From: Candidatus Gastranaerophilales bacterium
GTDB lineage: Bacteria; Cyanobacteriota; Vampirovibrionia; Gastranaerophilales; Gastranaerophilaceae
Length of the DNA: 64,000 nucleotides
Direction: 5' to 3'
Assembly (NCBI GenBank): GCA_944323625.1
Contig: CALUTD010000010.1
Span: forward strand, 1-64,000
In this document: piece by piece, positions 1 to 64,000 of the stretch
How the letters are laid out: the number at the start of each line of letters is the position of its first letter
Position numbering within the stretch: the stretch's first letter is position 1
Made by a program: the position numbers and the translations under genes
Notes under the pieces: generated by a model
The model's database searches: none
The model's input: only the letters and a program-made list of their open reading frames with translations
Told to the model about the DNA's origin: nothing

Positions 1-39
1 GTACACCTTAAAAACGGTGCTAAACCCAGCTATATTAAG

Positions 40-98
40 AAAAAATCAAACTATCCGTACAGTCCGAAAAAAGTCCAGTTCGGCAGTTTGATTTTTTT
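40..98. terminator. Bidirectional terminator-like hairpin
   Basis: An A-rich left arm ending AATCAAAC and a right arm GTTTGATTTTTTT form an 11-12 bp stem around a loop of about 30 bases. T runs follow the stem on either strand, so it could end transcription from both sides. The segment AATCAAA(C/G)TATCCGTAC occurs at 44-60 and again at 154-170. The rest of 1-277 shows no gene; a small GCCC/GGGC hairpin lies near 127-142. Confidence 0.45.
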
Positions 99-277
99 AG
101 TAAACTTAATTTTCCGACCTGAAAACGCCCTCGCTGTGCGGGCTGTCCAAAATAATCAAAGTATCCGTACAAATCAATCTGGTCGTTAAATTACAGCATT
201 AAAAAGAAATAAAAAAAATAGTTGCTAATTTGAAATAAAATTGTAATATTTTTTAATGTTATTTCTATGGGCAAATT

Positions 278-299
278 AGTTGCACAAAAGTTGCACAAA
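278..299. repeat. Perfect tandem 11-bp repeat
   Basis: AGTTGCACAAA occurs twice head to tail, just beyond the terminator of the initiator tRNA gene. The function is unknown. An integration or recombinase-binding site beside a tRNA 3' end is possible, but no integrase gene lies in the window. Confidence 0.5.
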
Positions 300-318
300 T
301 TGATTTTAAGAAACATAA

Positions 319-353
319 AAAAGAGGATTTCAAAAACCTTGAAACCCTCTTTT
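319..353 (-). terminator. Terminator of tRNA-fMet gene
   Basis: Read on the minus strand, AAAAGAGGG-TTTCAA pairs with TTGAAA-TCCTCTTTTT across a short loop and ends in a T run. It begins 7 bases past the encoded CCA end of the tRNA, as expected for a Rho-independent terminator. Confidence 0.7.
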
Positions 354-359
354 GATAAA

Positions 360-436
<77 letters not shown>

Positions 437-666
437 TTATTCTTTTCGGATAATACATGACAGCCAATGCTATCACTCCCTAACTTTAATTATTGAATGC
501 TAAAAATTAAAAATCAAGCAATGTTTATATTTTATTATTTAACTCTTTACAATTTTTGGATAAGTTATTAGTAAACTATTTCTTAAAAATTGTTAAAATA
601 TATAAAATTTTTCGGCAAATAAAATTCTTTTTGATTTTTATTTTCTGTTGTTGAGAGGAAGAAATA

Positions 667-2100
667 ATGAAAATTGCATCTTTAAGTCAATCTTTTTATA
701 ATAAAATATCAAATCCATTAGAGAAAACTAATTCTCTAGCGCCAGTATTTTCCGCCGATTCATTATCTCCGAAAAATTTTAAGAATAATTCCGACTTAAA
801 TTTGCCTTCTTATAAATATTTACAAGGGTATGCTAATATTTCTTTTAAAGGGGATATAAATAATTCCGGTGAAGATGATTATTTAGTTACTCCTTTAGAC
901 AAACTAAATGATAATATATTTTTATCTTTAGGAGATAATATACTTACATATATTAGTGTGCAAGATAAAAAAAATATTCCATTGTTTATAAATAAGGCTG
1001 TAGTTAATAAGTATTTAAAAAATGAAAAACAAGAACTTGATTTAGAAAAGACTAACAGATTTATTTCAATTTATAAAAATCTTCTTGAACGTAATTTAGA
1101 AGTATATAATAATCTTAAAGATTATTTGGAATCTATAAAAGATACTCCGGAAGCTAATACTTCTTTATCGTGTGATATCTATAATAAAAATGGTGAATTA
1201 GTAAAAAAATATTATTATGATGATTCATATACAGAAGATGAAGAAGATGAAGAATATGACGAATTTGATGAGTACGACGAATATGATGACAATCAACCTG
1301 ATACTCATAGAGAAATTATAGAGGGAGTTGTTGAAGAGCACACTAGAAAGCTTGATGATGTATCAACTATGTTACAGCAAACTTTTAATAATACAATGTT
1401 ATTATTTGAGATGTCAAAAACAAAAAACGGCTATGATTTTTCCAAATTAAATTTATATGGGGATTGTCTTGATAAAATTAATGAACTACAAGAAATGGAA
1501 CAAGATGCAATTGACATTGCGGAAGAAGAAGATTTCGATATTATTAAAGAAATAGAAAATCAGGATAAACCTTTGGCTCAAAGAATTATTGAAGCTTCTC
1601 GTTCAAAAAAAGGTAATTTCAATTATGATTTTGCTTCTCAACTTTGTGATATTCTTGAAACAAATGATGAATTTCCTGCACCCGTTGAATATGGGGCATA
1701 TTTGGTAAAAAAATATACAGCAAAAAATCCACATCATGCTGAAATAGCCATTAATACATTAGAAAATCTTATTCCGATACTCGGGCTTAATGAAGAAGAA
1801 AATCTTATTGAACCTGTTATGGATAAATGTTATAACCCTATAAATAATACTTTTGATACTAATGTGCTTCAAAAAGTTCTTAATTTTTATTCTGAAACTT
1901 GCAGGTTAATTTCTGAATCAAATAATGATTATATAGAACGTGATATGGAAGAAGAAACAGAGTTATTATGTGATTATCTTGATGAAACAAGAGATAAATC
2001 AACAGGTTACATAAAAGATAGTAAGGATTGTATATCAATTGAGCAGTTTTTGTATGATAATAGAAACGGATATGAGTTTTTACAGCAAATTTTTGGATAA
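667..2100 (+). CDS. Hypothetical acidic protein with N-terminal FKG motif
   Basis: A 477-residue protein of no family I recognise. The first 60 residues are polar and Ser/Asn-rich and end in ISFKGD (Phe60-Lys61-Gly62). Residues about 190-215 are almost entirely Asp, Glu and Tyr. The remainder looks helical and charged, with no membrane segment or clear signal peptide. The ATG follows a good Shine-Dalgarno (GAGAGGAAG). The gene converges on miaA with 3 bases between stops. A similar short FK(G/A) motif near the N-terminus occurs in the unrelated hypothetical protein at 35812-36249. The frame is surely coding, but the function is unknown. Confidence 0.85.
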   Translation: MKIASLSQSFYNKISNPLEKTNSLAPVFSADSLSPKNFKNNSDLNLPSYKYLQGYANISFKGDINNSGEDDYLVTPLDKLNDNIFLSLGDNILTYISVQDKKNIPLFINKAVVNKYLKNEKQELDLEKTNRFISIYKNLLERNLEVYNNLKDYLESIKDTPEANTSLSCDIYNKNGELVKKYYYDDSYTEDEEDEEYDEFDEYDEYDDNQPDTHREIIEGVVEEHTRKLDDVSTMLQQTFNNTMLLFEMSKTKNGYDFSKLNLYGDCLDKINELQEMEQDAIDIAEEEDFDIIKEIENQDKPLAQRIIEASRSKKGNFNYDFASQLCDILETNDEFPAPVEYGAYLVKKYTAKNPHHAEIAINTLENLIPILGLNEEENLIEPVMDKCYNPINNTFDTNVLQKVLNFYSETCRLISESNNDYIERDMEEETELLCDYLDETRDKSTGYIKDSKDCISIEQFLYDNRNGYEFLQQIFG

Positions 2101-2103
2101 AAA

Positions 2104-3021
2104 CTATAATTTGTCCAAATAATAATGATTTATAATATAATCTTTCATTTTCTCTATTTCGGTATGTTCAATATCAAACCAGTGAATATCTTTATTTGCT
2201 TTAAACCAGCTGATTTGTCTTTTTGCATATCTTCTGGTATTTTGTTTTAAAATTTTAACAGCTTCATTAACGTTAATTTCACATTTCAAATAAGGATAAA
2301 ATTCCTGATAGCCTATTGTATTAAGTAAAATATTATTTTCTCCGTATTTATCAAATAGATTTTTAACTTCTTCGATAAGTCCGTTTTCTATCATTTTTTC
2401 ACATCTTAAATTAATACGATTATATAGAAAATCCCTATTTTCAGAATTTAACCCATACCAGTCAACACAATAGGGATTCTCCTTTTTTTTCTGAGCTTGG
2501 CTCATAGGAATATTTAATGTAAAACAAACTTCAAGCGCTCTTATTATTTTAACTTTGTTATTAAAATGAATTTTTTCCGCAGAAACTTTATCATAATCTT
2601 TTAACATTGAATAAAGTTCTTCTGAAGTTTTTTGTTCTAATTTTTCTCTTAATTTTTTATCAGGGGCTACTCTAGGTAAATCAAAGTCCTGAAGCAAAAT
2701 TCTGAAATACAATCCTGTTCCGCCGGCTAAAACAGGAACTTTACCTTTTGATATTATTTCATCAATTTTCTGTTTTGCGATATCACAAAAATCTGCAGCT
2801 GTGAATTCGTCTTTTATGCTTACTATATCAAGCAAGTGATGAACAATACTTTCTTGTTCTTCTATTGAAGGTTTAGCACTTCCTATATTAAGTTCTTTAT
2901 AAATTTGTCTTGAATCAACAGAAATTATCTCTCCATTGAGCTCTTTAGCCGTTTCAATTGCCAGTTTCGTTTTCCCCGATGCTGACGGGCCCGTTATTGC
3001 TATTAGCTTTGGTTGTTTCAT
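2104..3021 (-). CDS. miaA: tRNA dimethylallyltransferase MiaA
   Basis: MiaA adds a dimethylallyl group to N6 of A37 in tRNAs that read UNN codons, which stabilises codon-anticodon pairing. The 305-residue length is typical. The P-loop GPSASGKT starts near residue 11, followed by DSRQIYKELNIGSAKP, the substrate motif AGGTGLYF and the C-terminal RRYAKRQISWF, all characteristic. Its ATG lies inside the upstream membrane protein gene, so the two overlap by 68 bases in different frames. That suggests translational coupling. It is the last gene of the long minus-strand run. Confidence 0.95.
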   Translation of the reverse strand: MKQPKLIAITGPSASGKTKLAIETAKELNGEIISVDSRQIYKELNIGSAKPSIEEQESIVHHLLDIVSIKDEFTAADFCDIAKQKIDEIISKGKVPVLAGGTGLYFRILLQDFDLPRVAPDKKLREKLEQKTSEELYSMLKDYDKVSAEKIHFNNKVKIIRALEVCFTLNIPMSQAQKKKENPYCVDWYGLNSENRDFLYNRINLRCEKMIENGLIEEVKNLFDKYGENNILLNTIGYQEFYPYLKCEINVNEAVKILKQNTRRYAKRQISWFKANKDIHWFDIEHTEIEKMKDYIINHYYLDKL

Positions 3022-3826
3022 AATAAAAATAGAATACCAAAAGAATGTAATAATTTAAATATATTGTTGCAAGAATTACTAATATAACAAACGAAAGTGA
3101 ATTAGTCCCCATAACAATTGACATTAAATTTAAACCGGCATAAAACACAAACATTGTAATCATTACTATAACTGAGCCTAATATATTTGTTAAGAAAAAT
3201 TTAACTGCTTTAAATAAGGAATACAAAATATTTACTTTTTCAAAATTTGCAACAGCAAAATACAATATACTAAAATAATTCATTATTGCAGAAATAATAT
3301 ATGAAAAAAGAATCCAATTTGAAAAAGCCGCTTTATCTTCAAGTGAAAAACTGTTTAAAAAATTAATCATTTCTGCCTGAGAAGATACATTCATAAGTTT
3401 TGGCAGTTCATAAATTATTTTAGGTTCTCCAAACATTATTGTACATAGTTTAACTGTTATGTACATAATAAATACGTATAGAACACACAAAACCATATAA
3501 ATTCCGATTGTTTTTAAAAATTCAGAACCTACACCTTCAAAAAATTTTTTAAAATTTTGAATTGCTTTAACCGCTGTTTCTTCTTTACTATCTTTAGGAT
3601 TATAACTTAATACTCCATATTTATTAATATAGAGCCAACCGGCCGTAAATGCCGCAGTCAAAAGAATAATTGATATTAATAGTATTATTTTAGGTACCAA
3701 ATAGACATTTTTACTTAATAAAAAGGTAAAAGCCGTCATTACAAAAAGGAGATACAGTAATAACGGCTGTATAAAAATTAAATTGTTTTTTAATATATTA
3801 AAAGATTCTTTTATTATCTTCTGCAT
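2954..3826 (-). CDS. Multi-pass membrane protein, unknown function
   Basis: A 290-residue integral membrane protein with about six hydrophobic segments: residues 15-32, 42-65, 108-125, about 170-195, 210-235 and 240-268. It has a short polar tail and no signal peptide. It loosely resembles the membrane protein at 22400-23356 in size, segment layout and a loop with FKAVKFFLTN (compare IIRSFKLVSKN there). That pattern is seen in DUF975/YciC-like families, but I cannot assign one. Its last 68 bases overlap miaA. It lies 39 bases after the transglycosylase gene, probably in the same transcript. Confidence 0.8.
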   Translation of the reverse strand: MQKIIKESFNILKNNLIFIQPLLLYLLFVMTAFTFLLSKNVYLVPKIILLISIILLTAAFTAGWLYINKYGVLSYNPKDSKEETAVKAIQNFKKFFEGVGSEFLKTIGIYMVLCVLYVFIMYITVKLCTIMFGEPKIIYELPKLMNVSSQAEMINFLNSFSLEDKAAFSNWILFSYIISAIMNYFSILYFAVANFEKVNILYSLFKAVKFFLTNILGSVIVMITMFVFYAGLNLMSIVMGTNSLSFVILVILATIYLNYYILLVFYFYYETTKANSNNGPVSIGENETGN

Positions 3827-3865
3827 TTCAAAATTATACCATATTTATAAAATAAAATGATATAT

Positions 3866-5851
3866 CTATTTATATATTTTTTTATACATATGATAAGATC
3901 TGAAAACTTTTTTAACATAATTTTGAGTTTCTTCAAAAGGAATTTGTTCAATAAATTCATCATAATCAGAAACCGAATATGTATTAATCCATTTATTAAC
4001 CGAGCCTTCACCGCCGTTATATGCTGCAACTACGTATAAATCATTATTAAACCGATCTTCAAGGTATCTTAAATAATTACATCCTATAAATAAATTAGAT
4101 CTTGCATCTTCGAGATTATAAGTTGTATCTTCTTCATAAGATAATTTCCCCATCATATAATCTGCAGTAGCAGGCATAATTTGCATAAGTCCTGTAGCAT
4201 TTGCAGGGCTTTTGGCACTTTCGTTGAAATAGCTTTCTTCCCTGATTAATGCCATAATCAAAAATGGGTCAAGATTTAATTTTTGCCCTGCTATATTTAT
4301 TTCATCAATATAATACAGAGGATAAACAAGTTTATATGCGCCGCTGCTTAATGGCGGTTTTATTTCCATATTGTCTGTATAGTTTCTTGCCATTACTATG
4401 GATTTTGATTTATTTCCTTTTTTATACTCAATCCAGCTGTCTATTAAAGGATTATTAAAATCTGCATCTGCCCATATTTCATAATCACCAAGGTCAAATA
4501 ATGTATTAAATAACTTTAAATCTTTTATATCAATTTCAGAAAAAGAAATCGGGAATTCAATCTCACTTGAAAATGCGGAAATTTTATCGGTTTTATTTGT
4601 TTTGAAGAAATCATTCTTTTTGCTAAGAATACTTTCTGATCTCAACCCATAATAATTATCAGGATATTTATTTATTAATTTTGAAAAAATATTATGAGCT
4701 TCTGAAACTTTATTTTTTTTGAGAAATATTTTGCCTTCCCAAAACATAATTTTAGGTGTTGATTTTGCATTTTGGAATGTTTTTGTGTGAAGAGAAGCTA
4801 TTTCAAGCGCTTTTGTATAATTATTTTTTAAATAATTATGCCAAAATACATTCCACATAGATTCGGGCGCATAATTACTTTCGGGATATTTTTTTATTAA
4901 ATCCTCATAAATATCAAGTGCTTTATCTTTTGATGACATACCGGCAATCTTATACATAACATAATCTTCGGCAGGAAGTGTATTTTCTTTTACGATTGTA
5001 TATATTTTCTGCCAGTTCTTTTGTTTTGAAGAACTTAAATATGAAGCATATATATTGTATATTTCTTTCATAAGTTCAGGGTCTATGTTTTTACAATCAG
5101 AATTTAAAGAGCTTTCTATCAATTTTTTCGCAATTAATTTATTACCTGCATTATGGTTTGCGATTACAATTTGAGGCCAAAAATCATTTAAAGGTAATTT
5201 TGAATAATATTTTAAAGCTTCATCGTAATCTTTACTTTCATAATATGCAAATGCCAACATTTTTATTGCGTTATTATCCAAATAAACACCAAGTGAAGAA
5301 AGTTCATCGGCACTGCTTAATATATAATCACTTTTTGCTTCTTTTTTATATAAAGCATCATCAAGATATTTAATAAAGAGTTTTGCCGCTTTTTCTTTAT
5401 CATTTTTTCTTTCAATAAGTGCCAAATAATAATTCTTTTCACTTTCTGCATCATTATAAATATCTAATTTTTCGAACTGAGCCTTTGCTTCTTCGTATCT
5501 TTTTTGATAAAAATAACATTTTGCAAGATTATCAACCGCATTTTTTGCAAAAACTGAATTTGAATCTTTTTGAATAAACAATGTGTATTTCAATATTGCA
5601 GTTTCATAATCGCCTATTTTTTGAGCACTTTTGGCTTGCCTATATAATGACATATTATATAAAGGGCTAATCCACTTTATTTTTCCGAAATTATAATATG
5701 CATTTTGATAATCACCGTTATTGTAAAAATCTATACCTTGTTTATAATATAAAGGTGAATTTTGTGTAATCTTATCGTTATAAATTAAAATCATGACTAA
5801 TAACGCCGAAATTACTGCTAATATTACAAGTATGTATTTCAAATATTTCAT
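3866..5851 (-). CDS. Slt-type lytic murein transglycosylase with TPR-like repeats
   Basis: A periplasmic peptidoglycan-cleaving enzyme that forms 1,6-anhydromuropeptides. A single membrane anchor or uncleaved signal covers residues 5-26. Residues about 35-480 are helical TPR/HEAT-like repeats (YNNGDYQNAYYNF, YETAILKYTLFIQK), equivalent to the superhelical ring of Slt70. The SLT domain covers about residues 530-650, with the catalytic Glu in ALIREESYF, then GLMQIMPATA and AAYNGGEG. The 661-residue length matches the Slt70 family. It lies between the GGDEF cyclase and a membrane protein on the same strand. Confidence 0.93.
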   Translation of the reverse strand: MKYLKYILVILAVISALLVMILIYNDKITQNSPLYYKQGIDFYNNGDYQNAYYNFGKIKWISPLYNMSLYRQAKSAQKIGDYETAILKYTLFIQKDSNSVFAKNAVDNLAKCYFYQKRYEEAKAQFEKLDIYNDAESEKNYYLALIERKNDKEKAAKLFIKYLDDALYKKEAKSDYILSSADELSSLGVYLDNNAIKMLAFAYYESKDYDEALKYYSKLPLNDFWPQIVIANHNAGNKLIAKKLIESSLNSDCKNIDPELMKEIYNIYASYLSSSKQKNWQKIYTIVKENTLPAEDYVMYKIAGMSSKDKALDIYEDLIKKYPESNYAPESMWNVFWHNYLKNNYTKALEIASLHTKTFQNAKSTPKIMFWEGKIFLKKNKVSEAHNIFSKLINKYPDNYYGLRSESILSKKNDFFKTNKTDKISAFSSEIEFPISFSEIDIKDLKLFNTLFDLGDYEIWADADFNNPLIDSWIEYKKGNKSKSIVMARNYTDNMEIKPPLSSGAYKLVYPLYYIDEINIAGQKLNLDPFLIMALIREESYFNESAKSPANATGLMQIMPATADYMMGKLSYEEDTTYNLEDARSNLFIGCNYLRYLEDRFNNDLYVVAAYNGGEGSVNKWINTYSVSDYDEFIEQIPFEETQNYVKKVFRSYHMYKKIYK

Positions 5852-5893
5852 AAACTATTCTTTTTTCCTCTTATAAAAAATATTATATCAAAA

Positions 5894-7333
5894 TCAGATA
5901 TAAATAACTCTGTTTCTGCCTGTAGTTTTTGCTTCATATAAAGCTTTATCTGTTTTTTGAACAAATGATTCCCCAGTCATTGAAGATGCGAAAGAACACA
6001 CTCCTATACTTACCGTAACGTTTAAAGCTTCTACTCCCTTTACTCCCGCCTGTTTCACATCTGTCTTTGAATTTTCAATAACCTTACGAAGTCTTTGAGC
6101 TACAAGTATAGCTTCTTTTTTATTTGTCTGCGGTAATATAACCAAAAACTCTTCTCCACCGTATCTGCAGGCAATATCATATTCTCTGATTTCATTTTTA
6201 ATAATATCTGAAACGCTTTTCAATATACAATCACCCGCAGCATGTCCGTAAGTATCATTAACTTTTTTAAAATAATCAACATCTATCATCATACAGCAAA
6301 GCGGCTTTTTGTTTCTCTTTGCATTTGCCACTTCCTGATTTAATCTTATTTCCATTTGACGGCGATTATTTAAACCTGTTAAAGCATCCATTGTTGCATA
6401 TTTTAAAATTTCCGCATAAACATTTGCCCTCTGAATAGTTAAACCTGATTGTTTTGTTAACTGCTGTAGATAGTCTATATCTTGTTTGCTGAGTTTATCT
6501 ATATTACTGTAAGCTGCAACAGCACCCAGTATTTTGTCATCGCTAATTAAAGGGAATACACCTATACCCGCGTTATCAGAAAGTATATATTGAGTTTCTT
6601 TGTTAATTTTATTTAATAAGTTATATATTTTTTTATCTTTACATGCACCGGGCCATACAAGTTCATATTTTTCATCCTGATTTATAAATATATATATTAA
6701 ATGAGAATTCATAAATCTGTCTATCATTTCACCGATTAGAGGTATTATGTATGATAATTCATACTGGCTTTCTATTATTTTGGCTATATCCTTCATTGCC
6801 TTATAAAAGTTCAGGCTTATTTCCATTTGTTCATTTAAGTTATAATTTATCATTGCCCCTGATATGAACTTAGATGCAACATTTAACAGTGCAAAAAATT
6901 CTTTTGTAAATTCTATTTTGCCGCACTTTATTTTCATTAGTCCGAATACTTCCTGATTCGCAACAAGCGGGAAGATTATTAAATTTTCTTCCGATATTAG
7001 TTCATCTATAAGATACTCTTCGTTTTCGGAAAAAGAACATGAAAACTCAGTGTCATTAAAGAAAAATGTAGTTCCGTTTGATATGGATAAACTTCCGTAT
7101 TTGAAGTTTATTTCGCGCTCTTGTGCATATTCATGTGAAAATTTTGAAGCCCGGGTAAAATCTTTTAGAAGCATATTTTGGTTATCCCACATAATAAATT
7201 CAACATCCGAAACCAAAAGACAACTTTTAAATAATTTGTTTATTGAATTAATTGTATTTACGGGAGATATTTTACCTGCCAGTATATTAGAAAGTTTATT
7301 CAAAAATTCTATTTTATTTTCCGTGTTTTTCAT
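5894..7333 (-). CDS. GAF-GGDEF diguanylate cyclase
   Basis: A 479-residue cytosolic protein predicted to make cyclic di-GMP from two GTP. Residues about 1-150 and 170-300 resemble tandem GAF-type sensory domains. The GGDEF domain follows from about residue 315, with LTGLNNRRQME, DVDYFKKVNDTYGHAAGD and the active-site motif GGEEF. An RxxD (REYD) lies exactly five residues before GGEEF, so the product-inhibition I-site is intact. It follows the TPR gene after 3 bases, so the two are probably co-translated. An HD-GYP phosphodiesterase lies 5.4 kb upstream in the same strand run. Confidence 0.93.
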   Translation of the reverse strand: MKNTENKIEFLNKLSNILAGKISPVNTINSINKLFKSCLLVSDVEFIMWDNQNMLLKDFTRASKFSHEYAQEREINFKYGSLSISNGTTFFFNDTEFSCSFSENEEYLIDELISEENLIIFPLVANQEVFGLMKIKCGKIEFTKEFFALLNVASKFISGAMINYNLNEQMEISLNFYKAMKDIAKIIESQYELSYIIPLIGEMIDRFMNSHLIYIFINQDEKYELVWPGACKDKKIYNLLNKINKETQYILSDNAGIGVFPLISDDKILGAVAAYSNIDKLSKQDIDYLQQLTKQSGLTIQRANVYAEILKYATMDALTGLNNRRQMEIRLNQEVANAKRNKKPLCCMMIDVDYFKKVNDTYGHAAGDCILKSVSDIIKNEIREYDIACRYGGEEFLVILPQTNKKEAILVAQRLRKVIENSKTDVKQAGVKGVEALNVTVSIGVCSFASSMTGESFVQKTDKALYEAKTTGRNRVIYI

Positions 7334-7336
7334 TTT

Positions 7337-8395
7337 TTATATTTCTTCAAATTCTTGATTATAAGTACATTTTAATAAATCTTTGATATTATATTCTTTT
7401 TGGTTTTTTGCCAAAACTTTACCTTTGGAGTAAGTTATATCATCTTGAGATAAAGAAGTAAAATCAACTCTGTTTTTTAAATAGTCATAATTGCCTTCAC
7501 TTAATATTCTGCCTTTTATTTCTCTTATTATTCCGAAGACATATTTATTTTTTTCTAAGTTTCCTTCGGAATCCAAAAGAATAATTGTTTTTTCGAATTC
7601 GGTAAGTGCTTCTTTATTTCTATTCATAGCTCTTAATAAAAGTGCAAAGTTATAGTGAGCTTCGTAGCGTTCAGGATTTAAATTTATTGCATCACAATAC
7701 TCTTTGGCTGCAACATGGTAATCCCCGAGTAAATGATTTGTAAGTGCTAAATTATAAGTATTATCATAATTATTTTTCAAATATTTTCTTGCTTTAAGAT
7801 ATGAATCTCTTGCCTGTTTTAAATTCTTTACGGCTGCATATGTTCTGTCACCCATATATACGGCTTTTCCTCTATATGCAAGTCCCATATTATAATATGC
7901 TATACCCTTGTTTATACTTGTTGTTTTTTTATTGTTATAAACAAACGGTATATTCACCGTAAACGGACTAGAATCAATAACCCTGCCGTATTCCTGAATC
8001 GCTTTGTCAAAATCAGACATTTTTTCAGACAAAATAATGCCCAAATCTATTCTGCAATCTATATAATCGGGACTGTGTTTAAGTGCATTTTCATAAGCAT
8101 TAACCGCTTCTTCATAATTTTCAAAACTGACATATATATTTCCCAAATTACAGCTTGCCCCCGAATGCCCTGGGTAATGTTTTAATCCTGTTTTATAGTA
8201 ATTTATTGCCTTTTGATATTTCCTTAATCTAAAGGCTCTGTCACCTTTATTTACATAATAAAATCCTATACATTTATGGTACTGTCTTATATACCAGTCT
8301 TTATAAAAATATAATGAAGCAGCAAAAGCAATCATTAAAATGATAAAGATTGCTTTTGTAATTTTAAGTTTTAAAAGTTTTATAATTAAATCCAC
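7337..8395 (-). CDS. Membrane-anchored TPR protein
   Basis: A 352-residue protein with one N-terminal membrane segment (about residues 13-30), then at least six tetratricopeptide repeats, such as YQKAINYYKTGLKHYPGHSGA, YEEAVNAYENALKHSPDY and YHVAAKEYCDAINLNPERYEA. TPR proteins act as scaffolds and no enzyme domain is visible. The start is GTG at 8395, preceded by GAGG about ten bases upstream. It sits between gyrB (23 bases) and the diguanylate cyclase (3 bases), so it may partner the cyclase. The specific role is unknown. Confidence 0.85.
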   Translation of the reverse strand: MDLIIKLLKLKITKAIFIILMIAFAASLYFYKDWYIRQYHKCIGFYYVNKGDRAFRLRKYQKAINYYKTGLKHYPGHSGASCNLGNIYVSFENYEEAVNAYENALKHSPDYIDCRIDLGIILSEKMSDFDKAIQEYGRVIDSSPFTVNIPFVYNNKKTTSINKGIAYYNMGLAYRGKAVYMGDRTYAAVKNLKQARDSYLKARKYLKNNYDNTYNLALTNHLLGDYHVAAKEYCDAINLNPERYEAHYNFALLLRAMNRNKEALTEFEKTIILLDSEGNLEKNKYVFGIIREIKGRILSEGNYDYLKNRVDFTSLSQDDITYSKGKVLAKNQKEYNIKDLLKCTYNQEFEEI

Positions 8396-8418
8396 TTTTG
8401 GGATTACCTCATAAATTT

Positions 8419-10866
<2,448 letters not shown>

Positions 10867-10925
10867 CTAACCCCAATCTACTATCAATTAATATTTTACT
10901 ACAAACCGCTTTCTTTGGCCAGTTT

Positions 10926-12653
10926 TTACATTGCAATAATTCTATCAATTGCCTGTTCGGGAGTTATATTTTCTGTTATGTTTGAGGCTCTTTCCTTAAA
11001 TTCAACCAAATTATCTTTAATTGTTTTACCCACTGTTATTCTGTATGGTATACCTATTAAATCGGCATCTTTAAGTTTTACACCGGCTCTTTCCGCTCTG
11101 TCATCCAAAATAACTTCAACTCCTGCATTTAAAAGTTTTTGGTATATACTTTCCGCAACGCTCATTTGTGTTTCATCCTGATCGCTAACCGGAACTACAA
11201 TTACTTTATATGGTGCTATAGCAACCGGCCAAATAATTCCATGTTCATCATGATGTCTTTCTACTGCTGCAGCTGCCGTTCTTGATATGCCTATGCCGTA
11301 ACAGCCCATTATAAAAGGTTTCTCGCTTCCGTCTTTATCAGTGAATGTCGCACTCATTGCTTTTGAGTATTTTGTTCCGAGTTTAAATATGTTACCGACT
11401 TCTATTCCTTTTGTAACTTTTAGTTCACTTTGGCATTCAACACATTTATCATTTTCTTCCGCAAGTCTTATGTCGCAGATTTTAGAAGGCAGTTCAACAT
11501 CAACGCCCCAATTTGCGCCTGTTAAATGTTTATCGTTTTGATTTATACCTATTACAAAGTTTTTTAAGTCTTTAACTGTTTCATCGGCAATAATTTCAAC
11601 GCCTTTTAAGCCCTTTGGACCTATGAAACCGGCAACTGCACTAAACCCTGAATTATTCATTATTTCTTCTATTTCATCATTTCTTGCAATACGGATTTCA
11701 TTACCCTGAAAAGCGTTCATAAGTTTTGTTTCTTCTATTGTTCTGTCACCTCTGATTAACGCTGCAACATATTTACCGTCTATTACATATATTAAAGTTT
11801 TACATATTACTGTTGCAGGTATATTTAAAAATTTTGAAAGTTCTTCAATCGAGTGAGTGTTCGGGGTATCAACAATTTGCGCCTTACCAAATTTGCCGTC
11901 CGTCAGTGCTTCCTTTAATAAAGATACTGCATGGTTCGAGTTTGCACTATAGCCGCATTTTGGGCAGTAAAATACATCATTTTCGCCTGCATTATTTTCG
12001 GAATCCTCGTTAACAAGCACCATAAATTCGTGAGAAACACTTCCGCCGATTGCACCTGAATCTGACTGAACCATTTTTGTTTCCAGTCCGCAGCGTTCAA
12101 ATATTCTTTTATATGCATCTGCCATTATTTGATATGATTTATCCAAACCTGCTTCATCAATATCAAAACTGTATGCATCTTTCATTATAAATTCTCGTCC
12201 GCGTAAAAGACCAAAGCGTGGTCTTATTTCATCTCTAAATTTTGATTGAATTTGATACAAATTTACCGGTAATTGTTTGTATGAACGTATACCTTCTCTT
12301 GCAATTGAAGTAATAACTTCTTCGTGTGTAGGCCCCAAACACATTTCACGGCTATGCCTGTCCTTTAATCTCATAAGTTCTTTACCGTATACATCCCATC
12401 TGCCTGATTCCTGCCATAATTCCGCAGGCTGTACAAATGGCATTAAAATCTCCTGAGCTCCTGCTTTATCCATTTCTTCCCGTACAATATTTTCTATTTT
12501 CTTTAAAACTCGCCACATGAGCGGAAGATAATTATATATTCCGTTTGCAAGTTTTCTTATATATCCTGCTCTTACAAGCAGTTTATGACTGATAACCTCC
12601 GCATCCGAAGGATATTCTCTTAACGTTTGAACAAAAAGAACGGACATTCTCAT
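10926..12653 (-). CDS. proS: Prolyl-tRNA synthetase (class II, bacterial type)
   Basis: Charges tRNA-Pro with proline. The 575-residue length matches the bacterial type. GPTHEEVIT and the motif 2 region FRDEIRPRFGLLRGREF are visible, then an inserted YbaK-type editing domain (about residues 225-390) that clears mischarged alanine. Motif 3 is GCYGIGISRTAAAA, followed by the anticodon-binding domain (PYKVIVVPVSD). The start at 12653 has a strong Shine-Dalgarno (GAGGTGATTT). The 80 bases upstream show no T-box. Confidence 0.97.
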   Translation of the reverse strand: MRMSVLFVQTLREYPSDAEVISHKLLVRAGYIRKLANGIYNYLPLMWRVLKKIENIVREEMDKAGAQEILMPFVQPAELWQESGRWDVYGKELMRLKDRHSREMCLGPTHEEVITSIAREGIRSYKQLPVNLYQIQSKFRDEIRPRFGLLRGREFIMKDAYSFDIDEAGLDKSYQIMADAYKRIFERCGLETKMVQSDSGAIGGSVSHEFMVLVNEDSENNAGENDVFYCPKCGYSANSNHAVSLLKEALTDGKFGKAQIVDTPNTHSIEELSKFLNIPATVICKTLIYVIDGKYVAALIRGDRTIEETKLMNAFQGNEIRIARNDEIEEIMNNSGFSAVAGFIGPKGLKGVEIIADETVKDLKNFVIGINQNDKHLTGANWGVDVELPSKICDIRLAEENDKCVECQSELKVTKGIEVGNIFKLGTKYSKAMSATFTDKDGSEKPFIMGCYGIGISRTAAAAVERHHDEHGIIWPVAIAPYKVIVVPVSDQDETQMSVAESIYQKLLNAGVEVILDDRAERAGVKLKDADLIGIPYRITVGKTIKDNLVEFKERASNITENITPEQAIDRIIAM

Positions 12654-12734
12654 TTAAATCACCTCTGTATTTATTTTTATCTTAAATAATAATAGCACAA
12701 AATAAACGGTGATTTAATTATATTTTGAAAGCTT

Positions 12735-13733
12735 TTATATTGTTGTCATTTCTTTTTTTATTTCATTAAGAGATTCGGGTAAAATCTGTTCAAAAATATC
12801 TACAACAATCGGGTCGAATTGAGTTCCCGAATGTTGTTTAATTACATTTAAAGCTTCAAGAGGCGTTACCTGTTTTCTGTATATTTTAGGTGTTACCATA
12901 GAATCAAATGCATCTGCTACCGCAATAATTCTTGAGCCTATTGGTATTTCATCACCTTTTTTGCCGTAAGGATAACCGTTGCCGTCATAAAATTCATGAT
13001 GGTATCTTATTATTTCCACAACATCTTTTAATTGCTTTATGTCGTCCAAAATCTTTACACTATGATGAACATGTTTCTTTATTTCTGTATATTCATCAGG
13101 AGTTAGCTGTTCCACTTTTGCAAGAATATCATCCGAAACACCAATCATTCCTATATCATGCAAGAGTCCTGCCAGTTCAATTTTTCCTGTTGTTGCTTCG
13201 CTTAAATGGAGTGCTTTCGCCATTTTTACCGAATAAAAAGTTACTCTTCTGCTTCTGCCTAATGTATATGCATCTTTTGAATCCAAAGCTTCCACAATTG
13301 CAGTTATCGTGCCTGCTAAAAGTTCTTTTAAATCATTAACCAATCTGCTGTTGTCATTTTTTAGCTGCCAGTATTCAAGTGCATTTTCAACTATAAGCAA
13401 AAGTTCATCCGGACTGTAAGGCTTTTTTATATATCTGTATATTTTAGCGTAGTTTATAGCATCAATTAATATACCAGCATCTGAATATGCCGTAACTAAA
13501 AGTCTCATGCAATTCGGCGAAATTTCATAACAGCGTTTAAGAAATTCAACCCCGTCCATTTCGGGCATTTTATGGTCAGACAAAATACAGTTAAAATCTT
13601 CACCTTTTAATATATCAAGAGCTGCTAAAGGTGATGTTGATTTAACTATATCATACTTTCCTCTTAAAGTACGGTATAATAAAGCAAGGTTATCAGGTTC
13701 ATCATCTACTATCAGTATTTTGTATTTATCCAT
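12735..13733 (-). CDS. Response regulator with HD-GYP c-di-GMP phosphodiesterase domain
   Basis: A receiver domain (residues 1-120; acidic pocket DDE near 11, phosphoacceptor Asp in CILSDHKMPEMDG, Lys in YIKKPYSPDE) is joined to an HD-GYP domain. That domain has LLHDIGMIG, KKHVHHS, HHEFYDGNGYP and ADAFDSM, the full metal-ligand and GYP signature. It is predicted to hydrolyse c-di-GMP when phosphorylated. Its first 8 bases overlap the end of the histidine kinase gene, so the two form a cognate two-component pair. The opposing GGDEF enzyme is encoded 5.4 kb downstream. Confidence 0.94.
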   Translation of the reverse strand: MDKYKILIVDDEPDNLALLYRTLRGKYDIVKSTSPLAALDILKGEDFNCILSDHKMPEMDGVEFLKRCYEISPNCMRLLVTAYSDAGILIDAINYAKIYRYIKKPYSPDELLLIVENALEYWQLKNDNSRLVNDLKELLAGTITAIVEALDSKDAYTLGRSRRVTFYSVKMAKALHLSEATTGKIELAGLLHDIGMIGVSDDILAKVEQLTPDEYTEIKKHVHHSVKILDDIKQLKDVVEIIRYHHEFYDGNGYPYGKKGDEIPIGSRIIAVADAFDSMVTPKIYRKQVTPLEALNVIKQHSGTQFDPIVVDIFEQILPESLNEIKKEMTTI

Positions 13734-15372
13734 TATTGCCTCCGGCTGTTAAACTTGCATTCATATTTTCTCTATCTATATTAATAGGAAGTGTTATTAT
13801 AAATTTAGTGCCCACATTTGGTGTAGATTCAACCCTGATATCTCCCTGATGATTTTTTATAATTTTATAAGTTATTGACATACCGAGCCCTGTTCCTTGT
13901 CCTACAGGCTTTGTGGTAAAAAACGGATTAAATACTTTTCTTGCCGTTTCTTCATCCATTCCTATTCCGTTATCTTCTATTTCAATAATAAGTGTTTTAT
14001 TTTTATCATCGGGTTTCAATCTTATCCAAATATCGCCTTTATCTTTTATAGCGCCGGCAGCATTATCAAGTATATTCATAAATACCTGATTTAACTGACC
14101 GCCGTATGCTTCTATTGTGGGAATGTTATCTGCATATTCTTTATGTATTTCGGCTTTATTTTTCAATTTATTATGAAGAATATTTAATGTCATATCTATT
14201 TCATGCGGAATATCTGCATCTGTAATTGCCACTTCTTCCATTCTTGAGAAGCTCTTTAAATCCTGAATAATATTCTTAGCTCTTTCGGCACCTTCTTTAC
14301 AGCTTCTTATTAAATCAGGCATATCAGACTTTAAAAATTCATAGTCAATTTCTTCTTTAAATTTGACAACATCATTTTTTTCTTCTTCTTTTAATGAAGG
14401 CTCATATACCGTATATTTTTCGATAACATCAATCAAATCTTTTGAATAGTTTCCAAGGTGTGTCATATTTCCGTATATAAAGTTAATAGGATTATTGATT
14501 TCATGCATAATTCCGGCAACGAGTTCACCTAAAGACTTCATTTTCTCGGAGTGAACCATCATTGCCTGAGTATTTTGAAGCTCTGCGTATGCATTTTTCA
14601 GTTCCTTTGTTCTGTCCTGAACTTTTACCTCCAGTGAAGAATATAATCTTTGCAGCGCATTCGCCATTATATTATATGCTTGAACAAGTCTGTTTATTTC
14701 GTTATATTTTGTATATTCAAGCCTTGCGGATAAATCTCCTTTGGCTATTTGTGATACGGTTTTTTCCATTGTTAATAGCGGCTTTGATATACTTCGAGCC
14801 AAAATAAACGAAATTAATACACAGGCCGCCATTATTATACTGAAAAATATTTTCATAAAATTGGTCATATTTTTCAGGAAAAGGCCGTTTCCTTCCGGAA
14901 TAAGCAAAAATATATTATTGTTGAATTTATTTATATATATAGTCCTATATGCATCTATATTAAGATCAGGTACATATGTAAGTTTTAAACTACCGTAATT
15001 ATCAGGAATTTTATATATATATTTTGTTCCTTTCGGGAGGGAAGAATATAATTCTTTACCGTTTTCATCGGTTATAAGTATATGTTTAACTTTAATATCA
15101 TCCATTAAAATAGCGTTAAGGTTATCTTTTATTACAGCATAATCCTTTTTGGATAAATCAATATTAAATGTTTGAATATTGGAAAAAAACTCTGATGACA
15201 GGTTATATTGAACATCCCTTATGCTGTCTCTTGTATATACATACATAAAAAACTCAACTATACTTACCAATAATATAATTGCAACCATTATTGTAAGCAT
15301 TATGGTATTATTATTTTTTAATGAAAATGCCGCTTTTGAGAATTTTTTCTTTTTTTTGACTTTTTTACCCAC
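13726..15372 (-). CDS. Membrane sensor histidine kinase
   Basis: A 548-residue kinase. It has a Lys-rich N-terminus, a first membrane helix (about 24-46), a periplasmic sensor of about 125 residues, a second helix (about 172-193) and HAMP (to about 245). A coiled coil with DRTKELKNAYAELQNTQA follows. The H-box is GIMHEINNPINF, the N-box NQVFMNILDNAAGAI and the G-boxes EDNGIGM and GTGLGMSI, so the catalytic core is intact. It overlaps the HD-GYP response regulator, its likely phosphotransfer partner. The signal is unknown. Confidence 0.94.
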   Translation of the reverse strand: MGKKVKKKKKFSKAAFSLKNNNTIMLTIMVAIILLVSIVEFFMYVYTRDSIRDVQYNLSSEFFSNIQTFNIDLSKKDYAVIKDNLNAILMDDIKVKHILITDENGKELYSSLPKGTKYIYKIPDNYGSLKLTYVPDLNIDAYRTIYINKFNNNIFLLIPEGNGLFLKNMTNFMKIFFSIIMAACVLISFILARSISKPLLTMEKTVSQIAKGDLSARLEYTKYNEINRLVQAYNIMANALQRLYSSLEVKVQDRTKELKNAYAELQNTQAMMVHSEKMKSLGELVAGIMHEINNPINFIYGNMTHLGNYSKDLIDVIEKYTVYEPSLKEEEKNDVVKFKEEIDYEFLKSDMPDLIRSCKEGAERAKNIIQDLKSFSRMEEVAITDADIPHEIDMTLNILHNKLKNKAEIHKEYADNIPTIEAYGGQLNQVFMNILDNAAGAIKDKGDIWIRLKPDDKNKTLIIEIEDNGIGMDEETARKVFNPFFTTKPVGQGTGLGMSITYKIIKNHQGDIRVESTPNVGTKFIITLPINIDRENMNASLTAGGNNG

Positions 15373-15444
15373 TGCTCTTCTTCCTGTATTATATTTGAAT
15401 CTAATATTTATTTAACACTATATCTCAAGCTTTTACAAGTTTTT

Positions 15445-18051
15445 TTATTGATTTACTTTATTTGGACCAACTATTGTGTATACATAGGGTTTATTAAAGT
15501 ATTTATTTGCAGTTTTTATTATATCCCTTACAGTAATTGAATTTATAAGTTCAGGGTATTTATCCAAAAATTCGTAAGAACGTCCTGAAATTTCCAAAGC
15601 ATTAATTACTGATGCTTTGTCCATATTTGTTTCCATCGATAATACAAAATTACCAAGCAATTTATCTTTTGCTTCAGAGAGTTCTTTTTCCGTAACAAAT
15701 TCCTTTTTAAGTTTTTCTATTTCATTAAACATTCCTGTTGTTGCCTGATTTACATTTTGAGGATTTGTAGCAATGTATAAAGCAAATGCTCCCTTATTAA
15801 CATTGGCGGAGAAACTTGACCCTACCTGATAAGCAAGCCCTTGTTCGTCTCGCAGATTTGTAAATAATCTTGAACTCATACCGGAGCCGAGTATTGCATC
15901 AATTAACTGCAAAGATGCCCAGTCTTTTTCATTTGTAACACCGTCAGTAAGCCAACCAATAAGTATCCATGATGCTTGAGCATCTTTATTGATATTTATT
16001 GTTTTATTTTGTATAAGGGGTTTAAATTTGCAGCTGTAATCAGTTAAATTTATTTTTGGTGAAGATGAACTTTCAAGTATTTCGGAAAAATAATTTATGA
16101 ATTCCTGTTCATCAACATTTCCGTTTATTGAAATTACAACATTTTTAGCATCGAACAAATTATTATAATATTCAAGAACATCATCTCTTTGAATACTAGC
16201 TATAGTTGTTTCCAATACTTTTCCCGTATTCCCGTACGGAGTCCCCTGCCACAGTGCTGTTTTAAATTCGTCAAATGCAAGAGCCTGCGGTGTATTATTT
16301 CTGTTTTTTATTAAAACCATCTTATCGGATTTGACTCTTTCGACGTCAAACGCATCCAAAGAAGCGTTTAAAGCAATTTCTTCAAATATATCAAGTGCTA
16401 AATCTTTTTCATTTTTTGTAAATTTTGCGGATATACCGAATGAATCTCCGTTAACAGAAGGAGATATTCTTATTCCGTTTTCTTCCAAAAGCTGTGAAAG
16501 TTCTTGTGTTTTATACTTGTGAGTTCCCTTCATCATCGTTTCTGCGGTAATTGAAGCTATTCCCGGTATTTTCTCAATGCTGTTTCCGCCTCTTGATGAC
16601 ATTTCAAGCGCTATTATATCATTTGAAGGATTTTTAGTTATTAACAGTATTGCTCCATTTTCAAGCTGATATTTTGTTGTATTATTTTTTGTGCTAATTA
16701 CGGAAGTTGTATAGTTTTTTTTCTCTTTTGGTTGTATAGCCGGTTTAGTGCTTTTCTCAGGCAAAATTAAAGATATTACGGCTGTATTTACATCAAGATA
16801 ATTTTTGGCAACTCTTTTTAAATCATCAATTGTTACTTTTTTTATATTATCCAAATAATTTTTATAGTAATCGGTATTATCAGTTAAAGTAACAGTGTAG
16901 CCTATTTCACCCGCTATATTTGAAACGGATTCTCTTGCATAGTATGTGTCTCTTTCTATTATATTTTTGGCTTTTTGAAGTTCTTCTAAAGTTATTTCAT
17001 TCTTGCGCAGTTTTTCAACTTCGCTAAAAATAGCACTCTTTAAGCGTTCGATATCTTCAGTAACATAATTTGCATATATGTAAAACAAAGAATCATCTTT
17101 CATTGAAGAATGAGAAGCCGAAATTGAGTGAACAAGTTGCTTTTGTTCTTTTAAACTTTTATAGAGTCTTGAAGACTTTCCGTTACCCAATATTACAGCT
17201 AAAACATCCAATGCATAAGAATCCTTATTGCTTATTGGATGGCAGCCTTTGAAACCTACAAGTATATATCCCGTTTCCACTTTCATATCAATTTTATTTT
17301 CAATTTCATTTGAAGGTTTTTTATCCATTTTATATATAGGTAGAGATTTTTGCTGCTCTATATTTAATGGTTTATTAAATTTTTCTTTAACCGCATTTAA
17401 TGCCTGTTGTGTATCAACATCCCCTATAATTACCGTTGTCATATTTTCGGGTGTATACCATTTATTATAAAAATCAAGAATTTGTTCCCTTGAAATAGTT
17501 TCTATAACTTCTTTTGTTCCGATAACATCACGTTTATAAGGATGATTTTTGTAAAATCCTTTTACTAAATTTTTATATAACATGTTTGACGGATTATCGT
17601 TATTTTTAGAAATTTCTTCTATGACTACTTTTCTTTCTTTCTCAAGTTCTTTTCTAGGGATTAAAGGATTCAAGAGCATGTCAGAGTGCAAATCAAGTGC
17701 CAAATCAAAATATTTTGAAGGAATCAAAATATAATAATGAGTGAAATCCTTACTGGTCGCAGCATTCGTAACAGCGCCTTTTGATTCCAAAATACTGTCA
17801 AATTCTTTAGCGGGATGTTTTTGAGTTCCCTTAAAAAATAAATGTTCAAGGAAGTGCGCCACACCGTTATTTTCATCAGTTTCATTTATTGAACCCGTTT
17901 TAATCCAAGTATCAATTATTACTATCGGATTATCATGCATTTCTTGTATAACAACCGTTTGGTTATTATCCAGCTTAAATGTAGAAAAATCCGCACCAAA
18001 CGAAACAACACCTATAAAAAAGATAATAGCCAATAAAATTATTTTTTTCAT
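15445..18051 (-). CDS. M16 family zinc peptidase, fused tandem form, secreted
   Basis: An 868-residue pitrilysin/processing-peptidase-like protein with a signal peptide (residues 1-19, cleavage near FGA). The N-terminal half carries the inverted zinc motif HFLEH near residue 66, with a downstream Glu in VIEEISKNND, so it should be catalytic. The C-terminal half starts near residue 450 and has the same fold, but TAETM replaces HxxEH; it keeps the substrate-side motif GSGMSSRLFTNLRDEQGLAY. The fusion of an active and an inactive half is typical of the family. The start has a GGGGATGTT Shine-Dalgarno. It heads the minus-strand run. Confidence 0.93.
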   Translation of the reverse strand: MKKIILLAIIFFIGVVSFGADFSTFKLDNNQTVVIQEMHDNPIVIIDTWIKTGSINETDENNGVAHFLEHLFFKGTQKHPAKEFDSILESKGAVTNAATSKDFTHYYILIPSKYFDLALDLHSDMLLNPLIPRKELEKERKVVIEEISKNNDNPSNMLYKNLVKGFYKNHPYKRDVIGTKEVIETISREQILDFYNKWYTPENMTTVIIGDVDTQQALNAVKEKFNKPLNIEQQKSLPIYKMDKKPSNEIENKIDMKVETGYILVGFKGCHPISNKDSYALDVLAVILGNGKSSRLYKSLKEQKQLVHSISASHSSMKDDSLFYIYANYVTEDIERLKSAIFSEVEKLRKNEITLEELQKAKNIIERDTYYARESVSNIAGEIGYTVTLTDNTDYYKNYLDNIKKVTIDDLKRVAKNYLDVNTAVISLILPEKSTKPAIQPKEKKNYTTSVISTKNNTTKYQLENGAILLITKNPSNDIIALEMSSRGGNSIEKIPGIASITAETMMKGTHKYKTQELSQLLEENGIRISPSVNGDSFGISAKFTKNEKDLALDIFEEIALNASLDAFDVERVKSDKMVLIKNRNNTPQALAFDEFKTALWQGTPYGNTGKVLETTIASIQRDDVLEYYNNLFDAKNVVISINGNVDEQEFINYFSEILESSSSPKINLTDYSCKFKPLIQNKTININKDAQASWILIGWLTDGVTNEKDWASLQLIDAILGSGMSSRLFTNLRDEQGLAYQVGSSFSANVNKGAFALYIATNPQNVNQATTGMFNEIEKLKKEFVTEKELSEAKDKLLGNFVLSMETNMDKASVINALEISGRSYEFLDKYPELINSITVRDIIKTANKYFNKPYVYTIVGPNKVNQ

Positions 18052-18138
18052 ATAACATCCCCTGATTTTTATCCCCAGTTAAATTACATTATACACTATA
18101 TTTTATTTTTAGTAGTATTCGTTAATTGTTTAATTTTT

Positions 18139-18405
18139 TTGCTTATAAAATTGAATAGTAGAACCAAAAGTGACACAGAAAAATTGATGACACAACTGCA
18201 ACAGGCTGTGAACATAATGTTGATGCAAGAAAAAGTTTTTTGTTTTTATATTAGAGGTTATGGTCCGACATACGACCTTGAAGTTAATAAACCAAGAATA
18301 CAACTTTTGCAAAGATGTAAAACTTCATCACGTCGTGGCTACTGTACAACACTTATATAATATGATGGTTGGGAGTTTAAAGACGATTACCCTTACAAAA
18401 TTTAA
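18139..18405 (+). pseudogene. Decayed pilin-like gene remnant with in-frame stop
   Basis: One frame reads ...LLQRCKTSSRRGYCTTLI, then a TAA stop at 18358-18360, then YDGWEFKDDYPYKI and a second stop at 18403-18405. The tail is the C-terminal signature shared with the intact pilin-like proteins here (DGWEFKNDYP at 48659, DGWEIKDDYP at 34838). A CAA-to-TAA change would explain the first stop. The N-terminal FTLAEV helix is missing; only a weak KLMTQLQQAV resembles the region after it. The true left boundary is uncertain. The 85 bases before it, back to 18052, show nothing recognisable. Confidence 0.65.
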
Positions 18406-18446
18406 CTTCTCAATTCTTCTCTCATTATGTAATAATAATTAAAAAA

Positions 18447-18487
18447 CAAAAAAAAGAACCGCTTTTAATAAGCTGTTCTTTTTTTGA
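18447..18487 (-). terminator. Terminator downstream of rpsO
   Basis: On the minus strand AAAAAAAGAACAGCTTATT pairs with the matching GCGGTTCTTTTTTTT side, giving a stem bordered by A and T runs. It lies just past the rpsO stop. The pilin remnant reads toward it from the other side. Confidence 0.7.
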
Positions 18488-18493
18488 TAAAAT

Positions 18494-18769
18494 TTATTTT
18501 GTTTCTCTTATATTTAAAGCTTTTATCAGTCTTCTATAATCTTCAAGATTTCTATCTTTCAAGTATGCTAAAAGTCTTTTTCTTTTACCTACCATCATAA
18601 TAAGACCGCGTCTGCCTTGAAAATCTTTAGGATTAGATTTTAAATGTTCCGTAAGTTCAGAAATTTTTTCTGTTAACAAAGCAACTTGCGTATCAACGCT
18701 GCCTGTGTCTTGTGAATTTTTTCCGTATTTTTCTATAATTGTTGATTTGTTTTTTAAGTTAATTGCCAT
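18494..18769 (-). CDS. rpsO: 30S ribosomal protein S15
   Basis: A 91-residue S15, which binds the central domain of 16S rRNA early in 30S assembly. The family pattern is clear: DTGSVDTQVALLTEKISELTEHLK, then HPKD-like NPKDFQGRRGL, then GKRKRLLAYLKDRNLEDYRRLI. The start follows AAAGGAATT. The gene has its own terminator and stands apart from other ribosomal genes, as is usual for rpsO. Confidence 0.97.
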   Translation of the reverse strand: MAINLKNKSTIIEKYGKNSQDTGSVDTQVALLTEKISELTEHLKSNPKDFQGRRGLIMMVGKRKRLLAYLKDRNLEDYRRLIKALNIRETK

Positions 18770-18865
18770 TTTTAATTCCTTTGTTTTTTGTCAGTGACTC
18801 ATTCGGTGGGTAAGTCTTATTCAATAAATAGATAATAACATTTCAAAAATAAAATGCAATCAGTA
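18770..18865 (-). promoter_or_regulatory. rpsO promoter and leader
   Basis: On the minus strand a candidate promoter TTGCAT, 16 bases, TATTAT precedes a leader of about 50 bases. The leader contains GACTTACCCACC followed by GAATGAGTC, which can close a small hairpin (GACT/AGTC). S15 often represses its own translation through leader structures, so this is a candidate site. The 10-mer CTTACCCACC recurs on the same strand inside the nearby 6S-like RNA. Confidence 0.35.
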
Positions 18866-19048
18866 ATTATCAGGTTTTTAATTTTTCTTAAAAATTTCTA
18901 GAATTAAAGAAAAAATAAATGTGCATCTTTACAATCCTAAAAATTTAAATGTACAGGTAAAAGATTCATTTATTTTTGGTAATTAATCTTAGTGCTGTTA
19001 AAATGTCCGAACAATTTATTTGGCTAATCTATCAAAATGACAACCTAG

Positions 19049-19213
19049 AAAAGCCCTATATGAATATGATTTTGTTACCTGTGAATGCTCCACAGGTGGG
19101 TAAGCGCCTTAACAAATCCGTTTCCTGCTTCAAGGCAGGTCTACTGCATTGTTATAGAGTCCTCTTTCCCTATTAATCAAGATGTAGGAACAAAATAAAT
19201 ACCCATATAGAGC
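19049..19213 (-). ncRNA. ssrS: Structured small RNA, probable 6S RNA
   Basis: About 165 nt on the minus strand with a 6S-like architecture. The ends GCTCTATATGGGTAT and ATATTCATATAGGGC pair over about 15 bp, and a second block TTTTGTT/AACAAAA follows after a small internal loop. A large central bubble comes next, then an apical arm (TAACAA/TTGTTA, capped by CCTGC-CTTGAA-GCAGG). A small hairpin CCTGTG...CACAGG sits on the 3' side of the bubble. A TATAAT lies 6 bases before the start and TTTT follows the closing stem. The structure is strongly supported. The name 6S rests on architecture and length, not on a database match. Confidence 0.6.
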
Positions 19214-19219
19214 ATTTAT

Positions 19220-19225
19220 ATTATA
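19220..19225 (-). promoter_or_regulatory. -10 box of the 6S-like RNA
   Basis: A perfect TATAAT on the minus strand places the start at about 19213, exactly at the first base of the closing stem. No good -35 is visible. Confidence 0.5.
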
Positions 19226-19291
19226 ACACTCATTTTATTAAATTTCATTACCCGATTTATTATTTTTAACCGGTTCTGTTATAATTACATT

Positions 19292-20236
19292 ATGAAAAAT
19301 TTTTTTAAGGACAGTTTATTAATATTCTTTGTTTTGGTTGTAATGTTTTTTATAAGCGATTTACCTTCATTTTCGCGTACTTTAAAATTCGTTCAACTTT
19401 CTGATATTCATTATTCTCTTGTTAAAGAAGATAATAACTACAAACTGTTATCAAAATCAAGACCGCTTTTAAAAGATGCTATATCCCAAATTAATAATAA
19501 AAAAAATATTGATTTTGTTATGATTACCGGAGATGGAATCGATAAACCTAATAAAGATTCTCTTCTTGCTCTAACGGCAGAATTAAATACACTTAATTAT
19601 CCCTGGTATTATGTTTTAGGGAATCATGACACAACTTGTGACGGGTTTCTTAAAAAAGATAAATTTGTAGAAATCCTAAAAGATACAAATCCAAATTATA
19701 AATTTGATTCGACATATTATACTTTTAAACCTAAAAAAGGTTATCGGGTTATTGTTCTAGACGGTGCAAAAAATAAGGGAATTTCGTCACATGGAGTCAT
19801 ACCTGATGAAGAATTAAACTGGCTTGATGAAGTTCTTTCAAAATCAAAAGATGATGTTGTGCTTATTTTTATACATTTTCCGGTTTTACCGCCTTACGAT
19901 TCAAAAAATCATGACATTATTAATGCTAACGATTTAAAAACAGTGTTAAGTAAATATAAAATGCCAATAGCGCTTTTTTCCGGACATTACCATGCAGCAA
20001 AAATTACCAAAAGAGGTAACATAGTTCATATTTCCTCTCCGGCGCTGGCTTATTATCCTAATTCTTTTCGAATTATAGAAATTGAAAACAGAAAAAAACA
20101 AGCTATTTTTAAGTTTGATTTTGTTGAAACAGGACTTAAAGATATACAGGCAAAAACAAAAATACTGACTTTGGGCGGGGCAAGATATTATGGGAAACCT
20201 GAAGACAGAAACACAACAATTATTTTGGATAAATAA
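19292..20236 (+). CDS. Secreted metallophosphoesterase
   Basis: A 314-residue calcineurin-like phosphoesterase with an N-terminal signal or anchor helix (about residues 8-25). The dinuclear metal motifs are in order: SDIHYS, GDGID, GNHDTTCDG, HFPVL and GHYHAAK. Such enzymes hydrolyse phosphomonoesters or diesters outside the cytoplasm. The substrate cannot be read from sequence. The following MBL gene starts 10 bases after its stop, suggesting an operon. Confidence 0.9.
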   Translation: MKNFFKDSLLIFFVLVVMFFISDLPSFSRTLKFVQLSDIHYSLVKEDNNYKLLSKSRPLLKDAISQINNKKNIDFVMITGDGIDKPNKDSLLALTAELNTLNYPWYYVLGNHDTTCDGFLKKDKFVEILKDTNPNYKFDSTYYTFKPKKGYRVIVLDGAKNKGISSHGVIPDEELNWLDEVLSKSKDDVVLIFIHFPVLPPYDSKNHDIINANDLKTVLSKYKMPIALFSGHYHAAKITKRGNIVHISSPALAYYPNSFRIIEIENRKKQAIFKFDFVETGLKDIQAKTKILTLGGARYYGKPEDRNTTIILDK

Positions 20237-20246
20237 AGAGATTAAT

Positions 20247-21185
20247 ATGAAAAAAGACAACTTTAAAGTTAAATTTTGGGGAGTCAGAGGCTCATACCCG
20301 GTTGCAGACAGTGATTTCCTCAAATACGGTGGTAATACTTCATGTATAGAAGTTAATGTTAATAATCACAAAATAATTCTTGATGCGGGAACGGGTATTA
20401 TTCCTCTTGGCGACAAAATTTTTCAGGAACATATTTCTTCTGCCGATAATGTTTTTGACAGAACACCCGTAAATGTTACTCTGTTATTGAGCCATATTCA
20501 TCAGGATCATATTCAGGGATTAAACTTTTTTAAACCCGCAAATATTCTCACAACTAAGCTTTCTCTTTTCGGATACAGCGGGTATAATGAACCTTTAAAT
20601 AATTCGCTTGCAGAGTTAGTATATGGAAAATCATTTCCGGTTAAATTATATGATATTACATCTGATTATAATATTTATGATTTATCGGAATCAGAAATTA
20701 TAATTTTAGATAACAAAGATAATAAACCTAATGTTAAAAGAATTTTAGAAGTAAATGATATTAAGCCCGAAAAAGATGAAGTAATAATATCTGTATTAAA
20801 ATCCAATTCTCATCCTAATTTTGGTGTTATGTGTTTTAAAATATCTTATAAGAATAAGTCTATTGTATATGCAACAGATACGGAATGTTTTTATGGGGGC
20901 TCCAAAAAGCTTGAAATGTTTGCAAAAGATACGGATTTATTGATACATGACAGTCAATATACAACGGAAGATTACCTTTCAAATGCTGCTCCAAAACAAG
21001 GATTCGGGCATTCTACATTTGATATGGCCTTAAACACTGCAAATTCGGCAAAGGCAAAAAAGCTTGCATTTTTCCACTTTGACCCTTCTTATAATGATGA
21101 AAAATTGACAAATATTGAAACTATCTTTAAAAATAAAAATAAGAACTGTTTTCTTGCTAAAGAAGGTATGGAAATTTGTATTTAA
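20247..21185 (+). CDS. MBL-fold metallohydrolase
   Basis: A 312-residue metallo-beta-lactamase-fold protein with VKFWGVRGSYP at the N-terminus, GGNTSCIEV, and the zinc motif SHIHQDHIQGL (HxHxDH). Later come ATDTECFYGG, HDSQYT and the final HFDPSY. This arrangement resembles RNase Z/phosphodiesterase-like members whose activity toward cyclic nucleotides or RNA varies. I chose the ATG at 20247, after AAAGAG, rather than an in-frame ATG at 20190 inside the previous gene, because conserved sequence begins at MKKDNFKVKFWG. No signal peptide. Confidence 0.88.
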   Translation: MKKDNFKVKFWGVRGSYPVADSDFLKYGGNTSCIEVNVNNHKIILDAGTGIIPLGDKIFQEHISSADNVFDRTPVNVTLLLSHIHQDHIQGLNFFKPANILTTKLSLFGYSGYNEPLNNSLAELVYGKSFPVKLYDITSDYNIYDLSESEIIILDNKDNKPNVKRILEVNDIKPEKDEVIISVLKSNSHPNFGVMCFKISYKNKSIVYATDTECFYGGSKKLEMFAKDTDLLIHDSQYTTEDYLSNAAPKQGFGHSTFDMALNTANSAKAKKLAFFHFDPSYNDEKLTNIETIFKNKNKNCFLAKEGMEICI

Positions 21186-21730
21186 AAAAAATATTATTAC
21201 TTCTTATATTTTTTATTTTTATTTCAACATCCGCATATGGTGTTCAGACAATGGATGCCAAAAAAAACGCATATATTCATAACAATAAAGGTTTAATGTA
21301 TCTTCAAGATAAATACTACTTTGGAGCTATAAAAGAGTTTCAAATTGCTATTGATTTGAATCCTAATACGCAGGCTAGTTCGGTTTTTTACACGAACCTG
21401 GGTAATACATATGAGGCTATAGGGTATTACGATTTAGCTCAAAATTGTTTTGAAAAGGCTTTGAGTTTGAATGTTCTATATTTTGATTATTATTTAAAAC
21501 TTGCAGAAAATTATAAGAAACAAAATATTATCGATGAAAAACTAACCGAATTTCAGAATAAAGAATATTATCCGCTCAATGACATTATGATAGGTCTTTT
21601 ATATATTCAAAAAGGGTATGTTACAACAGGAATAACAATACTTGATGATTTCTGTAATAAAGAAGAAAACCTTATTATTACAGAGGGAGTCAGAAATTAT
21701 ATAGACAAACTTGTTAAAGAAAAATTATGA
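21176..21730 (+). CDS. Exported TPR protein
   Basis: A 184-residue protein with a signal peptide (residues 1-22, ending SAYG) and two or three TPR units (NNKGLMYLQDKYYFGAIKEF, NLGNTYEAIGYYDLAQNCFEKAL). The signal peptide requires the TTG start at 21176, which has AGAAGG upstream and overlaps the MBL gene by 10 bases. The 3' end overlaps the convergent PHP gene by 34 bases. It is probably a periplasmic scaffold; the partner is unknown. Confidence 0.78.
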   Translation: MYLKKILLLLIFFIFISTSAYGVQTMDAKKNAYIHNNKGLMYLQDKYYFGAIKEFQIAIDLNPNTQASSVFYTNLGNTYEAIGYYDLAQNCFEKALSLNVLYFDYYLKLAENYKKQNIIDEKLTEFQNKEYYPLNDIMIGLLYIQKGYVTTGITILDDFCNKEENLIITEGVRNYIDKLVKEKL

Positions 21731-22365
21731 TAAGTTCTTCCGTGGCTGTCAGAGCCGCCGGTTTTAATAAGTTCATATTTTTGCGCAAGTTTATATACAG
21801 TTTTCCTCGAATGAAATTTTATTATTCCTCTAATTCTTTTATATGGATAAAAAACTTCTAAACCTTCTATTCCGAGATCTTTAAGTTCTTTTATAAATGT
21901 ATCAAGATTTATACACCAGTAACATGCCGGATGAGCAAGAACAGGAACTCCTTCGGCTTCTTTTATCGTTTCTATTACTTTTTTTGTATTTCTTAAATGA
22001 AGAACACGATAAATTTTATGTTTTTTTCCATTTTCTGATTTTGCAAGAATTGATTTTAGTTTTTCATTATTAATATTAATACCGTAGCCTATAATATGGA
22101 TTAAAACACCTTTATAAAGACAATCAAATTCTGCTGCCGGGATAATAAAATCTTTATTTTTTGTACAGTCTTGTTGGTAAGCATCTAAAGTGTTATGGTC
22201 AGAAATCGAAATATATTTCATTTTGTAATCTTCTGCCGCCTTCACAATATCACAAGGCGCCATTAATCCGTCAGAAATATCTGAGTGGATATGCAAGTCC
22301 ACATTTGTAAAGAAATCTTCTTCTTTAAATGAATTTAATAAATTTTTTAAATCTTCTCTTTTCAT
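21697..22365 (-). CDS. PHP domain phosphoesterase
   Basis: A 222-residue PHP-superfamily protein with metal-binding motifs VDLHIHSDISDG, ISDHNTLD, AHPACYW and GSDSHG. Stand-alone PHP proteins of this size include nucleoside or 3',5'-phosphate phosphatases (YciV/RnaAM-like) and histidinol phosphatases; the motifs fit the former group better, but the substrate is not certain. The start MKREDLKN at 22365 is preferred over a longer frame to 22422, whose extra residues would form an odd hydrophobic lead and overlap the divergent gene. Confidence 0.85.
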   Translation of the reverse strand: MKREDLKNLLNSFKEEDFFTNVDLHIHSDISDGLMAPCDIVKAAEDYKMKYISISDHNTLDAYQQDCTKNKDFIIPAAEFDCLYKGVLIHIIGYGININNEKLKSILAKSENGKKHKIYRVLHLRNTKKVIETIKEAEGVPVLAHPACYWCINLDTFIKELKDLGIEGLEVFYPYKRIRGIIKFHSRKTVYKLAQKYELIKTGGSDSHGRTYHNFSLTSLSI

Positions 22366-22399
22366 ATTATATGTTATTATAAAATAAAAAAGGTGCAGC

Positions 22400-23356
22400 A
22401 TGACAAAACAAAAAACAAACAATTTTATTGAAGTATTTAAAATCTTTTTTTCAAGTATTAAAACTTATTTTCTATACTTGGATAAAAGCGCAAAATATAT
22501 GGCATTTCCTATTTTCGGGCAAATAATAAGTATTTTCATTCTTTTTTCAATTACATATTATTTTAATATTAATGTAGAAAATATAAGAACTTTATCTCCG
22601 TTTTTTCAAGAGGATTCACATTTGTACGGTATATTTTGGGTTGTGCTTTTTCCTTTTATTCTTGTCTTGATAAAAGCAGTATATGACTATATTATTGCCT
22701 TTGAAGCTCTTAACATAATGTTTTATACTATTTCACCTAATAAAAAAACTAAAGATATTGATTTTAAATCATATAATAAAGCAATTGAAAGAAGACTATT
22801 CGGTTATATAGTTTTAATGCTTATTGTAACATTACTGCTTGTTGTACCGCCTTTATTATTTATATCACCAATTATGGGATTATTTTTATGTTTAAGTTTT
22901 CAAGTTCATGCGCTTGAAAATGATTCTTCACCTTTTGATGCAATAATCAGAAGTTTTAAACTCGTTTCAAAAAACGTCATACCTACAATAATTATGCTTG
23001 TTCTTTGTTATATTGTAACTTACTGGTTTTTACCCGAATTATTTGTTTGGGCTTTTGATAAAATATCAGTTACTCATTTCTTTATAAATATTTCAATACC
23101 ATTCATAGATTTACTTCCGATAAGTGCTTATAATGAAGTACTTCAAACGGTTGGCATGCATATTGATTCAGTTACAATAGCAAAGTATATTGTTGAAGGT
23201 GTTATAGCATTTATATTAGTAGGATTCACTCTTCCGTTCAGGTGCTGCTGTTTTACAAAGCTTTATAGGGTATATGATTCAGAGAATATTAAAGAATATT
23301 CAAAAGAATCCGAAGAAATAATAAAACGTGCATCAGGCAAAAAAAGAAAGAACTAG
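22400..23356 (+). CDS. Multi-pass membrane protein, YciC/DUF975-like
   Basis: A 318-residue membrane protein with about six hydrophobic segments (near 35-55, 78-100, 130-165, 190-212, 260-280). A loop with SPFDAIIRSFKLVSKN resembles the repeated 'AIxxSFxLVxxN' pattern of YciC/DUF4013/DUF975-type proteins. It ends in a basic tail. It is divergent from the PHP gene, with a 34-base gap for promoters. The function is unknown. Confidence 0.78.
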   Translation: MTKQKTNNFIEVFKIFFSSIKTYFLYLDKSAKYMAFPIFGQIISIFILFSITYYFNINVENIRTLSPFFQEDSHLYGIFWVVLFPFILVLIKAVYDYIIAFEALNIMFYTISPNKKTKDIDFKSYNKAIERRLFGYIVLMLIVTLLLVVPPLLFISPIMGLFLCLSFQVHALENDSSPFDAIIRSFKLVSKNVIPTIIMLVLCYIVTYWFLPELFVWAFDKISVTHFFINISIPFIDLLPISAYNEVLQTVGMHIDSVTIAKYIVEGVIAFILVGFTLPFRCCCFTKLYRVYDSENIKEYSKESEEIIKRASGKKRKN

Positions 23357-23365
23357 CAAAGCATT

Positions 23366-23581
23366 ATGTTCAGATGCAAAAAGTGCAATTCAAAAGATAA
23401 GTTTGAGGTTATGTTCAATCCTGATTACAAAGGACCAAAAAAATTCAGTATTGAATATACCAAGAATAATGATATTAAAATTAGTGTTGACGGATATACA
23501 TTTATACCGGATTTAAAATTTATGAATAACCATGCTGTCTGTCGTTATTGCGGGAATATAAATTGTTGGGATTATGAATAA
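23366..23581 (+). CDS. Small zinc-ribbon-like protein
   Basis: A 71-residue protein with CKKC at residues 4-7 and CRYCG near residue 59, a two-knuckle zinc ribbon with a wide spacer. It starts 9 bases after the membrane protein gene, probably in one transcript. No catalytic motif is visible. Proteins like this are often nucleic-acid or protein adaptors, but nothing here decides that. Confidence 0.7.
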   Translation: MFRCKKCNSKDKFEVMFNPDYKGPKKFSIEYTKNNDIKISVDGYTFIPDLKFMNNHAVCRYCGNINCWDYE

Positions 23582-23712
23582 TTTATAGTTGCTACTTAAC
23601 TGTGATATTAATCTAAAGGTTTAGATAATTTTATAAACCATTTGATTGATGTATAGTTCTGCAAAAATCTATAAAATATTTTTAAGGATATATAATCAGT
23701 CGTTGGAGATTT

Positions 23713-24453
23713 ATGAATACAAGGTTTAAGTTAAGTTTAGCATATAAATTAATATTATTTGTTTGTATATTTATATTTTCTTCAATAAGTACAATGGCCC
23801 TGGAGAACTCACTTTCAGGAGTCAGCGTGCAGCAAAATTCCGACGGAAGCTATAATATACTTTTGAAGATGGACAAATCTGTCAAAATGAAAAAAAATAT
23901 AGATTCAGAAACTGATAAAATGGTAATAATGCTTGATTCTACACTTCCTTCGGAAGCTTTGGAGATTATATATGATAATGCTTCGGGCCTTAATAATGTT
24001 ATTGTACAAAAAAAGAATGATAAAAATACTTTAATACTCTTTGAAGGTAATAATATTGAAAATTCAAAAATATTTACAAAAGAACTTTCTACCGGAAATA
24101 AGAAACAGGCAAATTTTGATAATAATTCATTTAATAATTTCTTATTTATTGCCGATAAGAAATTATTAGCCTCGGTTTTATCAGGTTTTGGGATACTGTT
24201 TTTATTTATGATTGCCTTAAGACCTAAAGAAAAAAGATATTATTCAACAAATAATTATAACAAAGTTAAAACTTATTCACAAGCAAATACATTAAGAAAC
24301 AAAAACCTTGTACAATCAAGGTGTGTTCCTTCTATAAATTATAATATAAATAGCGGGTTTGCGGCTCACAATCCTTATATAACAAAGCCTGACGGTCTTT
24401 TAATTAAGAATCACAACTATATAGAAAATGAACAAATAAGAAAAGCAGGTTAA
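23713..24453 (+). CDS. Secreted AMIN-like protein with one membrane helix
   Basis: A 246-residue protein. Residues 1-29 form a signal peptide. Residues about 32-120 (LSGVSVQQNSDGSYNILLKM, VIMLDSTLP) have the beta-rich pattern of AMIN domains, which target envelope proteins to peptidoglycan or pilus secretins. A membrane helix covers about 153-171, followed by an Asn/Tyr-rich cytoplasmic tail. The AMIN call is a pattern impression, not a firm match. A STAS protein and rsmI follow on the same strand. Confidence 0.65.
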   Translation: MNTRFKLSLAYKLILFVCIFIFSSISTMALENSLSGVSVQQNSDGSYNILLKMDKSVKMKKNIDSETDKMVIMLDSTLPSEALEIIYDNASGLNNVIVQKKNDKNTLILFEGNNIENSKIFTKELSTGNKKQANFDNNSFNNFLFIADKKLLASVLSGFGILFLFMIALRPKEKRYYSTNNYNKVKTYSQANTLRNKNLVQSRCVPSINYNINSGFAAHNPYITKPDGLLIKNHNYIENEQIRKAG

Positions 24454-24519
24454 CAATATTGCATTATTCATTTCTAAATACTATTATATTATAGTCAACA
24501 GATAAATGAATAGTTAGTC

Positions 24520-24807
24520 ATGCAAATATTAAAAGCGGCAGAATTGTTTAAAAATATAATTAATATAGACAATAGCGAATTTGAGAAAGCAAAGAAAATA
24601 AATTTAGACTTCTCAAATATAGATTCGATTGATTTAACAGGAATTAAAATGCTTTTAAAATTGCAAAAGATAGCATTGATGAATAATAAATCTCTTTCGG
24701 TAATAAATGTAAATCCTGATGTTAATAAAATATTAGATGTAACAGGTTTAAATAAAACCTTTGATAACGTATCATCTAACCCGATTACGGAAAATAAAAA
24801 CAGATGA
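24520..24807 (+). CDS. STAS domain protein (anti-anti-sigma-like)
   Basis: A 95-residue protein matching the STAS fold: IDNSEFEKAKKINLDFSNIDSIDLTGIKMLLKLQK, then VNPDVNKILDVTGLNKTFD. In SpoIIAA-type proteins a Ser or Thr before the conserved Gly is phosphorylated; here DLTGIK places Thr there. No kinase or phosphatase partner is adjacent. The stop overlaps the rsmI start by 4 bases (ATGA), so translation is coupled. Confidence 0.75.
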   Translation: MQILKAAELFKNIINIDNSEFEKAKKINLDFSNIDSIDLTGIKMLLKLQKIALMNNKSLSVINVNPDVNKILDVTGLNKTFDNVSSNPITENKNR

Positions 24808-25616
24808 GTTCATGTTTATATATAATAGCAACTCCAATAGGCAACCTTGGAGATATAACTTTAAGAGCACTTGAAATTTTAAAAAAAGTTGATTATATCG
24901 CTTGCGAAGATACAAGAATAACAAAAGTTTTAGCCGAGAAATACGGAATAAAAGCGAAACTTTTTGACTGTCATAAATTTAATGAAAAAGAGAGAAGTGA
25001 AAAAATAATATCAATTCTAAAAGACGGCAAGGAAATTGCGCTTGTATCGGATGCCGGAACTCCTTTAATATCGGACCCGGGGAGTGTATTACTTGAAGAA
25101 CTCTATAAAAATAATATAAAAGTAACGTCAATTCCCGGAGCGTGCGCCGTAACTACGTTTTTAAGTCTGATTCCGAGAGATACGGAAGAATATGCATTTA
25201 TTGGATTTATGCCCAGGCAGAAAAATAACCAAATTGAAATATTAAATAAACACAGATATACAAATTTAGTTTTTTATGAATCACCAAACAGATTGATGGA
25301 TACTCTTGAAAATATTTCAAGTCTTTTAGGCTCTAACACAAAAGTTGCAATAGGACGTGAGCTTACAAAAGTCTTTGAAGAAATAAAAATCGGAAATATT
25401 GACAACATTATTGAATACTATAACAATAACCCGTTAAAAGGCGAAATAGTTGCTATGGTATTTAAAAAAGAAGCTTCTTTTATTTCAGATGAAGAAATAA
25501 AAGATAAAATTAATATATTAAAAAAAGAAGGTTATTCCCTTAAAGATATATCCAAAATTTTATCAAAATTATACGGAGAAAATAAAAACAGAATTTATAA
25601 ACTTACGTTAGAATAA
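24804..25616 (+). CDS. rsmI: 16S rRNA (cytidine-1402-2'-O)-methyltransferase RsmI
   Basis: A 270-residue SAM-dependent tetrapyrrole-methylase-fold enzyme that 2'-O-methylates C1402 in the 30S decoding centre. Diagnostic motifs are YIIATPIGNLGDIT, ACEDTR, ALVSDAGTPLISDPG, IPGACAVT and the C-terminal GRELTKVFEE. The length is typical. It overlaps the STAS gene and converges on the glycosyltransferase locus, with 4 bases between them. Confidence 0.96.
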   Translation: MSSCLYIIATPIGNLGDITLRALEILKKVDYIACEDTRITKVLAEKYGIKAKLFDCHKFNEKERSEKIISILKDGKEIALVSDAGTPLISDPGSVLLEELYKNNIKVTSIPGACAVTTFLSLIPRDTEEYAFIGFMPRQKNNQIEILNKHRYTNLVFYESPNRLMDTLENISSLLGSNTKVAIGRELTKVFEEIKIGNIDNIIEYYNNNPLKGEIVAMVFKKEASFISDEEIKDKINILKKEGYSLKDISKILSKLYGENKNRIYKLTLE

Positions 25617-25620
25617 TTTT

Positions 25621-26391
25621 TTATTGAACTTTTTTAGTTTTTAAGTATTCATTCCATTTGGTTTGAAATTTAGATTTATTTATTTGCATAAGATTTTTAG
25701 TTTTTTTTGTAAATGATTTACTTGTAAAATGTATAACTTCGGATTTAGATTGATAAATTATTTTGAAGCCCATCATTTTAAATCTTAAACACAAGTCTGT
25801 TTCTTCATAATATCCGGGAGCATATATTTCATCAAATCCGCCTGATTTATCCCATAAAAATTTTTTTATCATAAGACTTGCCCCGCAGCAATAATCAACC
25901 TCTTTTAAAATGTTATATTCATAAAACATTGGATTATTTAAATGACCTATGGAATAAACATTTCCGTCCTCAAAAATAATTGAGCCCGCGCCTTGAAGCT
26001 TTCCATTCGGATATACAAGTTTTGACCCTGCTGCCGCGCAGTTATCGTATTTATCAAGTATGTTTTTTAGTTCTAAAATGGCGTTTTTTAGTACAATTGT
26101 GTCATTATTTAATAAATATAAGTATTTTCCTTTAGCCTCTTTTGCAGCTTTATTGCAATTTCTAAGAAACCCTAAATTACTTTCATTTCTGATTATTTTT
26201 ACATTTTTTGCAAATTGTTCCAAATTTTTTGTTTCATCGGTTGAGCAATCATCAATAATTATAATTTCATAATTTACATCTTGTGTATTTTGTTTTATTG
26301 AATTTAAACATTGCATTGTATATTTAAATTGATTATAAACAGGTATAATTATTGATACATCTATTTTCTCAATCGGGGGGGGGTAAAACAC
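25621..26391 (-). CDS. Glycosyltransferase family 2 domain, downstream half of a G-tract-split gene
   Basis: A GT2 domain with VSIIIPVYNQFKYTMQCL, IIDDCSTDET, LNNDTIV (DxD-like), GGFDE and YYEETDLCLR, which adds sugars from nucleotide donors. It begins inside or just before a C9 tract (G9 on the plus strand). The only nearby start is GTG at 26391, with no clear Shine-Dalgarno. One more C, or two fewer, joins it in frame to the preceding glycosyltransferase and gives a protein of about 588 residues. I read it as the second module of one phase-variable gene, which could also be translated separately at a low level. Confidence 0.8.
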   Translation of the reverse strand: MFYPPPIEKIDVSIIIPVYNQFKYTMQCLNSIKQNTQDVNYEIIIIDDCSTDETKNLEQFAKNVKIIRNESNLGFLRNCNKAAKEAKGKYLYLLNNDTIVLKNAILELKNILDKYDNCAAAGSKLVYPNGKLQGAGSIIFEDGNVYSIGHLNNPMFYEYNILKEVDYCCGASLMIKKFLWDKSGGFDEIYAPGYYEETDLCLRFKMMGFKIIYQSKSEVIHFTSKSFTKKTKNLMQINKSKFQTKWNEYLKTKKVQ

Positions 26392-27386
26392 AATGGTTTT
26401 TCTTTATTTATTTTTGCTTCTTTTTTATATTTTATGTAATTTTTAATTATATCTTTTAACTTACCTTTTCTTTTTACTTTTATTTTTATTCCGAAAATTG
26501 TATAAATATTTCTATCTTTAGTTTTGACCTTTGAATAGATAACGGAAATTATTTTTACTGTATATTTTAAAATTTCTGCGAATAAAGGGTTTATTGATTT
26601 TGCAATATCTAGCCATTTTTCATTTTTATCATTATTGTATTCTTTACAAATTCTTTTAAGTTTACTAAAGGTGCTCATATTATATTTATTCATTATACTT
26701 AACGAATATTTGAGTTTTATTTCCTGAGTTTTTTTATATATCGTTTCATATTTTTGTGCCGTCAGACTCTGTGAATTATTTCTGTATTTATATAAATTTT
26801 TATCAGAGTATGCTATATTACCTATTAATGCAATACGGCACCAGTATTCATAATCTTCGGCACAAAACATTTCTATATTATAACTGCCTGTTTTTTGCGC
26901 AATTTCTCTTCTGTAAATAAAACATGCCCCGATATTACACTGCCATGCCAGTTGTTCCGGAAATCTAAACGGCAATCTGTCTTTTAGAGTATATTCAAAA
27001 TCACCGTTTTCATTTATATAATCAAAAGAAAAAGATGCTAAATCAATATTGGGGTTACCTTCCAGGTATTTTACCATTTCTTCAAGTGCATTTAACTTAT
27101 AAATATTATCATCAGACGTCCATGTATAATATTCACCATTTGCGATTGAAAAACCTTTGTTTAAACTTGCAGGTAATTTTAAGTTTTTTTCGTTTGAAAT
27201 AATTTTAATTCTTGAATCAATTTTGGAATAATCCGTAATTATTTTTAAGGTGTTATCCTTTGAACAATCGTTAACTATTATTAGCTCCCAATTTTTATAA
27301 GTTTGGTTTATAACACTTTCAATCGACTCTTTTATAAACTTTTCGCCATTAAAGGTCGGAAGTACTATAGAAACAAGTTTAGCCAT
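26361..27386 (-). CDS. Glycosyltransferase family 2, upstream half of a G-tract-split gene
   Basis: A 341-residue GT2 protein: MAKLVSIVLPTFNGEKFI, IIVNDCSKDNT, TWTSDDN (donor-metal site), ACFIYRREIA and AEDYEYWCRI. The C-terminal NIYTIFGIKIKVKRKGK is often seen at the end of surface-glycan glycosyltransferases. In this sequence the frame crosses C9 and stops 4 codons later (…TPPRLRK). With 10 or 7 Cs it would run on as TPPPIEKIDVSIII into the next domain. The start at 27386 (ATG, GAGAGG upstream) is preferred to an alternative at 27437. Confidence 0.83.
   Translation of the reverse strand: MAKLVSIVLPTFNGEKFIKESIESVINQTYKNWELIIVNDCSKDNTLKIITDYSKIDSRIKIISNEKNLKLPASLNKGFSIANGEYYTWTSDDNIYKLNALEEMVKYLEGNPNIDLASFSFDYINENGDFEYTLKDRLPFRFPEQLAWQCNIGACFIYRREIAQKTGSYNIEMFCAEDYEYWCRIALIGNIAYSDKNLYKYRNNSQSLTAQKYETIYKKTQEIKLKYSLSIMNKYNMSTFSKLKRICKEYNNDKNEKWLDIAKSINPLFAEILKYTVKIISVIYSKVKTKDRNIYTIFGIKIKVKRKGKLKDIIKNYIKYKKEAKINKEKPLCFTPPRLRK
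26375..26383. repeat. G9 homopolymer inside glycosyltransferase gene
   Basis: Nine consecutive G on the plus strand (C9 in the coding strand) at the junction of two glycosyltransferase frames that overlap by 31 bases. Such tracts slip during replication and switch genes on and off in other bacteria. Confidence 0.95.
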
Positions 27387-27420
27387 ATTTTTTTCTTTTG
27401 CCTCTCTTCCGCCAGTAATT

Positions 27421-28248
27421 TTAGATTTTAACAACAACTAATATCAGGTTAAGGAAAAAAGAAATTATAAATGCTAAGAGCAACAAATAATATAACTTTT
27501 TGTATTGCTTTAATTTTTTTTCCGTTTGACCGTAAACTTTTTTTACAAAAGTGCTAGATTTTAAATATAAATCTAAATGATGTTTGAAAATAATTGAATA
27601 TAAAAAATTGATTTTATTTGCCGCTAAATCACTTCTTGAATTTTTATTATATTTTCTGTAAAAAAGTAAAACTTCGTCAATTTTATACACATCAAAACCC
27701 GCTTCTATAAATGACAGCCACAAATCCCAATCTTCCCAGCCGTCTTTCATATATTCTTTATAACCGCCGATTTTTTCAAAATCACTTTTTCTGAACATTG
27801 CACTTGCAAAAATGCAATTGCTATATAATATTTTCTCACGGGAAAATTCAGCTAATTTCCATTCTTTATTTTTTGTACCGAAAATCCTGGCGCGGCTGTA
27901 AACTATTCCTATATTAGGATTTTCTTCCAATATTTTTACCGCCTTTTCAACATAAGACGGTGCAATTTTGTCATCAGCATCTAAAGGGAGTATATATTCT
28001 GTCGATGCCATTTGTATTGCCTTATTTCTTGCATAAACTACACCGTGGTTTTCTTTTTCATTAATAAATACTATATCAGGATATTTTTCACATAGTGAAT
28101 GTATTACATCTTCGCTGTTATCAGTTGAACCGTCATTAATAATAACTATTTCCACATTTTTATATGTTTGATTAACGGCAGATTCAACCGCTTCTTTAAT
28201 CCACTCACCCTGATTAAAACAGGGAATAACAATTGAAACTTTTTTCAT
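27421..28248 (-). CDS. Glycosyltransferase family 2 with C-terminal membrane helix
   Basis: A 275-residue GT2: VSIVIPCFNQGEWIKEAVES, IINDGSTDNSED, LPLDADDKI (DxDD metal site) and GWEDWDLWLSF. One hydrophobic segment at about 252-273 anchors it to the inner membrane. It lies 34 bases upstream of the next glycosyltransferase and is the first gene of this surface-glycan cluster. No polymerase or flippase is nearby, so the glycan is unknown. Confidence 0.9.
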   Translation of the reverse strand: MKKVSIVIPCFNQGEWIKEAVESAVNQTYKNVEIVIINDGSTDNSEDVIHSLCEKYPDIVFINEKENHGVVYARNKAIQMASTEYILPLDADDKIAPSYVEKAVKILEENPNIGIVYSRARIFGTKNKEWKLAEFSREKILYSNCIFASAMFRKSDFEKIGGYKEYMKDGWEDWDLWLSFIEAGFDVYKIDEVLLFYRKYNKNSRSDLAANKINFLYSIIFKHHLDLYLKSSTFVKKVYGQTEKKLKQYKKLYYLLLLAFIISFFLNLILVVVKI

Positions 28249-28470
28249 TTTCTTATTCTCTTTTGTATTACATTTTTATAATATTATAATTAAAATGTAA
28301 TATCAAGGAGAACATTGTAAAGTGTTTAACATTTTACTACTTTTCAAAATAATTGTATAATCCGTAAGAAACAATTTTTTCATCCTTGTCTATGTTAAAC
28401 AATTTGATGACGAAATTTGACAGCCTATATTTCCTTTCCCACAGCGACGTGTTTATAGTAATTTAGAATT

Positions 28471-28490
28471 GTTGTGGTAGAAACCACAAC
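28471..28490. repeat. Perfect small hairpin in a gene-free stretch
   Basis: GTTGTGGT-AGAA-ACCACAAC forms an 8-bp perfect stem with a 4-base loop. The surrounding 28249-28530 holds no gene I can support. Confidence 0.4.
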
Positions 28491-28530
28491 CTACATTTGA
28501 AACTAATCTAAATAAAAAATAAAAATTTAA

Positions 28531-29005
28531 AGTCCATTGCGTAGGACAGTTAACCTCTTAGAGAGGAAATAACAAGGTGAGCACTGTTTGACGAATTTTC
28601 CGTAGGCTGTAGCGAAGCGGAAATCCAGCCCCGTATAACGGGGTAAGTGAAAGCCGAAATGAGGACAGCCGAAGGCGAACGAATGACAGGCTTGAGCGCG
28701 AAGGATTTTCAAGAGAGCGGAATGCCGAAGAGGTGAAAGGCAGGTGAAGCGTTTTTGAGTAGGGCGCCGTGGCACAAAGTGCCCCAGCCCGAATATGTGA
28801 GGACAAAAGTTTGCGGCAGCGATAGCGAAGCAAACACTTGTCCGAGAGGAAGCAAAAACAAGACAGCAGCAAAAAATCGTAAGATTTTTACGAAATGGAA
28901 CAGATTGCCTGAACCGAGAGGAAAATTTAAGACAGTGTCTGTTAAGACACGAGTTTGCGAACCTTTGCCGAACTTTAGAGGTAATCTGTCCGAAGCTTTA
29001 GGACT
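28531..29005. ncRNA. GC-rich repeated element, candidate large structured RNA
   Basis: About 475 bp that is clearly richer in G and C than its surroundings and has no credible gene. Its ends form an imperfect inverted repeat: AGTCC...GGACAG...ACCTCT at the left and its counterpart at the right, with A-rich sequence outside. Inside are many strong hairpins: GGACAA-GTTTGC/GCAAAC-TTGTCC near 28802-28843, CCCCG/CGGGG near 28629-28642, GGCAC/GTGCC near 28771-28783 and GTGTCT/AGACAC near 28937-28952. A second, internally deleted copy lies at 46018-46149 in the opposite orientation. The transcribed strand is not known. Confidence 0.55.
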
Positions 29006-29110
29006 GTAATTTTTATTTTTTATTTTTTTTGTTTATAAATATTGAAAATATCGAGCGGAAAATTTTATTTTTTTTATTTATTAAATTAAAAATGGTAAAA
29101 TTCTGAACCG

Positions 29111-29186
29111 GCAGAGCCGGCTTCTAACCGGCTTAAATCATTTTTAACATTACCCAATTTATTTTCCTGCAGAGCCGGCTTCTAAC
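29111..29186. repeat. Two direct copies of an 18-bp GC-rich unit
   Basis: GCAGAGCCGGCTTCTAAC occurs at 29111-29128 and 29169-29186, 58 bases apart, each able to form a small CCGGC/GCCGG hairpin with its flanks. This lies in the gene-free region between the glycosyltransferases and minE. Confidence 0.7.
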
Positions 29187-29379
29187 TAGATTAAATTGTA
29201 ATTCTCTATTGGTAAGATTCTGAACAAGTCAAAATCTACGCAATAAATTGCTTGATTTTTAGACTTTTCAGAATGACAGGAAAATGATTTTTAATGTTAC
29301 GTAAATTCAATTTTTGTTACCGAGTTACATAACACATACAATGATGACATAATAAGATTAGCTTATATTAATAGAACAA

Positions 29380-29400
29380 ACCACCGGCTAAGCCGGTGGT
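29380..29400 (-). terminator. Palindromic hairpin after minE
   Basis: A perfect palindrome with 10-base arms ACCACCGGCT and AGCCGGTGGT around one base, 6 bases past the minE stop. The T run after it on the minus strand is weak, so it may stabilise the mRNA end rather than terminate strongly. Confidence 0.55.
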
Positions 29401-29406
29401 CATGAT

Positions 29407-29868
29407 TTATTCTTTTTCTTCTGTTTCTTCTTCAATAACTTCAGCGTCGATTATTTCTTCTTCTTCAATTTCTTCTTCTATAATCTCTTCACCGTCAGAT
29501 TCATTATTTTCTGCTGCTTCATCAGAATCTGAAACTTTTTCTTCTTCCTCTTGAAGCTTCTTTCTTAATTCTTCAAGTTCTTCTTCAGTTTTAGCTCTTA
29601 CAATAGGAATATTAAGCATTAAAGCAACCGCATCACCTTCATTTTTTAATCCGATTTCAAGCTCTTCTTTATCAATTACAACATACTTAGAAAATACATC
29701 AATTAACTCTTCACGCATCTTATTCATAATTAACGGGTCAAGTTTTGTTCTGTCGTGCATTAATATTACTTGCAGCCTGTTTGCGGCACATTCTCCGGTA
29801 TTTCCTGATTTATCCGCCTGAAAAAACTCCATTATTTTATTATATATTTCAGAAATTAATGTTTTCAT
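29407..29868 (-). CDS. minE: Cell division topological specificity factor MinE, with long acidic tail
   Basis: MinE stimulates MinD ATPase and drives Min oscillation, which keeps the Z-ring at midcell. The N-terminal ~95 residues match the family: ANRLQVILMHDR is the MinD-contact helix/strand region, and MREELIDVFSKYVVID and LKNEGDAVALMLNIPI form the dimer domain. At 153 residues it is about 60 longer than usual. The extra tail (about 95-153) is mostly Glu and Asp. The gene starts at the base after minD ends, so the two are co-translated. Confidence 0.93.
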   Translation of the reverse strand: MKTLISEIYNKIMEFFQADKSGNTGECAANRLQVILMHDRTKLDPLIMNKMREELIDVFSKYVVIDKEELEIGLKNEGDAVALMLNIPIVRAKTEEELEELRKKLQEEEEKVSDSDEAAENNESDGEEIIEEEIEEEEIIDAEVIEEETEEKE

Positions 29869-30690
29869 TTATTGCTCCTTTCCCTGTTTTTTCAAACCTG
29901 AAAAGAATTTTTTTATTTTTCCCATTAAATCTTTCGGTTTATCTATATCTAAGAAAGGAACGTCCTCGCCGTCTATTCTTCTTGCGACATTCATATACGC
30001 TTGTCCGGCAAGTGATTTTTCATCATTTACTATTGGTTCCCCGCGGTTAGTTGATGTAATTATTCCCGTATCTTCCGGTATAATTCCGATTGGCTGGCAT
30101 GAAAGAGTATCTACCAAAGTTTCAACACTTATCATATCTTTTGTTCTAATCATAGCAGGTCTTACTCGGTTAATTAAAAGCTTATAACTTTCTATTCCTT
30201 CAGCTGCTTCTAATAATCCTATAATTCTATCAGCATCTCTTATTGCGGACATCTCGGGAGTTGTAACAACAATTGCTTCTGAAGCCCCTGCTATTGCTGT
30301 TTGGAACCCCTGTTCAATACCTGCCGGACAGTCAATAAGCACATAGTCATAGTCTTTTTTTAACTTTTCCGTTATTTTCGTAATTTGTTCGGCATTAACA
30401 GCAGATTTATCACGTGTTTGAGCTGCTGCAAGCAAACATAAATTGGGATTTTTTTTATCTTTAACCAATGCCTGTTTTAATTTGCATCTTTCTTCAACAA
30501 CATCTACAAGCGTATATACAATTCTGTTTTCTAAACCCAATAACAAATCCAAATTTCTTAATCCGATATCGGTATCAATTAATACAACGCTGTGGCCTCT
30601 TTTGGCAAGTGCACTACCTATGTTTGCACTGGTTGTGGTTTTGCCGACACCGCCTTTCCCTGATGTTATAACTATAACTCTCCCTGTCAT
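29869..30690 (-). CDS. minD: Septum site-determining ATPase MinD
   Basis: A membrane-associated ParA-type ATPase that recruits MinC and MinE. The deviant Walker A is GKGGVGKTT near residue 11. The other motifs are IDTDIGLRNLDLLLGLENR, YVLIDCPAGIEQGF and TTPEMSAIRDADR. The C-terminal amphipathic membrane-targeting helix is visible as LMGKIKKFFSGLKKQ. The 273-residue length is typical. It sits between minC (13 bases) and minE (no gap). Confidence 0.97.
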   Translation of the reverse strand: MTGRVIVITSGKGGVGKTTTSANIGSALAKRGHSVVLIDTDIGLRNLDLLLGLENRIVYTLVDVVEERCKLKQALVKDKKNPNLCLLAAAQTRDKSAVNAEQITKITEKLKKDYDYVLIDCPAGIEQGFQTAIAGASEAIVVTTPEMSAIRDADRIIGLLEAAEGIESYKLLINRVRPAMIRTKDMISVETLVDTLSCQPIGIIPEDTGIITSTNRGEPIVNDEKSLAGQAYMNVARRIDGEDVPFLDIDKPKDLMGKIKKFFSGLKKQGKEQ

Positions 30691-30703
30691 CTAATCCGCT
30701 CCT

Positions 30704-31858
30704 CTAATCATTTATTTTAAATACTACTATTTCGTTGTTAACAATTCTAGCCTCTTCAGGGGTAAAAGAATTGGTTTTTTCTATATACGCCGTATTCAAA
30801 GAATCAGGTCTTCTTGAATAGCAGCTGGCTATTCTCAATTGTATGGCATTCATTTTTAAAGCTCTTACCCTGGCCTTTTGATTACCGCCTGCTCCGGCAT
30901 GAGCTATTCCGCTAAGTATTCCCCATACCGTTATGTCGCCCAGTGCAGTTATTTCACTTCCCGGATGACAATCACCTATTATTACCAAATTTCCTTCAAA
31001 GTTTATTACCTGTCCTGAGCGTATTGTTTGTTTTATATATTTTGTCTGAAATGATTCAAGCTCTATATCTTCTTTTGTATATTCGGCTTCCGGCACTACT
31101 ATATCCGTAAGCTCTTCTTTTGGTTCATATTCGCTTTCTGTTGATTCCATTTCATAAAATGTATTCTGTGCAAATGATGAGCTAAATATAACATCCAATT
31201 CATCCTGAACGTTTTGATTAATTTCTTTGTTGTCTGATTTTTCACTAACAATAGAGATATCCTCTTCATTTGAGATTTCATTTACATCACAAATAGGCTC
31301 TTGTGTTTCTGAGGGTAAAATTTCTTCTTTTATTTCTTCTTTATCCCCAATATTCAAAGTTTCATTATATATTTCAGCCTTATCAGACAAACTGGAATTT
31401 TCAGAGCTTAAATCTGTTAAATTTTGAGTTTGAGATGAAGCTTGTTCTTTATTTAAAACAATATCTGCTTCACAAACCTTTTTAGATGCATGTTCAGAAG
31501 TAAAATTATTTTGTTCTTCTTTTAGTTCGTCCGCCATTTTGTATGGCATTTCAGGAGCTGCTTCCGTTATATTTTCAGGTGAAATATTTGAAATTATCAT
31601 TCCTAAAGACAATGCAACTTTTTCAGTTTCGGTTGACTTTGTATCAATTAAAGAAAGAGTTGAGTCTATACCGCTTATAAGTGATTTTATGCTCAATAAT
31701 TGCGCCTGGTTTAAATTAACATTACCAAGTTTTAAACAAATACGCTTATTTCTTGTTTCATCTTTATCTAATATTGAACTCAACTGAAAAATAATATCAG
31801 GTGCCGTATCGGCTTCACTTAAATCAATTTCGTATATATTTTCGTTTAATTGTTCCAT
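30704..31858 (-). CDS. minC: Septum site-determining protein MinC, with long acidic linker
   Basis: An FtsZ assembly inhibitor activated by MinD. The N-terminal domain (about residues 1-95) is divergent. Residues about 100-260 form an unusually long, Glu/Asp/Ser-rich linker. The C-terminal beta-helix is clear: IRSGQVINFEGNLVIIGDCHPGSEI, then DITVWGILSGIAHAG and KARVRALKMNAIQLRIA, which bind MinD. I prefer ATG at 31858, seven bases after an AGGGTGG Shine-Dalgarno; a GTG at 31867 lies within that sequence. The order minC-minD-minE is standard. Confidence 0.93.
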   Translation of the reverse strand: MEQLNENIYEIDLSEADTAPDIIFQLSSILDKDETRNKRICLKLGNVNLNQAQLLSIKSLISGIDSTLSLIDTKSTETEKVALSLGMIISNISPENITEAAPEMPYKMADELKEEQNNFTSEHASKKVCEADIVLNKEQASSQTQNLTDLSSENSSLSDKAEIYNETLNIGDKEEIKEEILPSETQEPICDVNEISNEEDISIVSEKSDNKEINQNVQDELDVIFSSSFAQNTFYEMESTESEYEPKEELTDIVVPEAEYTKEDIELESFQTKYIKQTIRSGQVINFEGNLVIIGDCHPGSEITALGDITVWGILSGIAHAGAGGNQKARVRALKMNAIQLRIASCYSRRPDSLNTAYIEKTNSFTPEEARIVNNEIVVFKIND

Positions 31859-31893
31859 AATTTCCACCCTAATCTAAACCTAGAATATCTTAA

Positions 31894-31917
31894 ATTATAT
31901 TTTATTTCAAATAAAAT
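31894..31917 (-). promoter_or_regulatory. minC promoter -10 with adjacent palindrome
   Basis: TATAAT on the minus strand (31894-31899) is joined directly upstream to a perfect palindrome, ATTTTATTT-C-AAATAAAAT (31899-31917). The palindrome falls in the expected promoter spacer, so it could be an operator, or it may reflect AT-rich composition. Confidence 0.35.
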
Positions 31918-31989
31918 AGCATATTATGTATACTTTTATAACCGATTCTTTCTTAACTTAAATTTACAATTCTGTTAAAATCCTTTTAT

Positions 31990-32017
31990 TTCAAGTTTTT
32001 TAAACTTGAATTTTTTA
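31990..32017 (+). terminator. Hairpin with T tail in divergent intergenic region
   Basis: TTCAAG and CTTGAA pair around an AT-rich loop and are followed by TTTTTT on the plus strand. It lies between the divergent minC and metallopeptidase genes, so it may serve as a leader or insulating terminator. Confidence 0.35.
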
Positions 32018-32034
32018 CATTGATTTAAAAAAAA

Positions 32035-32063
32035 TTGTCCTTAAATTTTAAATAATGCATAAT
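32035..32063 (+). promoter_or_regulatory. Candidate promoter of the metallopeptidase-like gene
   Basis: TTGTCC, 17 bases, CATAAT, about 30 bases before the ATG at 32096. The spacing is ideal and the boxes are moderate matches. Confidence 0.35.
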
Positions 32064-32095
32064 AAAAATATGAGATTGAGAGAAGTAAGGGATAT

Positions 32096-32803
32096 ATGAA
32101 GAAAGAAAAATTATTATTAGTTATTATGGGATTAATATTATTCCAAAATCAGCATGTATTTGCCGTAACTCAGGGGCTTGACGAAAATAAAATGAAGTCA
32201 AAACAAATAGCGGAAGGAATGAGTGTTAACAAGCCCGAGTTTGATACCGATGCTTATGCAAAGAAATACAAAAAAGTTACAAAAGACGGTGCAGTTATGC
32301 AGGCAATGGAACTTATGCAGAGTATTAATATAGCCAAATACTCTTATAATGCATTAATGGGAAATAATTTAACCGAAAAACCGTTTAAAATAGAATTTAA
32401 AAATATAGCGGAAATAAACAGTCAGTATGCTTCATTTGATGCATTAGGCTGGAAGAAAAAAGGCAGACTGTATATTTATATTAACGAAAAACACAGAAAC
32501 GCGCCGCCTGAAGCGATAGCTGCATTGCTTGCTCATGAAGCAATACACCAAGATGAATTTGCTTCATTAAACGAGGAAACATACGCTTGGACTCTTGAAG
32601 CTGCAACCTGGATGAAACTGCTTGAAAAAAATCCCTCCGCAGCAAATAATCCTTCACATTTGGTTACAAGAGAAAATATGCTCAAAAAACTTTTTGAAAA
32701 GGGCGATTACACCAATAAATATATTAAAAAGGCTGTTTATACAAACCCTGGGTATGACAAACTCCCTACACGTTCCCCGGGATTTGAAGATGAGGATTTA
32801 TGA
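32096..32803 (+). CDS. Secreted HExxH metallopeptidase-like protein
   Basis: A 235-residue protein with a signal peptide (residues 1-23, ending VFA). A zinc-peptidase signature LLAHEAIHQDE (HExxH) is followed about 9 residues later by NEETYAWTLEA, where a Glu could be the third ligand as in gluzincins. Residues 95-140 look like a small beta sheet before the helix. No propeptide is obvious and the substrate is unknown. It stands alone and ends at a strong terminator shared with the convergent pilin gene. Confidence 0.75.
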   Translation: MKKEKLLLVIMGLILFQNQHVFAVTQGLDENKMKSKQIAEGMSVNKPEFDTDAYAKKYKKVTKDGAVMQAMELMQSINIAKYSYNALMGNNLTEKPFKIEFKNIAEINSQYASFDALGWKKKGRLYIYINEKHRNAPPEAIAALLAHEAIHQDEFASLNEETYAWTLEAATWMKLLEKNPSAANNPSHLVTRENMLKKLFEKGDYTNKYIKKAVYTNPGYDKLPTRSPGFEDEDL

Positions 32804-32834
32804 TTTTTTCAAACTTTCTGAATACTTTAAAAAG

Positions 32835-32862
32835 AATCCAGTCCTTATATAAGGACTGGATT
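32835..32862. terminator. Bidirectional terminator
   Basis: A 13-bp perfect stem formed by AATCCAGTCCTTA and TAAGGACTGGATT between the convergent metallopeptidase and pilin genes, with AT-rich flanks. It probably serves both. Confidence 0.75.
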
Positions 32863-32871
32863 AAATTTAAA

Positions 32872-33640
32872 TTATAATTTATACGGATAGTCTTCTTTAA
32901 ATTCCCACCCATCCATCTCTACTAAAGCTGTACAAGAAGAACTATAACCTTGTCTACAACTATTTAAAAAGTTACTTCTTGATATATCATTTCCACCGGC
33001 CCCGGGTTGAAATAATATTGTATTCCAATCCCATGTATTAAATCGAGGTACAGTTTGAGCAAAAGCAGGATCACCATCATCATTAGATAAAATATAAAAT
33101 GAGAATATATCTTTTCCCACCTGATTAGGTTTTCTTTCTCCGTTTACATCAAACACTATGCCATCAATACATTCATCTACAAAGAACAATGAGCCATCAT
33201 TCAAATAAACCGCTGCAACATTTTCCCAATACGGTTTGTTAATTGCCTGAATTGAGTTATAATAACTTTCATTTTCTCCTAATTCTTCTATTTTTAAATA
33301 GTTTATATGTTTTAAAATATAGTTATCTAAATATTGTTTATGTTGTTCAAGTCCGCCGCATACAGACCTGCCTTCCCATTCATAACTTGGTATCCCCCAT
33401 TCGGTTTCTGAAAGTTTTATAGCATTTGTCATTACAGAATAAAACTTTTTTAATTTTGAAGCAGTTTCAGTTTTTCTATGATTTGCCATTATCATAGGCA
33501 CTGTTATTGCCGCAATAATTCCTATAACAACAAGTGTTATTAATACTTCTGCAAGAGTAAATGATAGCTTTTTAACAAAAATATTGTTAAACTTTGACTC
33601 TGTTCTACCCCCCCCCGTTGCTGTTAATTGATTTATTCAT
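32872..33640 (-). CDS. Pilin-like (type IV/II pseudopilin) protein, out of frame at a G9 tract
   Basis: The start ATG at 33640 has a strong Shine-Dalgarno (AAGGAG), but MNKSINSNGGG runs into TAG after nine G. With 8 or 11 G the frame continues ...KKLSFTLAEVLITLVVIGIIAAITVPMIMAN, the classic pilin helix, and then through the whole open frame to 32872 (about 255 residues). That frame has KLKKFYSVMTNAIKLSETEWG and ends DGWEFKEDYPYKL. The residue before the Phe is Ser, not the Gly usual for prepilin peptidase. As sequenced the gene is OFF; a protein restarted at an internal Met would lack the helix. Confidence 0.85.
33608..33616. repeat. C9/G9 homopolymer in pilin leader
   Basis: Nine C on the plus strand (G9 in the coding strand) directly after codon 8 of the pilin gene. 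Its length sets whether the FTLAEV helix and the body are in frame. Confidence 0.95.
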
Positions 33641-33664
33641 AGTTATTCTCCTTTTTTGATTAAT

Positions 33665-33692
33665 ATTATCATATATTCACAGATTTTTGCAA
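33665..33692 (-). promoter_or_regulatory. Promoter of the G-tract pilin gene
   Basis: TTGCAA, 16 bases, GATAAT on the minus strand, giving a leader of about 18 bases before the ATG at 33640. The same boxes with the same 16-base spacing, and a similar leader, occur divergently at 33906-33933. Confidence 0.6.
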
Positions 33693-33756
33693 ATATAAAT
33701 AAAAATATAATGTATATTTTACGTAATTCAATGACAAAAAGAAAAAATCATACTTT

Positions 33757-33813
33757 CATTCTGAAAGCGGAAATACAAGATTGAGCCAAAAGGGAAATCC
33801 GCTCTTCAGAATG
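33757..33813. repeat. Imperfect inverted repeat
   Basis: CATTCTGAAAGCGGA and TCCGCTCTTCAGAATG form a stem of about 15 bp with one bulge, around 26 bases. It is richer in GC than its flanks and lies in the spacer between the two G-tract promoters. It looks like a small REP-like element. CAGAATGACA is also found near 29268. Confidence 0.55.
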
Positions 33814-33864
33814 ACAATTGAAGTATTATTTTTTAAGCAGTTAACAAGAAGCGCTACTTTTTTT

Positions 33865-33874
33865 CCCCCCCCCC
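33865..33874. repeat. C10 homopolymer, non-coding
   Basis: Ten C between T runs, in the spacer between the two divergent pilin-type promoters, followed by T, CC and another T run. It breaks no gene I can identify. Its length could alter promoter spacing or mRNA structure. Confidence 0.9.
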
Positions 33875-33905
33875 TCCTTTTTTTGCAAATCTGAAATTTT
33901 AATAC

Positions 33906-33933
33906 TTGCAAGAAATAAGAAATATATGATAAT
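33906..33933 (+). promoter_or_regulatory. Promoter of the truncated G-tract leader ORF
   Basis: TTGCAA, 16 bases, GATAAT, matching the divergent promoter at 33665-33692 in both boxes and spacing. GGAG and an ATG follow at about the same distances. Confidence 0.55.
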
Positions 33934-33957
33934 ATAAATTAACTAGGAGATAAAATT

Positions 33958-33999
33958 ATGAATAATTCATCAACCCGCCACGGGGGGGGGGTAAATTAA
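33958..33999 (+). CDS. Short G-tract leader ORF, paralogue of the pilin leader
   Basis: ATG after AGGAG, then MNNSSTRHGGGVN and a stop. As in the pilin gene at 33640, exactly eight codons starting MN(K/N)S precede the G tract. With 11 G the frame would extend to about 44 residues, with no pilin-like sequence. With 9 G it stops at once. I read it as the 5' end of a phase-variable pilin gene whose body was lost, or as a rearrangement partner. A hairpin follows at 34048, then an intact pilin gene. Confidence 0.5.
   Translation: MNNSSTRHGGGVN
33982..33991. repeat. G10 homopolymer in leader ORF
   Basis: Ten G directly after codon 8 of the short leader ORF, the same codon position as the tract in the divergent pilin gene. 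Confidence 0.95.
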
Positions 34000-34047
34000 G
34001 AATTAAAAACAAATTAATATTATTAAGTCATACAAATAAATTGAAGT

Positions 34048-34069
34048 CAATATTTTATTTGAAATATTG
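34048..34069 (+). terminator. Weak terminator-like hairpin
   Basis: CAATATTT and AAATATTG pair over 8 bp and are followed by GCTTTATTTTATTTT. It would separate the short leader ORF from the intact pilin gene. Confidence 0.35.
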
Positions 34070-34136
34070 GCTTTATTTTATTTTAATATAGATATATTTT
34101 GATATATAATTATTATTGCATAAAAGGATTTACATT

Positions 34137-34838
34137 ATGAAAAATATAAAAGCATTTACTTTAGCGGAAGTTCTGATTACTTTAGTTATTATTGGAATAG
34201 TCGCAGCATTTACAGTCCCCGTTTTGATAACAAACTATCAAAAAAACAAAACATGTGTTCAATTAAAGAAAATATATTCGGAATTTTCTCAGGCAGTACA
34301 AATGGCACAGGCGGAATACGGTTCACCTGAAGGATGGGATTATTCATTGCCTCCGGTAGATTTTTTTGACAAATATCTTACACCTTTTATTCAGGTATCA
34401 AGAGAAACTGTTTCTGAGGCAAAACAAGATGGTATTACATATTATGCGCTTGACGGCAGAGTCGAATCAAGTTTTATTAATTTGACTAGTAATTCTTTTA
34501 TTACAACTCTTGCATCAGGTGCGCAAGTTTTCACCGGACTTACTATATCGTCAACAGGTATGGGTAAAGAAAGAAGAAGTTTTATAGTAGATATAAACGG
34601 ATTTTCTAAACCAAATAAATTGGGTCGCGATTTATTTGGTTTTACTATTGGTCCTTTTGGTGTAAAACCTGTTATTTGGAATGATAATGAAAGTAATGAT
34701 GTTGTAAGAACAAGAGATGACTTGTTAAACGGAAGCAGCAGTTATCGTTATCAATGTAATAAAAACAGCAGAGGTTATTGGTGTGCAGCTGTTATTATGG
34801 CAGACGGTTGGGAGATAAAGGATGATTATCCTTGGTAA
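34137..34838 (+). CDS. Pilin-like (type IV/II pseudopilin) protein
   Basis: A 233-residue protein starting MKNIKA, then the pilin helix FTLAEVLITLVIIGIVAAFTVP (Phe7, Glu11). Then come LKKIYSEFSQAVQMAQAEYG and a globular domain with a C-terminal CNKNSRGYWCAAVIMADGWEIKDDYP. Pilins of this class assemble through the helix after the leader is cut off. The -1 residue is Ala rather than Gly. AAAGGA precedes the ATG; a TTG at 34116 is less likely. No prepilin peptidase, ATPase or secretin gene lies in the window. Unlike its divergent neighbour it has no G tract, so it is constitutively in frame. Confidence 0.88.
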   Translation: MKNIKAFTLAEVLITLVIIGIVAAFTVPVLITNYQKNKTCVQLKKIYSEFSQAVQMAQAEYGSPEGWDYSLPPVDFFDKYLTPFIQVSRETVSEAKQDGITYYALDGRVESSFINLTSNSFITTLASGAQVFTGLTISSTGMGKERRSFIVDINGFSKPNKLGRDLFGFTIGPFGVKPVIWNDNESNDVVRTRDDLLNGSSSYRYQCNKNSRGYWCAAVIMADGWEIKDDYPW

Positions 34839-34847
34839 CAAAAGAAA

Positions 34848-35831
34848 TCAATTTTTGTCTTTTCTGAAGCCTTTTGATTGTGATATTTTTCTGCCTGCGG
34901 CTAAAATATCATTTATGGAATTAAGGCAAACTTTATTAGGGTAAATTTCATATTTATTCTTATAGTCATTATCCGTAACATTAATCATTACAACATTAGC
35001 ACCCGAGTTAAGTGCTGTTATTCTTCCGTTTGGTTTTAAAGATTCCATTGCGGTTGTAGCGGGAATATTTATATCGGGCAATACAATTCTTGTAAGAGCG
35101 GTTACTTTAAGCGCCGAATCAAAATTATTATTATCGGCATCTGCAAGCGGAGTATCGGGGTGAGGAATAAAAGGACCAATACCGACCATATCCGCATTTA
35201 AATCTTTAAAAAACATTATATCTTGTGCTAATGACTCTATACTTTGATTTGGCAGCCCGACAATACAGCCGGTTCCGGTTTCGTAGCCCAATGATTTTAA
35301 GTTATAAAGACAATTTATGCGGTTGTCAAAACTCATATTTGGATGTAATTCTCTATATAAATTTTTATCGGTTGTTTCTATTCTTAAGAGATATCTGTCT
35401 GCTCCTGCCGCTTTAAATGCTTTATACTCCTCATAACTTCTTTCACCTATGCTTAAAGTAATTGCTATATCATATTTTTTTATTTGTTTTATAAGCGCAC
35501 AAAGTTTATCAGAATCCCAAAATAAATCTTCACCGCTTTGGAGTACTATGGTTTTATATCCTGATTTAACCGAAAATTCAACATTTCTAAGTATTTGCTT
35601 TTCAGAAAGCCTGTATCTTTGTACTTTGTTATTTTCACATCGAAGTCCGCAATAATAGCAATGAGATTTGCAAATATTAGAAAACTCAATAAGTGCACGA
35701 ATATGAACATAATCACCTTTATATTGTTTTCTTATATTATTTGCAATTTTATATATATCAATAAAATCATTTGAAATTAGAATTTCTTCTAAATTTCTTT
35801 GATTAAGCTTATTACAAAGGAGGTTGAACAA
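34848..35831 (-). CDS. hydE: [FeFe]-hydrogenase H-cluster radical SAM maturase HydE
   Basis: A 327-residue radical SAM protein. The cluster motif CKSHCYYC (CxxxCxxC) lies in IEFSNICKSHCYYCGLRCEN, then RYRLS, VLQSGED and GIGPFIPHPDTPLA, which match HydE; BioB and PylB are close relatives. HydE helps build the dithiomethylamine ligand of the [FeFe]-hydrogenase H-cluster. hydF, hydG and the hydrogenase are not in the window. Its start overlaps the upstream hypothetical gene by 20 bases. Confidence 0.87.
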   Translation of the reverse strand: MFNLLCNKLNQRNLEEILISNDFIDIYKIANNIRKQYKGDYVHIRALIEFSNICKSHCYYCGLRCENNKVQRYRLSEKQILRNVEFSVKSGYKTIVLQSGEDLFWDSDKLCALIKQIKKYDIAITLSIGERSYEEYKAFKAAGADRYLLRIETTDKNLYRELHPNMSFDNRINCLYNLKSLGYETGTGCIVGLPNQSIESLAQDIMFFKDLNADMVGIGPFIPHPDTPLADADNNNFDSALKVTALTRIVLPDINIPATTAMESLKPNGRITALNSGANVVMINVTDNDYKNKYEIYPNKVCLNSINDILAAGRKISQSKGFRKDKN

Positions 35832-36249
35832 AATCTTGTAACTCCGCCATATTATCTAATATTTTATGCAGAGCTCTTGCCGGTTTCGTATCAAACTGAT
35901 GTGATTGTACTTTCACCGTTAGAGAATCCAATTTTTTTTGTGCTACAAGCAGATTGTATTTTTTTACGGCTTTAGCATCTCTTCTGCCTCTTAAAGCCTT
36001 AACCATAGGGTCTTTAGGTTTTTTTACCAGTTCAACGACGTTGTGTTTAAAGTTTTTTAAAGGTTCAACACCTTTTCTGCCGACAGTAAAACAAACTGCC
36101 GCAAGACCAAAAACTCCGAGTGCTGTAAGACAGGTTTCAAGCTTCGTATTATCTTTCAAAAACTCAGAATGATGAGTTTTTGCCTTAAATGCAGGTTGTT
36201 TATTATATGTTTCAACAAATTGAGCAGAGTTAACCGCTTGTATACTCAT
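35812..36249 (-). CDS. Hypothetical basic protein with N-terminal FKA motif
   Basis: A 145-residue protein. The first 24 residues are polar and end in QPAFKAK (Phe21-Lys22-Ala23). One hydrophobic segment covers about 38-58 (LTALGVFGLAAVCFTVG), and the rest is Lys/Arg-rich and helical. The short polar lead ending in FK(G/A) recalls the protein at 667-2100. The stop lies 20 bases inside hydE. A good Shine-Dalgarno (AAAGG) precedes the ATG. Function unknown; it is unlikely to be a hydrogenase factor on sequence alone. Confidence 0.75.
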   Translation of the reverse strand: MSIQAVNSAQFVETYNKQPAFKAKTHHSEFLKDNTKLETCLTALGVFGLAAVCFTVGRKGVEPLKNFKHNVVELVKKPKDPMVKALRGRRDAKAVKKYNLLVAQKKLDSLTVKVQSHQFDTKPARALHKILDNMAELQDFVQPPL

Positions 36250-36316
36250 AATTTGCCTTTCTTGATAAATATATTATGTATAATTTTTCTATAAATATAA
36301 ACGATGATAAATCTAT

Positions 36317-36345
36317 TTGTATTTTAAGACTCCTTATTATATCAT
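36317..36345 (+). promoter_or_regulatory. Candidate nadA promoter
   Basis: TTGTAT, 17 bases, TATCAT, about 50 bases before the nadA ATG. No NiaR or NrtR operator palindrome is evident. Confidence 0.4.
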
Positions 36346-36396
36346 ATATTTAATTGAATGTATAGACCTTATGGATAAAAAATCGAGTATAAAAAA

Positions 36397-37305
36397 ATGA
36401 AAAAAGAACTGGTTGAAAAAATTAATAGATTAAAACAGGAAAAAAAAGCGGTAATACTTGCACATTGCTATCAACGACCCGAAATAGATGAAGTTGCTGA
36501 TTTTGTCGGAGATTCTTTATTTTTATCAAGAAAAGCCGCTGAAACTGATTGTGAAATAATAATATTCGCCGGAGTTTATTTTATGGCAGAAACCGCAAAA
36601 ATTTTATCTCCGAATAAAAAAGTTCTGCTTCCAAATTTATCGGCAGGTTGTTTAATGGCCGATATGATTAATTTGGAAAAAATAAGACTGTTTAAATCAA
36701 AACATCCCGGTATACCGGTTGTATGTTATATTAATTCAACTGCAGAAGTTAAAACCGAGTGTGATATATGTGCAACAAGCGCTAATGCGGTAAATATAGT
36801 AAAATCACTAAATTCAGACAAAGTATTGTTCGTTCCCGACAGGAATTTAGGCAGTTATGTTCAATCAAAACTTAAAGATGTAGAGGTTATAAATTATGAC
36901 GGCTGTTGTCCAATACATAATAATTTAACAGAAAATGACATAATTTTGGCTAAAAAAGACAATCAAAAAGCAAAAGTTTTAGTTCATCCCGAATGCAGTA
37001 AAAATGTTTTAGACTTGGCTGATTTTATAGGTTCTACAACAGGAATTATGAACTATGTAAAAAATTCAGATGAAAAAGAATACATTATAGTTACTGAAAT
37101 CGGAGTTACCCAGCGTTTAAGAAGAGATTACCCGAATAAGAAATTCATTCATATTTCAAATAAAGCTATATGCGAAAGTATGAAATTAATAACTCTCGAA
37201 GACATTTATAATTCTTTAATAAATGAAACTTTTGAAATAAATGTCCCGGACAATATTATAAAATCGGCATATAAACCAATAGAGAGAATGATAAATTTAA
37301 ATTAA
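36397..37305 (+). CDS. nadA: Quinolinate synthase A
   Basis: Condenses iminoaspartate with dihydroxyacetone phosphate to quinolinate in NAD synthesis, using a [4Fe-4S] cluster. The three cluster cysteines can be placed in SAGCLMAD, HPECSK and ICESMKLITLEDIY. Other motifs are LAHCYQRPEIDEVADFVGDS, FAGVYFMAETAKIL and FVPDRNLGSYV. The 302-residue length matches the short oxygen-sensitive form. nadB and nadC are not adjacent. The ATP synthase genes begin 66 bases downstream. Confidence 0.96.
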   Translation: MKKELVEKINRLKQEKKAVILAHCYQRPEIDEVADFVGDSLFLSRKAAETDCEIIIFAGVYFMAETAKILSPNKKVLLPNLSAGCLMADMINLEKIRLFKSKHPGIPVVCYINSTAEVKTECDICATSANAVNIVKSLNSDKVLFVPDRNLGSYVQSKLKDVEVINYDGCCPIHNNLTENDIILAKKDNQKAKVLVHPECSKNVLDLADFIGSTTGIMNYVKNSDEKEYIIVTEIGVTQRLRRDYPNKKFIHISNKAICESMKLITLEDIYNSLINETFEINVPDNIIKSAYKPIERMINLN

Positions 37306-37370
37306 TAAAAAACTTGTTTAATTTTATTTTTTTATGTGCTAACATAAAAGAAAAACACAAGGATATATAC

Positions 37371-38045
37371 ATGGGCGAACATTGGGCAGGATATATCGGA
37401 AACTTACACGTACACTGGGACACACTTATAACAATGTGGTTCGCAATGGGGTTTTTAATAGTTGTTTCTTTTATTATGACAAGAAACTTAAGTATTATAC
37501 CTACAAAAGTTCAGGCATTTGCTGAAAGTATTATAAAATTCTTTATGGGTAATTTAAAAGAAGTTAAAGACTCTGATAGACATATTCCTTTAGTTGCTTC
37601 ATTATTTTTATTTATTCTTGTTGCAAATTTGATGGGACAATTGCCATTAAGGTTAATTCATTTAAAACAGGGCGAGCTTGCTTCACCTACAAATGATATT
37701 AATTTGACGGCTGCACTTGCCGTAATAGTTCTACTGTATTATCTGTTTTACGGCTTTAAAGAAAAAGGGTTCAGATACATATATCACGGTTTTAGCATAA
37801 CCGGTATTATAACAACATTAGTAGATATACTTGAGATGATAACAAGGCCTTTAAGTTTGGCTCTTCGTCTTTTTGCAAATATTTTGGCGGGTGAAATTCT
37901 TGTTTCTGTTGTACTTGGTTTGGTTGCGTTAATAGCACCTATTCCGGTTATGTTATTTGAAATATTTGTAGCTTTTATTCAGGCATTTGTGTTTATGATG
38001 CTTACAATAGCATATATAACCTCTGCCGTATCTAATGAACACTAA
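37371..38045 (+). CDS. atpB: ATP synthase F0 subunit a
   Basis: The membrane stator subunit with the proton half-channels. It has about five or six helices. The essential Arg lies in PLSLALRLFANILAGE near residue 165. The start MGEHWAGYIG at 37371, with AAGGA ten bases upstream, is chosen over an in-frame ATG at 37314 that lacks a good ribosome site and would add a hydrophobic non-homologous lead. It is the first gene of the a-c-b'-b-delta-alpha-gamma set. No atpI-like gene precedes it. An extended -10-like TGCTAACAT lies at about 37337-37345. Confidence 0.93.
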   Translation: MGEHWAGYIGNLHVHWDTLITMWFAMGFLIVVSFIMTRNLSIIPTKVQAFAESIIKFFMGNLKEVKDSDRHIPLVASLFLFILVANLMGQLPLRLIHLKQGELASPTNDINLTAALAVIVLLYYLFYGFKEKGFRYIYHGFSITGIITTLVDILEMITRPLSLALRLFANILAGEILVSVVLGLVALIAPIPVMLFEIFVAFIQAFVFMMLTIAYITSAVSNEH

Positions 38046-38062
38046 TTGAAAGGAGAATATAA

Positions 38063-38305
38063 ATGGAAGCAGTAAAAACAATATCTGATTTAGCACAGTT
38101 AGGTGCAGGATTGGCTATAGGTTTAGCAGGCCTTGGTGCAGGTCTTGGTATCGGCGTTGGTATTAAAGGTTTGATGGATGCAGTTGCAAGACAACCCGAA
38201 GCTGCAGGTAAAGCAGTAGGTTTCTTCCTTTTAGGGGCTGCACTCGCAGAAGCTTGTGCGTTGTATGCACTTGTTGTTGCTTTGATGTTAATAGGTAAAA
38301 TTTAG
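38063..38305 (+). CDS. atpE: ATP synthase F0 subunit c
   Basis: The 80-residue c-ring protein, a hairpin of two helices joined by the polar ARQPEA loop. Helix 1 carries a GxGxGxG-like run (LGAGLGIGVGIKG). Helix 2 holds the ion-binding Glu in AALAEACALYALV. The Gln in helix 1 and the Ser/Thr after the Glu that mark Na+-type rings are absent (Ile and Ala here), so proton coupling is more likely. GAAAGGAG precedes the start. Confidence 0.97.
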   Translation: MEAVKTISDLAQLGAGLAIGLAGLGAGLGIGVGIKGLMDAVARQPEAAGKAVGFFLLGAALAEACALYALVVALMLIGKI

Positions 38306-38314
38306 GTTTAAAAT

Positions 38315-38788
38315 ATGGAATTTGATGCAACCTTTATAATAGCCGTTATTAGTTTTATTGTGTTCGTTCTTATAATGAACAAAATTTTCTATGCGCCTAT
38401 TCTAAAGATAATGCAAGAAAGACAGGACATTGTAGAACAAAATTATATTCAGGCAAAATCTGTCAGAGAAGAAGCCCAAAAGCATGAATCTCACTATGAA
38501 ACAGAACTTTCAAAAGCAAGAGATGATGCCAGGGGTAAAATTTCTAAAGAAGCACGTCTTTTAAAAGAGAATCGTTCTAAAGTGATTTCTGATTATAAGG
38601 ATGAACTTTACAATAAAGTATCTGAACAAAAAGAACAGCTTAAAAATTCCGCAATCGAAGCAAAGGAAATATTAAAAAATAATGTTTTCGATATTGCTGA
38701 TGAAATTTCATTTAAGATTTTAGGCAATAACATAGTTATAGACAAAACACAAGACATTGATATAACAAAAGAGCAGGAAAATGGCTGA
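38315..38788 (+). CDS. ATP synthase F0 subunit b' (first b-type subunit)
   Basis: A 157-residue peripheral-stalk subunit with one N-terminal helix (about residues 7-22), then a long charged coiled coil (QERQDIVEQNYIQAKSVREEA). It lies in the position of cyanobacterial b' (atpG in that nomenclature). With the next gene it would form a b/b' heterodimer instead of the b2 homodimer of most bacteria. It overlaps the next gene by 8 bases. Confidence 0.88.
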   Translation: MEFDATFIIAVISFIVFVLIMNKIFYAPILKIMQERQDIVEQNYIQAKSVREEAQKHESHYETELSKARDDARGKISKEARLLKENRSKVISDYKDELYNKVSEQKEQLKNSAIEAKEILKNNVFDIADEISFKILGNNIVIDKTQDIDITKEQENG

Positions 38789-39281
38789 TATTTGGCAATT
38801 ACTTATACATTCAAATACAATCAACTTTTTATTAGTGGTAGCATTAATAGTATTTATTTTTGTGAAATTAAATATTAAAGAAAAACTTGAAATTTTAAGA
38901 AGCGAAATTAAATGCTATGTTGATGATGCTCAAAATGAAAAGAATCAAGCGGATGAAAACCTGAATAAAGCAAAAGGAAAGGTTGTAAAGCTTCCTTTGA
39001 TTATAGAACGTATAGAAAAAAGTGCGGCACACAATGTTGAAAATATTGCTCACAGAATAGAATTGGAAACTCAAGACCAAAAACTTGATATTGAAAAAAA
39101 TGCGGCAAGACTTTTGAATCTTGAAACGAAGAAGTTTAATCAAAAGTTAGTTAGTATTCTTTCAGAAAAATCTGTTGATATTGCTAAACAAAATGCAATA
39201 GAGAAGCTATCTTCCAATCCTGAATTGCATAATATATATATTGAAAATGCCATTGATGAAATCGGCAGGGTAGATTTATGA
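38781..39281 (+). CDS. atpF: ATP synthase F0 subunit b (second b-type subunit)
   Basis: A 166-residue stalk subunit: a hydrophobic helix at about 13-30 (NFLLVVALIVFIFVKLNI), then a long helical coiled coil and a C-terminal part (FNQKLVSILSEKSVDIAKQNAIEKL) that contacts delta. It differs in sequence from the first b-type subunit, so it is not a recent duplicate. It overlaps its neighbours by 8 and 4 bases, indicating coupled translation. Confidence 0.88.
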   Translation: MADIWQLLIHSNTINFLLVVALIVFIFVKLNIKEKLEILRSEIKCYVDDAQNEKNQADENLNKAKGKVVKLPLIIERIEKSAAHNVENIAHRIELETQDQKLDIEKNAARLLNLETKKFNQKLVSILSEKSVDIAKQNAIEKLSSNPELHNIYIENAIDEIGRVDL

Positions 39282-39850
39282 AAATATTAGACGTAAAAAA
39301 CTTAAAAACTGCACGAAAATATGCAAATGCGCTTTTGGAATCTGCTACTGATGCAGGTAATACAGCCAAGGTATCCGCAAATTTGGATTTGATTCTTGAA
39401 ACATTAAAAATCAATTCCGAACTTTCAAATTTCTTATACAGTCCTATTGTCAAAGTTGAAGATAAAAAAGAAGTTATAAAGAAGATTTTTTCATCTCATA
39501 TTGAAGAAATTATTCTTGATTTTCTTTATTTGCTTGTAGACAATAACAGACTTAATGTTATAGAAGAAATTGTTGAATGTTATAATAGCGAGAATAATAG
39601 AATAGAAAATATTGTAAAACCTGTTATTATTTCTGCGGTTGACCTTGACGAAAATCAAAAGGTGCGTTTGATTGAAAAGATATCAAGTAAACTTTCAAAA
39701 AATATTATTCCTGAATATAAGACAGATAAAGAGATTATAGGCGGAATAATTGTTGAAATCGGAGATAAAACAATAGATTGCAGTTTAAAAACAAAATTTG
39801 AGAATATGAGAAAACAATTAACAAAGGGAAATAGATATGGCAGTTATTAA
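39278..39850 (+). CDS. atpH: ATP synthase F1 subunit delta
   Basis: A 190-residue OSCP/delta subunit joining the peripheral stalk to the alpha N-termini. The N-terminal helical bundle ([17 protein letters not shown]) and the C-terminal motif [36 protein letters not shown] are characteristic. ATGA overlap with atpF, and 14 bases of overlap with atpA. Confidence 0.95.
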
Positions 39851-41354
39851 TCCTGATGAAATTACATCTATTATTAAAGAAAAATTACAGAATTACGGTT
39901 CAGAACTTGAAGTAAAAAATGTAGGAACTGTACTTGAAGTAGCGGATGGCATTTCAAGAATCTATGGTTTGAGTGATGCTATGGCAAGTGAACTTGTAGA
40001 GTTTGACGACGGAAAGGGAACTTTAGGTATAGTATTGAACCTTGAAGAAGATAATGTTGGTGTTGTAATCTTAGGTGATTATACTCATATAAAAGAGGGT
40101 ATGCAAGTTAGAACAACGGGAAGAATAGCTTCAGTGCCCGTAGGCGAAGGACTTCTCGGCAGAATAATCGATCCGACCGGAGTTCCTGTAGATGGCAACG
40201 GTGATATACATTACGATAAAACTAGGGCTATTGAAAGAGTTGCGCCCGGGATTGTCACAAGAAAATCTGTTTGTGAACCAATGGCAACGGGTTTGACTGC
40301 TATTGATGCATTAACTCCAATAGGAAGAGGCCAAAGAGAACTTATCATTGGTGACCGTCAAACGGGTAAAACAGCTATAGCAATTGATACAATAATAAAT
40401 CAAAAAGGGAAAGATGTTATTTGTATTTATGTCGCAATAGGTCAAAAAACATCTACAGTTGCGCAGCTTGCAAAAACGCTGGAAAATTATGGTGCAATGG
40501 AATATTCAATAATTGTTTCAGCCCCGGCCAATGAATCTGCCCCTATGCAATATATTGCACCCTTCGCAGGTTGTGCAATTGCAGAAGAATTTATGGAACA
40601 AGGGAAATCTGTTTTAATAATATATGATGACCTTTCAAAACATGCTCAGGCATATCGTGCAATGAGCCTTTTGCTTAAAAGACCTTCAGGTCGTGAAGCG
40701 TATCCGGGTGATGTATTCTATTTACATTCAAGATTACTTGAAAGAGCCTGCAAACTGAATGATGAACTCGGAGGAGGAAGCATAACGGCATTACCTATTA
40801 TTGAAACGCAGGCAGGTGACGTATCGGCGTATATTCCGACAAATGTCATTTCAATAACTGATGGTCAGATATTTTTGGAATCAAACTTGTTTAATTCAGG
40901 GACAAGACCTGCTATAAATGCCGGTATTTCAGTATCACGTGTTGGCGGTGCTGCACAAACAAAAGCTATTAAACAAGTTGCAGGTAAACTTAGGTTAGAT
41001 TTAGCCCAATTCAGAGAACTTGAAGCATTTGCTCAGTTCGCAAGCGATCTTGATAAAGCAACCAAAGATCAGTTGACAAGGGGGCAAAAATTAACAGAAG
41101 TCTTAAAACAGCCTCAATATTCGCCTTTAACAGTTGCACAACAGGTAAGTATTTTGTTTGCTGCTAATGAAGGTATTTTGGATGATGTTGCAAATGACAG
41201 AATTAAAGATTTCAAACAAAACTGGTTTTACTATTTAGATGCAAACCTTAAAGAGCTTTCAGAAAGATTAAATAAAGGTGATAAACTTTCTGACGAAGAT
41301 ATGGAAAATTTAAGAGAAAAGTTAAACAATTTCAAAGCTAATTTCTTTAAATAA
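39837..41354 (+). CDS. atpA: ATP synthase F1 subunit alpha
   Basis: A 505-residue alpha subunit of the F1 hexamer. Walker A is [11 protein letters not shown] near 170. It also has [17 protein letters not shown], the arginine-finger region [19 protein letters not shown] and the N-terminal crown [20 protein letters not shown]. The length is typical. The beta subunit (atpD) is not next to it, in keeping with the cyanobacterial arrangement in which beta and epsilon form a separate operon. Confidence 0.98.
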
Positions 41355-41439
41355 AGCTTGTTTGTATAAAATTTGTTAGCGGTGGTTTTAATTCCGTTAA
41401 AATAAGTTTTAAAATAAACAGTAAAAGAAAAAGGTATAT

Positions 41440-42360
41440 ATGGCAAATTTAAAAAAGATAAGAACGAGAATAAATTCAATAGTCAGTACTCAAAAAATTA
41501 CAAGAGCTATGAAAATGGTTGCTTCCGCGAAAGTAAAAAAATTTGAAAATCGCGTAAAAGCTTCAAGACCTTTTACTTATGAACTTGAGAAAATATTTTA
41601 TCGTTTGCTTCATTCCGTAAAAGATATTGATACTTCAGAAACCGCATTTAAAGAGCCTTTAAATAACTACCCTGTTCTTTTAAAAGAAAGAGAAATCAAA
41701 AATGTCGGTATAATAGTTATGACTTCAAATAAAGGGTTATCGGGTGCTTTTAATGCAAATGTTGTCAGATATACTTTGAAATTAGTTGAGGAATATAAAC
41801 AAAAAGGAATAGGCTGCGAACTTTTTATTGTCGGACAAAAAGGATATAATGCTTTAAAAAGGATGCAAGACGATTATGGGTTTAAAATTACTAAAACCTA
41901 TTTAAGTTTTGCGGAAACTCCAACTTCATCGCATGCACGTTTGGTTGCTTCTGATATGGCATATTCTTTTGTAAACGGTGATATAGATTCTATGGAAATT
42001 GTAACAACACGTTTTAGAAATATGATGTCTTATTCAGTAGAAAAATGGGATATACTGCCCCTTGATGAGATTGATTTTGATTATACAAAAGAAGATTTTT
42101 CAGGCATGGAAATTGAACCTGATACTCCTTCTGTTTTAGCGGAAATAGTTCCTCTATTTATATCAAGCATAATTTTTCAAGCTATGTTAGAATCAATAGC
42201 AAGTGAGTTAGCATCAAGGATGACAGCTATGTCGGCCGCATGTAATAACGCCGATGAAATGATTCAACAATTAACAATCGAATATAATAAAGTCAGACAG
42301 GCAATGATAACTCAGGAATTAACGGAAATAGTAGGCGGCAGTTTGGCCATAAATAAATAA
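41440..42360 (+). CDS. atpG: ATP synthase F1 subunit gamma
   Basis: A 306-residue rotor subunit. The N-terminal helix MANLKKIRTRINSIVSTQKITRAMKMVASAKV and the C-terminal helix with DEMIQQLTIEYNKVRQAMITQELTEIVGG form the central shaft. The middle Rossmann-like part contains TSNKGLSGAFNAN. I see no clear Cys-containing insert of the chloroplast redox-regulated type. It lies 85 bases after atpA. epsilon does not follow; the AsmA-like gene begins 4 bases after its stop. Confidence 0.97.
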   Translation: MANLKKIRTRINSIVSTQKITRAMKMVASAKVKKFENRVKASRPFTYELEKIFYRLLHSVKDIDTSETAFKEPLNNYPVLLKEREIKNVGIIVMTSNKGLSGAFNANVVRYTLKLVEEYKQKGIGCELFIVGQKGYNALKRMQDDYGFKITKTYLSFAETPTSSHARLVASDMAYSFVNGDIDSMEIVTTRFRNMMSYSVEKWDILPLDEIDFDYTKEDFSGMEIEPDTPSVLAEIVPLFISSIIFQAMLESIASELASRMTAMSAACNNADEMIQQLTIEYNKVRQAMITQELTEIVGGSLAINK

Positions 42361-42364
42361 TATT

Positions 42365-45300
42365 ATGCGAAAATTAACCAAAATTTCTATTGCAGTTTCG
42401 GCTATAGCTGTATTTAGTGCAGTTTCATATTTTGCTGCAATTTATTCAATTAAAAATTTTGTTGACCTGAATAAGTATAAAACTGATATTTATAAAGAAA
42501 TAGAAACAAAAACAGGATTTAAAGTTTCTTCGGAAGATATTTCGATAAAAAAAGATTTCAAACCTGATATAGATTTAAAGCTTTATCATACAATTGTTTT
42601 ATACCCTGATGAAAGCGTTTTTTTAAAGCTTAAAGATATAGATTTAAGAGTAAAACTTTTACCTTTGTTATTTAAAAAAGTTGTAATAAAAGATGCAGTT
42701 TTTGAGCGTCCGATTATAAATATTACTTTATATAAAGATTTTTCAACTTCTATTGAGAAATATACAGACAAAATAAATACAACCAAAACAGCCGGATTTC
42801 AAATGCAAACTTTGATTTCTGATATAATTTGCAAAAGATACAAAGTTAAAATATACGATGAAACAATAAATAAAACTTTAGTTCTTGAGGGTGATGAACT
42901 TGTTTTAAAAGATATTAAATTGAATGATAAAGCCGATTTTATACTTAAAGGTACTTTAAAAGAGGAAGAAGGAAAAACAGAATATTTAGTTTACGATTTA
43001 AATATAACAGCGCCTTTAAAATATGAAAAAAGACATTTTACTTTTTCTCCGTTTGAGCCTATTGTTGACTCCGATATAAAGGGTAAAGTATATGGTAATT
43101 TAAAAATTGATAATAAAAATCATATAAACGGAGAAATAAAAATAAATGATATTTCACTTAAAACCGGCGGTACTACTCTATCGGGGAATAATATTAATTT
43201 GAATTTTAAGGGTGAAGAAGCATTGATTGATGCCGTTATTCATACTTCCTTAAAAGATTCGGCGAAGTTAAGCGGAAATTTTTCATTCGGTAAGAAAAAA
43301 TTTATTAATTTAAATACTAAAGCAAAGAATATAAACCTTGAAAATTTATTCAAAGTAATTTCTCTTATTTCTGAAAGTCTTAATATTAAAAATAATTTAA
43401 AGGATTTAAAAGTAAAAGGCCTTTTAGATGCAGACTTTAATATAAATTCTGATTTTACAAAGTTAAAATCAGACGGAAGTTTAAAAGTTATAAATGCAGT
43501 GATTTCGCATAAAACGCTTCCTTATTCTATTTCCGGCATAAATGCCGATATAAATCTTGATTCTAATAATATAATGATTCAAAAAGCTTCATTCTTTGTT
43601 AATAATACTCCTGTTAATATAGAAGGTACTATTAAAGAAGATTTATCTTTTAATATTAAATCTGCTTCTGAAAACTTAAATATAGTAAATATAGTGAATT
43701 TATTCGGACTAAAAGATAAAATTCCGGTAGATATTAAGGGCGGAAAGTTAAGTTTTACTTCAGAAACAGACGGTATCCTAAGTAAATATTATAATTCAAG
43801 TGCAAAAATAAAACTTAGTTCCGTCAGTCTTAAAGAAAAAACGCAAGATATTTTATCATTTATAAATACGTTGGAGTTGAATATTAAAGGTTCTGATAAA
43901 ATCTATGAAGGTGATATATTATGCTCTAAAATATCGGCCAATATAGGCAACCAAAATATTGGGGCTGATACAATTAAATTATCATTTGATAATAAAAAAA
44001 TAACAATTCCTGAAAACGAAATAACTTATCCGTTCAAGGTTAAATTTTCGGGCAGTGTTAATGAATATAAACAAAATCCATCAGGATATATTGATTTTTA
44101 TGAAGATATCGAAGCCCTGAAACTTGCTGCTTTTATAAAAAACTTTCTTAAAACTCCTTATAAAGCAACAGGGAAGATAAAAACAAAGGGTAAAATAACT
44201 TTTCAAGATAACAGTGCGAATTTGAAAATTTTAATGAATGCAAATAAAAATAATTATATTTCTTATCTTGTTTTTGATGAGCTTTTGAATAAAGAATCAG
44301 TTTTAAACTTAGATTCCAATATAACAAAAGAAGCAATTAATATAAAAGATTTTTCACTTTCCGAAAATTCTGAACACTCAAAACAACCATTATTCAAAGC
44401 ATTTGGGATTATTGAATTACCCAAATTGGCGCTCAAGGATTTTAAATTAAAAATCCCGGGTACAATAACTTTTAAATCGAACTTTTCAGGCGGTGAAGAA
44501 GTATCTTTGAATGCCGATTTAACTTTAAATGAGTCAATAACACGCCCTATAATTGATGGAAACGCAAAAATATATAAACTAAATTTAAAAAAATATTTGA
44601 CAGCAGTAAAAAATGCTGATGTAAGTTTTTCAAAAGATAACATAAGAATAATAGCACCTGATGTCCAAGCTAATACTTCTTATTTAAATGTTATTCTTGA
44701 TATTGTACCTGATTTTTCTCAAAAGAACATAACGGTTTCAAATTTACAGCTGAATTCTTTAAATTTGGATTTAAATACGTTTTTTGATATTTTGAAAAAT
44801 GAGCGCAATCCGTTTAATCAAACAATAATAACCGTAAAAAAAGGGTTTACGGCAATAAATAATTTTAAAATACTTGATTTAAAAGCAAAAGATGTAACTG
44901 CTGATATAGCACTTGAAAAAAACATCTTGAAAATAAGTAATATAAATGCAAAATCATATAACGGAACAGTTTCAGGGCAGGCTCAATACAACCTCGGGCA
45001 TAGTAATTTGTCTTTAAATATGGAAGGAAAGGGAATAAATATAAGAGATTCTCTATACGATTTATGCGGTTTTTCAGATAACCTGGAAGGAACAACGGAT
45101 TTAAAAGCAGAAATTTCTCTTATCCCCGGAACTTTGGCTAACAATGTAATAAAGTCAATGTCAGGTAAAGTTGATTATAATGCCAAGAACGGAAAAATGG
45201 GAACTTTAGGTAAATTTGAATATTATTTGTATGCGCAAAATTTGATGTATCATGGAATATTAAATTCTACATTTAACAGAATTGCGGATGCGATTGTAAG

Positions 45301-45772
45301 AGATAATACGGCCCGTTTTATTACATCGTCGGGGACGCTTCATTTTCAAAACGGCTATATGATAACTGACAATATACAAACTATCGGAACTAATATGAGT
45401 ATTTTTGCAAAAGGACGGCATAATCTGCTTACAAATCAAATAAATATGACTATATATGGCAGAATATCCGATGAAGTAAAAAATAAACTCGGTTCTTTCG
45501 GTGATTTTTCTCTTTCTGAAATGATGAATACTAATCAGGAAAATAAACAATATGTAATGATGACTTTGCCTGATGAAATAATGGAAAAAATACCTGATTT
45601 ATACAATAAAAATACAACAACAAATACGTTTACCGTTAATATATTTGGTGATATGAATTCACTCAACGCAATAAATTCATTTATGTGGGTTGTTCCAAAA
45701 CAGCAGACAGACAACAATCCCGCTCAAGAAGAAACACTTCCCGATTTTTCGGATATGATTCAAAATTTATAA
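42365..45772 (+). CDS. AsmA-like envelope protein
   Basis: An 1135-residue protein with one N-terminal membrane helix (about residues 8-28) and a very long beta-rich periplasmic domain. The C-terminal AsmA-like region has LYDLCGFSDNLEGTTDLKAEISLIPG and SMSGKVDYNAKNGKMGTLG. AsmA/TamB/YhdP-type proteins are thought to be groove-shaped bridges for phospholipid transport to the outer membrane, which supports a two-membrane envelope. It starts 4 bases after atpG, so it may be co-transcribed. The 3' neighbour is the MITE. Confidence 0.85.
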   Translation: MRKLTKISIAVSAIAVFSAVSYFAAIYSIKNFVDLNKYKTDIYKEIETKTGFKVSSEDISIKKDFKPDIDLKLYHTIVLYPDESVFLKLKDIDLRVKLLPLLFKKVVIKDAVFERPIINITLYKDFSTSIEKYTDKINTTKTAGFQMQTLISDIICKRYKVKIYDETINKTLVLEGDELVLKDIKLNDKADFILKGTLKEEEGKTEYLVYDLNITAPLKYEKRHFTFSPFEPIVDSDIKGKVYGNLKIDNKNHINGEIKINDISLKTGGTTLSGNNINLNFKGEEALIDAVIHTSLKDSAKLSGNFSFGKKKFINLNTKAKNINLENLFKVISLISESLNIKNNLKDLKVKGLLDADFNINSDFTKLKSDGSLKVINAVISHKTLPYSISGINADINLDSNNIMIQKASFFVNNTPVNIEGTIKEDLSFNIKSASENLNIVNIVNLFGLKDKIPVDIKGGKLSFTSETDGILSKYYNSSAKIKLSSVSLKEKTQDILSFINTLELNIKGSDKIYEGDILCSKISANIGNQNIGADTIKLSFDNKKITIPENEITYPFKVKFSGSVNEYKQNPSGYIDFYEDIEALKLAAFIKNFLKTPYKATGKIKTKGKITFQDNSANLKILMNANKNNYISYLVFDELLNKESVLNLDSNITKEAINIKDFSLSENSEHSKQPLFKAFGIIELPKLALKDFKLKIPGTITFKSNFSGGEEVSLNADLTLNESITRPIIDGNAKIYKLNLKKYLTAVKNADVSFSKDNIRIIAPDVQANTSYLNVILDIVPDFSQKNITVSNLQLNSLNLDLNTFFDILKNERNPFNQTIITVKKGFTAINNFKILDLKAKDVTADIALEKNILKISNINAKSYNGTVSGQAQYNLGHSNLSLNMEGKGINIRDSLYDLCGFSDNLEGTTDLKAEISLIPGTLANNVIKSMSGKVDYNAKNGKMGTLGKFEYYLYAQNLMYHGILNSTFNRIADAIVRDNTARFITSSGTLHFQNGYMITDNIQTIGTNMSIFAKGRHNLLTNQINMTIYGRISDEVKNKLGSFGDFSLSEMMNTNQENKQYVMMTLPDEIMEKIPDLYNKNTTTNTFTVNIFGDMNSLNAINSFMWVVPKQQTDNNPAQEETLPDFSDMIQNL

Positions 45773-45880
45773 TTAAGTATGCTGTAATTATTGTTTTATT
45801 ATCTAATACAAAGATAAAAATATTATAGCAGATAAAAGTCTGTTAATATTTAACATTTCGCTTTAATTATTATACTTTAG

Positions 45881-46322
45881 TATGTTAAGTAATTAGTTGA
45901 AAAAACATGAGAACATTTAAAACTAATAAAAAAAATAAATTAAAAAATAAAATTTCCCGCTCGATATTTTTTATTCAATATATTTTTAAATTTGAAAAAA
46001 TATAAAATAAAAATTCCAGTCCTAGTGCTTCAGACAGATTACCTCTAAAGTTCGGTAAAGGTTCGCAAACTCGTGTCTTAACAGACACTCAGACAGTGCT
46101 CACCTTGCTGTTCCCTCACTAAGAGGTTAACTGTCCTACGCAATGGACTTTAAATTTTTATTTTATATAAATTAAAAAATAGGTTAATCTTTGTCAAAAT
46201 AAAGTAGAACTAAACTATAAATCCGCCTCTGAGGGAAATTTTATTTTTTATTTATTTTGTTTATAATATATATTTTAAAAAATATTAGAAAGACAATTTT
46301 TTTCAACTAATTACTTAACATA
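45881..46322. mobile_element. MITE with 25-bp inverted ends and TA target site
   Basis: The left end TATGTTAAGTAATTAGTTGA plus five A (45881-45905) is matched exactly by its reverse complement at 46298-46322. If TA is the duplicated target, the element is 45883-46320 with 23-bp perfect inverted repeats. TA duplication is typical of IS630/Tc1-mariner elements. No transposase gene fits inside, so it is non-autonomous. An inner pair, AAAAAATAAAATTTCCC near 45941 and its complement near 46233, nests within. The core at 46018-46149 is a deleted copy of the element at 28531. It fills the gap between the AsmA-like and PPTase genes; 45773-45880 is featureless. Confidence 0.75.
46018..46149. repeat. 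Short, internally deleted copy of the GC-rich element
   Basis: Read on the minus strand this 132-bp core matches both ends of 28531-29005: AGTCCATTGCGTAGGACAG, AACCTCTTAG and CAAGGTGAGCACTGT, then GTGTCTGTTAAGACACGAG and ACCTTTACCGAAC, ending at AGGACT. About 343 bp of the middle is missing; the junction falls at a shared CACTGT/CAGTGT sequence. Similarity continues beyond the core to CGATATTTT / AAAATATCG and an AAATTTTATTTTTT stretch. Confidence 0.85.
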
Positions 46323-46335
46323 TACAATCCAAATT

Positions 46336-46818
46336 TTATTTAATTTCAAAAAATTTTATTTCGTTTTTTATATCAATAACAGAAGATGAAACTATACTCA
46401 TCATATATTCATGATTGAAAACAGAAGTAAACTTACTTTTAAAACTGTTTTGAAGTTTATATGCCGCCTCAAACATTGTCCAATTCTCATAAAATTCTTC
46501 TAATGTATTTGTTTTAGATTCAAATTTCATTCTTTTTGATATAGCTTCAAAATTACGTGGGAGCATTTGTTCAATATCAAGTCCGACAGGATTTTTATCA
46601 AAACAAACAGCTGCAATTTCGCCTGAGTGCGAAATACTGAATTTTATATCAGAATATTTAAAATACGGTTTATTATTTATAATTTTAATTTCCGTATTAT
46701 CAATGTTGTAAATGTTTTTCGCCGCATATTCAACAATATACCTTCCGGCAAAGTGTTGTCTTTCGGATTTGTTTTTTTGTTGTTTAAACTCGCTTATATT
46801 TGTATAAAATAAGTCCAT
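46336..46818 (-). CDS. 4'-phosphopantetheinyl transferase (Sfp-like)
   Basis: A 160-residue enzyme that moves phosphopantetheine from CoA to a Ser on carrier proteins. Motifs: NKPYF, FSISHSGEIAAVCF (CoA-binding His-Ser), VGLDIEQM (Mg2+ Asp and Glu) and NWTMFEAAYKL. The last is usually WTxKEAxxK; the first Lys is Phe here, while the Glu and the second Lys remain. It is shorter than Sfp (about 225), closer in size to AcpS-like forms. The substrate is probably the fatty-acid ACP, but a secondary carrier is possible. It lies 1 base after the endonuclease IV-like gene. Confidence 0.85.
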   Translation of the reverse strand: MDLFYTNISEFKQQKNKSERQHFAGRYIVEYAAKNIYNIDNTEIKIINNKPYFKYSDIKFSISHSGEIAAVCFDKNPVGLDIEQMLPRNFEAISKRMKFESKTNTLEEFYENWTMFEAAYKLQNSFKSKFTSVFNHEYMMSIVSSSVIDIKNEIKFFEIK

Positions 46819-46819
46819 A

Positions 46820-47650
46820 TTATAAACTCAAATAGTAATCTTTCAGAATTTTTGTATCTGTTTCAATATTGGGGCTTTCACAAACAAGAACACCTTTGAT
46901 GTCAAACTTTTTAAATGCTTTCAAAAGGTCTTTATAATTCATATCGCTTTCTTCAAAAATTAAGTGATTCTTTTCACCTTTCATACCATACTCAATACCC
47001 GCAAGATGTGCATGAAAATTATTAAAAACATCGTTTCCGAGTTCAGTACCTACATATTCAAGCATTTTTGAAAATTCATCATAAGTATTATATAAACCGT
47101 TATAGCGGGCATGAATATGTGAAAAATCTATGCAGGGAAGAACATTTTTAAAATGTTTTGATAGCTCAACGATTTCTTCAAGAGTTCCCCATTGAGTACC
47201 TTTTCCTGTAGTTTCGGGTCTTATCCAAATATCATTATTTTCTTCATCAAGAGTATTTGTAATTCTCTCTATTGCACTATAAACCGTCTTAAAAACATCA
47301 TCAGGATGTTTTCCCATATAAAAAGCAGCATGAAAAGTAATGCTGTAAGCACCTATATTTTGGCCGACTCTTGCAGTTTCTAATATTCTTTGGATACTTG
47401 CTTCAATTTTTTCTTCTTCTTTTGAATTTAAATTTATATAAAATGGTGCGTGACATGTAACTTTTAAATTATTTTCGGAAGTAAAAGACTTAACAAATTG
47501 TTGAGTTTCTTCATTCATTCTGACACCGTGAACAAACTCAACTTCAAGTCCGTCAAGATTCATATCTTTTATAATTTGGAGCCCTGTTTTATATCCTTTA
47601 TTTTCAGAAGCAAGCGGTAAACCTGCAGTTACAATATTAAGCTTATTCAC
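46820..47650 (-). CDS. Endonuclease IV/xylose-isomerase-like TIM-barrel protein
   Basis: A 276-residue AP2Ec-type TIM barrel with GLEVEFVHG, VTCHAPFYINL, ITFHAAFYMG, IRPETTGKGTQWGTLEEIVEL, CIDFSHIHAR, HAHLAGIEYG and VLVCESPNIE. These His, Glu and Asp ligands match deoxyribonuclease IV (Nfo), which cuts at abasic sites. Sugar-isomerase relatives share the fold, but ETTGKGTQWG favours Nfo. I take the GTG at 47650 with AAAGGAG upstream. It overlaps the formyltransferase gene by 8 bases. Confidence 0.82.
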   Translation of the reverse strand: MNKLNIVTAGLPLASENKGYKTGLQIIKDMNLDGLEVEFVHGVRMNEETQQFVKSFTSENNLKVTCHAPFYINLNSKEEEKIEASIQRILETARVGQNIGAYSITFHAAFYMGKHPDDVFKTVYSAIERITNTLDEENNDIWIRPETTGKGTQWGTLEEIVELSKHFKNVLPCIDFSHIHARYNGLYNTYDEFSKMLEYVGTELGNDVFNNFHAHLAGIEYGMKGEKNHLIFEESDMNYKDLLKAFKKFDIKGVLVCESPNIETDTKILKDYYLSL

Positions 47651-48590
47651 TGTATAAAATTTCTCCTTTTTTAGGATTAACGCGTTCAACAAAATCACGT
47701 CCTGAAGATATAAAGAAGCCTCCGTATTGAACGGAATCTATTTCAAGAACATCTTTACCGCATGCAACTTTGAATGATCCTTTTGTGTCACAAATTGACC
47801 CGGGGGTTAAATTATGTCTTTTCTCTATTACATAAGCGGAATTTATTCTGAGTATTGTACCGTTATATCTAGTTATAGCACCTATAAAAGGATTTAATCC
47901 CCGAATAAAACGCTCAATTTCTTCCGCCGTTTTATTCCAATCAATAAAGATGTTTTTCTTCTGAAAAGAAAGTGACTCGGCTTTCTTAAAATCACCGTCC
48001 TTTGGCTGAGGTCTTCTCGGAAATTCATTATTTTCATAATAATCAAGAGCTTCATATAACATTGAAGCACACATTATGTTGGTTCTGTAAAACAAAGTTC
48101 CCATGGTTTCATTTAAATCAAGGTTAAAACGATATTGAGAAATAATATCTCCCGTGTCAAAATTTTCATCCATATAATGAAGAGTGATTGCAGAAGTTTC
48201 CTCCCCATTAATAATAACATGCGAATAAGGATTGGCACCCCGATAGTCAGGCAGCATTGAAGGATGAAGATTTATAAACCCGTCTTTTGTAAGTTTTAAT
48301 AATTCTTTCGGGAGTTTTTCGCTAAAAGATGCAACTACACCTAAATCCGCATCAAGATTCTTTATTCTTTGAAGAAAACCTTTATCACTAAGACTTATAT
48401 TGTAATCAATAACATTAAGACCGAGTGATTGAGCCAAATCTACAAGCAATTTATTGGTTGAGTCTGTTTTCGCCGGAGGAATTACCCCTACAATATTAAT
48501 CCCGTTTGCAGCCAGTTTATTTAAACACACCAGCGCCATATCAGGCATCCCGACAAATAGTATTTTCTTTTTATACTCTTTTTTAACCAT
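47643..48590 (-). CDS. Formyltransferase family protein (Fmt-like)
   Basis: A 315-residue protein with the formyltransferase Rossmann domain: FINLHPSMLPDYRGANPYSHVIINGEE, ITLHYMDENFDTGDII and the catalytic Asn-His-Asp set, then a C-terminal OB-like domain (FIRGLNPFIGAITRYNG). Typical Fmt has HASLLPxxRGAAPI; the HPSMLPDYRGANPY pattern here also fits ArnA-like and other sugar or tRNA formyltransferases. Formylation of Met-tRNA is the most economical guess. It is coupled to the endonuclease IV-like and PPTase genes downstream. Confidence 0.78.
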   Translation of the reverse strand: MVKKEYKKKILFVGMPDMALVCLNKLAANGINIVGVIPPAKTDSTNKLLVDLAQSLGLNVIDYNISLSDKGFLQRIKNLDADLGVVASFSEKLPKELLKLTKDGFINLHPSMLPDYRGANPYSHVIINGEETSAITLHYMDENFDTGDIISQYRFNLDLNETMGTLFYRTNIMCASMLYEALDYYENNEFPRRPQPKDGDFKKAESLSFQKKNIFIDWNKTAEEIERFIRGLNPFIGAITRYNGTILRINSAYVIEKRHNLTPGSICDTKGSFKVACGKDVLEIDSVQYGGFFISSGRDFVERVNPKKGEILYSE

Positions 48591-48658
48591 ATCTATTCCT
48601 TGCTCTTATTATAACAAAAAATAGAAAAATTTGACCGGATAGATTATTTATCTAAAAA

Positions 48659-49363
48659 TTACAATCTATGCGGGTAATCATTTTTAAATTCCCATCCGTC
48701 AAGAAATAACAAATATGTACAAGAATAATTGCCACTATTACAGTGACTTATTGTTTCTTCTCTTGTGTAACCTTCGTTAAAACCTCCACATTCATCAATT
48801 GTCATCGGTACAAATCCATGGCAGATATTTTCTGATGCCGAATTTGAAGGATCACCGGCTATTCCAATTTGAAAAGAAAATATATCTCTTCCTTGTTTAT
48901 TTGGATTTTTCCATCCGTTTAAGTCAAAATCAAAAGTCATTCCCGATCTTGAAGTACTTCCTGTCATATTATAAAAACCAAAAAATGTACCGTCATTTAA
49001 AAAACAAGCAGGATATATATTTATATAGCTTAATTCGCTATCCATAGGTGCAAATCCATATCCATCTTCATACTCAATTTCTTTTACTTCACCTAAAGTA
49101 CAATTCATATATTTTGCCAAATATTTTTCAAACACTTCTTTAGCACCTATTGAATAGTCCCACTCATAGGCAGGCATGCCCCACTCGGTTTCTGCCAGTT
49201 TTACGGCATTTGACATTGTTGAATAAAACTTTTTTAACCTCGCAGAATACTCCGTTCTTTTATGATTTGCCATTATCATCGGAACGGTTATTGCAGCTAT
49301 TATACCGATTATAACCAAAGTTATAAGTACTTCTGCAAGCGTAAACGATTTATTTTTATCCAT
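48659..49363 (-). CDS. Pilin-like (type IV/II pseudopilin) protein
   Basis: A 234-residue protein. MDKNKS leads to the pilin helix FTLAEVLITLVIIGIIAAITVP, then KRTEYSARLKKFYSTMSNAVKLAETEWG, a globular domain with several Cys, and the tail CTYLLFLDGWEFKNDYPHRL. It is the closest intact relative of the G-tract pilin (32872-33640) but has a normal, uninterrupted start with AAGGAG. The residue before the Phe is Ser. A strong promoter (TTGACT-16-TATAAT) lies upstream. It is divergent from an XRE-type regulator. Confidence 0.88.
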   Translation of the reverse strand: MDKNKSFTLAEVLITLVIIGIIAAITVPMIMANHKRTEYSARLKKFYSTMSNAVKLAETEWGMPAYEWDYSIGAKEVFEKYLAKYMNCTLGEVKEIEYEDGYGFAPMDSELSYINIYPACFLNDGTFFGFYNMTGSTSRSGMTFDFDLNGWKNPNKQGRDIFSFQIGIAGDPSNSASENICHGFVPMTIDECGGFNEGYTREETISHCNSGNYSCTYLLFLDGWEFKNDYPHRL

Positions 49364-49384
49364 ATTACTCTCCTTGTTTATATA

Positions 49385-49412
49385 ATTATATTTATATATA
49401 ATTGATAGTCAA
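49385..49412 (-). promoter_or_regulatory. Promoter of pilin gene
   Basis: TTGACT, 16 bases, TATAAT on the minus strand, about 20 bases before the ATG. This is the best sigma70-like match in the window. Confidence 0.65.
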
Positions 49413-49476
49413 TATTAAAATATAAAATATCATTATAAATAGTTTACTATTAAAATTAATATTACACAAGTTAGTA

Positions 49477-49496
49477 TAGACAAAATCAATCGTCTA
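49477..49496. promoter_or_regulatory. Candidate operator for the XRE regulator
   Basis: TAGAC and GTCTA are inverted around 10 bases, ending 10 bases before the regulator's ATG. The position suits autorepression and possibly control of the divergent pilin gene. Confidence 0.4.
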
Positions 49497-49506
49497 AAAT
49501 AAAGTT

Positions 49507-49725
49507 ATGAAAGACGAATTATTATTTAGAATAGGACAAAGTGTACGCTATCTCAGAGTTAAACAAGGAATGTCACAGGAGGAGCTGGCATTTAAATCGG
49601 AACTTAACATGAATTCAATAAGCACACTTGAGCGAGGAATAAATAATGTCAAAATTAAAACATTATACAGAATTGCTGAGGCTCTGAATGTTGATATAGT
49701 GGATATATTAAAATGCAAGTTTTAA
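49507..49725 (+). CDS. XRE-family HTH transcriptional regulator
   Basis: A 72-residue single-domain repressor-like protein: IGQSVRYLRVKQGMSQEELAFKSELNMNSISTLERGINNVKIKTLYRIAEALNV is a full Cro/C1-type helix-turn-helix (residues about 8-62). There is no sensor domain. It sits 143 bases from the divergent pilin gene with an inverted repeat just before its start. Whether it controls the pilin gene is inference. Small XRE proteins are also found in phage and toxin-antitoxin loci, but no partner is present. Confidence 0.9.
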   Translation: MKDELLFRIGQSVRYLRVKQGMSQEELAFKSELNMNSISTLERGINNVKIKTLYRIAEALNVDIVDILKCKF

Positions 49726-49744
49726 GTCTGTTTTGTATTAAAAT

Positions 49745-50191
49745 CTAATTAATAAGTATTTTAAATATTGCTTTTTTTACATGTTCTTCTTTTTCAACGG
49801 AAACTGCCGGCATGTGAGCATCTTCGGGAAAAAATATAAGGAAGTTTGTATTATCGGCTAATATTTTATCTACTTTCCCCGTTAAAAACATTACGTCCTT
49901 TTCTTCGTTGTATACTTCCGTAACTGTTGTATTTTTTATATTTGTGTAGCCCATATATTCTCTACCTTTTACAACAACTTGAATATCGATATATTTTTTA
50001 TGAGCTTCAAGCTTTTGAGAAGGTTTTGTTTCATATTCATTCAAATTAAAAAATATATCATTACCTTTTAACTCATATCTGCCGCAGGGCATGTCGTTTA
50101 AATTATGAGTTTTCAAATAATCAAAAACAATTTTAAAATTTTTATTTATATTCAAATACTTGTCAGATTCCGTTAAAACATCAACTATCAT
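49745..50191 (-). CDS. YhcH/YjgK/YiaL family protein
   Basis: A 148-residue cupin-like protein of the DUF386/EbgC family: LNDMPCGRYELKGNDIFFNLNEYET, EAHKKYIDIQVVVKGREYMGY and FFPEDAHMP supply the metal-binding His, Glu and Asp. Members associate with sialic acid and other sugar catabolism, possibly as anomer-acting enzymes. No sugar genes are adjacent, so its role here is open. ATG with AAGGAG upstream. Confidence 0.88.
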   Translation of the reverse strand: MIVDVLTESDKYLNINKNFKIVFDYLKTHNLNDMPCGRYELKGNDIFFNLNEYETKPSQKLEAHKKYIDIQVVVKGREYMGYTNIKNTTVTEVYNEEKDVMFLTGKVDKILADNTNFLIFFPEDAHMPAVSVEKEEHVKKAIFKILIN

Positions 50192-50323
50192 TGGGCTTAC
50201 TCCTTTTTTTATAATGTAACATAAAATTTTACATTTGTTAAATAAAAAAGCAATTTTTGTGAATAAAAATACTTTATTAATATGTAGATAGTTAAAATAA
50301 ACATTATCTTGCGGGAGAAGAAA

Positions 50324-50527
50324 ATGAATGAATCACAACTAAATGCAGTACTTGGAACAATTCCTGAACCATTAAGGAACAGATATGATCTATCTTCAAG
50401 GAAACAAAGAGAAGAAATTCAACGTATAGTAAGAATTTTTGCAATCAATGAAGAACAAAAAAATAAACATAAAATGTTATCAATAAAAAATCTTGCAACA
50501 ATGAAAGTTGTATTTAGCAACAATTAA
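50324..50527 (+). CDS. Small hypothetical protein
   Basis: A 67-residue, Lys/Arg/Gln-rich, mostly helical protein beginning MNESQLNAVLGTIPEPLRNRYDLSS. It has no membrane segment and no Cys, and I recognise no family. The ATG follows GGGAGAAG; an upstream TTG at 50309 would include that ribosome site, so the later start is preferred. The last 4 bases overlap the convergent GNAT gene. Confidence 0.65.
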   Translation: MNESQLNAVLGTIPEPLRNRYDLSSRKQREEIQRIVRIFAINEEQKNKHKMLSIKNLATMKVVFSNN

Positions 50528-51516
50528 ACAGATACCGGGCGGTACGCCTGTTGATAAGTGTATTGCTGTGAGAATCCGGTTGAAGTATACATATAATATG
50601 CGGGAATATTATCGGAATCACAGCTTACATTTAGTTCTTTCAGGCTTTTCCCCTTTGAGATTACCTCGGTTAACAAATTATCAATAAGCTGTTTGAGTAA
50701 TATTTTACCAAGTCCTTTACCTCTATGCTTTTTTAATATAGCGGCAATTGGGATATTGGCAATATTATCGTTTGTCAGATTCGCAAAGATTAGACCTACG
50801 GGTCTGTTTTTAAACAGTACAACCTTAGTAATTTCAGGCAAAAATTTACCGTAAATATTATCTGTAATCTTTTCAATAATATCCATAGAACCTCTTTCAG
50901 AGGTAAAACGTTTATCAAATAAAGCATCCGATGAATCTTTAAAAGCATTATGAACTATTTGTGCGGCTGCTTTTAAATATGATTGTTTCCAATCTGTAAT
51001 TGTATATTTATTTTCCAATGGCGGAACATAAATTTCTTTAATTGTATTCAAAGCATTAACATCTGAAAGATTAAAGGCAAGTACAGATGTCGAAACAGTT
51101 TTAAAGCCCAATTTTGTTATTTCGGATGAAAACTGAGCCTGTTTTCCAAGCATAGGATAAGTTACAACTTTTTCATTTAACAAATGTTTGTTTATGTCTA
51201 AAAACTTTTGAATTAAAAGTTTTCTTTTTGCATTTAGGTTTTCATTTCCGATACAATGAACAATATTTAGTTCTAAAGATTCCGATATCATTGTAGTATA
51301 AACTAAAAAACCTGTAGGAATTCCGTCTTCAAAAAGAATCAAACAATGTATTAAACCTTTTTCAACACTTTTTACGAAATTGTCATAATCCAAAGGCTCA
51401 AGCTCAAAGTTATAATCAGAAGCCGCATTGAGTTTGAAATCATTATATACTCCCGAAAATATTCTGTAAAAATCTTTTCTGTATGATTCAACTTTATATA
51501 TTGTTATATTTGCCAT
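50524..51516 (-). CDS. GNAT family acetyltransferase, two-domain
   Basis: A 330-residue protein. The C-terminal half (about 180-325) has the acetyl-CoA loop KKHRGKGLGKILLKQL and the later CDSDNIPAYYMYTSTGF, a typical GNAT. The N-terminal half resembles a degenerate GNAT repeat (ILFEDGIPTGFLVYTT). The substrate cannot be predicted. It lies 11 bases after ribBA on the same strand and may share its transcript. Confidence 0.82.
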   Translation of the reverse strand: MANITIYKVESYRKDFYRIFSGVYNDFKLNAASDYNFELEPLDYDNFVKSVEKGLIHCLILFEDGIPTGFLVYTTMISESLELNIVHCIGNENLNAKRKLLIQKFLDINKHLLNEKVVTYPMLGKQAQFSSEITKLGFKTVSTSVLAFNLSDVNALNTIKEIYVPPLENKYTITDWKQSYLKAAAQIVHNAFKDSSDALFDKRFTSERGSMDIIEKITDNIYGKFLPEITKVVLFKNRPVGLIFANLTNDNIANIPIAAILKKHRGKGLGKILLKQLIDNLLTEVISKGKSLKELNVSCDSDNIPAYYMYTSTGFSQQYTYQQAYRPVSV

Positions 51517-51527
51517 AAATTTCTTTC

Positions 51528-52739
51528 TTATATGTCAATTAAATGTTCCATTTTATCGATTTTAGTATGAATATATTTTTCGTTATATTTATTCAGAGGA
51601 GTTTTTAAAGCAACTCTTTCAACTATTTCAAGTCCGTAACCTTTTAAAGCAACTATCTTTGTGGGATTATTGGTTATTAACTTAAATTTTGTATAACCTA
51701 AATCTCTTAATATTTGAGCACCTATACCATAATTTCTTAAATCAGGCATAAACCCTAAAGATATATTTGCCTGAACGGTATCTTGTCCTTTTTCCTGAAG
51801 TGCGTATGCTTTAATTTTATTAACAAGTCCGATTCCTCTGCCTTCATGACCTCTTATATAAACAAGAGCGCCTTTTCCATAATTTTCTATTAATCTTAAA
51901 GCAGATTCCAATTGATTTTGACAATCACATCTTTTAGAGTGAAATATATCTCCCGTAAGACATTCACTATGTACTCTTACCATAGGTATTTTATTTGAAC
52001 CGTCATCTTTAACAATTGCAACTTGGTCAACACCTCCAAGAGTATTGGTATATCCGTATACTTTAAAATCTCCGAAGTCGGAAGGAAGTTTAGCTTCGGC
52101 TTCACGTTTCATAAACATTTCTTTTTGGAGTCGGTATTCAATTAACTGAGCTACAGTAATAAATTTAAGATTATATTTTTTTGAAAACTCAACTAAATCA
52201 TCACGTCTTGCCATAGTGCCGTCATCTTTTACAATTTCACATATAACAGCCGCAGGGTTTAACCCCGCAAGACGGGCCAAATCAACAGAAGCTTCGGTAT
52301 GACCGACTCTTTCTAGTACTCCTCCCTTTCTTGCTATTAACGGAAATACATGCCCGGGGCGAGATAAATCTGAAGCCAAAGCATCATTTGCTATTGCAAC
52401 TTCTATTGTTTTTGCTCTGTCATAAGCACTTACACCCGTTGTAACACCGAATTTTCTAACTGCATCTATACTTTGAGTAAATGCTGTACCTTTAGGATCA
52501 GTACTATGACTAACCATTTCAGTCAACCCAAGTTTATCAGCCTTTTCTCTTGTAATCGCTAGACATAATACTCCTTTACATTTCGATATCAGAAAATTAA
52601 CAACTTCGGGATCCGCAAATTGAGCCGGAACTATAACATCTCCTTCATTTTCTCTATCTTCATCATCCGCTACTATAACCGGTTTACCGTTTTTGAAATC
52701 TTCTATTGCTTCTTCTATTGTATTAAACTTTATTTCCAT
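51528..52739 (-). CDS. ribBA: Bifunctional 3,4-dihydroxy-2-butanone 4-phosphate synthase/GTP cyclohydrolase II
   Basis: Makes both riboflavin precursors. The RibB half (1-200) has VADDEDRENEGDVI and the RPGHVFPLIARKGGVLERVGHTEA region. The RibA half (about 205-403) has VHSECLTGDIFHSKRCDC (zinc Cys), RGHEGRGIGL and NIPxxL-like variation in its tail. The 403-residue length is typical of the fusion. It begins 2 bases after ribE. ribD and ribH are not in the window, and no FMN riboswitch is visible ahead of the pair. Confidence 0.97.
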   Translation of the reverse strand: MEIKFNTIEEAIEDFKNGKPVIVADDEDRENEGDVIVPAQFADPEVVNFLISKCKGVLCLAITREKADKLGLTEMVSHSTDPKGTAFTQSIDAVRKFGVTTGVSAYDRAKTIEVAIANDALASDLSRPGHVFPLIARKGGVLERVGHTEASVDLARLAGLNPAAVICEIVKDDGTMARRDDLVEFSKKYNLKFITVAQLIEYRLQKEMFMKREAEAKLPSDFGDFKVYGYTNTLGGVDQVAIVKDDGSNKIPMVRVHSECLTGDIFHSKRCDCQNQLESALRLIENYGKGALVYIRGHEGRGIGLVNKIKAYALQEKGQDTVQANISLGFMPDLRNYGIGAQILRDLGYTKFKLITNNPTKIVALKGYGLEIVERVALKTPLNKYNEKYIHTKIDKMEHLIDI

Positions 52740-52741
52740 AC

Positions 52742-53383
52742 TTACACAAACCCATTTTCAACCAAAAAACCATAACTTACTTTACTTGTATTATCTTTTG
52801 AATTTAAAATTTTTTCAACATATTTTGCAAATAAATCTGTTTCAATATTAACTTTATCACCACTTTTTAATAATGAAAGATTAACCTCTCTTAAAGTTGC
52901 CGGTATAAGTTCAACTGAAAATATATTATCTTTTACTGAAGCAACCGTTAGACTTACACCGTTTATCGCAATTGAGCCTTTATAAATAACATACTTAGAA
53001 AATTCTTTTGGAATTTTAAAGAAAAATTCTTTTGAAAATCCGTCATTTTTATAGTTTAAAAATTCTCCGATAGTGTCTATATGCCCTGATACTATATGCC
53101 CGTCCAGCCTTTTATTTAAAGTTAAAGCTCTTTCAAGATTGACAAAATCACCCGTTTTTAATCTATTAAAGCAGGTAACTCTTAAAGTTTCATTAGAGGC
53201 AAAAACTTTTATATAATCCGAACCAAATTCTTCCACTGTTTGGCAGGCACCATTAACACAAATACTTACTCCATATTTTACATCAGACAATACTAGCTTA
53301 CACTCTATTGTAAGTTCCATTCCCTGTTTAGAAATTTTTATATTTCTGATTTTGCCCTGTTCTTCTATTAATCCTGTAAACAT
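52742..53383 (-). CDS. ribE: Riboflavin synthase alpha subunit
   Basis: Dismutates two lumazines to riboflavin. The protein has two internal barrel repeats: MFTGLIEEQG with VNGACQTVEEF, and DGHIVSGHIDTIGEF with AINGVSLTVAS. The 213-residue length is typical. It is 20 bases downstream of a membrane/TPR gene, so there is no room for a riboswitch of its own. With ribBA it supplies two of the pathway steps. Confidence 0.96.
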   Translation of the reverse strand: MFTGLIEEQGKIRNIKISKQGMELTIECKLVLSDVKYGVSICVNGACQTVEEFGSDYIKVFASNETLRVTCFNRLKTGDFVNLERALTLNKRLDGHIVSGHIDTIGEFLNYKNDGFSKEFFFKIPKEFSKYVIYKGSIAINGVSLTVASVKDNIFSVELIPATLREVNLSLLKSGDKVNIETDLFAKYVEKILNSKDNTSKVSYGFLVENGFV

Positions 53384-53403
53384 AAGTTTATTTTAACACA
53401 AAT

Positions 53404-54609
53404 TCACAGCTTCATTAACTTATATATTTCTAAATACTTAATATAATCATCTAGTGAATAATTATAACTATTATTTATTCTTTTGTCCTTTAATTGGGAA
53501 TATAACTTTTGTGCTTGTTCTTTCTTTCCGGTTTTATAAAGTATATATATATTAGCATTTATATAGAATCTGCTTTTTTTAGAATTTTTTTCATCTTCTT
53601 CTTTTTGTTTTTTTGCATAATATAAAGCTTTATTATAATCTTTGTTTTTAATAAAAACTATACCATACAGCTTGTTAAGTCCCTTTTTATCACTGGGAAG
53701 TTTATTTAAATATTTAAGCGAATTATCATAATCACCTCTATATATATATAAATTTGCCTTTAAAAAATCTGTATTATAATTTGCTTCATCAAGTTTTTTA
53801 AGAATATACTCAGCATGTTCTTCATCTTGTAAATCCAATGCTGTAAAAAAATTCATAATGTAATTATAAGTTCCGTCAAGTTTTGCATATTCTACGGTAT
53901 ATTTTCTCCAAACCTTTATTAATTGTCTAAGTTTTTCTGATTTAAAATCAGGAAACTTTTGCGCAAAAATTTCATCATACATATAGCTATTCAAAAAAAT
54001 AACAGCAGATGACATTATATAATGTTTCACTGGAGGTAAAACCGCCACATCCATAGCTTTTTTATAAACAAAAAATTCATACCTATTTTTGAGAGCCATC
54101 TCATTATTAAATAATCCTATCATCATAAATGGTTTCATAAAATATAATGTTATAATTATGAACATAATTGAATATAGATATCTAAAACTAATCTTTTCTT
54201 TTTTAAGTAAAATTTTACCAATTACTGCTATAGAAGTAAAAATAATTATTAATATAACTGATAGTACTATTATATAAGGGAAAATAAAGTATAAATATTG
54301 CCCCAACACCATGTTCATAGTCTGAGAAAATGAAGAAGGAATTATATCTCCCATCAATCCCTCTGTCATAGTGTATGGTATATAAATTAAAAGAAATAAC
54401 CAAATTAGTAGTAAAATTAGTGTAGCGTAAAAAATTTTATTATTAAACACTTTACCCATAAACAGTTTTATCTCTATAATCAAAAACATAAGAATAAAGG
54501 GCAAAAATCCTATTATATAATAAATTGAGTATTTCATATTATCCATTACAAAATTAATCAGATTTTGAAACATGAATATTTTCTCCATTCTTGCATTCAA
54601 TATTTTCAT
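53404..54609 (-). CDS. Membrane protein with TPR-like C-terminus
   Basis: A 401-residue protein with four hydrophobic helices (about 31-51, 62-80, 110-132, 145-165), then TPR-like helices (YRGDYDNSLKYLNKLPS, NKDYNKALYYAKKQKEE, TGKKEQAQKLYSQL). A later ATG at 54573 has a better Shine-Dalgarno (GGAG) and may be the true start, giving 389 residues. The architecture resembles membrane proteins with periplasmic TPR domains. It lies upstream of ribE on the same strand. Function unknown. Confidence 0.75.
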   Translation of the reverse strand: MKILNARMEKIFMFQNLINFVMDNMKYSIYYIIGFLPFILMFLIIEIKLFMGKVFNNKIFYATLILLLIWLFLLIYIPYTMTEGLMGDIIPSSFSQTMNMVLGQYLYFIFPYIIVLSVILIIIFTSIAVIGKILLKKEKISFRYLYSIMFIIITLYFMKPFMMIGLFNNEMALKNRYEFFVYKKAMDVAVLPPVKHYIMSSAVIFLNSYMYDEIFAQKFPDFKSEKLRQLIKVWRKYTVEYAKLDGTYNYIMNFFTALDLQDEEHAEYILKKLDEANYNTDFLKANLYIYRGDYDNSLKYLNKLPSDKKGLNKLYGIVFIKNKDYNKALYYAKKQKEEDEKNSKKSRFYINANIYILYKTGKKEQAQKLYSQLKDKRINNSYNYSLDDYIKYLEIYKLMKL

Positions 54610-54735
54610 TTTTTACCTGTTTAAGAAAACATTTTAAACAAATTTTTAAAAATTGTAAACTTAACACTAGAAAAATTTTTAAAATTGTAGTAAAATTACA
54701 GAGCAATAAGTTAAGCGAAAAGGGGAAAGTAAATT

Positions 54736-54861
54736 ATGAATATGAATATTTTTAATTTTGCACAAAAAGTTTTAGGCCTTTTCGCATCATGGCTCACTTT
54801 TGAAAGCAGAGAATGGGCTTGGTGCCCCGTTCGCGTTAACAATCGTATTGACAGATTTTAA
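54736..54861 (+). CDS. trpL: Candidate trp leader peptide
   Basis: A 41-codon ORF 319 bases before trpE, with AGGGGAAAG upstream of its ATG. It has three Trp codons (19, 27, 29), including WAW at 27-29, far above normal Trp use. The second of that pair (54820-54822) abuts the left arm GTGCCCC of a terminator hairpin, and the stop codon falls in the hairpin loop. A ribosome stalled on scarce Trp-tRNA would cover the arm and let transcription continue. This is the layout of attenuation leaders. The gene symbol is by position and design, not homology. Confidence 0.6.
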   Translation: MNMNIFNFAQKVLGLFASWLTFESREWAWCPVRVNNRIDRF

Positions 54862-54890
54862 ACAATACTTGTTGGGGCACGGACTTTTTT
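54822..54890 (+). terminator. Candidate trp attenuator terminator
   Basis: GTGCCCC pairs with GGGGCAC (54874-54880). Inside, AACAA and GTATTG pair with CAATAC and TTGTT, giving about 18 bp with a 9-base and a 2-base bulge on the left. GGAC and six T follow. A short alternative hairpin GGGC-TTGGT-GCCC (54816-54828) competes for the left arm. Confidence 0.55.
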
Positions 54891-54938
54891 AAAAACATAT
54901 CGTTTGTTATGTTTTATGTTTAATCTAGTGTCGCCCGC

Positions 54939-55039
54939 ATTTTTCGCCGTGTCATCCACGCCGAAAAATTGGGACTCACGCTTTTAAAGCGCCACTCACA
55001 AAAAGTTACTCACACCCTTTGGGTTTATCGTAACTTTTT
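54939..55039 (+). promoter_or_regulatory. Structured part of the trp leader
   Basis: Two further hairpins lie between the attenuator and trpE. ATTTTTCGCCGTG/CACGCCGAAAAAT (54939-54969) has 12 of 13 pairs. AAAAAGTTAC/GTAACTTTTT (55000-55039) encloses ACCC/GGGT. The stretch is richer in GC than its flanks and has no gene. It could add regulation or be a repeat remnant. 55040-55179 shows nothing further. Confidence 0.4.
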
Positions 55040-55179
55040 GCTCGGACAGTTCTTGTGCCGTATCTGTTAAATATTAAATATAAAAAGTACGATTTGTTAA
55101 CACTTGACTGAAGGTATTTTTCACGAAACAATAAAATATCTTCGTTTTTTGTTATGTTAAAACAGAAAGAGAGCTATAA

Positions 55180-56649
55180 ATGATTATTAAACCATCAATT
55201 GAAGAAATAAAAAATATAAAAAAAGATTATAAATGTATACCCGTTTCGACCGAAATATTTTCTGATATTACTACTCCCATACAGGTATTAAGGATTTTAA
55301 AAGAAAAGGATAATCACTGTTTTTTACTTGAAAGTGTTGAAAAAGCCGAACAAGCCGGAAGATATTCATTTCTAGGATTTGAACCTTCAATGGAAATAAC
55401 CTGTCAGAATGGAGAACTTAAAATAAAATCTAAAAAAAAGGAAGAGGAAATAATTACAAATACTCCTCAAGATTATATAAAAAAACTGCTAGAAGAGTAT
55501 AAAAGCCCTGTTTTTGATGATTTACCGCCTTTTACAGGAGGGCTTGCAGGCTACTTCGCTTTTGATTTTATTAAATATTTTGAACCGAAATTAAACCTAA
55601 ATGCTAATGATGATGAGAATTTTAAAGATGTAGATTTAATGCTTTTTGATAAAATTATTGCTTTTGATAATGTTAAAAACAAAATTATACTGATAGTAAA
55701 TATAAAAACTGATGATATTGAGAAAAATTATCAAAAGGGTATAAAAGAACTTGAAAGGTTAAAGAATTTAATTCAGAACGGAAAACCTTGCAAAATAAAA
55801 AAAGGCAGATTAAAATCTGAATTTAGAGCTTTATTTAATAAAGAACAATTTTGTTCAATGGTCGAAAAAGCAAAACACTACATAAAAGAGGGGGATATTT
55901 TTCAGGTTGTTCTATCAAACCGTTTTGATGCAGATTATGAAGGTGACTTGATAAATACGTATAGAACTCTAAGAACAATAAATCCGTCACCTTATATGTT
56001 TTATTTCGGAAGCAATGATTTAGAAATAGCAGGTGCTTCTCCCGAAACGCTTTTAAAGCTCAAAAACGGAAGTTTGTATACTTTCCCTCTTGCAGGTACA
56101 AGAAAAAGAGGAAAAACAAGGCAAGAAGATTTAGAACTTGAAAAAGATTTGCTGAATGATGAAAAAGAGCTGGCAGAACATAATATGCTTGTGGATTTGG
56201 GAAGAAACGATACAGGAAGGATTTCAAAATTCGGAAGTGTAAAAGTCGAAAAATATATGACAATCGAAAGATTTTCACATGTTATGCATATAGGTTCAAC
56301 TGTTACCGGGGAGTTAAGAGAGGACAAAACAAGGTTAGATGCAATAGGTTCAATTCTGCCTGCAGGAACTCTATCTGGTGCGCCTAAGATAAGAGCCTGT
56401 GAAATAATAAATGAACTTGAAAATAATAAACGGGGAATATATGGCGGCGCTATAGGATATCTTGATTTTACGGGAAATTTGGATACCTGTATTGCAATAA
56501 GAATTGCTTACAAGAAAAATAATAAAGTATTTGTAAGAGTCGGTGCCGGAATAGTTTATGACAGCATAAGCGAAAATGAATATATTGAATGCGAAAATAA
56601 ATCAAAAGCAATAATGAATGCATTAAAAATATCACAGGAGGTTTTATGA
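55180..56649 (+). CDS. trpE: Anthranilate synthase component I
   Basis: Makes anthranilate from chorismate with TrpG. The feedback site LLESVEKAEQAGRYSFLGFEP near the N-terminus binds tryptophan. The catalytic part has DIFQVVLSNRF, GASPETLLKL, FPLAGTRKRG, DLGRNDTGRISKFGSV and LPAGTLSGAPKIRACEII. The 489-residue length is typical. AAGAGAG precedes the ATG. First structural gene of trpEGDCFBA, overlapping trpG by 4 bases. Confidence 0.97.
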   Translation: MIIKPSIEEIKNIKKDYKCIPVSTEIFSDITTPIQVLRILKEKDNHCFLLESVEKAEQAGRYSFLGFEPSMEITCQNGELKIKSKKKEEEIITNTPQDYIKKLLEEYKSPVFDDLPPFTGGLAGYFAFDFIKYFEPKLNLNANDDENFKDVDLMLFDKIIAFDNVKNKIILIVNIKTDDIEKNYQKGIKELERLKNLIQNGKPCKIKKGRLKSEFRALFNKEQFCSMVEKAKHYIKEGDIFQVVLSNRFDADYEGDLINTYRTLRTINPSPYMFYFGSNDLEIAGASPETLLKLKNGSLYTFPLAGTRKRGKTRQEDLELEKDLLNDEKELAEHNMLVDLGRNDTGRISKFGSVKVEKYMTIERFSHVMHIGSTVTGELREDKTRLDAIGSILPAGTLSGAPKIRACEIINELENNKRGIYGGAIGYLDFTGNLDTCIAIRIAYKKNNKVFVRVGAGIVYDSISENEYIECENKSKAIMNALKISQEVL

Positions 56650-57221
56650 TACTATTAATAGATAACTTTGACAGTTTTTCATATAACCTTTATCAGTTAA
56701 TAGGTGAATTAAATCCTCAAATAAAAGTTATAAGAAATAATGAATTAACACCTGAAGAAATTAAAAATTTAAACCCCGATAGTATAGTAATATCTCCGGG
56801 GCCGGGGAAACCTAAAGATGCCGGTAATTGCGAAGATATAATAAAATATTTTAAAGGAATTAAACCGATTTTAGGTATATGCCTCGGTCATCAGGCAATA
56901 TGTGAGGTATTTGGCGCAAAAATTACTTACGCAAAAGAAATAATGCACGGTAAAACATCTGAAATAACAATTGATAATACCTGCTCAATCTTTAAGGGAT
57001 TACCGCAGAAAATCAAAGTAGCAAGATACCATTCACTGGCGGCAGACGAAAGAACAATGCCCGAAGAACTAAAAATCATTGCCAAAACTGATGACAATGT
57101 AATAATGGGAGTAAAACACAAAGATTATGAAATATACGGACTGCAGTTCCATCCGGAGTCTATATTAACTCCTGACGGAAAAGTAATAATAAAAAATTTT
57201 TTGGAAACGGTAAAATTATGA
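56646..57221 (+). CDS. trpG: Anthranilate synthase component II (glutamine amidotransferase)
   Basis: A 191-residue class I amidotransferase that supplies ammonia to TrpE. The catalytic Cys lies in GICLGHQAICE near residue 80, His and Glu in LQFHPESILT, and the oxyanion region in SPGPGKPKDAG. A closely related PabA can serve folate synthesis, and a single copy may serve both. Overlaps trpE and trpD by 4 bases each. Confidence 0.95.
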   Translation: MILLIDNFDSFSYNLYQLIGELNPQIKVIRNNELTPEEIKNLNPDSIVISPGPGKPKDAGNCEDIIKYFKGIKPILGICLGHQAICEVFGAKITYAKEIMHGKTSEITIDNTCSIFKGLPQKIKVARYHSLAADERTMPEELKIIAKTDDNVIMGVKHKDYEIYGLQFHPESILTPDGKVIIKNFLETVKL

Positions 57222-58234
57222 TAACAAAAGCACTGAGAACATTAATACAAGGTCAAAATCTTGACTATAAAACAGCTAAAGACATTATGTATATGATAAC
57301 CCAAGGAGATGTTGAAGATTCACAAATTGCAGCCTTCTTGACAGCATTAAAAATGAAAGGTGAAACAACCGAAGAAATTACGGCCGCAGCGGAAGTTATG
57401 AAAGAAAAATGCATTAAAACAGAGCTGCCCGATTATAATACTCTTGATATAGTAGGAACAGGCGGAGATATGTCAGATACATTTAATATATCAACCGCAT
57501 CGGCATTTGTAGCGGCAGCAGCCGGTATACCGATTGCAAAACACGGAAACAGAGCTCTGACAAGCAAAGCAGGTTCAATTGACGTACTTGAGGCACTTGG
57601 AATAAATGTAAATAAAACACCGCAGCAGGAAAAAGAAATATTTAACAGAATAAATATTTGTTTTATGCAGGCACAAAAACATCACCCGTCAATGAAGTAT
57701 GCATCTAAAGTCAGAAAAGAATTAAAATTCAGAACTTTATTTAATATTTTAGGGCCGCTGACAAACCCTGCCGGCGCAAAATCTCAACTTTTCGGGGTTT
57801 TTGATGAATCACTTGTCAACACTCTTACAAAAGTAATATCAAATTTGGGCGTAAATAATGTACTTGTTGTTCACGGGAAAGACGGCCTTGACGAAGCAAC
57901 CGTTACTGATGAAACTGTTGTATCGGAAGGAAGAAACGGTAAAATAACGGATTATACAATAAAACCCGAAGATTTCGGACTAAAAAGATATACTTTAACA
58001 GATATTAAAGGCGGTAGCGCTCAGGATAACGCTCAAATAATAAAAAATATATTTGAAAGTAAAGAATCAGGGGCAAAAAAAGACATTATTATTCTTAATA
58101 GTGCTCTAGCTCTCTATACGTTCGGAAAAACAACTTCAATAAAAGAAGGTGTAAAACTTGCACGTATAATAATTGACTCAGGACTTGCACTTGATAAACT
58201 AAATAAATATATAACAGTTTCAAACGAGGTCTAA
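57218..58234 (+). CDS. trpD: Anthranilate phosphoribosyltransferase
   Basis: Transfers phosphoribose from PRPP to anthranilate. Motifs: DIVGTGGDMSDTFNIST (PRPP loop), KHGNRALTSKAGSIDVLEALG, HPSMKYASKVRKELKFRTLFNILGPLTNPA and GLDEATVTDET. The 338-residue length is typical and separate from trpG, not fused. Overlaps trpG by 4 bases and abuts trpC. Confidence 0.97.
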   Translation: MITKALRTLIQGQNLDYKTAKDIMYMITQGDVEDSQIAAFLTALKMKGETTEEITAAAEVMKEKCIKTELPDYNTLDIVGTGGDMSDTFNISTASAFVAAAAGIPIAKHGNRALTSKAGSIDVLEALGINVNKTPQQEKEIFNRINICFMQAQKHHPSMKYASKVRKELKFRTLFNILGPLTNPAGAKSQLFGVFDESLVNTLTKVISNLGVNNVLVVHGKDGLDEATVTDETVVSEGRNGKITDYTIKPEDFGLKRYTLTDIKGGSAQDNAQIIKNIFESKESGAKKDIIILNSALALYTFGKTTSIKEGVKLARIIIDSGLALDKLNKYITVSNEV

Positions 58235-59026
58235 ATGAATATACTTGATAAAATAGTTGAAAAAACTCTGCTTAGAGTAGAAAAATTAAAACGCGGAACA
58301 AATATAAACGAATTAAAAGATGAGGCATACAAAATCAAAAAAGAAGCATTTAAATTTGAAAATGCTTTAAAAACGGATGATATTGCTTTTATTTGCGAAA
58401 TAAAAAAAGCTTCTCCTTCAAAAGGAATAATTGCACAAAACTTTCCTTTTAAAGATATAGCACTTGAATACGAAAAAGCAGGCGCAAATGCCATTTCTGT
58501 TCTGACAGAGCCTGACTTCTTTTTAGGAGCAAATGAATATTTAAAAGAAATTTCAAAAATTATAAATATTCCAATTCTAAGAAAAGATTTTATAATAGAT
58601 GAAATACAAATATATGAATCAAAAATCATAGGTGCAGATGCAATACTTTTAATATGTTCAATTTTAGATGAAGAAACTTTAAAAGATTTTATAACAATTG
58701 CAGATTCATTGGGACTTTCATGCCTGGTTGAAACACATAATGAAGAAGAGATTCAAAAAGCAATAAAAGCAAAAGCAAGGATAATCGGAGTTAATAACCG
58801 AAATTTAAAAGATTTTTCTGTAGATATAAAAAACAGTATTAATTTAAAGAAATTTGTTCCCTCAAATATAATATTCGTATCGGAAAGTGGTATAAAAGAA
58901 CATCCTCAAATAAAAGAACTTAAGAAAAATAGTGTAAATGCAGTTTTAATAGGCGAAACATTTATGAAGTCCCAAAATAAAGAACTTGAACTCTCAATAT
59001 TAAAAGGAGAAATAAATGAAAGTTAA
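58235..59026 (+). CDS. trpC: Indole-3-glycerol phosphate synthase
   Basis: A 263-residue TIM barrel closing the indole ring. Motifs: FICEIKKASPSKGII (catalytic Lys), ANAISVLTEPDFFLGA, ILRKDFIIDEIQIYES, LVETHNEEEI, IGVNNRNLKDF and FVSESGIK. It is not fused to trpF, unlike in E. coli. It starts immediately after trpD and overlaps trpF by 11 bases. Confidence 0.97.
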   Translation: MNILDKIVEKTLLRVEKLKRGTNINELKDEAYKIKKEAFKFENALKTDDIAFICEIKKASPSKGIIAQNFPFKDIALEYEKAGANAISVLTEPDFFLGANEYLKEISKIINIPILRKDFIIDEIQIYESKIIGADAILLICSILDEETLKDFITIADSLGLSCLVETHNEEEIQKAIKAKARIIGVNNRNLKDFSVDIKNSINLKKFVPSNIIFVSESGIKEHPQIKELKKNSVNAVLIGETFMKSQNKELELSILKGEINES

Positions 59027-59624
59027 AATATGCGGATTGAAAACCGTTGAAGATATTCAATATATAAACGAATTTAAACCGGATTTTGCAGGTTTTATTT
59101 TCGCACCTCAAAGTAAAAGAAAAATATCTTTTGAACAGGCACTTTTAATGAAGCAAGAACTGAATAAAAATATTAAATCCGTTGGAGTATTTTCTGATGA
59201 CAGTATTGAAAATATACTTACTGCCGTAAAAAATAATATAATTGATTTTATTCAGCTTCACGGTGATGAAAGTAATGATTATATTGAAATCTTAAAATCA
59301 AAAACAAAAGCTCCCATAATAAAAGCGTTAAAAGCAGATAATGAATTGAAAGAAAAGATAAATACAACAAAAGCCGATTATGTTTTAATAGATTCATCGG
59401 ATAAAAATTCGTTTGGAGGAACAGGTAAAGTTTTTGATTGGGGATTAATCCCCGAGTGTAATAAAAAGATATTTTTAGCGGGCGGATTGAACATTCAAAA
59501 TATAGAATCTGCAATAAAAACGGTTAATCCATACTGCGTTGATATAAATAGCGGTGTGGAAACAGATGGAAAAAAAGACCCAAAAAAAATTGAAGAAATA
59601 ATGAATTTTATAAAAAGGATATAA
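59016..59624 (+). CDS. trpF: Phosphoribosylanthranilate isomerase
   Basis: A 202-residue TIM barrel performing the Amadori rearrangement. The catalytic Cys is in [10 protein letters not shown]. Other motifs are [42 protein letters not shown] (general acid Asp, phosphate loop) and LAGGLNIQN with DINSGVET. Overlaps trpC by 11 bases; two bases before trpB. Confidence 0.96.
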
Positions 59625-59626
59625 AA

Positions 59627-60811
59627 ATGAGTAAAACAAAATTTGGACAATACGGCGGACAATATATACCCGAAATTCTTATGACAGAAATAATAAACCT
59701 TGAAACAGCATACGAAAAATACAAAAATGATGAAAAATTTAACAATGACCTTAATGAACTTTTAAAAAACTATGCAGGCCGCCCTTCGTTATTATATTTT
59801 GCAAAAAATATGACGGAAGATTTAAACGGAGCAAAAATATATCTTAAAAGAGAAGACCTTAATCATACCGGTTCTCATAAAATCAATAACGTATTAGGTC
59901 AGGCGCTTTTAGCAAAATATATGGGAAAAAAACGCATAATAGCAGAAACAGGAGCAGGCCAGCACGGCGTTGCAACTGCAACCGCCGCTGCATTATTAGG
60001 GTTGGAATGTGAAATATTTATGGGGAGAGAAGATACAATAAGGCAAGCTCTTAATGTATACAGAATGGAATTACTGGGTGCAAAAGTAAATTCAGTAACA
60101 TCAGGTACGCAAACATTGAAAGATGCCGTTAATGAAGCAATGAGAGAATGGGCAAACAGAACAGAAGATACACTCTATGTGCTTGGTTCCGTTATGGGAC
60201 CCCATCCATTCCCGACAATCGTAAGAGATTTCCAAAGCATAATAAGCAAAGAAGCAAGACAACAAATACTTGAAAAAGAATCAAAACTCCCTAATGCGGT
60301 TATAGCCTGTGTAGGAGGCGGAAGTAACGCGATGGGAATATTTTATAACTTTATAAATGATAAAGAAGTACAATTAATAGGTTGTGAAGCTGCAGGACTG
60401 GGAATTGATACAGATAAACACGCAGCAACAATGACAAAAGGCAGAATAGGAATATTCCACGGTATGAAATCTTTGTTCTGTCAAGATAAAAACGGTCAAA
60501 TAGCACCTGTTTATTCAATTTCTGCAGGTTTAGACTACCCCGGGATAGGTCCCGAACACGCTTATCTTAAAGAAACAGGAAGAGCTAAGTATGTTCCTAT
60601 AACTGATGAAGAAGCAGTAGAAGCTTTTGAATACTTATCAAAAACAGAAGGTATTATTCCGGCTATTGAAAGTGCACACGCCGTTGCATACGCAAAGAAA
60701 ATTGCACCTTCAATGAAAAAAGATGAAATAATAATAATATGTTTATCCGGAAGGGGAGATAAAGACGTAGCATCAATTGCGAAATACAGAGGAAGGATTA
60801 TCAATGAGTAA
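59627..60811 (+). CDS. trpB: Tryptophan synthase beta chain
   Basis: A 394-residue PLP enzyme joining indole and serine. The Schiff-base Lys is in [18 protein letters not shown]. Other motifs are [17 protein letters not shown], the PLP phosphate loop [10 protein letters not shown] and [13 protein letters not shown]. It is of the standard TrpB1 type. Overlaps trpA by 8 bases; channels indole from TrpA. Confidence 0.98.
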
Positions 60812-61574
60812 TATACATAAAGCATTTGAAAATAAAAAAGCATTTATAGGGTTTTTGACCGCCGGCGACCCTGATATAGAAACAACAAAAGAATGTATAA
60901 TAGCAATGGAAGAAGCCGGGGCGGATTTAATAGAAATCGGTATACCGTTTTCGGACCCAATAGCAGAAGGTATTGTAATACAAGGTGCTAATATAAGAGC
61001 CCTTGAATCCGAAACTTGTTTGGATGATGTATTTAAACTTGTTAAATCCGTCAGAACAAAAACAAATATTCCGATTGTCTTTCTTACATACATAAATCCG
61101 ATATTTAATTACGGATATGAAAACTTCTTTAAAACCTGTAAAGAAGCGGGTGTTGACGGTATAATAATACCTGATTTGCCATACGAAGAAAAAGAAGAAA
61201 TAAAGCATACAGCAGAAAAATATGAGATTGACATTATTTCTTTGATTGCTCCCACCTCGCATGAACGTATACTAAAAATTGCAAAAGATGCAAAGGGTTT
61301 TGTATACATAGTATCCTCCATGGGGGTTACAGGCATGCGAAAAGAAATAACAACAGATGTTGAATCTATTGTAAAACTCGTAAAAGAAATAACCAAAGTT
61401 CCTGCGGCCATAGGTTTTGGCATAAATACCCCCGAGCAGGCAAAACATTTTTCTCAAATTTCAGATGGAGTTATAGTAGGAAGCGCAATAGTAAAAATTA
61501 TTGAAAAATACGGTAAAGATGCGCCTGAGTATGTTTATAACTACGTAAAAGAAATGAAAAACGCAATTATATAA
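60804..61574 (+). CDS. trpA: Tryptophan synthase alpha chain
   Basis: A 256-residue TIM barrel that cleaves indole-3-glycerol phosphate. Catalytic Glu in [15 protein letters not shown] and Asp in [14 protein letters not shown]; phosphate site in GFGINTPEQ and [10 protein letters not shown]. The usual SDPxADG has Glu at Ala-Asp-Gly here (IAEG). Start at 60804 after GGAAGGAT, inside the end of trpB; an earlier in-frame start at 60777 lacks such a site. Last gene of the operon. Confidence 0.96.
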
Positions 61575-61584
61575 AAAATACTAA

Positions 61585-64000
61585 CTATATTTTATCCTTA
61601 ATATCAGAATACGGAATATCAAGTTTCCAATTACTTTCATCAAAAATATTATCTTTGATGAAATAAAATTTGTCATGTTCGTTTATTGGTGAATATTCTT
61701 TTATCCATTCTTTTTCTTTCCAATCATGAATAACATCAATATATACACCGTTTTCTTTATTCTTATTTGTAATAGCTTTACCGGTATAAGGATTTGTAGG
61801 ATTTTCAATAATATCTTTTGTTGCCAAATAAGGAACATCAGCATTTGTCATAAATTCATAAGAAGTTTTAAAAGGCTCTTTTGAGTTAAAATCTTTAATA
61901 AGCAGAAGAGGATTAAAATAATTAAATTTAAAATCAGAATTAATACTTTGAACATCTGTAGTATGGTCTGAGACAATAATAATCCTTGTATTATCATAAA
62001 CATTATTTTCTTTTAATATTTTAAAGAAATCACCCAATAAAATTAAAGCTGCAGCATTAACATGATAGCGTTTAATTGAATATTCTGAAATATTATATCT
62101 TGAGTCATTTTCTACTCTATTATTCAATTTATAATCAGGCAAAGATAATAATCCCCATTCATGGGTAAGGTCATTATTAATAACAACAAATGATTTTTTA
62201 TCAGATGAAAAATCAATTAATTTAGGCAGATAATATAATTCTGCATAATTATTTATAATTCTTGATAAGTTTTCCATTTTATTTTTGGAGGTATAATTCA
62301 TATCTAAGTACTTACCATGAGAATATATAAAATTTTTCACACTGTTAGGACTTGTATGCAGAAAGCTAAAATATATACAATTCCTATGTGATAAATCCAT
62401 TTCTCCCAATATAATGATGTTATTGGTAAATGCATAATATGCTCCATAAACATCATTTAAATATTTATGCTCAATACCTTTATCTTTAAATATAGAAGAA
62501 TCTGAAACATTTTTATAATCAACAAAAGGATAATCAGAAATTGTTGCATTCCAACCATTATTTTTAAATATTGTAGGCAATACCAATAATGCTTCATTAT
62601 GTTTCTTTACTAATAATTCATCATTCCTTTTGGCCATTTCTAAAGGAGTATATTCATAACCTCCTATCAATGCAGGATATGCAAATATTGTATGCCCGTA
62701 AAATGAAACCGTATTAGGATAATAAATAAATCCTTCATATATTTCTTTTAACTCGGGTTTTTCATCGAATATAAACGGCAAATAGCTGCTTATGGCAGTA
62801 TCTAGAAATAATATCAATACATTTTGTTTATTTTTTGATAAACTAAATTGAACTTTATCTTTATTCGAATGGGAAGAAATTGATACTTTTTTAAAATATT
62901 TATATTCATTTTCAATTGTGATTATATTCTTTACACCTATGGTTAAGAAAGTTAATAGAAGTATAACTAAAATATTTTTTATTACCAAAAATTTTCTACT
63001 AAAAAATAAAACTAAAGAAATAATACATATTAATAATACAAAACTGTTATAAATAAATTGTGCATTTACAGATGGAAAATTAAAATTTATTAGTTCGGGA
63101 GAAACATATTCATAATAAATTGTCAAAGGATAATTAGGAAGTTTAATATAATACATGTTGAATAATGCAATAAAAAGAGCCGTTAAAGCAGCAAAAGAAA
63201 TAAAAGGTTTCAACTTTTTTGATGTAAATGTATATATAATCAATCCCCAAAAACAAAATATTCCAAATGCCTGTATGAAAGGAAACGATAATATATAAAA
63301 TGCTGTTTTGATTTTTTCTATATAAAGAAATTGTACAGGAGATGTTGCAATTACATTAGATGGTATAACTAATCCAAATAATAACCATAAAGAAATACAG
63401 GATAAAATATATATTATTTTAGTATTATTCAAAACTGAAAAGTTATAAAAGGAAGTTATGTTAAATTTATTAAAAGTTCTTAGAACTTCTACGGAAATAT
63501 TATGTAAAAAATTTATTTTAAATAAACACAAAATATAAAAACAAATTATTATTATAATAAATAAATCTAAATTATAATAATTTACATAATAGTTTTTGGA
63601 AATAAAATACAAAGATAGGAAAATAAGAAGTAAAATATTTAAAATAAACTTTTTTGGTGATTTAACTTTCAAACTTATATTTTTAATCAGAGAAAACAAA
63701 TTATTAAAAGTCCAGTAAATAACCAAACCCGAAGGAGAGTTGTAGAGAAGAACTAAAAATATTAAACTCATTATCCACAGTTGAATTTTCTCTTTATTAT
63801 CAGAGTCTTTAGAATAAATATATCCTGCAAATAAATTTATACATGTCATAAAAATAGGAAGAATATTAATACTAAACAATCCTATTGTTAACATCCCGTC
63901 AGGTTCTGATAATTTACATATATTACATAAATACAGCCTATCAAGCATCGGCAAATTATTAAAAAACAAATATGCCGCTAAAAAGAATGGAATTTGCAAA
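61585..64000 (-). CDS. YidC/Oxa1-like domain fused to a membrane sulfatase/phosphoglycerol-transferase domain (5' end outside window)
   Basis: The visible 804 codons continue past the right edge. Residues about 1-115 match the C-terminal part of YidC insertases: LQIPFFLAAYLFFNNLPMLD, LSEPDGML, INILPIFMTCINLFAGYIY and LLYNSPSGLVIYWTFNNLFSL. Six to eight more membrane helices follow (about 118-365). Then comes an alkaline-phosphatase-superfamily domain (from about 390) with ILFLDTAISSYL, NTVSFYGHTIFAYPALIGG and IIVSDHTTD. Lipoteichoic-acid synthase-like enzymes share that last layout. It is predicted to modify a surface glycan or lipid in the periplasm. It converges on trpA with 10 bases between them. 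Confidence 0.82.
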   Translation of the reverse strand, partial: LQIPFFLAAYLFFNNLPMLDRLYLCNICKLSEPDGMLTIGLFSINILPIFMTCINLFAGYIYSKDSDNKEKIQLWIMSLIFLVLLYNSPSGLVIYWTFNNLFSLIKNISLKVKSPKKFILNILLLIFLSLYFISKNYYVNYYNLDLFIIIIICFYILCLFKINFLHNISVEVLRTFNKFNITSFYNFSVLNNTKIIYILSCISLWLLFGLVIPSNVIATSPVQFLYIEKIKTAFYILSFPFIQAFGIFCFWGLIIYTFTSKKLKPFISFAALTALFIALFNMYYIKLPNYPLTIYYEYVSPELINFNFPSVNAQFIYNSFVLLICIISLVLFFSRKFLVIKNILVILLLTFLTIGVKNIITIENEYKYFKKVSISSHSNKDKVQFSLSKNKQNVLILFLDTAISSYLPFIFDEKPELKEIYEGFIYYPNTVSFYGHTIFAYPALIGGYEYTPLEMAKRNDELLVKKHNEALLVLPTIFKNNGWNATISDYPFVDYKNVSDSSIFKDKGIEHKYLNDVYGAYYAFTNNIIILGEMDLSHRNCIYFSFLHTSPNSVKNFIYSHGKYLDMNYTSKNKMENLSRIINNYAELYYLPKLIDFSSDKKSFVVINNDLTHEWGLLSLPDYKLNNRVENDSRYNISEYSIKRYHVNAAALILLGDFFKILKENNVYDNTRIIIVSDHTTDVQSINSDFKFNYFNPLLLIKDFNSKEPFKTSYEFMTNADVPYLATKDIIENPTNPYTGKAITNKNKENGVYIDVIHDWKEKEWIKEYSPINEHDKFYFIKDNIFDESNWKLDIPYSDIKDKI

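Follow-up and report, generated by a model that had tools for sequence, protein, structure and literature searches.

The GC-rich island at positions 28,531 to 29,005 of the 64,000-nt stretch of Candidatus Gastranaerophilales DNA analysed here (the window) is real, but it consists of two unrelated structured repeat families, nested within each other, instead of one RNA. The feature probably consists of nested palindromic repeats that are mobile but non-autonomous, of the same kind as REP, ERIC and BOX elements, with RNA-like folds that are unusually conserved. An interrupted copy of a first repeat, element A, houses a unit of a second, family B, which in turn contains two further units of its own family (Table 1).

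The initial annotation had described a gene-free, GC-rich island amid AT-rich flanks, with stable hairpins and paired ends, and this description held up. The GC content by window composition peaked at 0.56 (28600-28799) against 0.23-0.34 in the flanks, no gene overlapped the island (its ORFs, of 82-104 aa and present on either strand, are due to chance), and its predicted fold was better than those of 100 out of 100 shuffled sequences (z -4.7 for the plus strand and -3.5 for the minus strand). The ends pair through an inverted repeat (28495-28558 / 28977-29040), and the two-part 12-bp stem that had been singled out is present as GGACAA..TTTGC / GCAAA..TTGTCC. The reported lack of a match to known RNA classes was also confirmed, as Rfam 15 cmscan gave none for the island with the window at gathering score, with the region at E-values as high as 10 and with 16 related loci; the scan to E 10 returned noise only, which discarded ROOL, GOLLD, OLE, HEARO and group I/II introns. 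A decayed coding transposon was rejected as well, the region being without a coding ORF or transposase remnant, and matches to PF01797 lay elsewhere.

Table 1. Positions of the repeats, their parts and the flanking genes in the window.
Feature	Position	Strand	Remarks
Glycosyltransferase gene	27421-28248	minus	Flanking gene; name read from sequence
Short REP-like hairpin GTAGGTTGTGGTTTCTACCACAAC	28471-28494	minus	Left flank; read from sequence
Left half of A	28511-28591	plus	AT-rich arm AAAGTCCATTGCG, stems 2-4, ..GAGCACTGTTTGA
Unit X (family B)	28592-28934	plus	343 nt including nested inserts; GC-rich
Unit Y (family B), inside X	28617-28716	plus	GC[GGAAATCC..GGATTTTC]AAGAGA
Unit Z (family B), inside X	28749-28865	plus	GC[GTTTTTG..CAAAAAC]AAGACA
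Two-part 12-bp hairpin of the initial annotation	28801-28843	plus	Inner hairpin of Z
Right half of A	28935-29033	plus	Apical hairpin 28935-28950; conserved GAGTT 28951-28955
minE	29407-29868	minus	Flanking gene; name read from sequence
Intact uninserted A	45957-46168	minus	Inverted repeats; model R1 match 46004-46162, 149.8 bits, E 1.7e-29

A search of the 2.0-Mb genome with the island gave 89 partial matches and 1 full-length match, and the partial ones fell into two groups with breakpoints at 28591 and 28934; the GC-rich inside was also found separately, in pieces, at dozens of other sites. These breakpoints divide A into two halves that abut in intact copies of the same genome. The left half, which is matched by the covariance model R1, ends with the last base of the conserved core CACTGTYTGA (28591), while the right half additionally comprises the closing strands AGAGGT.., CTGTCC.. 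and GGACT, followed by a T-rich arm. At C15:28625, C10:46004 (this window) and C1:143550 the outer parts of A adjoin, with no middle between them; thus, the second copy, which had been taken for a deleted one, is the intact form of A, and the copy in the island is the interrupted one. The initial view that the sequence is repeated and mobile was supported.

The interruption is unit X, with its outer stem at 28593-28601 / 28920-28928 and its foot AAGACA at 28929-28934, inserted at the base of the apical hairpin of A. With the caret marking a junction, the empty site of intact A reads CTGTCTGA^GTGTCTG and the filled site of the island CTGTTTGA^C[..]AAGACA^GTGTCTG. Insert-free X was seen elsewhere, for example at locus L041, and host copies with and without Z were found at locus L037. 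Unit Y was matched by the covariance model R2 (28618-28713, E 6e-22). Folded alone, X, Y and Z were each more stable than nearly all shuffled sequences (Y, -32.9 kcal/mol, z -3.6; Z, -38.5 kcal/mol, z -3.5), and the stem of the inner hairpin of Z has compensated variants in other copies (GGACAA/TTGTCC, GGGCAA/TTGCCC). As read from the letters, the short hairpin in the left flank appears to be an ordinary repeat of a type distinct from A and B, comparable to the GTAG hairpins flanking RAYT-like genes. Further repeat families, often nested, were noticed at loci L024-L056 and in the window at 29108-29196 and 29380-29400 (CCGGCAGAGCCGGCTTCTAAC.., GTCATCCTGAG..CTCAGGATCTTACC, TGTCCGAGCAAAAAGTTACGATA.. 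and short hairpins of the GTAG type).

Stems covary in both repeat families, in keeping with the structured nature claimed initially. Element A is a rod hairpin of about 150-180 nt with conserved internal loops, bounded by AAAGTCCATTGCG../..GGAC or CCGACC../..GGTCGG. In an alignment of 22 sequences, with copies read from 17 of 39 congeners, RNAalifold gave 27 pairs, of which 21 showed two-sided changes; 95.0% of the positions concerned were paired, and the covariation score was 0.465, against 0.189 for shuffled and at most 0.093 for slid alignments. Among the unpaired positions, those of TGTYTGA and GAGTT, which surround the apical stem, are invariant, and the internal loops are GA-rich. A is a dispersed palindromic repeat in which the fold, and not the sequence, is conserved. 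This genome (G000) contains 10 good copies according to R1, several of them uninserted like that at 45957-46168 and whole or nearly so, and its relatives from 0 to 22. Of 146 genomes scanned across the phylum, 32 contained A, and these belong to 7 genera of a single family; an order-level scan with R1 gave weak matches also in one genome of another family (G036), and in the named collection a pattern from the core of the repeat matched only 'Candidatus Gastranaerophilales' genomes from rabbit gut.

The copies of A behave as dispersed units. Genome G091 holds thirteen of them, with sharp ends and unrelated flanks, and since this form of A had no match in the phage or plasmid collections, an origin from either was discarded. 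The G091 copies (L244-L259) carry an extra 3' hairpin, GAGCTTCTTTGCGG[TACTTTCTTG..CAAGAAAGTA]CC, the sequence of which, we take it, recalls repeats from other bacterial phyla. Inverted pairs, recognised as adjacent R1 matches on opposite strands, were found for example at G182:C2, G170:C1 and G091:C2, and in G014 such a pair is itself repeated as a unit. A lies in divergent, convergent and tandem intergenic gaps, and its orientation with respect to neighbouring genes shows no strand bias (17 against 16), which is easier to reconcile with a DNA repeat scattered through the genome than with a gene for a dedicated non-coding RNA. Some copies occupy orthologous positions, near aroA and near htrA, so not all of them are recent. 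The low-complexity AT arms of A hide the ends of the element, where a target-site duplication would show.

Units X, Y and Z share the plan GC[G-stem...stem'-C]AAGA(CA/A/G), carry GNRA-type loops and have outer stems that are variable but compensated (GGATTTTCC/GGAAAATCC, GTTTTTGC/GCAAAAAC, GAAATTCC/GGAATTTC). A strict regular expression for the outer stem recovered about 7 true B units in 400 kb of this genome, too few for statistics, and covariance models were therefore used; the E-values of R1 and R2 are rough owing to a short calibration. In the alignment of one B subtype (A3), two-sided changes affected 18 of the 26 pairs (score 0.390, against 0.167 shuffled and at most 0.110 slid). For 81 distinct model matches from many genera the figures were 23 of 26 pairs and 0.595 (0.187 shuffled, at most 0.132 slid), in an alignment which was fitted to the model and hence leans towards its pairs. 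R2 identified 42 B units in this genome and matches in 47 of the 78 genomes and 28 of the 41 genera of the family; in the phylum scan B was present in 48 of 146 genomes, all of the same family.

Most B units lie within other repeats, so that unoccupied copies of the hosts were available for comparison. At the host GTGGATGA^CACGGCG the empty and the filled forms both exist in this genome, without duplication. Exact gains without duplication were likewise read at TTTGGGA^GAGGG (longer form CTTTGGGA^GAGGG), GAACTT^GTTTCAG, CCTGAGGA^GCGAAGC and, within A, CTGTYTGA^GTGTCTG, the sequence gained at the five hosts being GC[..]AAGA(CA) or C[..]AAGACA. At the CGTCATTGCG host one A is absent beside the insert, i.e. 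the insertion is one base off. Most of these hosts are palindromes, so that B tends to lie in hairpins, those of other B units included. These paired sites show that B inserts precisely, without target-site duplication and mostly into other palindromic repeats.

A second preference concerns stop codons. In a gene-blind, model-based sample, made of the best-scoring matches from a subset of genomes and judged by simple ORF calls (minimum open frame, 60 codons), a stop codon of the same strand preceded the start of the unit by at most 4 nt, mostly by exactly 1 nt, for 11 of 84 B units in the relatives (13%) and 3 of 32 in this genome; the antisense control gave 0 and random positions about 1%. 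The 13% also ruled out that B is always located at stop codons. Some loci of the relatives had been picked via rplE and form a biased sample, which the statistics on 84 and 32 units avoid. In the spc operon B units follow rplX and rpsN. A comparison of 30 congeners showed inserts at both of these junctions that vary between species and are often a different hairpin, while none occurs at the tight junctions rplN-rplX and rplE-rpsN. As B begins with GC, its insertion converts TA^N into TAG and the stop survives; hence, the position of B at stops may reflect survivor bias, function, or both. Separately, conserved segments (L077-L106) located before rplE (GTATGGGcATTCCG..GGAATGCATTCTACGAAAGGA) and before rpsH (CTTTTCTATACTGCCGAATAAATTTCAGTAAGTAG) look like unrecognised ribosomal-protein leaders.

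The genome encodes two RAYT-like Y1 transposases, L161 (G000:C5:6352-6714) and L165 (G000:C21:23566-23916), both flanked by their own short GTAG hairpins and not by A or B. These genes and their palindromes are a classical REP/RAYT system in this order, and because they carry other repeats, A and B were ruled out as REPs mobilised by RAYTs. No transposase with ends matching A or B was found, nor any autonomous transposon sharing their ends among the copies read in this genome and its relatives, in draft assemblies that break at A and B repeats. A literature search on these repeats in Gastranaerophilales or Melainabacteria retrieved nothing relevant.

The closest known kinds are the REP/REPIN/BIME, ERIC/RUP/BOX and IS200/IS605-derived elements. 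A and B resemble the first group as dispersed intergenic palindromes with genome-specific subfamilies, inverted pairs and tandem clusters, A showing such pairs and clusters in intergenic space; as in that group, the hairpin is likely to be recognised, and it often abuts or provides the stop of an adjacent ORF. REPINs consist of inverted pairs and are linked to RAYTs (PMC3116915), GTAG REPs often supply the TAG stop of neighbouring ORFs (PMC3733652), and the stop codon of adjacent genes can be encoded within BOX repeats (PMC3049150). A and B differ from REPs in the size of their units (95-180 nt, not 20-40), in having several conserved internal loops, in a foot without the GTAG/CGTC tag (GC[..]AAGA in B) and in not lying beside the RAYT genes of this genome. 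With ERIC, RUP, NEMIS, BOX and Nezha they share a non-coding nature, a length of about 100-200 nt, terminal inverted repeats, a strong fold and nesting, the latter known from split BOX, RUP and SPRITE features in which one repeat is inserted in another (PMC3049150). In contrast to these elements, B lacks a target-site duplication, and what preserves the structure of A and B from genus to genus is compensatory change, not near-identity of sequence. IS200/IS605 elements insert without target duplication and have hairpin ends. B has both properties; however, A and B have no Y1 transposase with matching ends, and their left and right ends pair in one outer stem. The island shares with ROOL, GOLLD, OLE and HEARO a GC-rich structured sequence in an AT-rich genome, but it has no Rfam 15 match and is a composite of mobile pieces.

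On the reading that we favour, that of nested mobile palindromes, A would have dispersed first; unit X would then have entered the base of its apical hairpin, with Y and Z entering X before or after that event. Each B unit is a self-closed hairpin domain added precisely and without target-site duplication, usually into a hairpin-forming repeat or at a stop codon that is still one after the insertion (TA^GC..). Movement as folded single-stranded DNA has been proposed for IS200/IS605-like and REP/RAYT elements. The exact, duplication-free insertion, together with the covariation of the stems, suggests the same moving form for B, which an enzyme supplied in trans might recognise and move; selection for the fold would then maintain stem pairing despite sequence drift. 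Within the transcribed 3' end of a gene B would place a strong RNA hairpin right behind the stop codon, and this could exert REP-like effects on mRNA stability or translation.

The CTGTYTGA/GAGTT motifs and GA-rich loops of A and the GNRA-type loops of B argue against this explanation, as they exceed the needs of a DNA hairpin and look RNA-like; the covariation of the stems does not separate an RNA from a DNA hairpin. The failure to find a transposase with matching ends, the GTAG hairpins beside the RAYT-like genes, the orthologous positions of some A copies and the one-base offset at the CGTCATTGCG host also weigh against it. It is conceivable, though we lean against it, that B represents a new class of minimal mobile elements, a self-closed, covarying and RNA-like but gene-less hairpin of about 60-120 nt which inserts exactly and without duplication into hairpins, itself included, perhaps via RNA or single-stranded DNA, and that A, with its conserved internal-loop motifs, represents a second such class.

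A proposal that we consider rather improbable holds that A, perhaps together with B, acts as a non-coding RNA that has been amplified in copy number, with stems and loops selected for RNA function. The strong covariation, the conserved unpaired motifs, the GNRA-type loops of B and the presence of a B unit or another hairpin right behind the rpsN stop in many congeners are consistent with it, but the variable number of A copies, their dispersal among unrelated flanks in gaps of every kind and their indifference to gene orientation point the other way, as do the location of most B units inside other repeats and the negative Rfam scans. We give still less credence to B as an mRNA 3'-end or intercistronic control element, a barrier to 3' exonucleases or a modulator of translation at the stop codon, kept as useful whether mobile or not. 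In favour of this are the exact placement of B, in several species, 1-2 nt behind same-strand stops of the groEL and rplL genes and of genes for ribosomal proteins, with no antisense case at such a spacing, and the parallels in TAG-supplying REPs (PMC3733652) and stop-encoding BOX repeats (PMC3049150); nevertheless, no more than roughly one eighth of the B units are at stops, the orthologous junctions of sister species often lack B, and the TAG generated by its GC start, with survivor bias, can explain the position. Finally, the single new large RNA of about 475 nt, of a ROOL/GOLLD-like class, proposed in the initial annotation on the GC island and its stable fold is refuted by the uninserted copies of A and the stand-alone X, Y and Z units, its parts being separately distributed, its empty sites showing stepwise insertion and no full-length copy having been found in congeners beside the one in this genome.

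A and B are among the clearest cases, at the sequence level, of selection for a fold in dispersed repeats of bacteria: compensatory changes have maintained their stems in many genera in spite of the loss of sequence, and the nested filled and empty sites make exact insertion boundaries readable without experiments. The mover, if found, would reveal the way in which palindromes without genes spread and the reason for their accumulation at the stop codons of essential operons; the gathering of palindromes at stop codons is a long-open question for REP elements. They are also a warning to RNA-discovery scans that GC islands with covariation in AT-rich genomes can stem from mobile hairpins.

Elsewhere in the window, a 6S RNA is encoded on the minus strand at 19047-19218 (Rfam RF00013, 56.9 bits). 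Runs of nine G (or C) occur at 26345-26390 and 33601-33646; the first lies in the overlap of two glycosyltransferase ORFs, 25621-26391 and 26361-27437, that are in different frames, and a tract of altered length could join the two or split them apart, in the manner of phase variation.

Follow-up and report, generated by a model that had tools for sequence, protein, structure and literature searches.

The window, that is, the whole 64-kb stretch of DNA that was analysed, carries a poly-G gene at 32872-33640 on the minus strand. The order of its elements was read from the sequence as Shine-Dalgarno site, ATG, eight codons, G9, TAG and an open pilin frame (Table 1). The sequence-only reading had claimed this layout of AAGGAG, ATG, eight codons, G9 and stop, which was confirmed at 33653-33605. 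It had also stated that the start would be joined to an undamaged pilin body at 8 or 11 G. With either length the leader MNKSINSN-GGG-RTESKFNNIFVKKLS indeed joins the FTLAEV pilin frame, and the frame, with the start of FTLAEVLITL at 33561, remains open as far as the TAA at 32874-32872. No ATG, GTG or TTG was found in this gene between the G9 tract and FTL; the next in-frame start downstream is the GTG at 33501, past most of the hydrophobic helix. The G and C runs of the window had lengths of 1-5 and then of 9, 9, 10 and 10 only.

Table 1. Features of the OFF pilin gene and of the neighbouring pilin unit, in window coordinates. The slash marks the presumed peptidase site.
Feature	Position	Strand	Basis or remark
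Sigma-70-like promoter TTGCAA-N16-GATAAT, OFF pilin	33665..33692	-	9/12 match
Shine-Dalgarno AAGGAG, OFF pilin	33648..33653	-	sequence; genome consensus
ATG (33640) and 8-codon leader MNKSINSN	33617..33640	-	genome consensus MNKSxNR[HY]
G9 switch tract; 8 or 11 needed for the pilin frame	33608..33616	-	sequence and paralogue comparison
TAG reached immediately at G9	33605..33607	-	sequence
Second half of prepilin leader in the 8/11 frame (RTESKFNNIFVKKLS), up to the presumed peptidase site S/F	33562..33607	-	
Intact mature body of the pilin (229 aa) with N_methyl helix and variable head	32872..33561	-	
G10 tract with A runs on both sides, intergenic, between divergent promoters	33865..33874	-	run-length listing
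Promoter TTGCAA-N16-GATAAT, divergent leader ORF	33906..33933	+	promoter scan
Leader ORF start MNNSSTRH, neighbouring pilin unit (uORF class)	33958..33981	+	
G10 tract in leader ORF	33982..33991	+	stop 8 nt on at G10, 3 nt at G9; 100 nt read at 8/11
Terminator-like hairpin with U-rich tail, in the 8/11-frame path	34037..34080	+	arms covary across loci
TTAATA-N16-TATAAT immediately upstream of the pilin ORF, possible second promoter	34083..34110	+	10/12 match
Second pilin gene (MKNIKA/FTLAEV) with own start codon	34137..34838	+	

The product of the OFF gene met the sequence and model criteria of a type IV pilin or pseudopilin; its expression, export and assembly are inferred. With the long leader included, the match to PF07963 was just under the cut-off of 21.2 bits (19.8 bits, E 5.8e-4), and in the whole-genome search the gene scored 22.3 bits, which is above it. 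TIGR02532 was also matched above its cut-off (17.6 bits). The class III criterion was fulfilled by a small residue before F at the cut site and by Glu at mature position 5; in 44 bodies F1, T2, L3 and E5 were invariant. The body matches the helices of PDB pilins and pseudopilins by sequence, and its AlphaFold2 model (pLDDT 90.9) consists of a helix at residues 3-55 plus a head. With Foldseek no whole-model fold match to the PDB was obtained at E<=0.001; the assignment as a pilin is thus based on the N-terminal motif and the helix, and the modelled head may be unusual. Among 67 paralogues the N-terminal helix half was near-constant and the head variable, with a median pairwise identity of 35%. 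Four matches to PF00437 over the cut-off (PilB/PilT-like ATPases) and one to PF01478 (prepilin peptidase) were detected in the genome.

The whole-genome profile search (1.99 Mb, 37 contigs, one assembly) resulted in 98 N_methyl genes above the PF07963 cut-off. The upstream count was limited to contigs 1-18, for which all tracts are listed; there, a tract was located within 330 nt upstream in 61 of 76 pilins, compared with about 1.4 tracts by chance. The class counts were drawn from 95 pilin-like genes that were read. A G tract was situated within the coding leader of 53 genes (47 OFF and 6 ON as assembled) and a C tract within that of 4 genes, all OFF. These 57 coding-tract genes, 51 OFF and 6 ON, have 8-11 G or C near the start and an open pilin frame after it. 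The tract was found in a short upstream ORF, followed by a pilin with its own start, in about 20 genes, and about 15 pilin-like genes had no tract. Altogether, about 80 pilin genes have a G9 or G10 run at or shortly ahead of the start, and most are OFF as assembled. Where the run is part of the coding sequence, as in at least 57 of these genes, one G more or less should switch the gene. The on/off control of a single pilin gene that had been proposed before is thus supported, but its extent was understated, as it concerns a genome-wide repertoire and not one switch.

The conserved leader of the family is MNKSxNR[HY]-GGG-[RK]…S/FTLAEV, and in about 90% of the leaders the tract is immediately followed by TA[A/G]. 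Since a shared promoter, TTGCAA-N16-18-TATGATAAT, precedes most leader ATGs (the -35/-10 pair was detected in 52 of 64), the pilin loci look independently transcribed. In the stretch between the tract and the helix, the pilin frame of 51 genes had not a single stop among 730 codons, versus 165 among the 1460 codons in the other two frames. This contrast is only descriptive, as the class itself is defined by openness.

The out-of-frame state might be no switch if the genes were decaying pseudogenes or if the tract lengths were errors of the assembly. Only a single assembly in 37 contigs was at hand, and some members of the family are truly broken, carrying ATC or ACG in place of the leader ATG or, in a few cases, internal stops. 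However, nearly all pilin bodies are full length (200-246 aa), and the OFF/OFF pair L134/L142, both with G9, had a Ka of 0.149, a Ks of 0.608 and a Ka/Ks of 0.24. These values show that the two OFF paralogues are still under purifying selection. In addition, the tract-in-leader design recurs in two other species with lengths at 9-10 in all, and Illumina sequencing was reported to be accurate for poly-G tracts of such length (PMC6321876). Decay or assembly error is therefore highly improbable. The sequence-only reading had considered decay unlikely, which agrees with the full-length bodies, the Ka/Ks value, the 57 open-frame paralogues and the two species with the same design. Its preference for phase variation over decay was upheld by this comparison; in the absence of reads or a second strain, the reversibility of slippage is inferred.

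The run-length spectrum and the number of tracts indicate that the tract is not due to chance. In the whole genome 121 G/C tracts of at least 8 were counted, whereas about 2 were expected from run continuation; most of the 121 have a C immediately before. In 330 kb of the genome's own DNA, G runs of 5, 6, 7, 8, 9, 10 and 11 numbered 51, 5, 0, 2, 57, 41 and 6, respectively. As the sample consisted of loci picked for tracts of at least 8, the height of the second peak was selected, but the dip at 6-8 was not. The flank GCYAC-Gn-TA was mostly retained with either G or C on the coding strand (L016, L106, L110, L111, L062), which hints at a DNA-level motif and not at a peptide constraint alone. MutS (MutS1) is present in this genome. 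MutL was not found in this assembly, due to loss or an assembly gap, and is present in 19 of the 21 genomes searched. Loss of mismatch repair as the cause is not required, because the congeneric genome G008 with 79 tracts has both MutS and MutL.

In 44 of the 57 coding-tract genes, 8 or 11 was the register needed for the pilin frame, and lengths of 8, 9, 10 and 11 were all found at one leader position among paralogues. With 6 genes ON, the count falls below one third of 57 (p ~7e-5) but is near the value of 9.6 that the length spectrum and the register of each gene predict. The shared register is partly common descent and by itself no proof of selection for rarity. Length differences were available only between paralogues. 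The numbers of ON and OFF genes do not constitute proof of switching. The closest paralogue pairs were mostly equal in tract length, so recent duplicates give little evidence on slippage.

The stop right after GGG in the 9-frame of about 90% of leaders is a layout that could favour slippage, and homopolymer runs of the G9/G10 length can slip in transcription. The G tract could then be a recoding site, where ribosomal frameshifting or polymerase slippage on G9 or G10 sets a low pilin level without a change in the DNA. However, the tract length is not fixed, varying from 8 to 11 at the same leader position; lengths of 9 and 10 would need shifts in different directions, and C tracts on the coding strand do the same job. 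Recoding is thereby a very improbable account of the tract. Low-level expression from OFF alleles via frameshifting is not excluded; such a leak is possible, yet it does not explain the variable lengths at one leader position.

The large and divergent family with a common leader, more uniform than the bodies, also resembles a set of silent donor cassettes of the Neisseria pilS/pilE kind, which recombine with an expressed pilin gene, the tract being incidental. This can hardly be credited, as the loci have their own promoter, Shine-Dalgarno site and start, the pairwise identity of the bodies is low, and tracts occur also in surface-sugar genes without such a family. The criterion for pilE/pilS antigenic variation, i.e. 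donors without promoter and start, was not met.

The gene at 32872-33640 is, with high confidence, one of a large type IV pilin-like repertoire, in which each gene has its own promoter and a poly-G slippage switch in the prepilin leader. The anatomy, its repetition, the maintenance of the frame, the length spectrum and the conservation in two other species were observed, and reversible slippage in living cells is inferred. The sequence criteria of an SSR-mediated translational phase-variable gene are met, as the repeat lies near the 5' end and a length change joins the start to an intact frame. In the Neisseria Opa genes, too, the repeat lies close to the 5' end of the coding region.

According to the proposed mechanism, slippage would switch the gene at the tract that sits eight codons past the start, within the long leader of the prepilin. 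The ribosome would halt immediately on TAG or TAA at 9 G, and soon after the tract at 10 G. At 8 or 11 G it would enter the pilin, and the prepilin would be cut ahead of the FTLAEV helix. Given that 9 and 10 are the common lengths whereas 8 or 11 is what the majority of the genes require, any one gene would be OFF most of the time; the pilins shown by a cell would then be a small subset, random and heritable.

The neighbouring unit at 33958-34838 represents the upstream-ORF class of about 20 loci. Here, 145 nt separate the end of the G10 tract in the leader ORF from the pilin ATG at 34137. The hairpin of this class was conserved across 16 loci with compensatory changes in 5 pairs (0 of 500 shuffles). 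In the loci of this genome the 8-frame ended within the hairpin, beyond it or at most about 12 nt short of its start, with a stop just before the hairpin at a few loci. The 9- and 10-frames ended well upstream, at +3 to +29. These observations are in accordance with transcription attenuation, which would be an addition to the translational switch and not an alternative to it. Translation of the 8/11 leader into or up to the hairpin would open the terminator and the pilin would be transcribed, whereas at 9 or 10 the ribosome would stop far upstream and transcription would end. The same upstream-ORF layout was found in G008, where the 8-frame enters an unrelated hairpin, and the mechanism has been proven for S. 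gallolyticus pil1 (PMC3894217). On the other hand, a promoter-like site lies between the hairpin and the pilin in both this genome and G008, from which the pilin could be transcribed regardless; the dependence on leader readthrough is therefore unproven. The coding signal of the short ORF was weak (pN/pS 0.85, in a codon-position test of low power), and the A/T-rich stem was not called as a terminator by a stricter scan. Attenuation is thus a tentative proposal, held at somewhat less than even confidence. The broader view is slightly more doubtful, namely that two slippage switches act in one genome on a single pilin family with about 80 members. One would be translational, with the tract in the prepilin leader, and the other transcriptional, with the tract in a leader ORF whose translation runs into a terminator. 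In both, the common lengths of 9 and 10 would mean OFF, and each cell would carry a sparse, random and heritable pilin combination.

An SD-ATG-G8 scan of 41 genomes of the genus detected the design in 12, most often in this genome, followed by G019 and G008; the reversed control pattern was near zero in the 41 genomes. The number of tracts within the genus ranged from 0 to 121. In G008 and G019 the leader peptides were different (MFINAKTR, MDNVKYR and more) with the tract at the same place. Their leader tracts were mostly OFF, often needing 8 or 11, and C-tract versions were also present; the lengths were concentrated at 9-10 in this genome and both other species. The comparison across related genomes suggested earlier thus recovered the same tract-in-leader design in two congeneric species despite different leader peptides. 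The congeneric G007, G005, G010 and G003 had 52-79 G tracts and few relatives of the OFF pilin, and these tracts must serve other gene families. No second copy of the locus from the same species was found, the contig scan resulting only in other Gastranaerophilales at 32-40% identity, the nearest named relatives, by which the organism is assigned to this order, and a pattern scan of viral contigs gave unrelated contigs only. The sequence-only reading knew of no description of such switching for Gastranaerophilales pilins, and literature searches on phase variation in Gastranaerophilales likewise resulted in nothing relevant.

Campylobacter jejuni is comparable in its 9-10 G tracts within genes, its genome of about 30% GC, its mostly surface functions and its length spectrum, in which 9 and 10 make up 53% and 26% of the Campylobacter poly-G tracts, respectively (PMC6321876). 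Phase-variable genes number 5-81 per Campylobacter strain. In contrast, mainly glycan and modification genes are affected there, whereas more than half of the 121 tracts are at pilins here, mostly in one leader design. Type IV pili are made variable also in Neisseria, where pilC is switched on and off by homopolymer tracts (PMC5953494), and N. meningitidis, N. gonorrhoeae and N. lactamica have on average 15-19 poly-G tracts per genome. However, in pilE/pilS one expressed pilin is varied by recombination with silent cassettes, while dozens of complete pilin genes with their own promoter and switch are present here. In S. gallolyticus pil1 the repeat number in a leader ORF decides on translation into a terminator upstream of the pilus genes (PMC3894217), and the upstream-ORF class has the same layout. 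The differences are GCAGA repeats, sortase pili and one operon in pil1, compared with a G tract, type IV pilin-like genes, about 20 loci and a possible second promoter here. The Opa proteins of Neisseria form one surface-protein family whose several members are unlinked and are switched independently, each by its own repeat (PMC3745409), as proposed here. The Opa system comprises about 11 genes with CTTCT repeats, in contrast to the coding switches made of G or C tracts in at least 57 pilin genes here. Campylobacter-type translational phase variation is supported as the mechanism by its working and by the sequence criteria, reversible switching being inferred, while the target, the scale and the possible transcriptional form differ.

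The best-known cases of poly-G phase variation are pathogens of the airways, the genital tract and the gut, where usually surface-decorating enzymes or a few adhesins are switched. Here, a gut commensal lineage, a non-photosynthetic cyanobacterial relative from animal guts, seems to apply it directly to the subunits of the pilus. With 121 tracts and at least 57 coding switches, the scale is above that reported for Campylobacter strains. The results suggest that the surface-fibre proteins displayed are a small random mix that differs from cell to cell, and strong cell-to-cell surface diversity is predicted under phage, immune or attachment pressure. Switching gives a testable reason for the high number of pilin genes in such genomes. 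This repertoire is easily missed, because automatic annotation probably calls most such genes pseudogenes or starts them within the helix.

Tracts were observed also outside the pilins. A G9 at 26375-26383 lies within a family 2 glycosyltransferase gene on the minus strand, which is OFF as assembled and whose halves join as a 605-aa frame at 10. At L094 (G000 C4:3500-10500) and L121 the tracts are within surface-sugar genes, of which a UDP-sugar dehydrogenase and an FdtA-like isomerase were in frame, and a DegT aminotransferase and a hexapeptide acetyltransferase were out of frame. At L096 and L129, genes for long proteins that combine an N-terminal motif of the pilin type with repeats resembling trimeric-adhesin heads have a G tract near the start, one being OFF and one ON.

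Follow-up and report, generated by a model that had tools for sequence, protein, structure and literature searches.

A probable ribosome-mediated attenuator of the trp operon in one genus of Gastranaerophilales, with a leader gene that outlasts the operon

Gastranaerophilales are gut bacteria, non-photosynthetic relatives of cyanobacteria. The window analysed here (64,000 nt of the Gastranaerophilales genome G000, placed in this order by its relatives in the databases) carries a short ORF with Trp codons ahead of a trp operon, and the question is whether, and by which RNA rearrangement, this leader makes the operon respond to tryptophan. An initial annotation of the window had proposed a ribosome-mediated attenuator in which a ribosome stalled at the Trp codons covers the arm of an adjoining terminator. 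In the literature searched, ribosome-mediated trp attenuation was not reported from non-photosynthetic Cyanobacteriota. As for other regulators, a search for a TrpR homologue (PF01371) gave no match in the window genome, and Rfam, searched for the T-box and the known trp leader, gave none in the leader of the window and none at six further trp-linked loci. No similar leaders were seen in front of hisG, ilvB or leuA in the window genome.

The comparison sample consisted of 41 genomes of one Gastranaerophilales genus, all of them probably metagenome-assembled. Homologues of the leader ORF were found by peptide profile search in 32 of the 41, one copy in each, which is not explicable by chance; the same search gave no convincing homologue in the rest of the family. 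The best matches outside the genus (G041, G312, G204, G251) were read as chance on inspection, and pattern matches elsewhere in G000 and in other genera (L158, L162–L164, L166, L168) lacked a leader. This trpE is present in 12 of the 41 genomes, 11 of which have a leader homologue directly upstream. In ten of the genomes that lack trpE the leader precedes trpB, in 11 genomes no trp gene lies behind it, and seven to eight genomes have no leader at all. Judged from this comparison, the ORF is a conserved trp leader of one Gastranaerophilales genus.

The single trpE of the genus that lacks a leader, that of G009 (loci considered: L019 in G009, L101 in G386), groups with another genus and probably represents a replacement by transfer. 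In other families of the order (L112–L119) trpE is only about 45% identical and leaderless, so the trp operon of this genus may be horizontally acquired.

The features of the window locus are listed in Table 1.

Table 1. Features of the trp leader region and the operon in the window
Feature	Position	Strand	Basis or remark
Leader promoter (putative)	54661..54696	+	TTAACACTAG element, weak −35 nearby, −10 TAAAAT at 54691–54696
Leader Shine-Dalgarno sequence (SD), 5' arm of helix H1, GCGAAAAGG	54715..54725	+	H1 own versus swapped arms, 29/5000
Leader peptide ORF	54736..54861	+	41 codons, stop 54859–54861; has homologues ahead of trpE or trpB in 21 genomes
Helix H1, 3' arm CCTTTTCGC, inside the ORF	54777..54785	+	complementary to the leader's own SD
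Conserved motif W-A-W-C-P-V-R; putative sensing Trp codon 54820–54822	54814..54834	+	peptide-level conservation of A, C, P, V/I, K/R
First-noted hairpin with GGAC and T6	54822..54890	+	overlaps segment A; dG −17.1; terminator-like
Segment A, GTTAACAATCGTA	54835..54847	+	starts 12 nt after the last Trp codon
Dispersed repeat between A and B	54919..55049	+	match to one other copy begins at 54890
Segment B, TACGATTTGTTAAC, partner of A	55088..55101	+	pairing and swap tests
Terminator-like hairpin C:D (GACTGAAGGTATTTT...AAAATATCTTCG), then TTTTTT	55106..55150	+	hairpin 55106–55144; covaries across leaders
trpE SD, AGAAAGAGAG	55164..55173	+	conserved in trpE-type leaders
trp operon trpE, trpG, trpD, trpC, trpF, trpB, trpA	55180..61574	+	NCBIfam matches

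As initially annotated, the operon behind the leader is complete (trpEGDCFBA), and the 41-codon ORF contains three Trp codons (starting at 54790, 54814 and 54820), two of them as WAW. The full peptide is MNMNIFNFAQKVLGLFASWLTFESREWAWCPVRVNNRIDRF, ending in EWAWCPVRVNNRIDRF before the stop codon. Indels in the leader alignment are multiples of three. In the W-A-W-C-P-V-K/R motif of trp-linked leaders changes at third positions dominate (119, 94 and 359 at codon positions 1, 2 and 3), and Ala is encoded by four codons and Lys/Arg by six. The third-position excess points to translation of the ORF when taken with the frame-preserving indels, and to selection on the peptide at this motif when taken with the varied Ala and Lys/Arg codons. 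Only one Trp codon is invariant across leaders: the last one, found in 21/21 leaders with trp genes downstream versus 0/11 without, although some of the 21 may share history by transfer, given that the trpE tree only partly matches the rpoB tree. Relatives devoid of the ORF or the Trp codons, initially named as evidence that would speak against attenuation, were found only where the trp genes are gone, except for G009 (trpE, no leader).

RNA pairing was assessed by a duplex-swap test comparing each leader's own arms with swapped ones in 5000 swaps, very close relatives being excluded; RNAalifold run on whole leader alignments gave no useful consensus structure owing to indels. The spacer between the last Trp codon and segment A is exactly 12 nt, without indels across leaders. 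In A:B 122 of 128 cells are paired over 8 core pairs, with both-sided changes at four of these pairs (2, 3, 4 and 6). The duplex scores −13.2 kcal/mol for own versus −10.2 kcal/mol for swapped arms, and 0/5000 swaps are as good, in a test that corrects for relatedness incompletely. Changes in segment A are spread evenly over codon positions (83, 64, 55), which fits selection at the RNA level. The alignment of trp leaders from related genomes suggested in the initial annotation thus revealed Trp codon 54820 conserved 12 nt before a conserved stem. An outer extension of A:B (codons C-P-V with the bases after B) was not significant, 817/5000 swaps being as good; this part overlaps the terminator foot in L013, L014, L016, L018 and L130, and through this overlap an early-formed A:B could hinder the terminator.

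The downstream hairpin C:D likewise pairs better with own than with swapped arms (−8.3 versus −3.9; 0/5000 swaps as good), and the base of its stem adjoins the U run. Equilibrium folding predicts that C:D forms whether or not A is free, with partial competition between A:B and C:D in three leaders only (L018, L130, L010). Pairing of B with D as an antiterminator had no support in the swap test, and no other alternative partner of B was well supported. Neither A:B nor C:D was seen in most leaders without trp genes behind them (unlinked leaders). Insertion of the dispersed repeat between A and B places B and C:D in the window about 240 nt further downstream.

A third helix, H1, would close the leader SD. 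The SD region is a perfect 9-bp match to positions 54777–54785 in the window, and in linked as well as unlinked leaders the SD pairs with codons lying some 60 nt further on (GCGAAAAGG:CCUUUUCGC in the window; AAGUAAAAAGG:CCUUUUUACUU in L015). Overall 29/5000 swaps were as good, while the unlinked set alone was not significant (1197/5000). The promoter element is kept upstream of both kinds of leaders.

On these grounds we consider a ribosome-mediated trp attenuator in this genus the probable reading, and we infer the stall, the direction of regulation and the effect of A:B on termination as follows. The leader RNA would start near 54703. A ribosome would load on the leader SD before H1 closes it and translate toward the Trp codon at 54820. 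When halted with this codon in its A site, a ribosome covers about 9 nt beyond it. With charged tRNA-Trp scarce, the ribosome would stall at 54820 and segment A would stay free to pair with B; with Trp plentiful, it would run over A and prevent or delay the pairing. A:B should therefore mark starvation and, by the logic of a biosynthetic operon, favour expression. The stem would weaken the terminator C:D (in some species, another hairpin sharing the flank of B), giving readthrough into trpE under starvation. Judging from the conserved sequence features, the leader probably switches the trp genes on when tryptophan runs out.

The terminator initially assigned to this role is the hairpin at 54822–54880, and its description proved accurate. 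The outer arms are GTGCCCC (54822–54828) and GGGGCAC (54874–54880), the inner arms GTATTG and CAATAC; the ORF ends at a stop codon in the inner loop, the left arm begins with the final G of the third Trp codon, and GGAC separates the stem from six T at 54885–54890. The codon overlapping the arm, the stability of the hairpin (Table 1) and the T6 are the basis of a model in which this hairpin is the Trp-controlled terminator and a ribosome stalled at 54814–54822 covers the left arm, so that no antiterminator is needed. However, the hairpin has no counterpart in the other ten trpE-type leaders compared, and its fold is only a little better than that of shuffled sequences (z −1.73, 10/200 as good; z −2.15 for the whole leader). 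Moreover, the model leaves the covarying stem A:B out of account, and in the presence of Trp the ribosome would be positioned on the stop codon within the loop. In Escherichia coli ribosomes repress terminators close behind a stop codon (PMC4824070), and this terminator would be of that kind. We therefore regard direct occlusion as an unlikely explanation of the control.

What endures of the initial annotation is a translated leader with a Trp codon tied to trp genes, a conserved stem and a terminator ahead; blocking of a terminator arm by the stalled ribosome is not supported as a general rule. As A starts 12 nt past the Trp codon, just outside the stalled ribosome, a stall should let A:B form instead of blocking it. 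By its sequence, 54822–54890 is a genome-specific terminator-like element. In the window genome it would add a terminator with a left arm hidden under a stalled ribosome; direct occlusion may thus operate there as a local addition, and the hairpin, which overlaps A, may replace or add to the displaced elements. In pyrBI-type ribosome-occlusion attenuators the position of the ribosome alone decides whether the terminator forms. The model built on the T6 hairpin resembles this type, to which the conserved architecture adds stem A:B and a separate downstream terminator.

The conserved elements could also act on translation. Freed B would then pair just upstream of the trpE SD and hide it, A:B would release trpE translation, and C:D would serve structure or stability only. 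When A is masked, B indeed folds in several leaders with the region between the terminator and the SD, and a CUCU stretch pairs with the trpE SD in L010, L011 and L012; but the pairing of B with the region before the SD is weak (194/5000) and absent in L020, and the CUCU stretch is not conserved. Translational attenuation is accordingly improbable in our estimate.

Compared with classical trpL-type attenuators (enterobacteria, Corynebacterium, Streptomyces; PMC1262725), the proposed attenuator shares a short ORF with Trp codons before the first trp gene, an RNA stem near these codons and a terminator hairpin with a U run. Unlike in the trpL type, invariance is confined to one Trp codon, segment A is outside the footprint of the stalled ribosome, equilibrium folding shows no clear mutually exclusive antiterminator/terminator pair, the amino-acid motif A-W-C-P-V/I-K/R is conserved beyond its codons, and the peptide is long (40 codons), with an SD hidden by the ORF's own sequence.

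The role of the Trp codon is further illuminated by genomes that lack the operon. In G027 and G033 the gene order is ribE-ribBA-(fam5)-yhcH-like gene-LEADER-trp operon-tpiA; G016 has the same left flank and G025 the same right flank. G035, the sister of G027 on the rpoB tree, has the order of G027 minus only the trp operon (LEADER-tpiA). In G020 and the G032/G026 pair we found yhcH-like gene-LEADER-other gene-tpiA, and in G018 and G005 yhcH-like gene-LEADER-other genes. Such shared flanks without trp genes show excision of the operon from behind a leader that stayed, in no fewer than three lineages as judged from one rpoB tree and synteny; agreement of the trpE and trpB trees with the rpoB tree is only partial. 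The locus thus occurs in three states (full operon, trpBA only, no trp genes), a natural experiment that separates features kept for sensing (Trp codon, A:B) from those retained for another purpose (promoter, SD helix, C-P-V/I-K/R).

None of the 11 unlinked leaders has the invariant Trp codon, in whose place Tyr, Leu or Val is encoded. Their segment A has been altered or has disappeared; promoter, SD, reading frame and C-P-V/I-K/R are mostly kept. Leaders before trpB alone keep the Trp codon, A:B and C:D. G018 and G005 have orthologous trpB in another operon, and their leaders have lost the Trp codon. The cis position of a trp gene therefore matters, and the comparison supports Trp sensing in cis.

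Two further observations concern these genomes. In G018 and G005 (L185, L186) trpB follows a sugar-kinase-like gene at a site separate from the leader, and some operon-less genomes of the genus carry a second, distant trpB, about 56% identical (L193, L195, L196, L197). The unlinked leaders L145 (G005) and L142 (G003) end in strong terminator hairpins of their own and look like independent small transcription units.

Such persisting units would be expected if the leader were a stand-alone small gene, encoding a trans-acting peptide or small RNA and ended by C:D, with incidental Trp codons and with trpE served by its own promoter (TTTACA-N17-TACTGT) inside the C:D region; the promoter-like hexamers are conserved in trpE-type leaders. 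A trans role, however, does not predict that the Trp codon and A:B are tied to trp genes in cis (21/21 versus 0/11), and C:D keeps its pairing while its sequence changes, unlike a DNA operator. We hold this for very unlikely.

The unlinked leaders themselves may be no more than leftovers of excised operons that drift without a function, a serious candidate to which we give slightly less than an even chance. The seven to eight leaderless genomes agree with it, as does the G032 group, in which non-synonymous differences equal or outnumber synonymous ones (4:3, 6:3, 10:1). Against drift, several lineages of separate origin still have promoter, SD, frame and C-P-V/I-K/R, changes in the motif are commonest at third positions even here (41, 51 and 101 at codon positions 1, 2 and 3), and the ORF diverges by 7–11% versus 28–34% just downstream.

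A further reading, put forward tentatively and in our estimate less likely than not, is a function of the peptide itself, exerted through its C-P-V/I-K/R end. The end might make the ribosome pause on A through the nascent chain when Trp is plentiful, or the product might be a trans-acting small protein; attenuation would have been built on top, and the peptide gene would survive operon deletion with Trp changed to Tyr or Leu. The persistence of unlinked leaders, the peptide-level conservation and the terminators in G005 and G003 hint at, but only suggest, such a role beyond attenuation. The leaderless genomes and the mostly non-synonymous changes of the G032 group speak against it. A leader that outlives its operon and then loses the Trp codon points both to its job and to a possible second one, and own functions of attenuator leader peptides become directly testable in this genus. 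In Sinorhizobium, where trpL gives rise to rnTrpL and peTrpL, a role beyond attenuation has been reported for peTrpL (PMC7298713). Here too the trp leader RNA and peptide may act beyond cis attenuation, although here the evidence comes from evolution only (survival of the leader gene after operon loss) and the peptides are unrelated by eye (14 aa in Sinorhizobium versus about 40 aa here).

The dispersed repeat (window 54890–55049; L002–L008; L014; L129) is about 130–160 nt long, with up to 20 matches in the window genome and one end reading CACTAGATTAAA. Insertions of it beside trp leaders occur in three genomes (between A and B, after B, after C:D), and terminator regions are possibly preferred.
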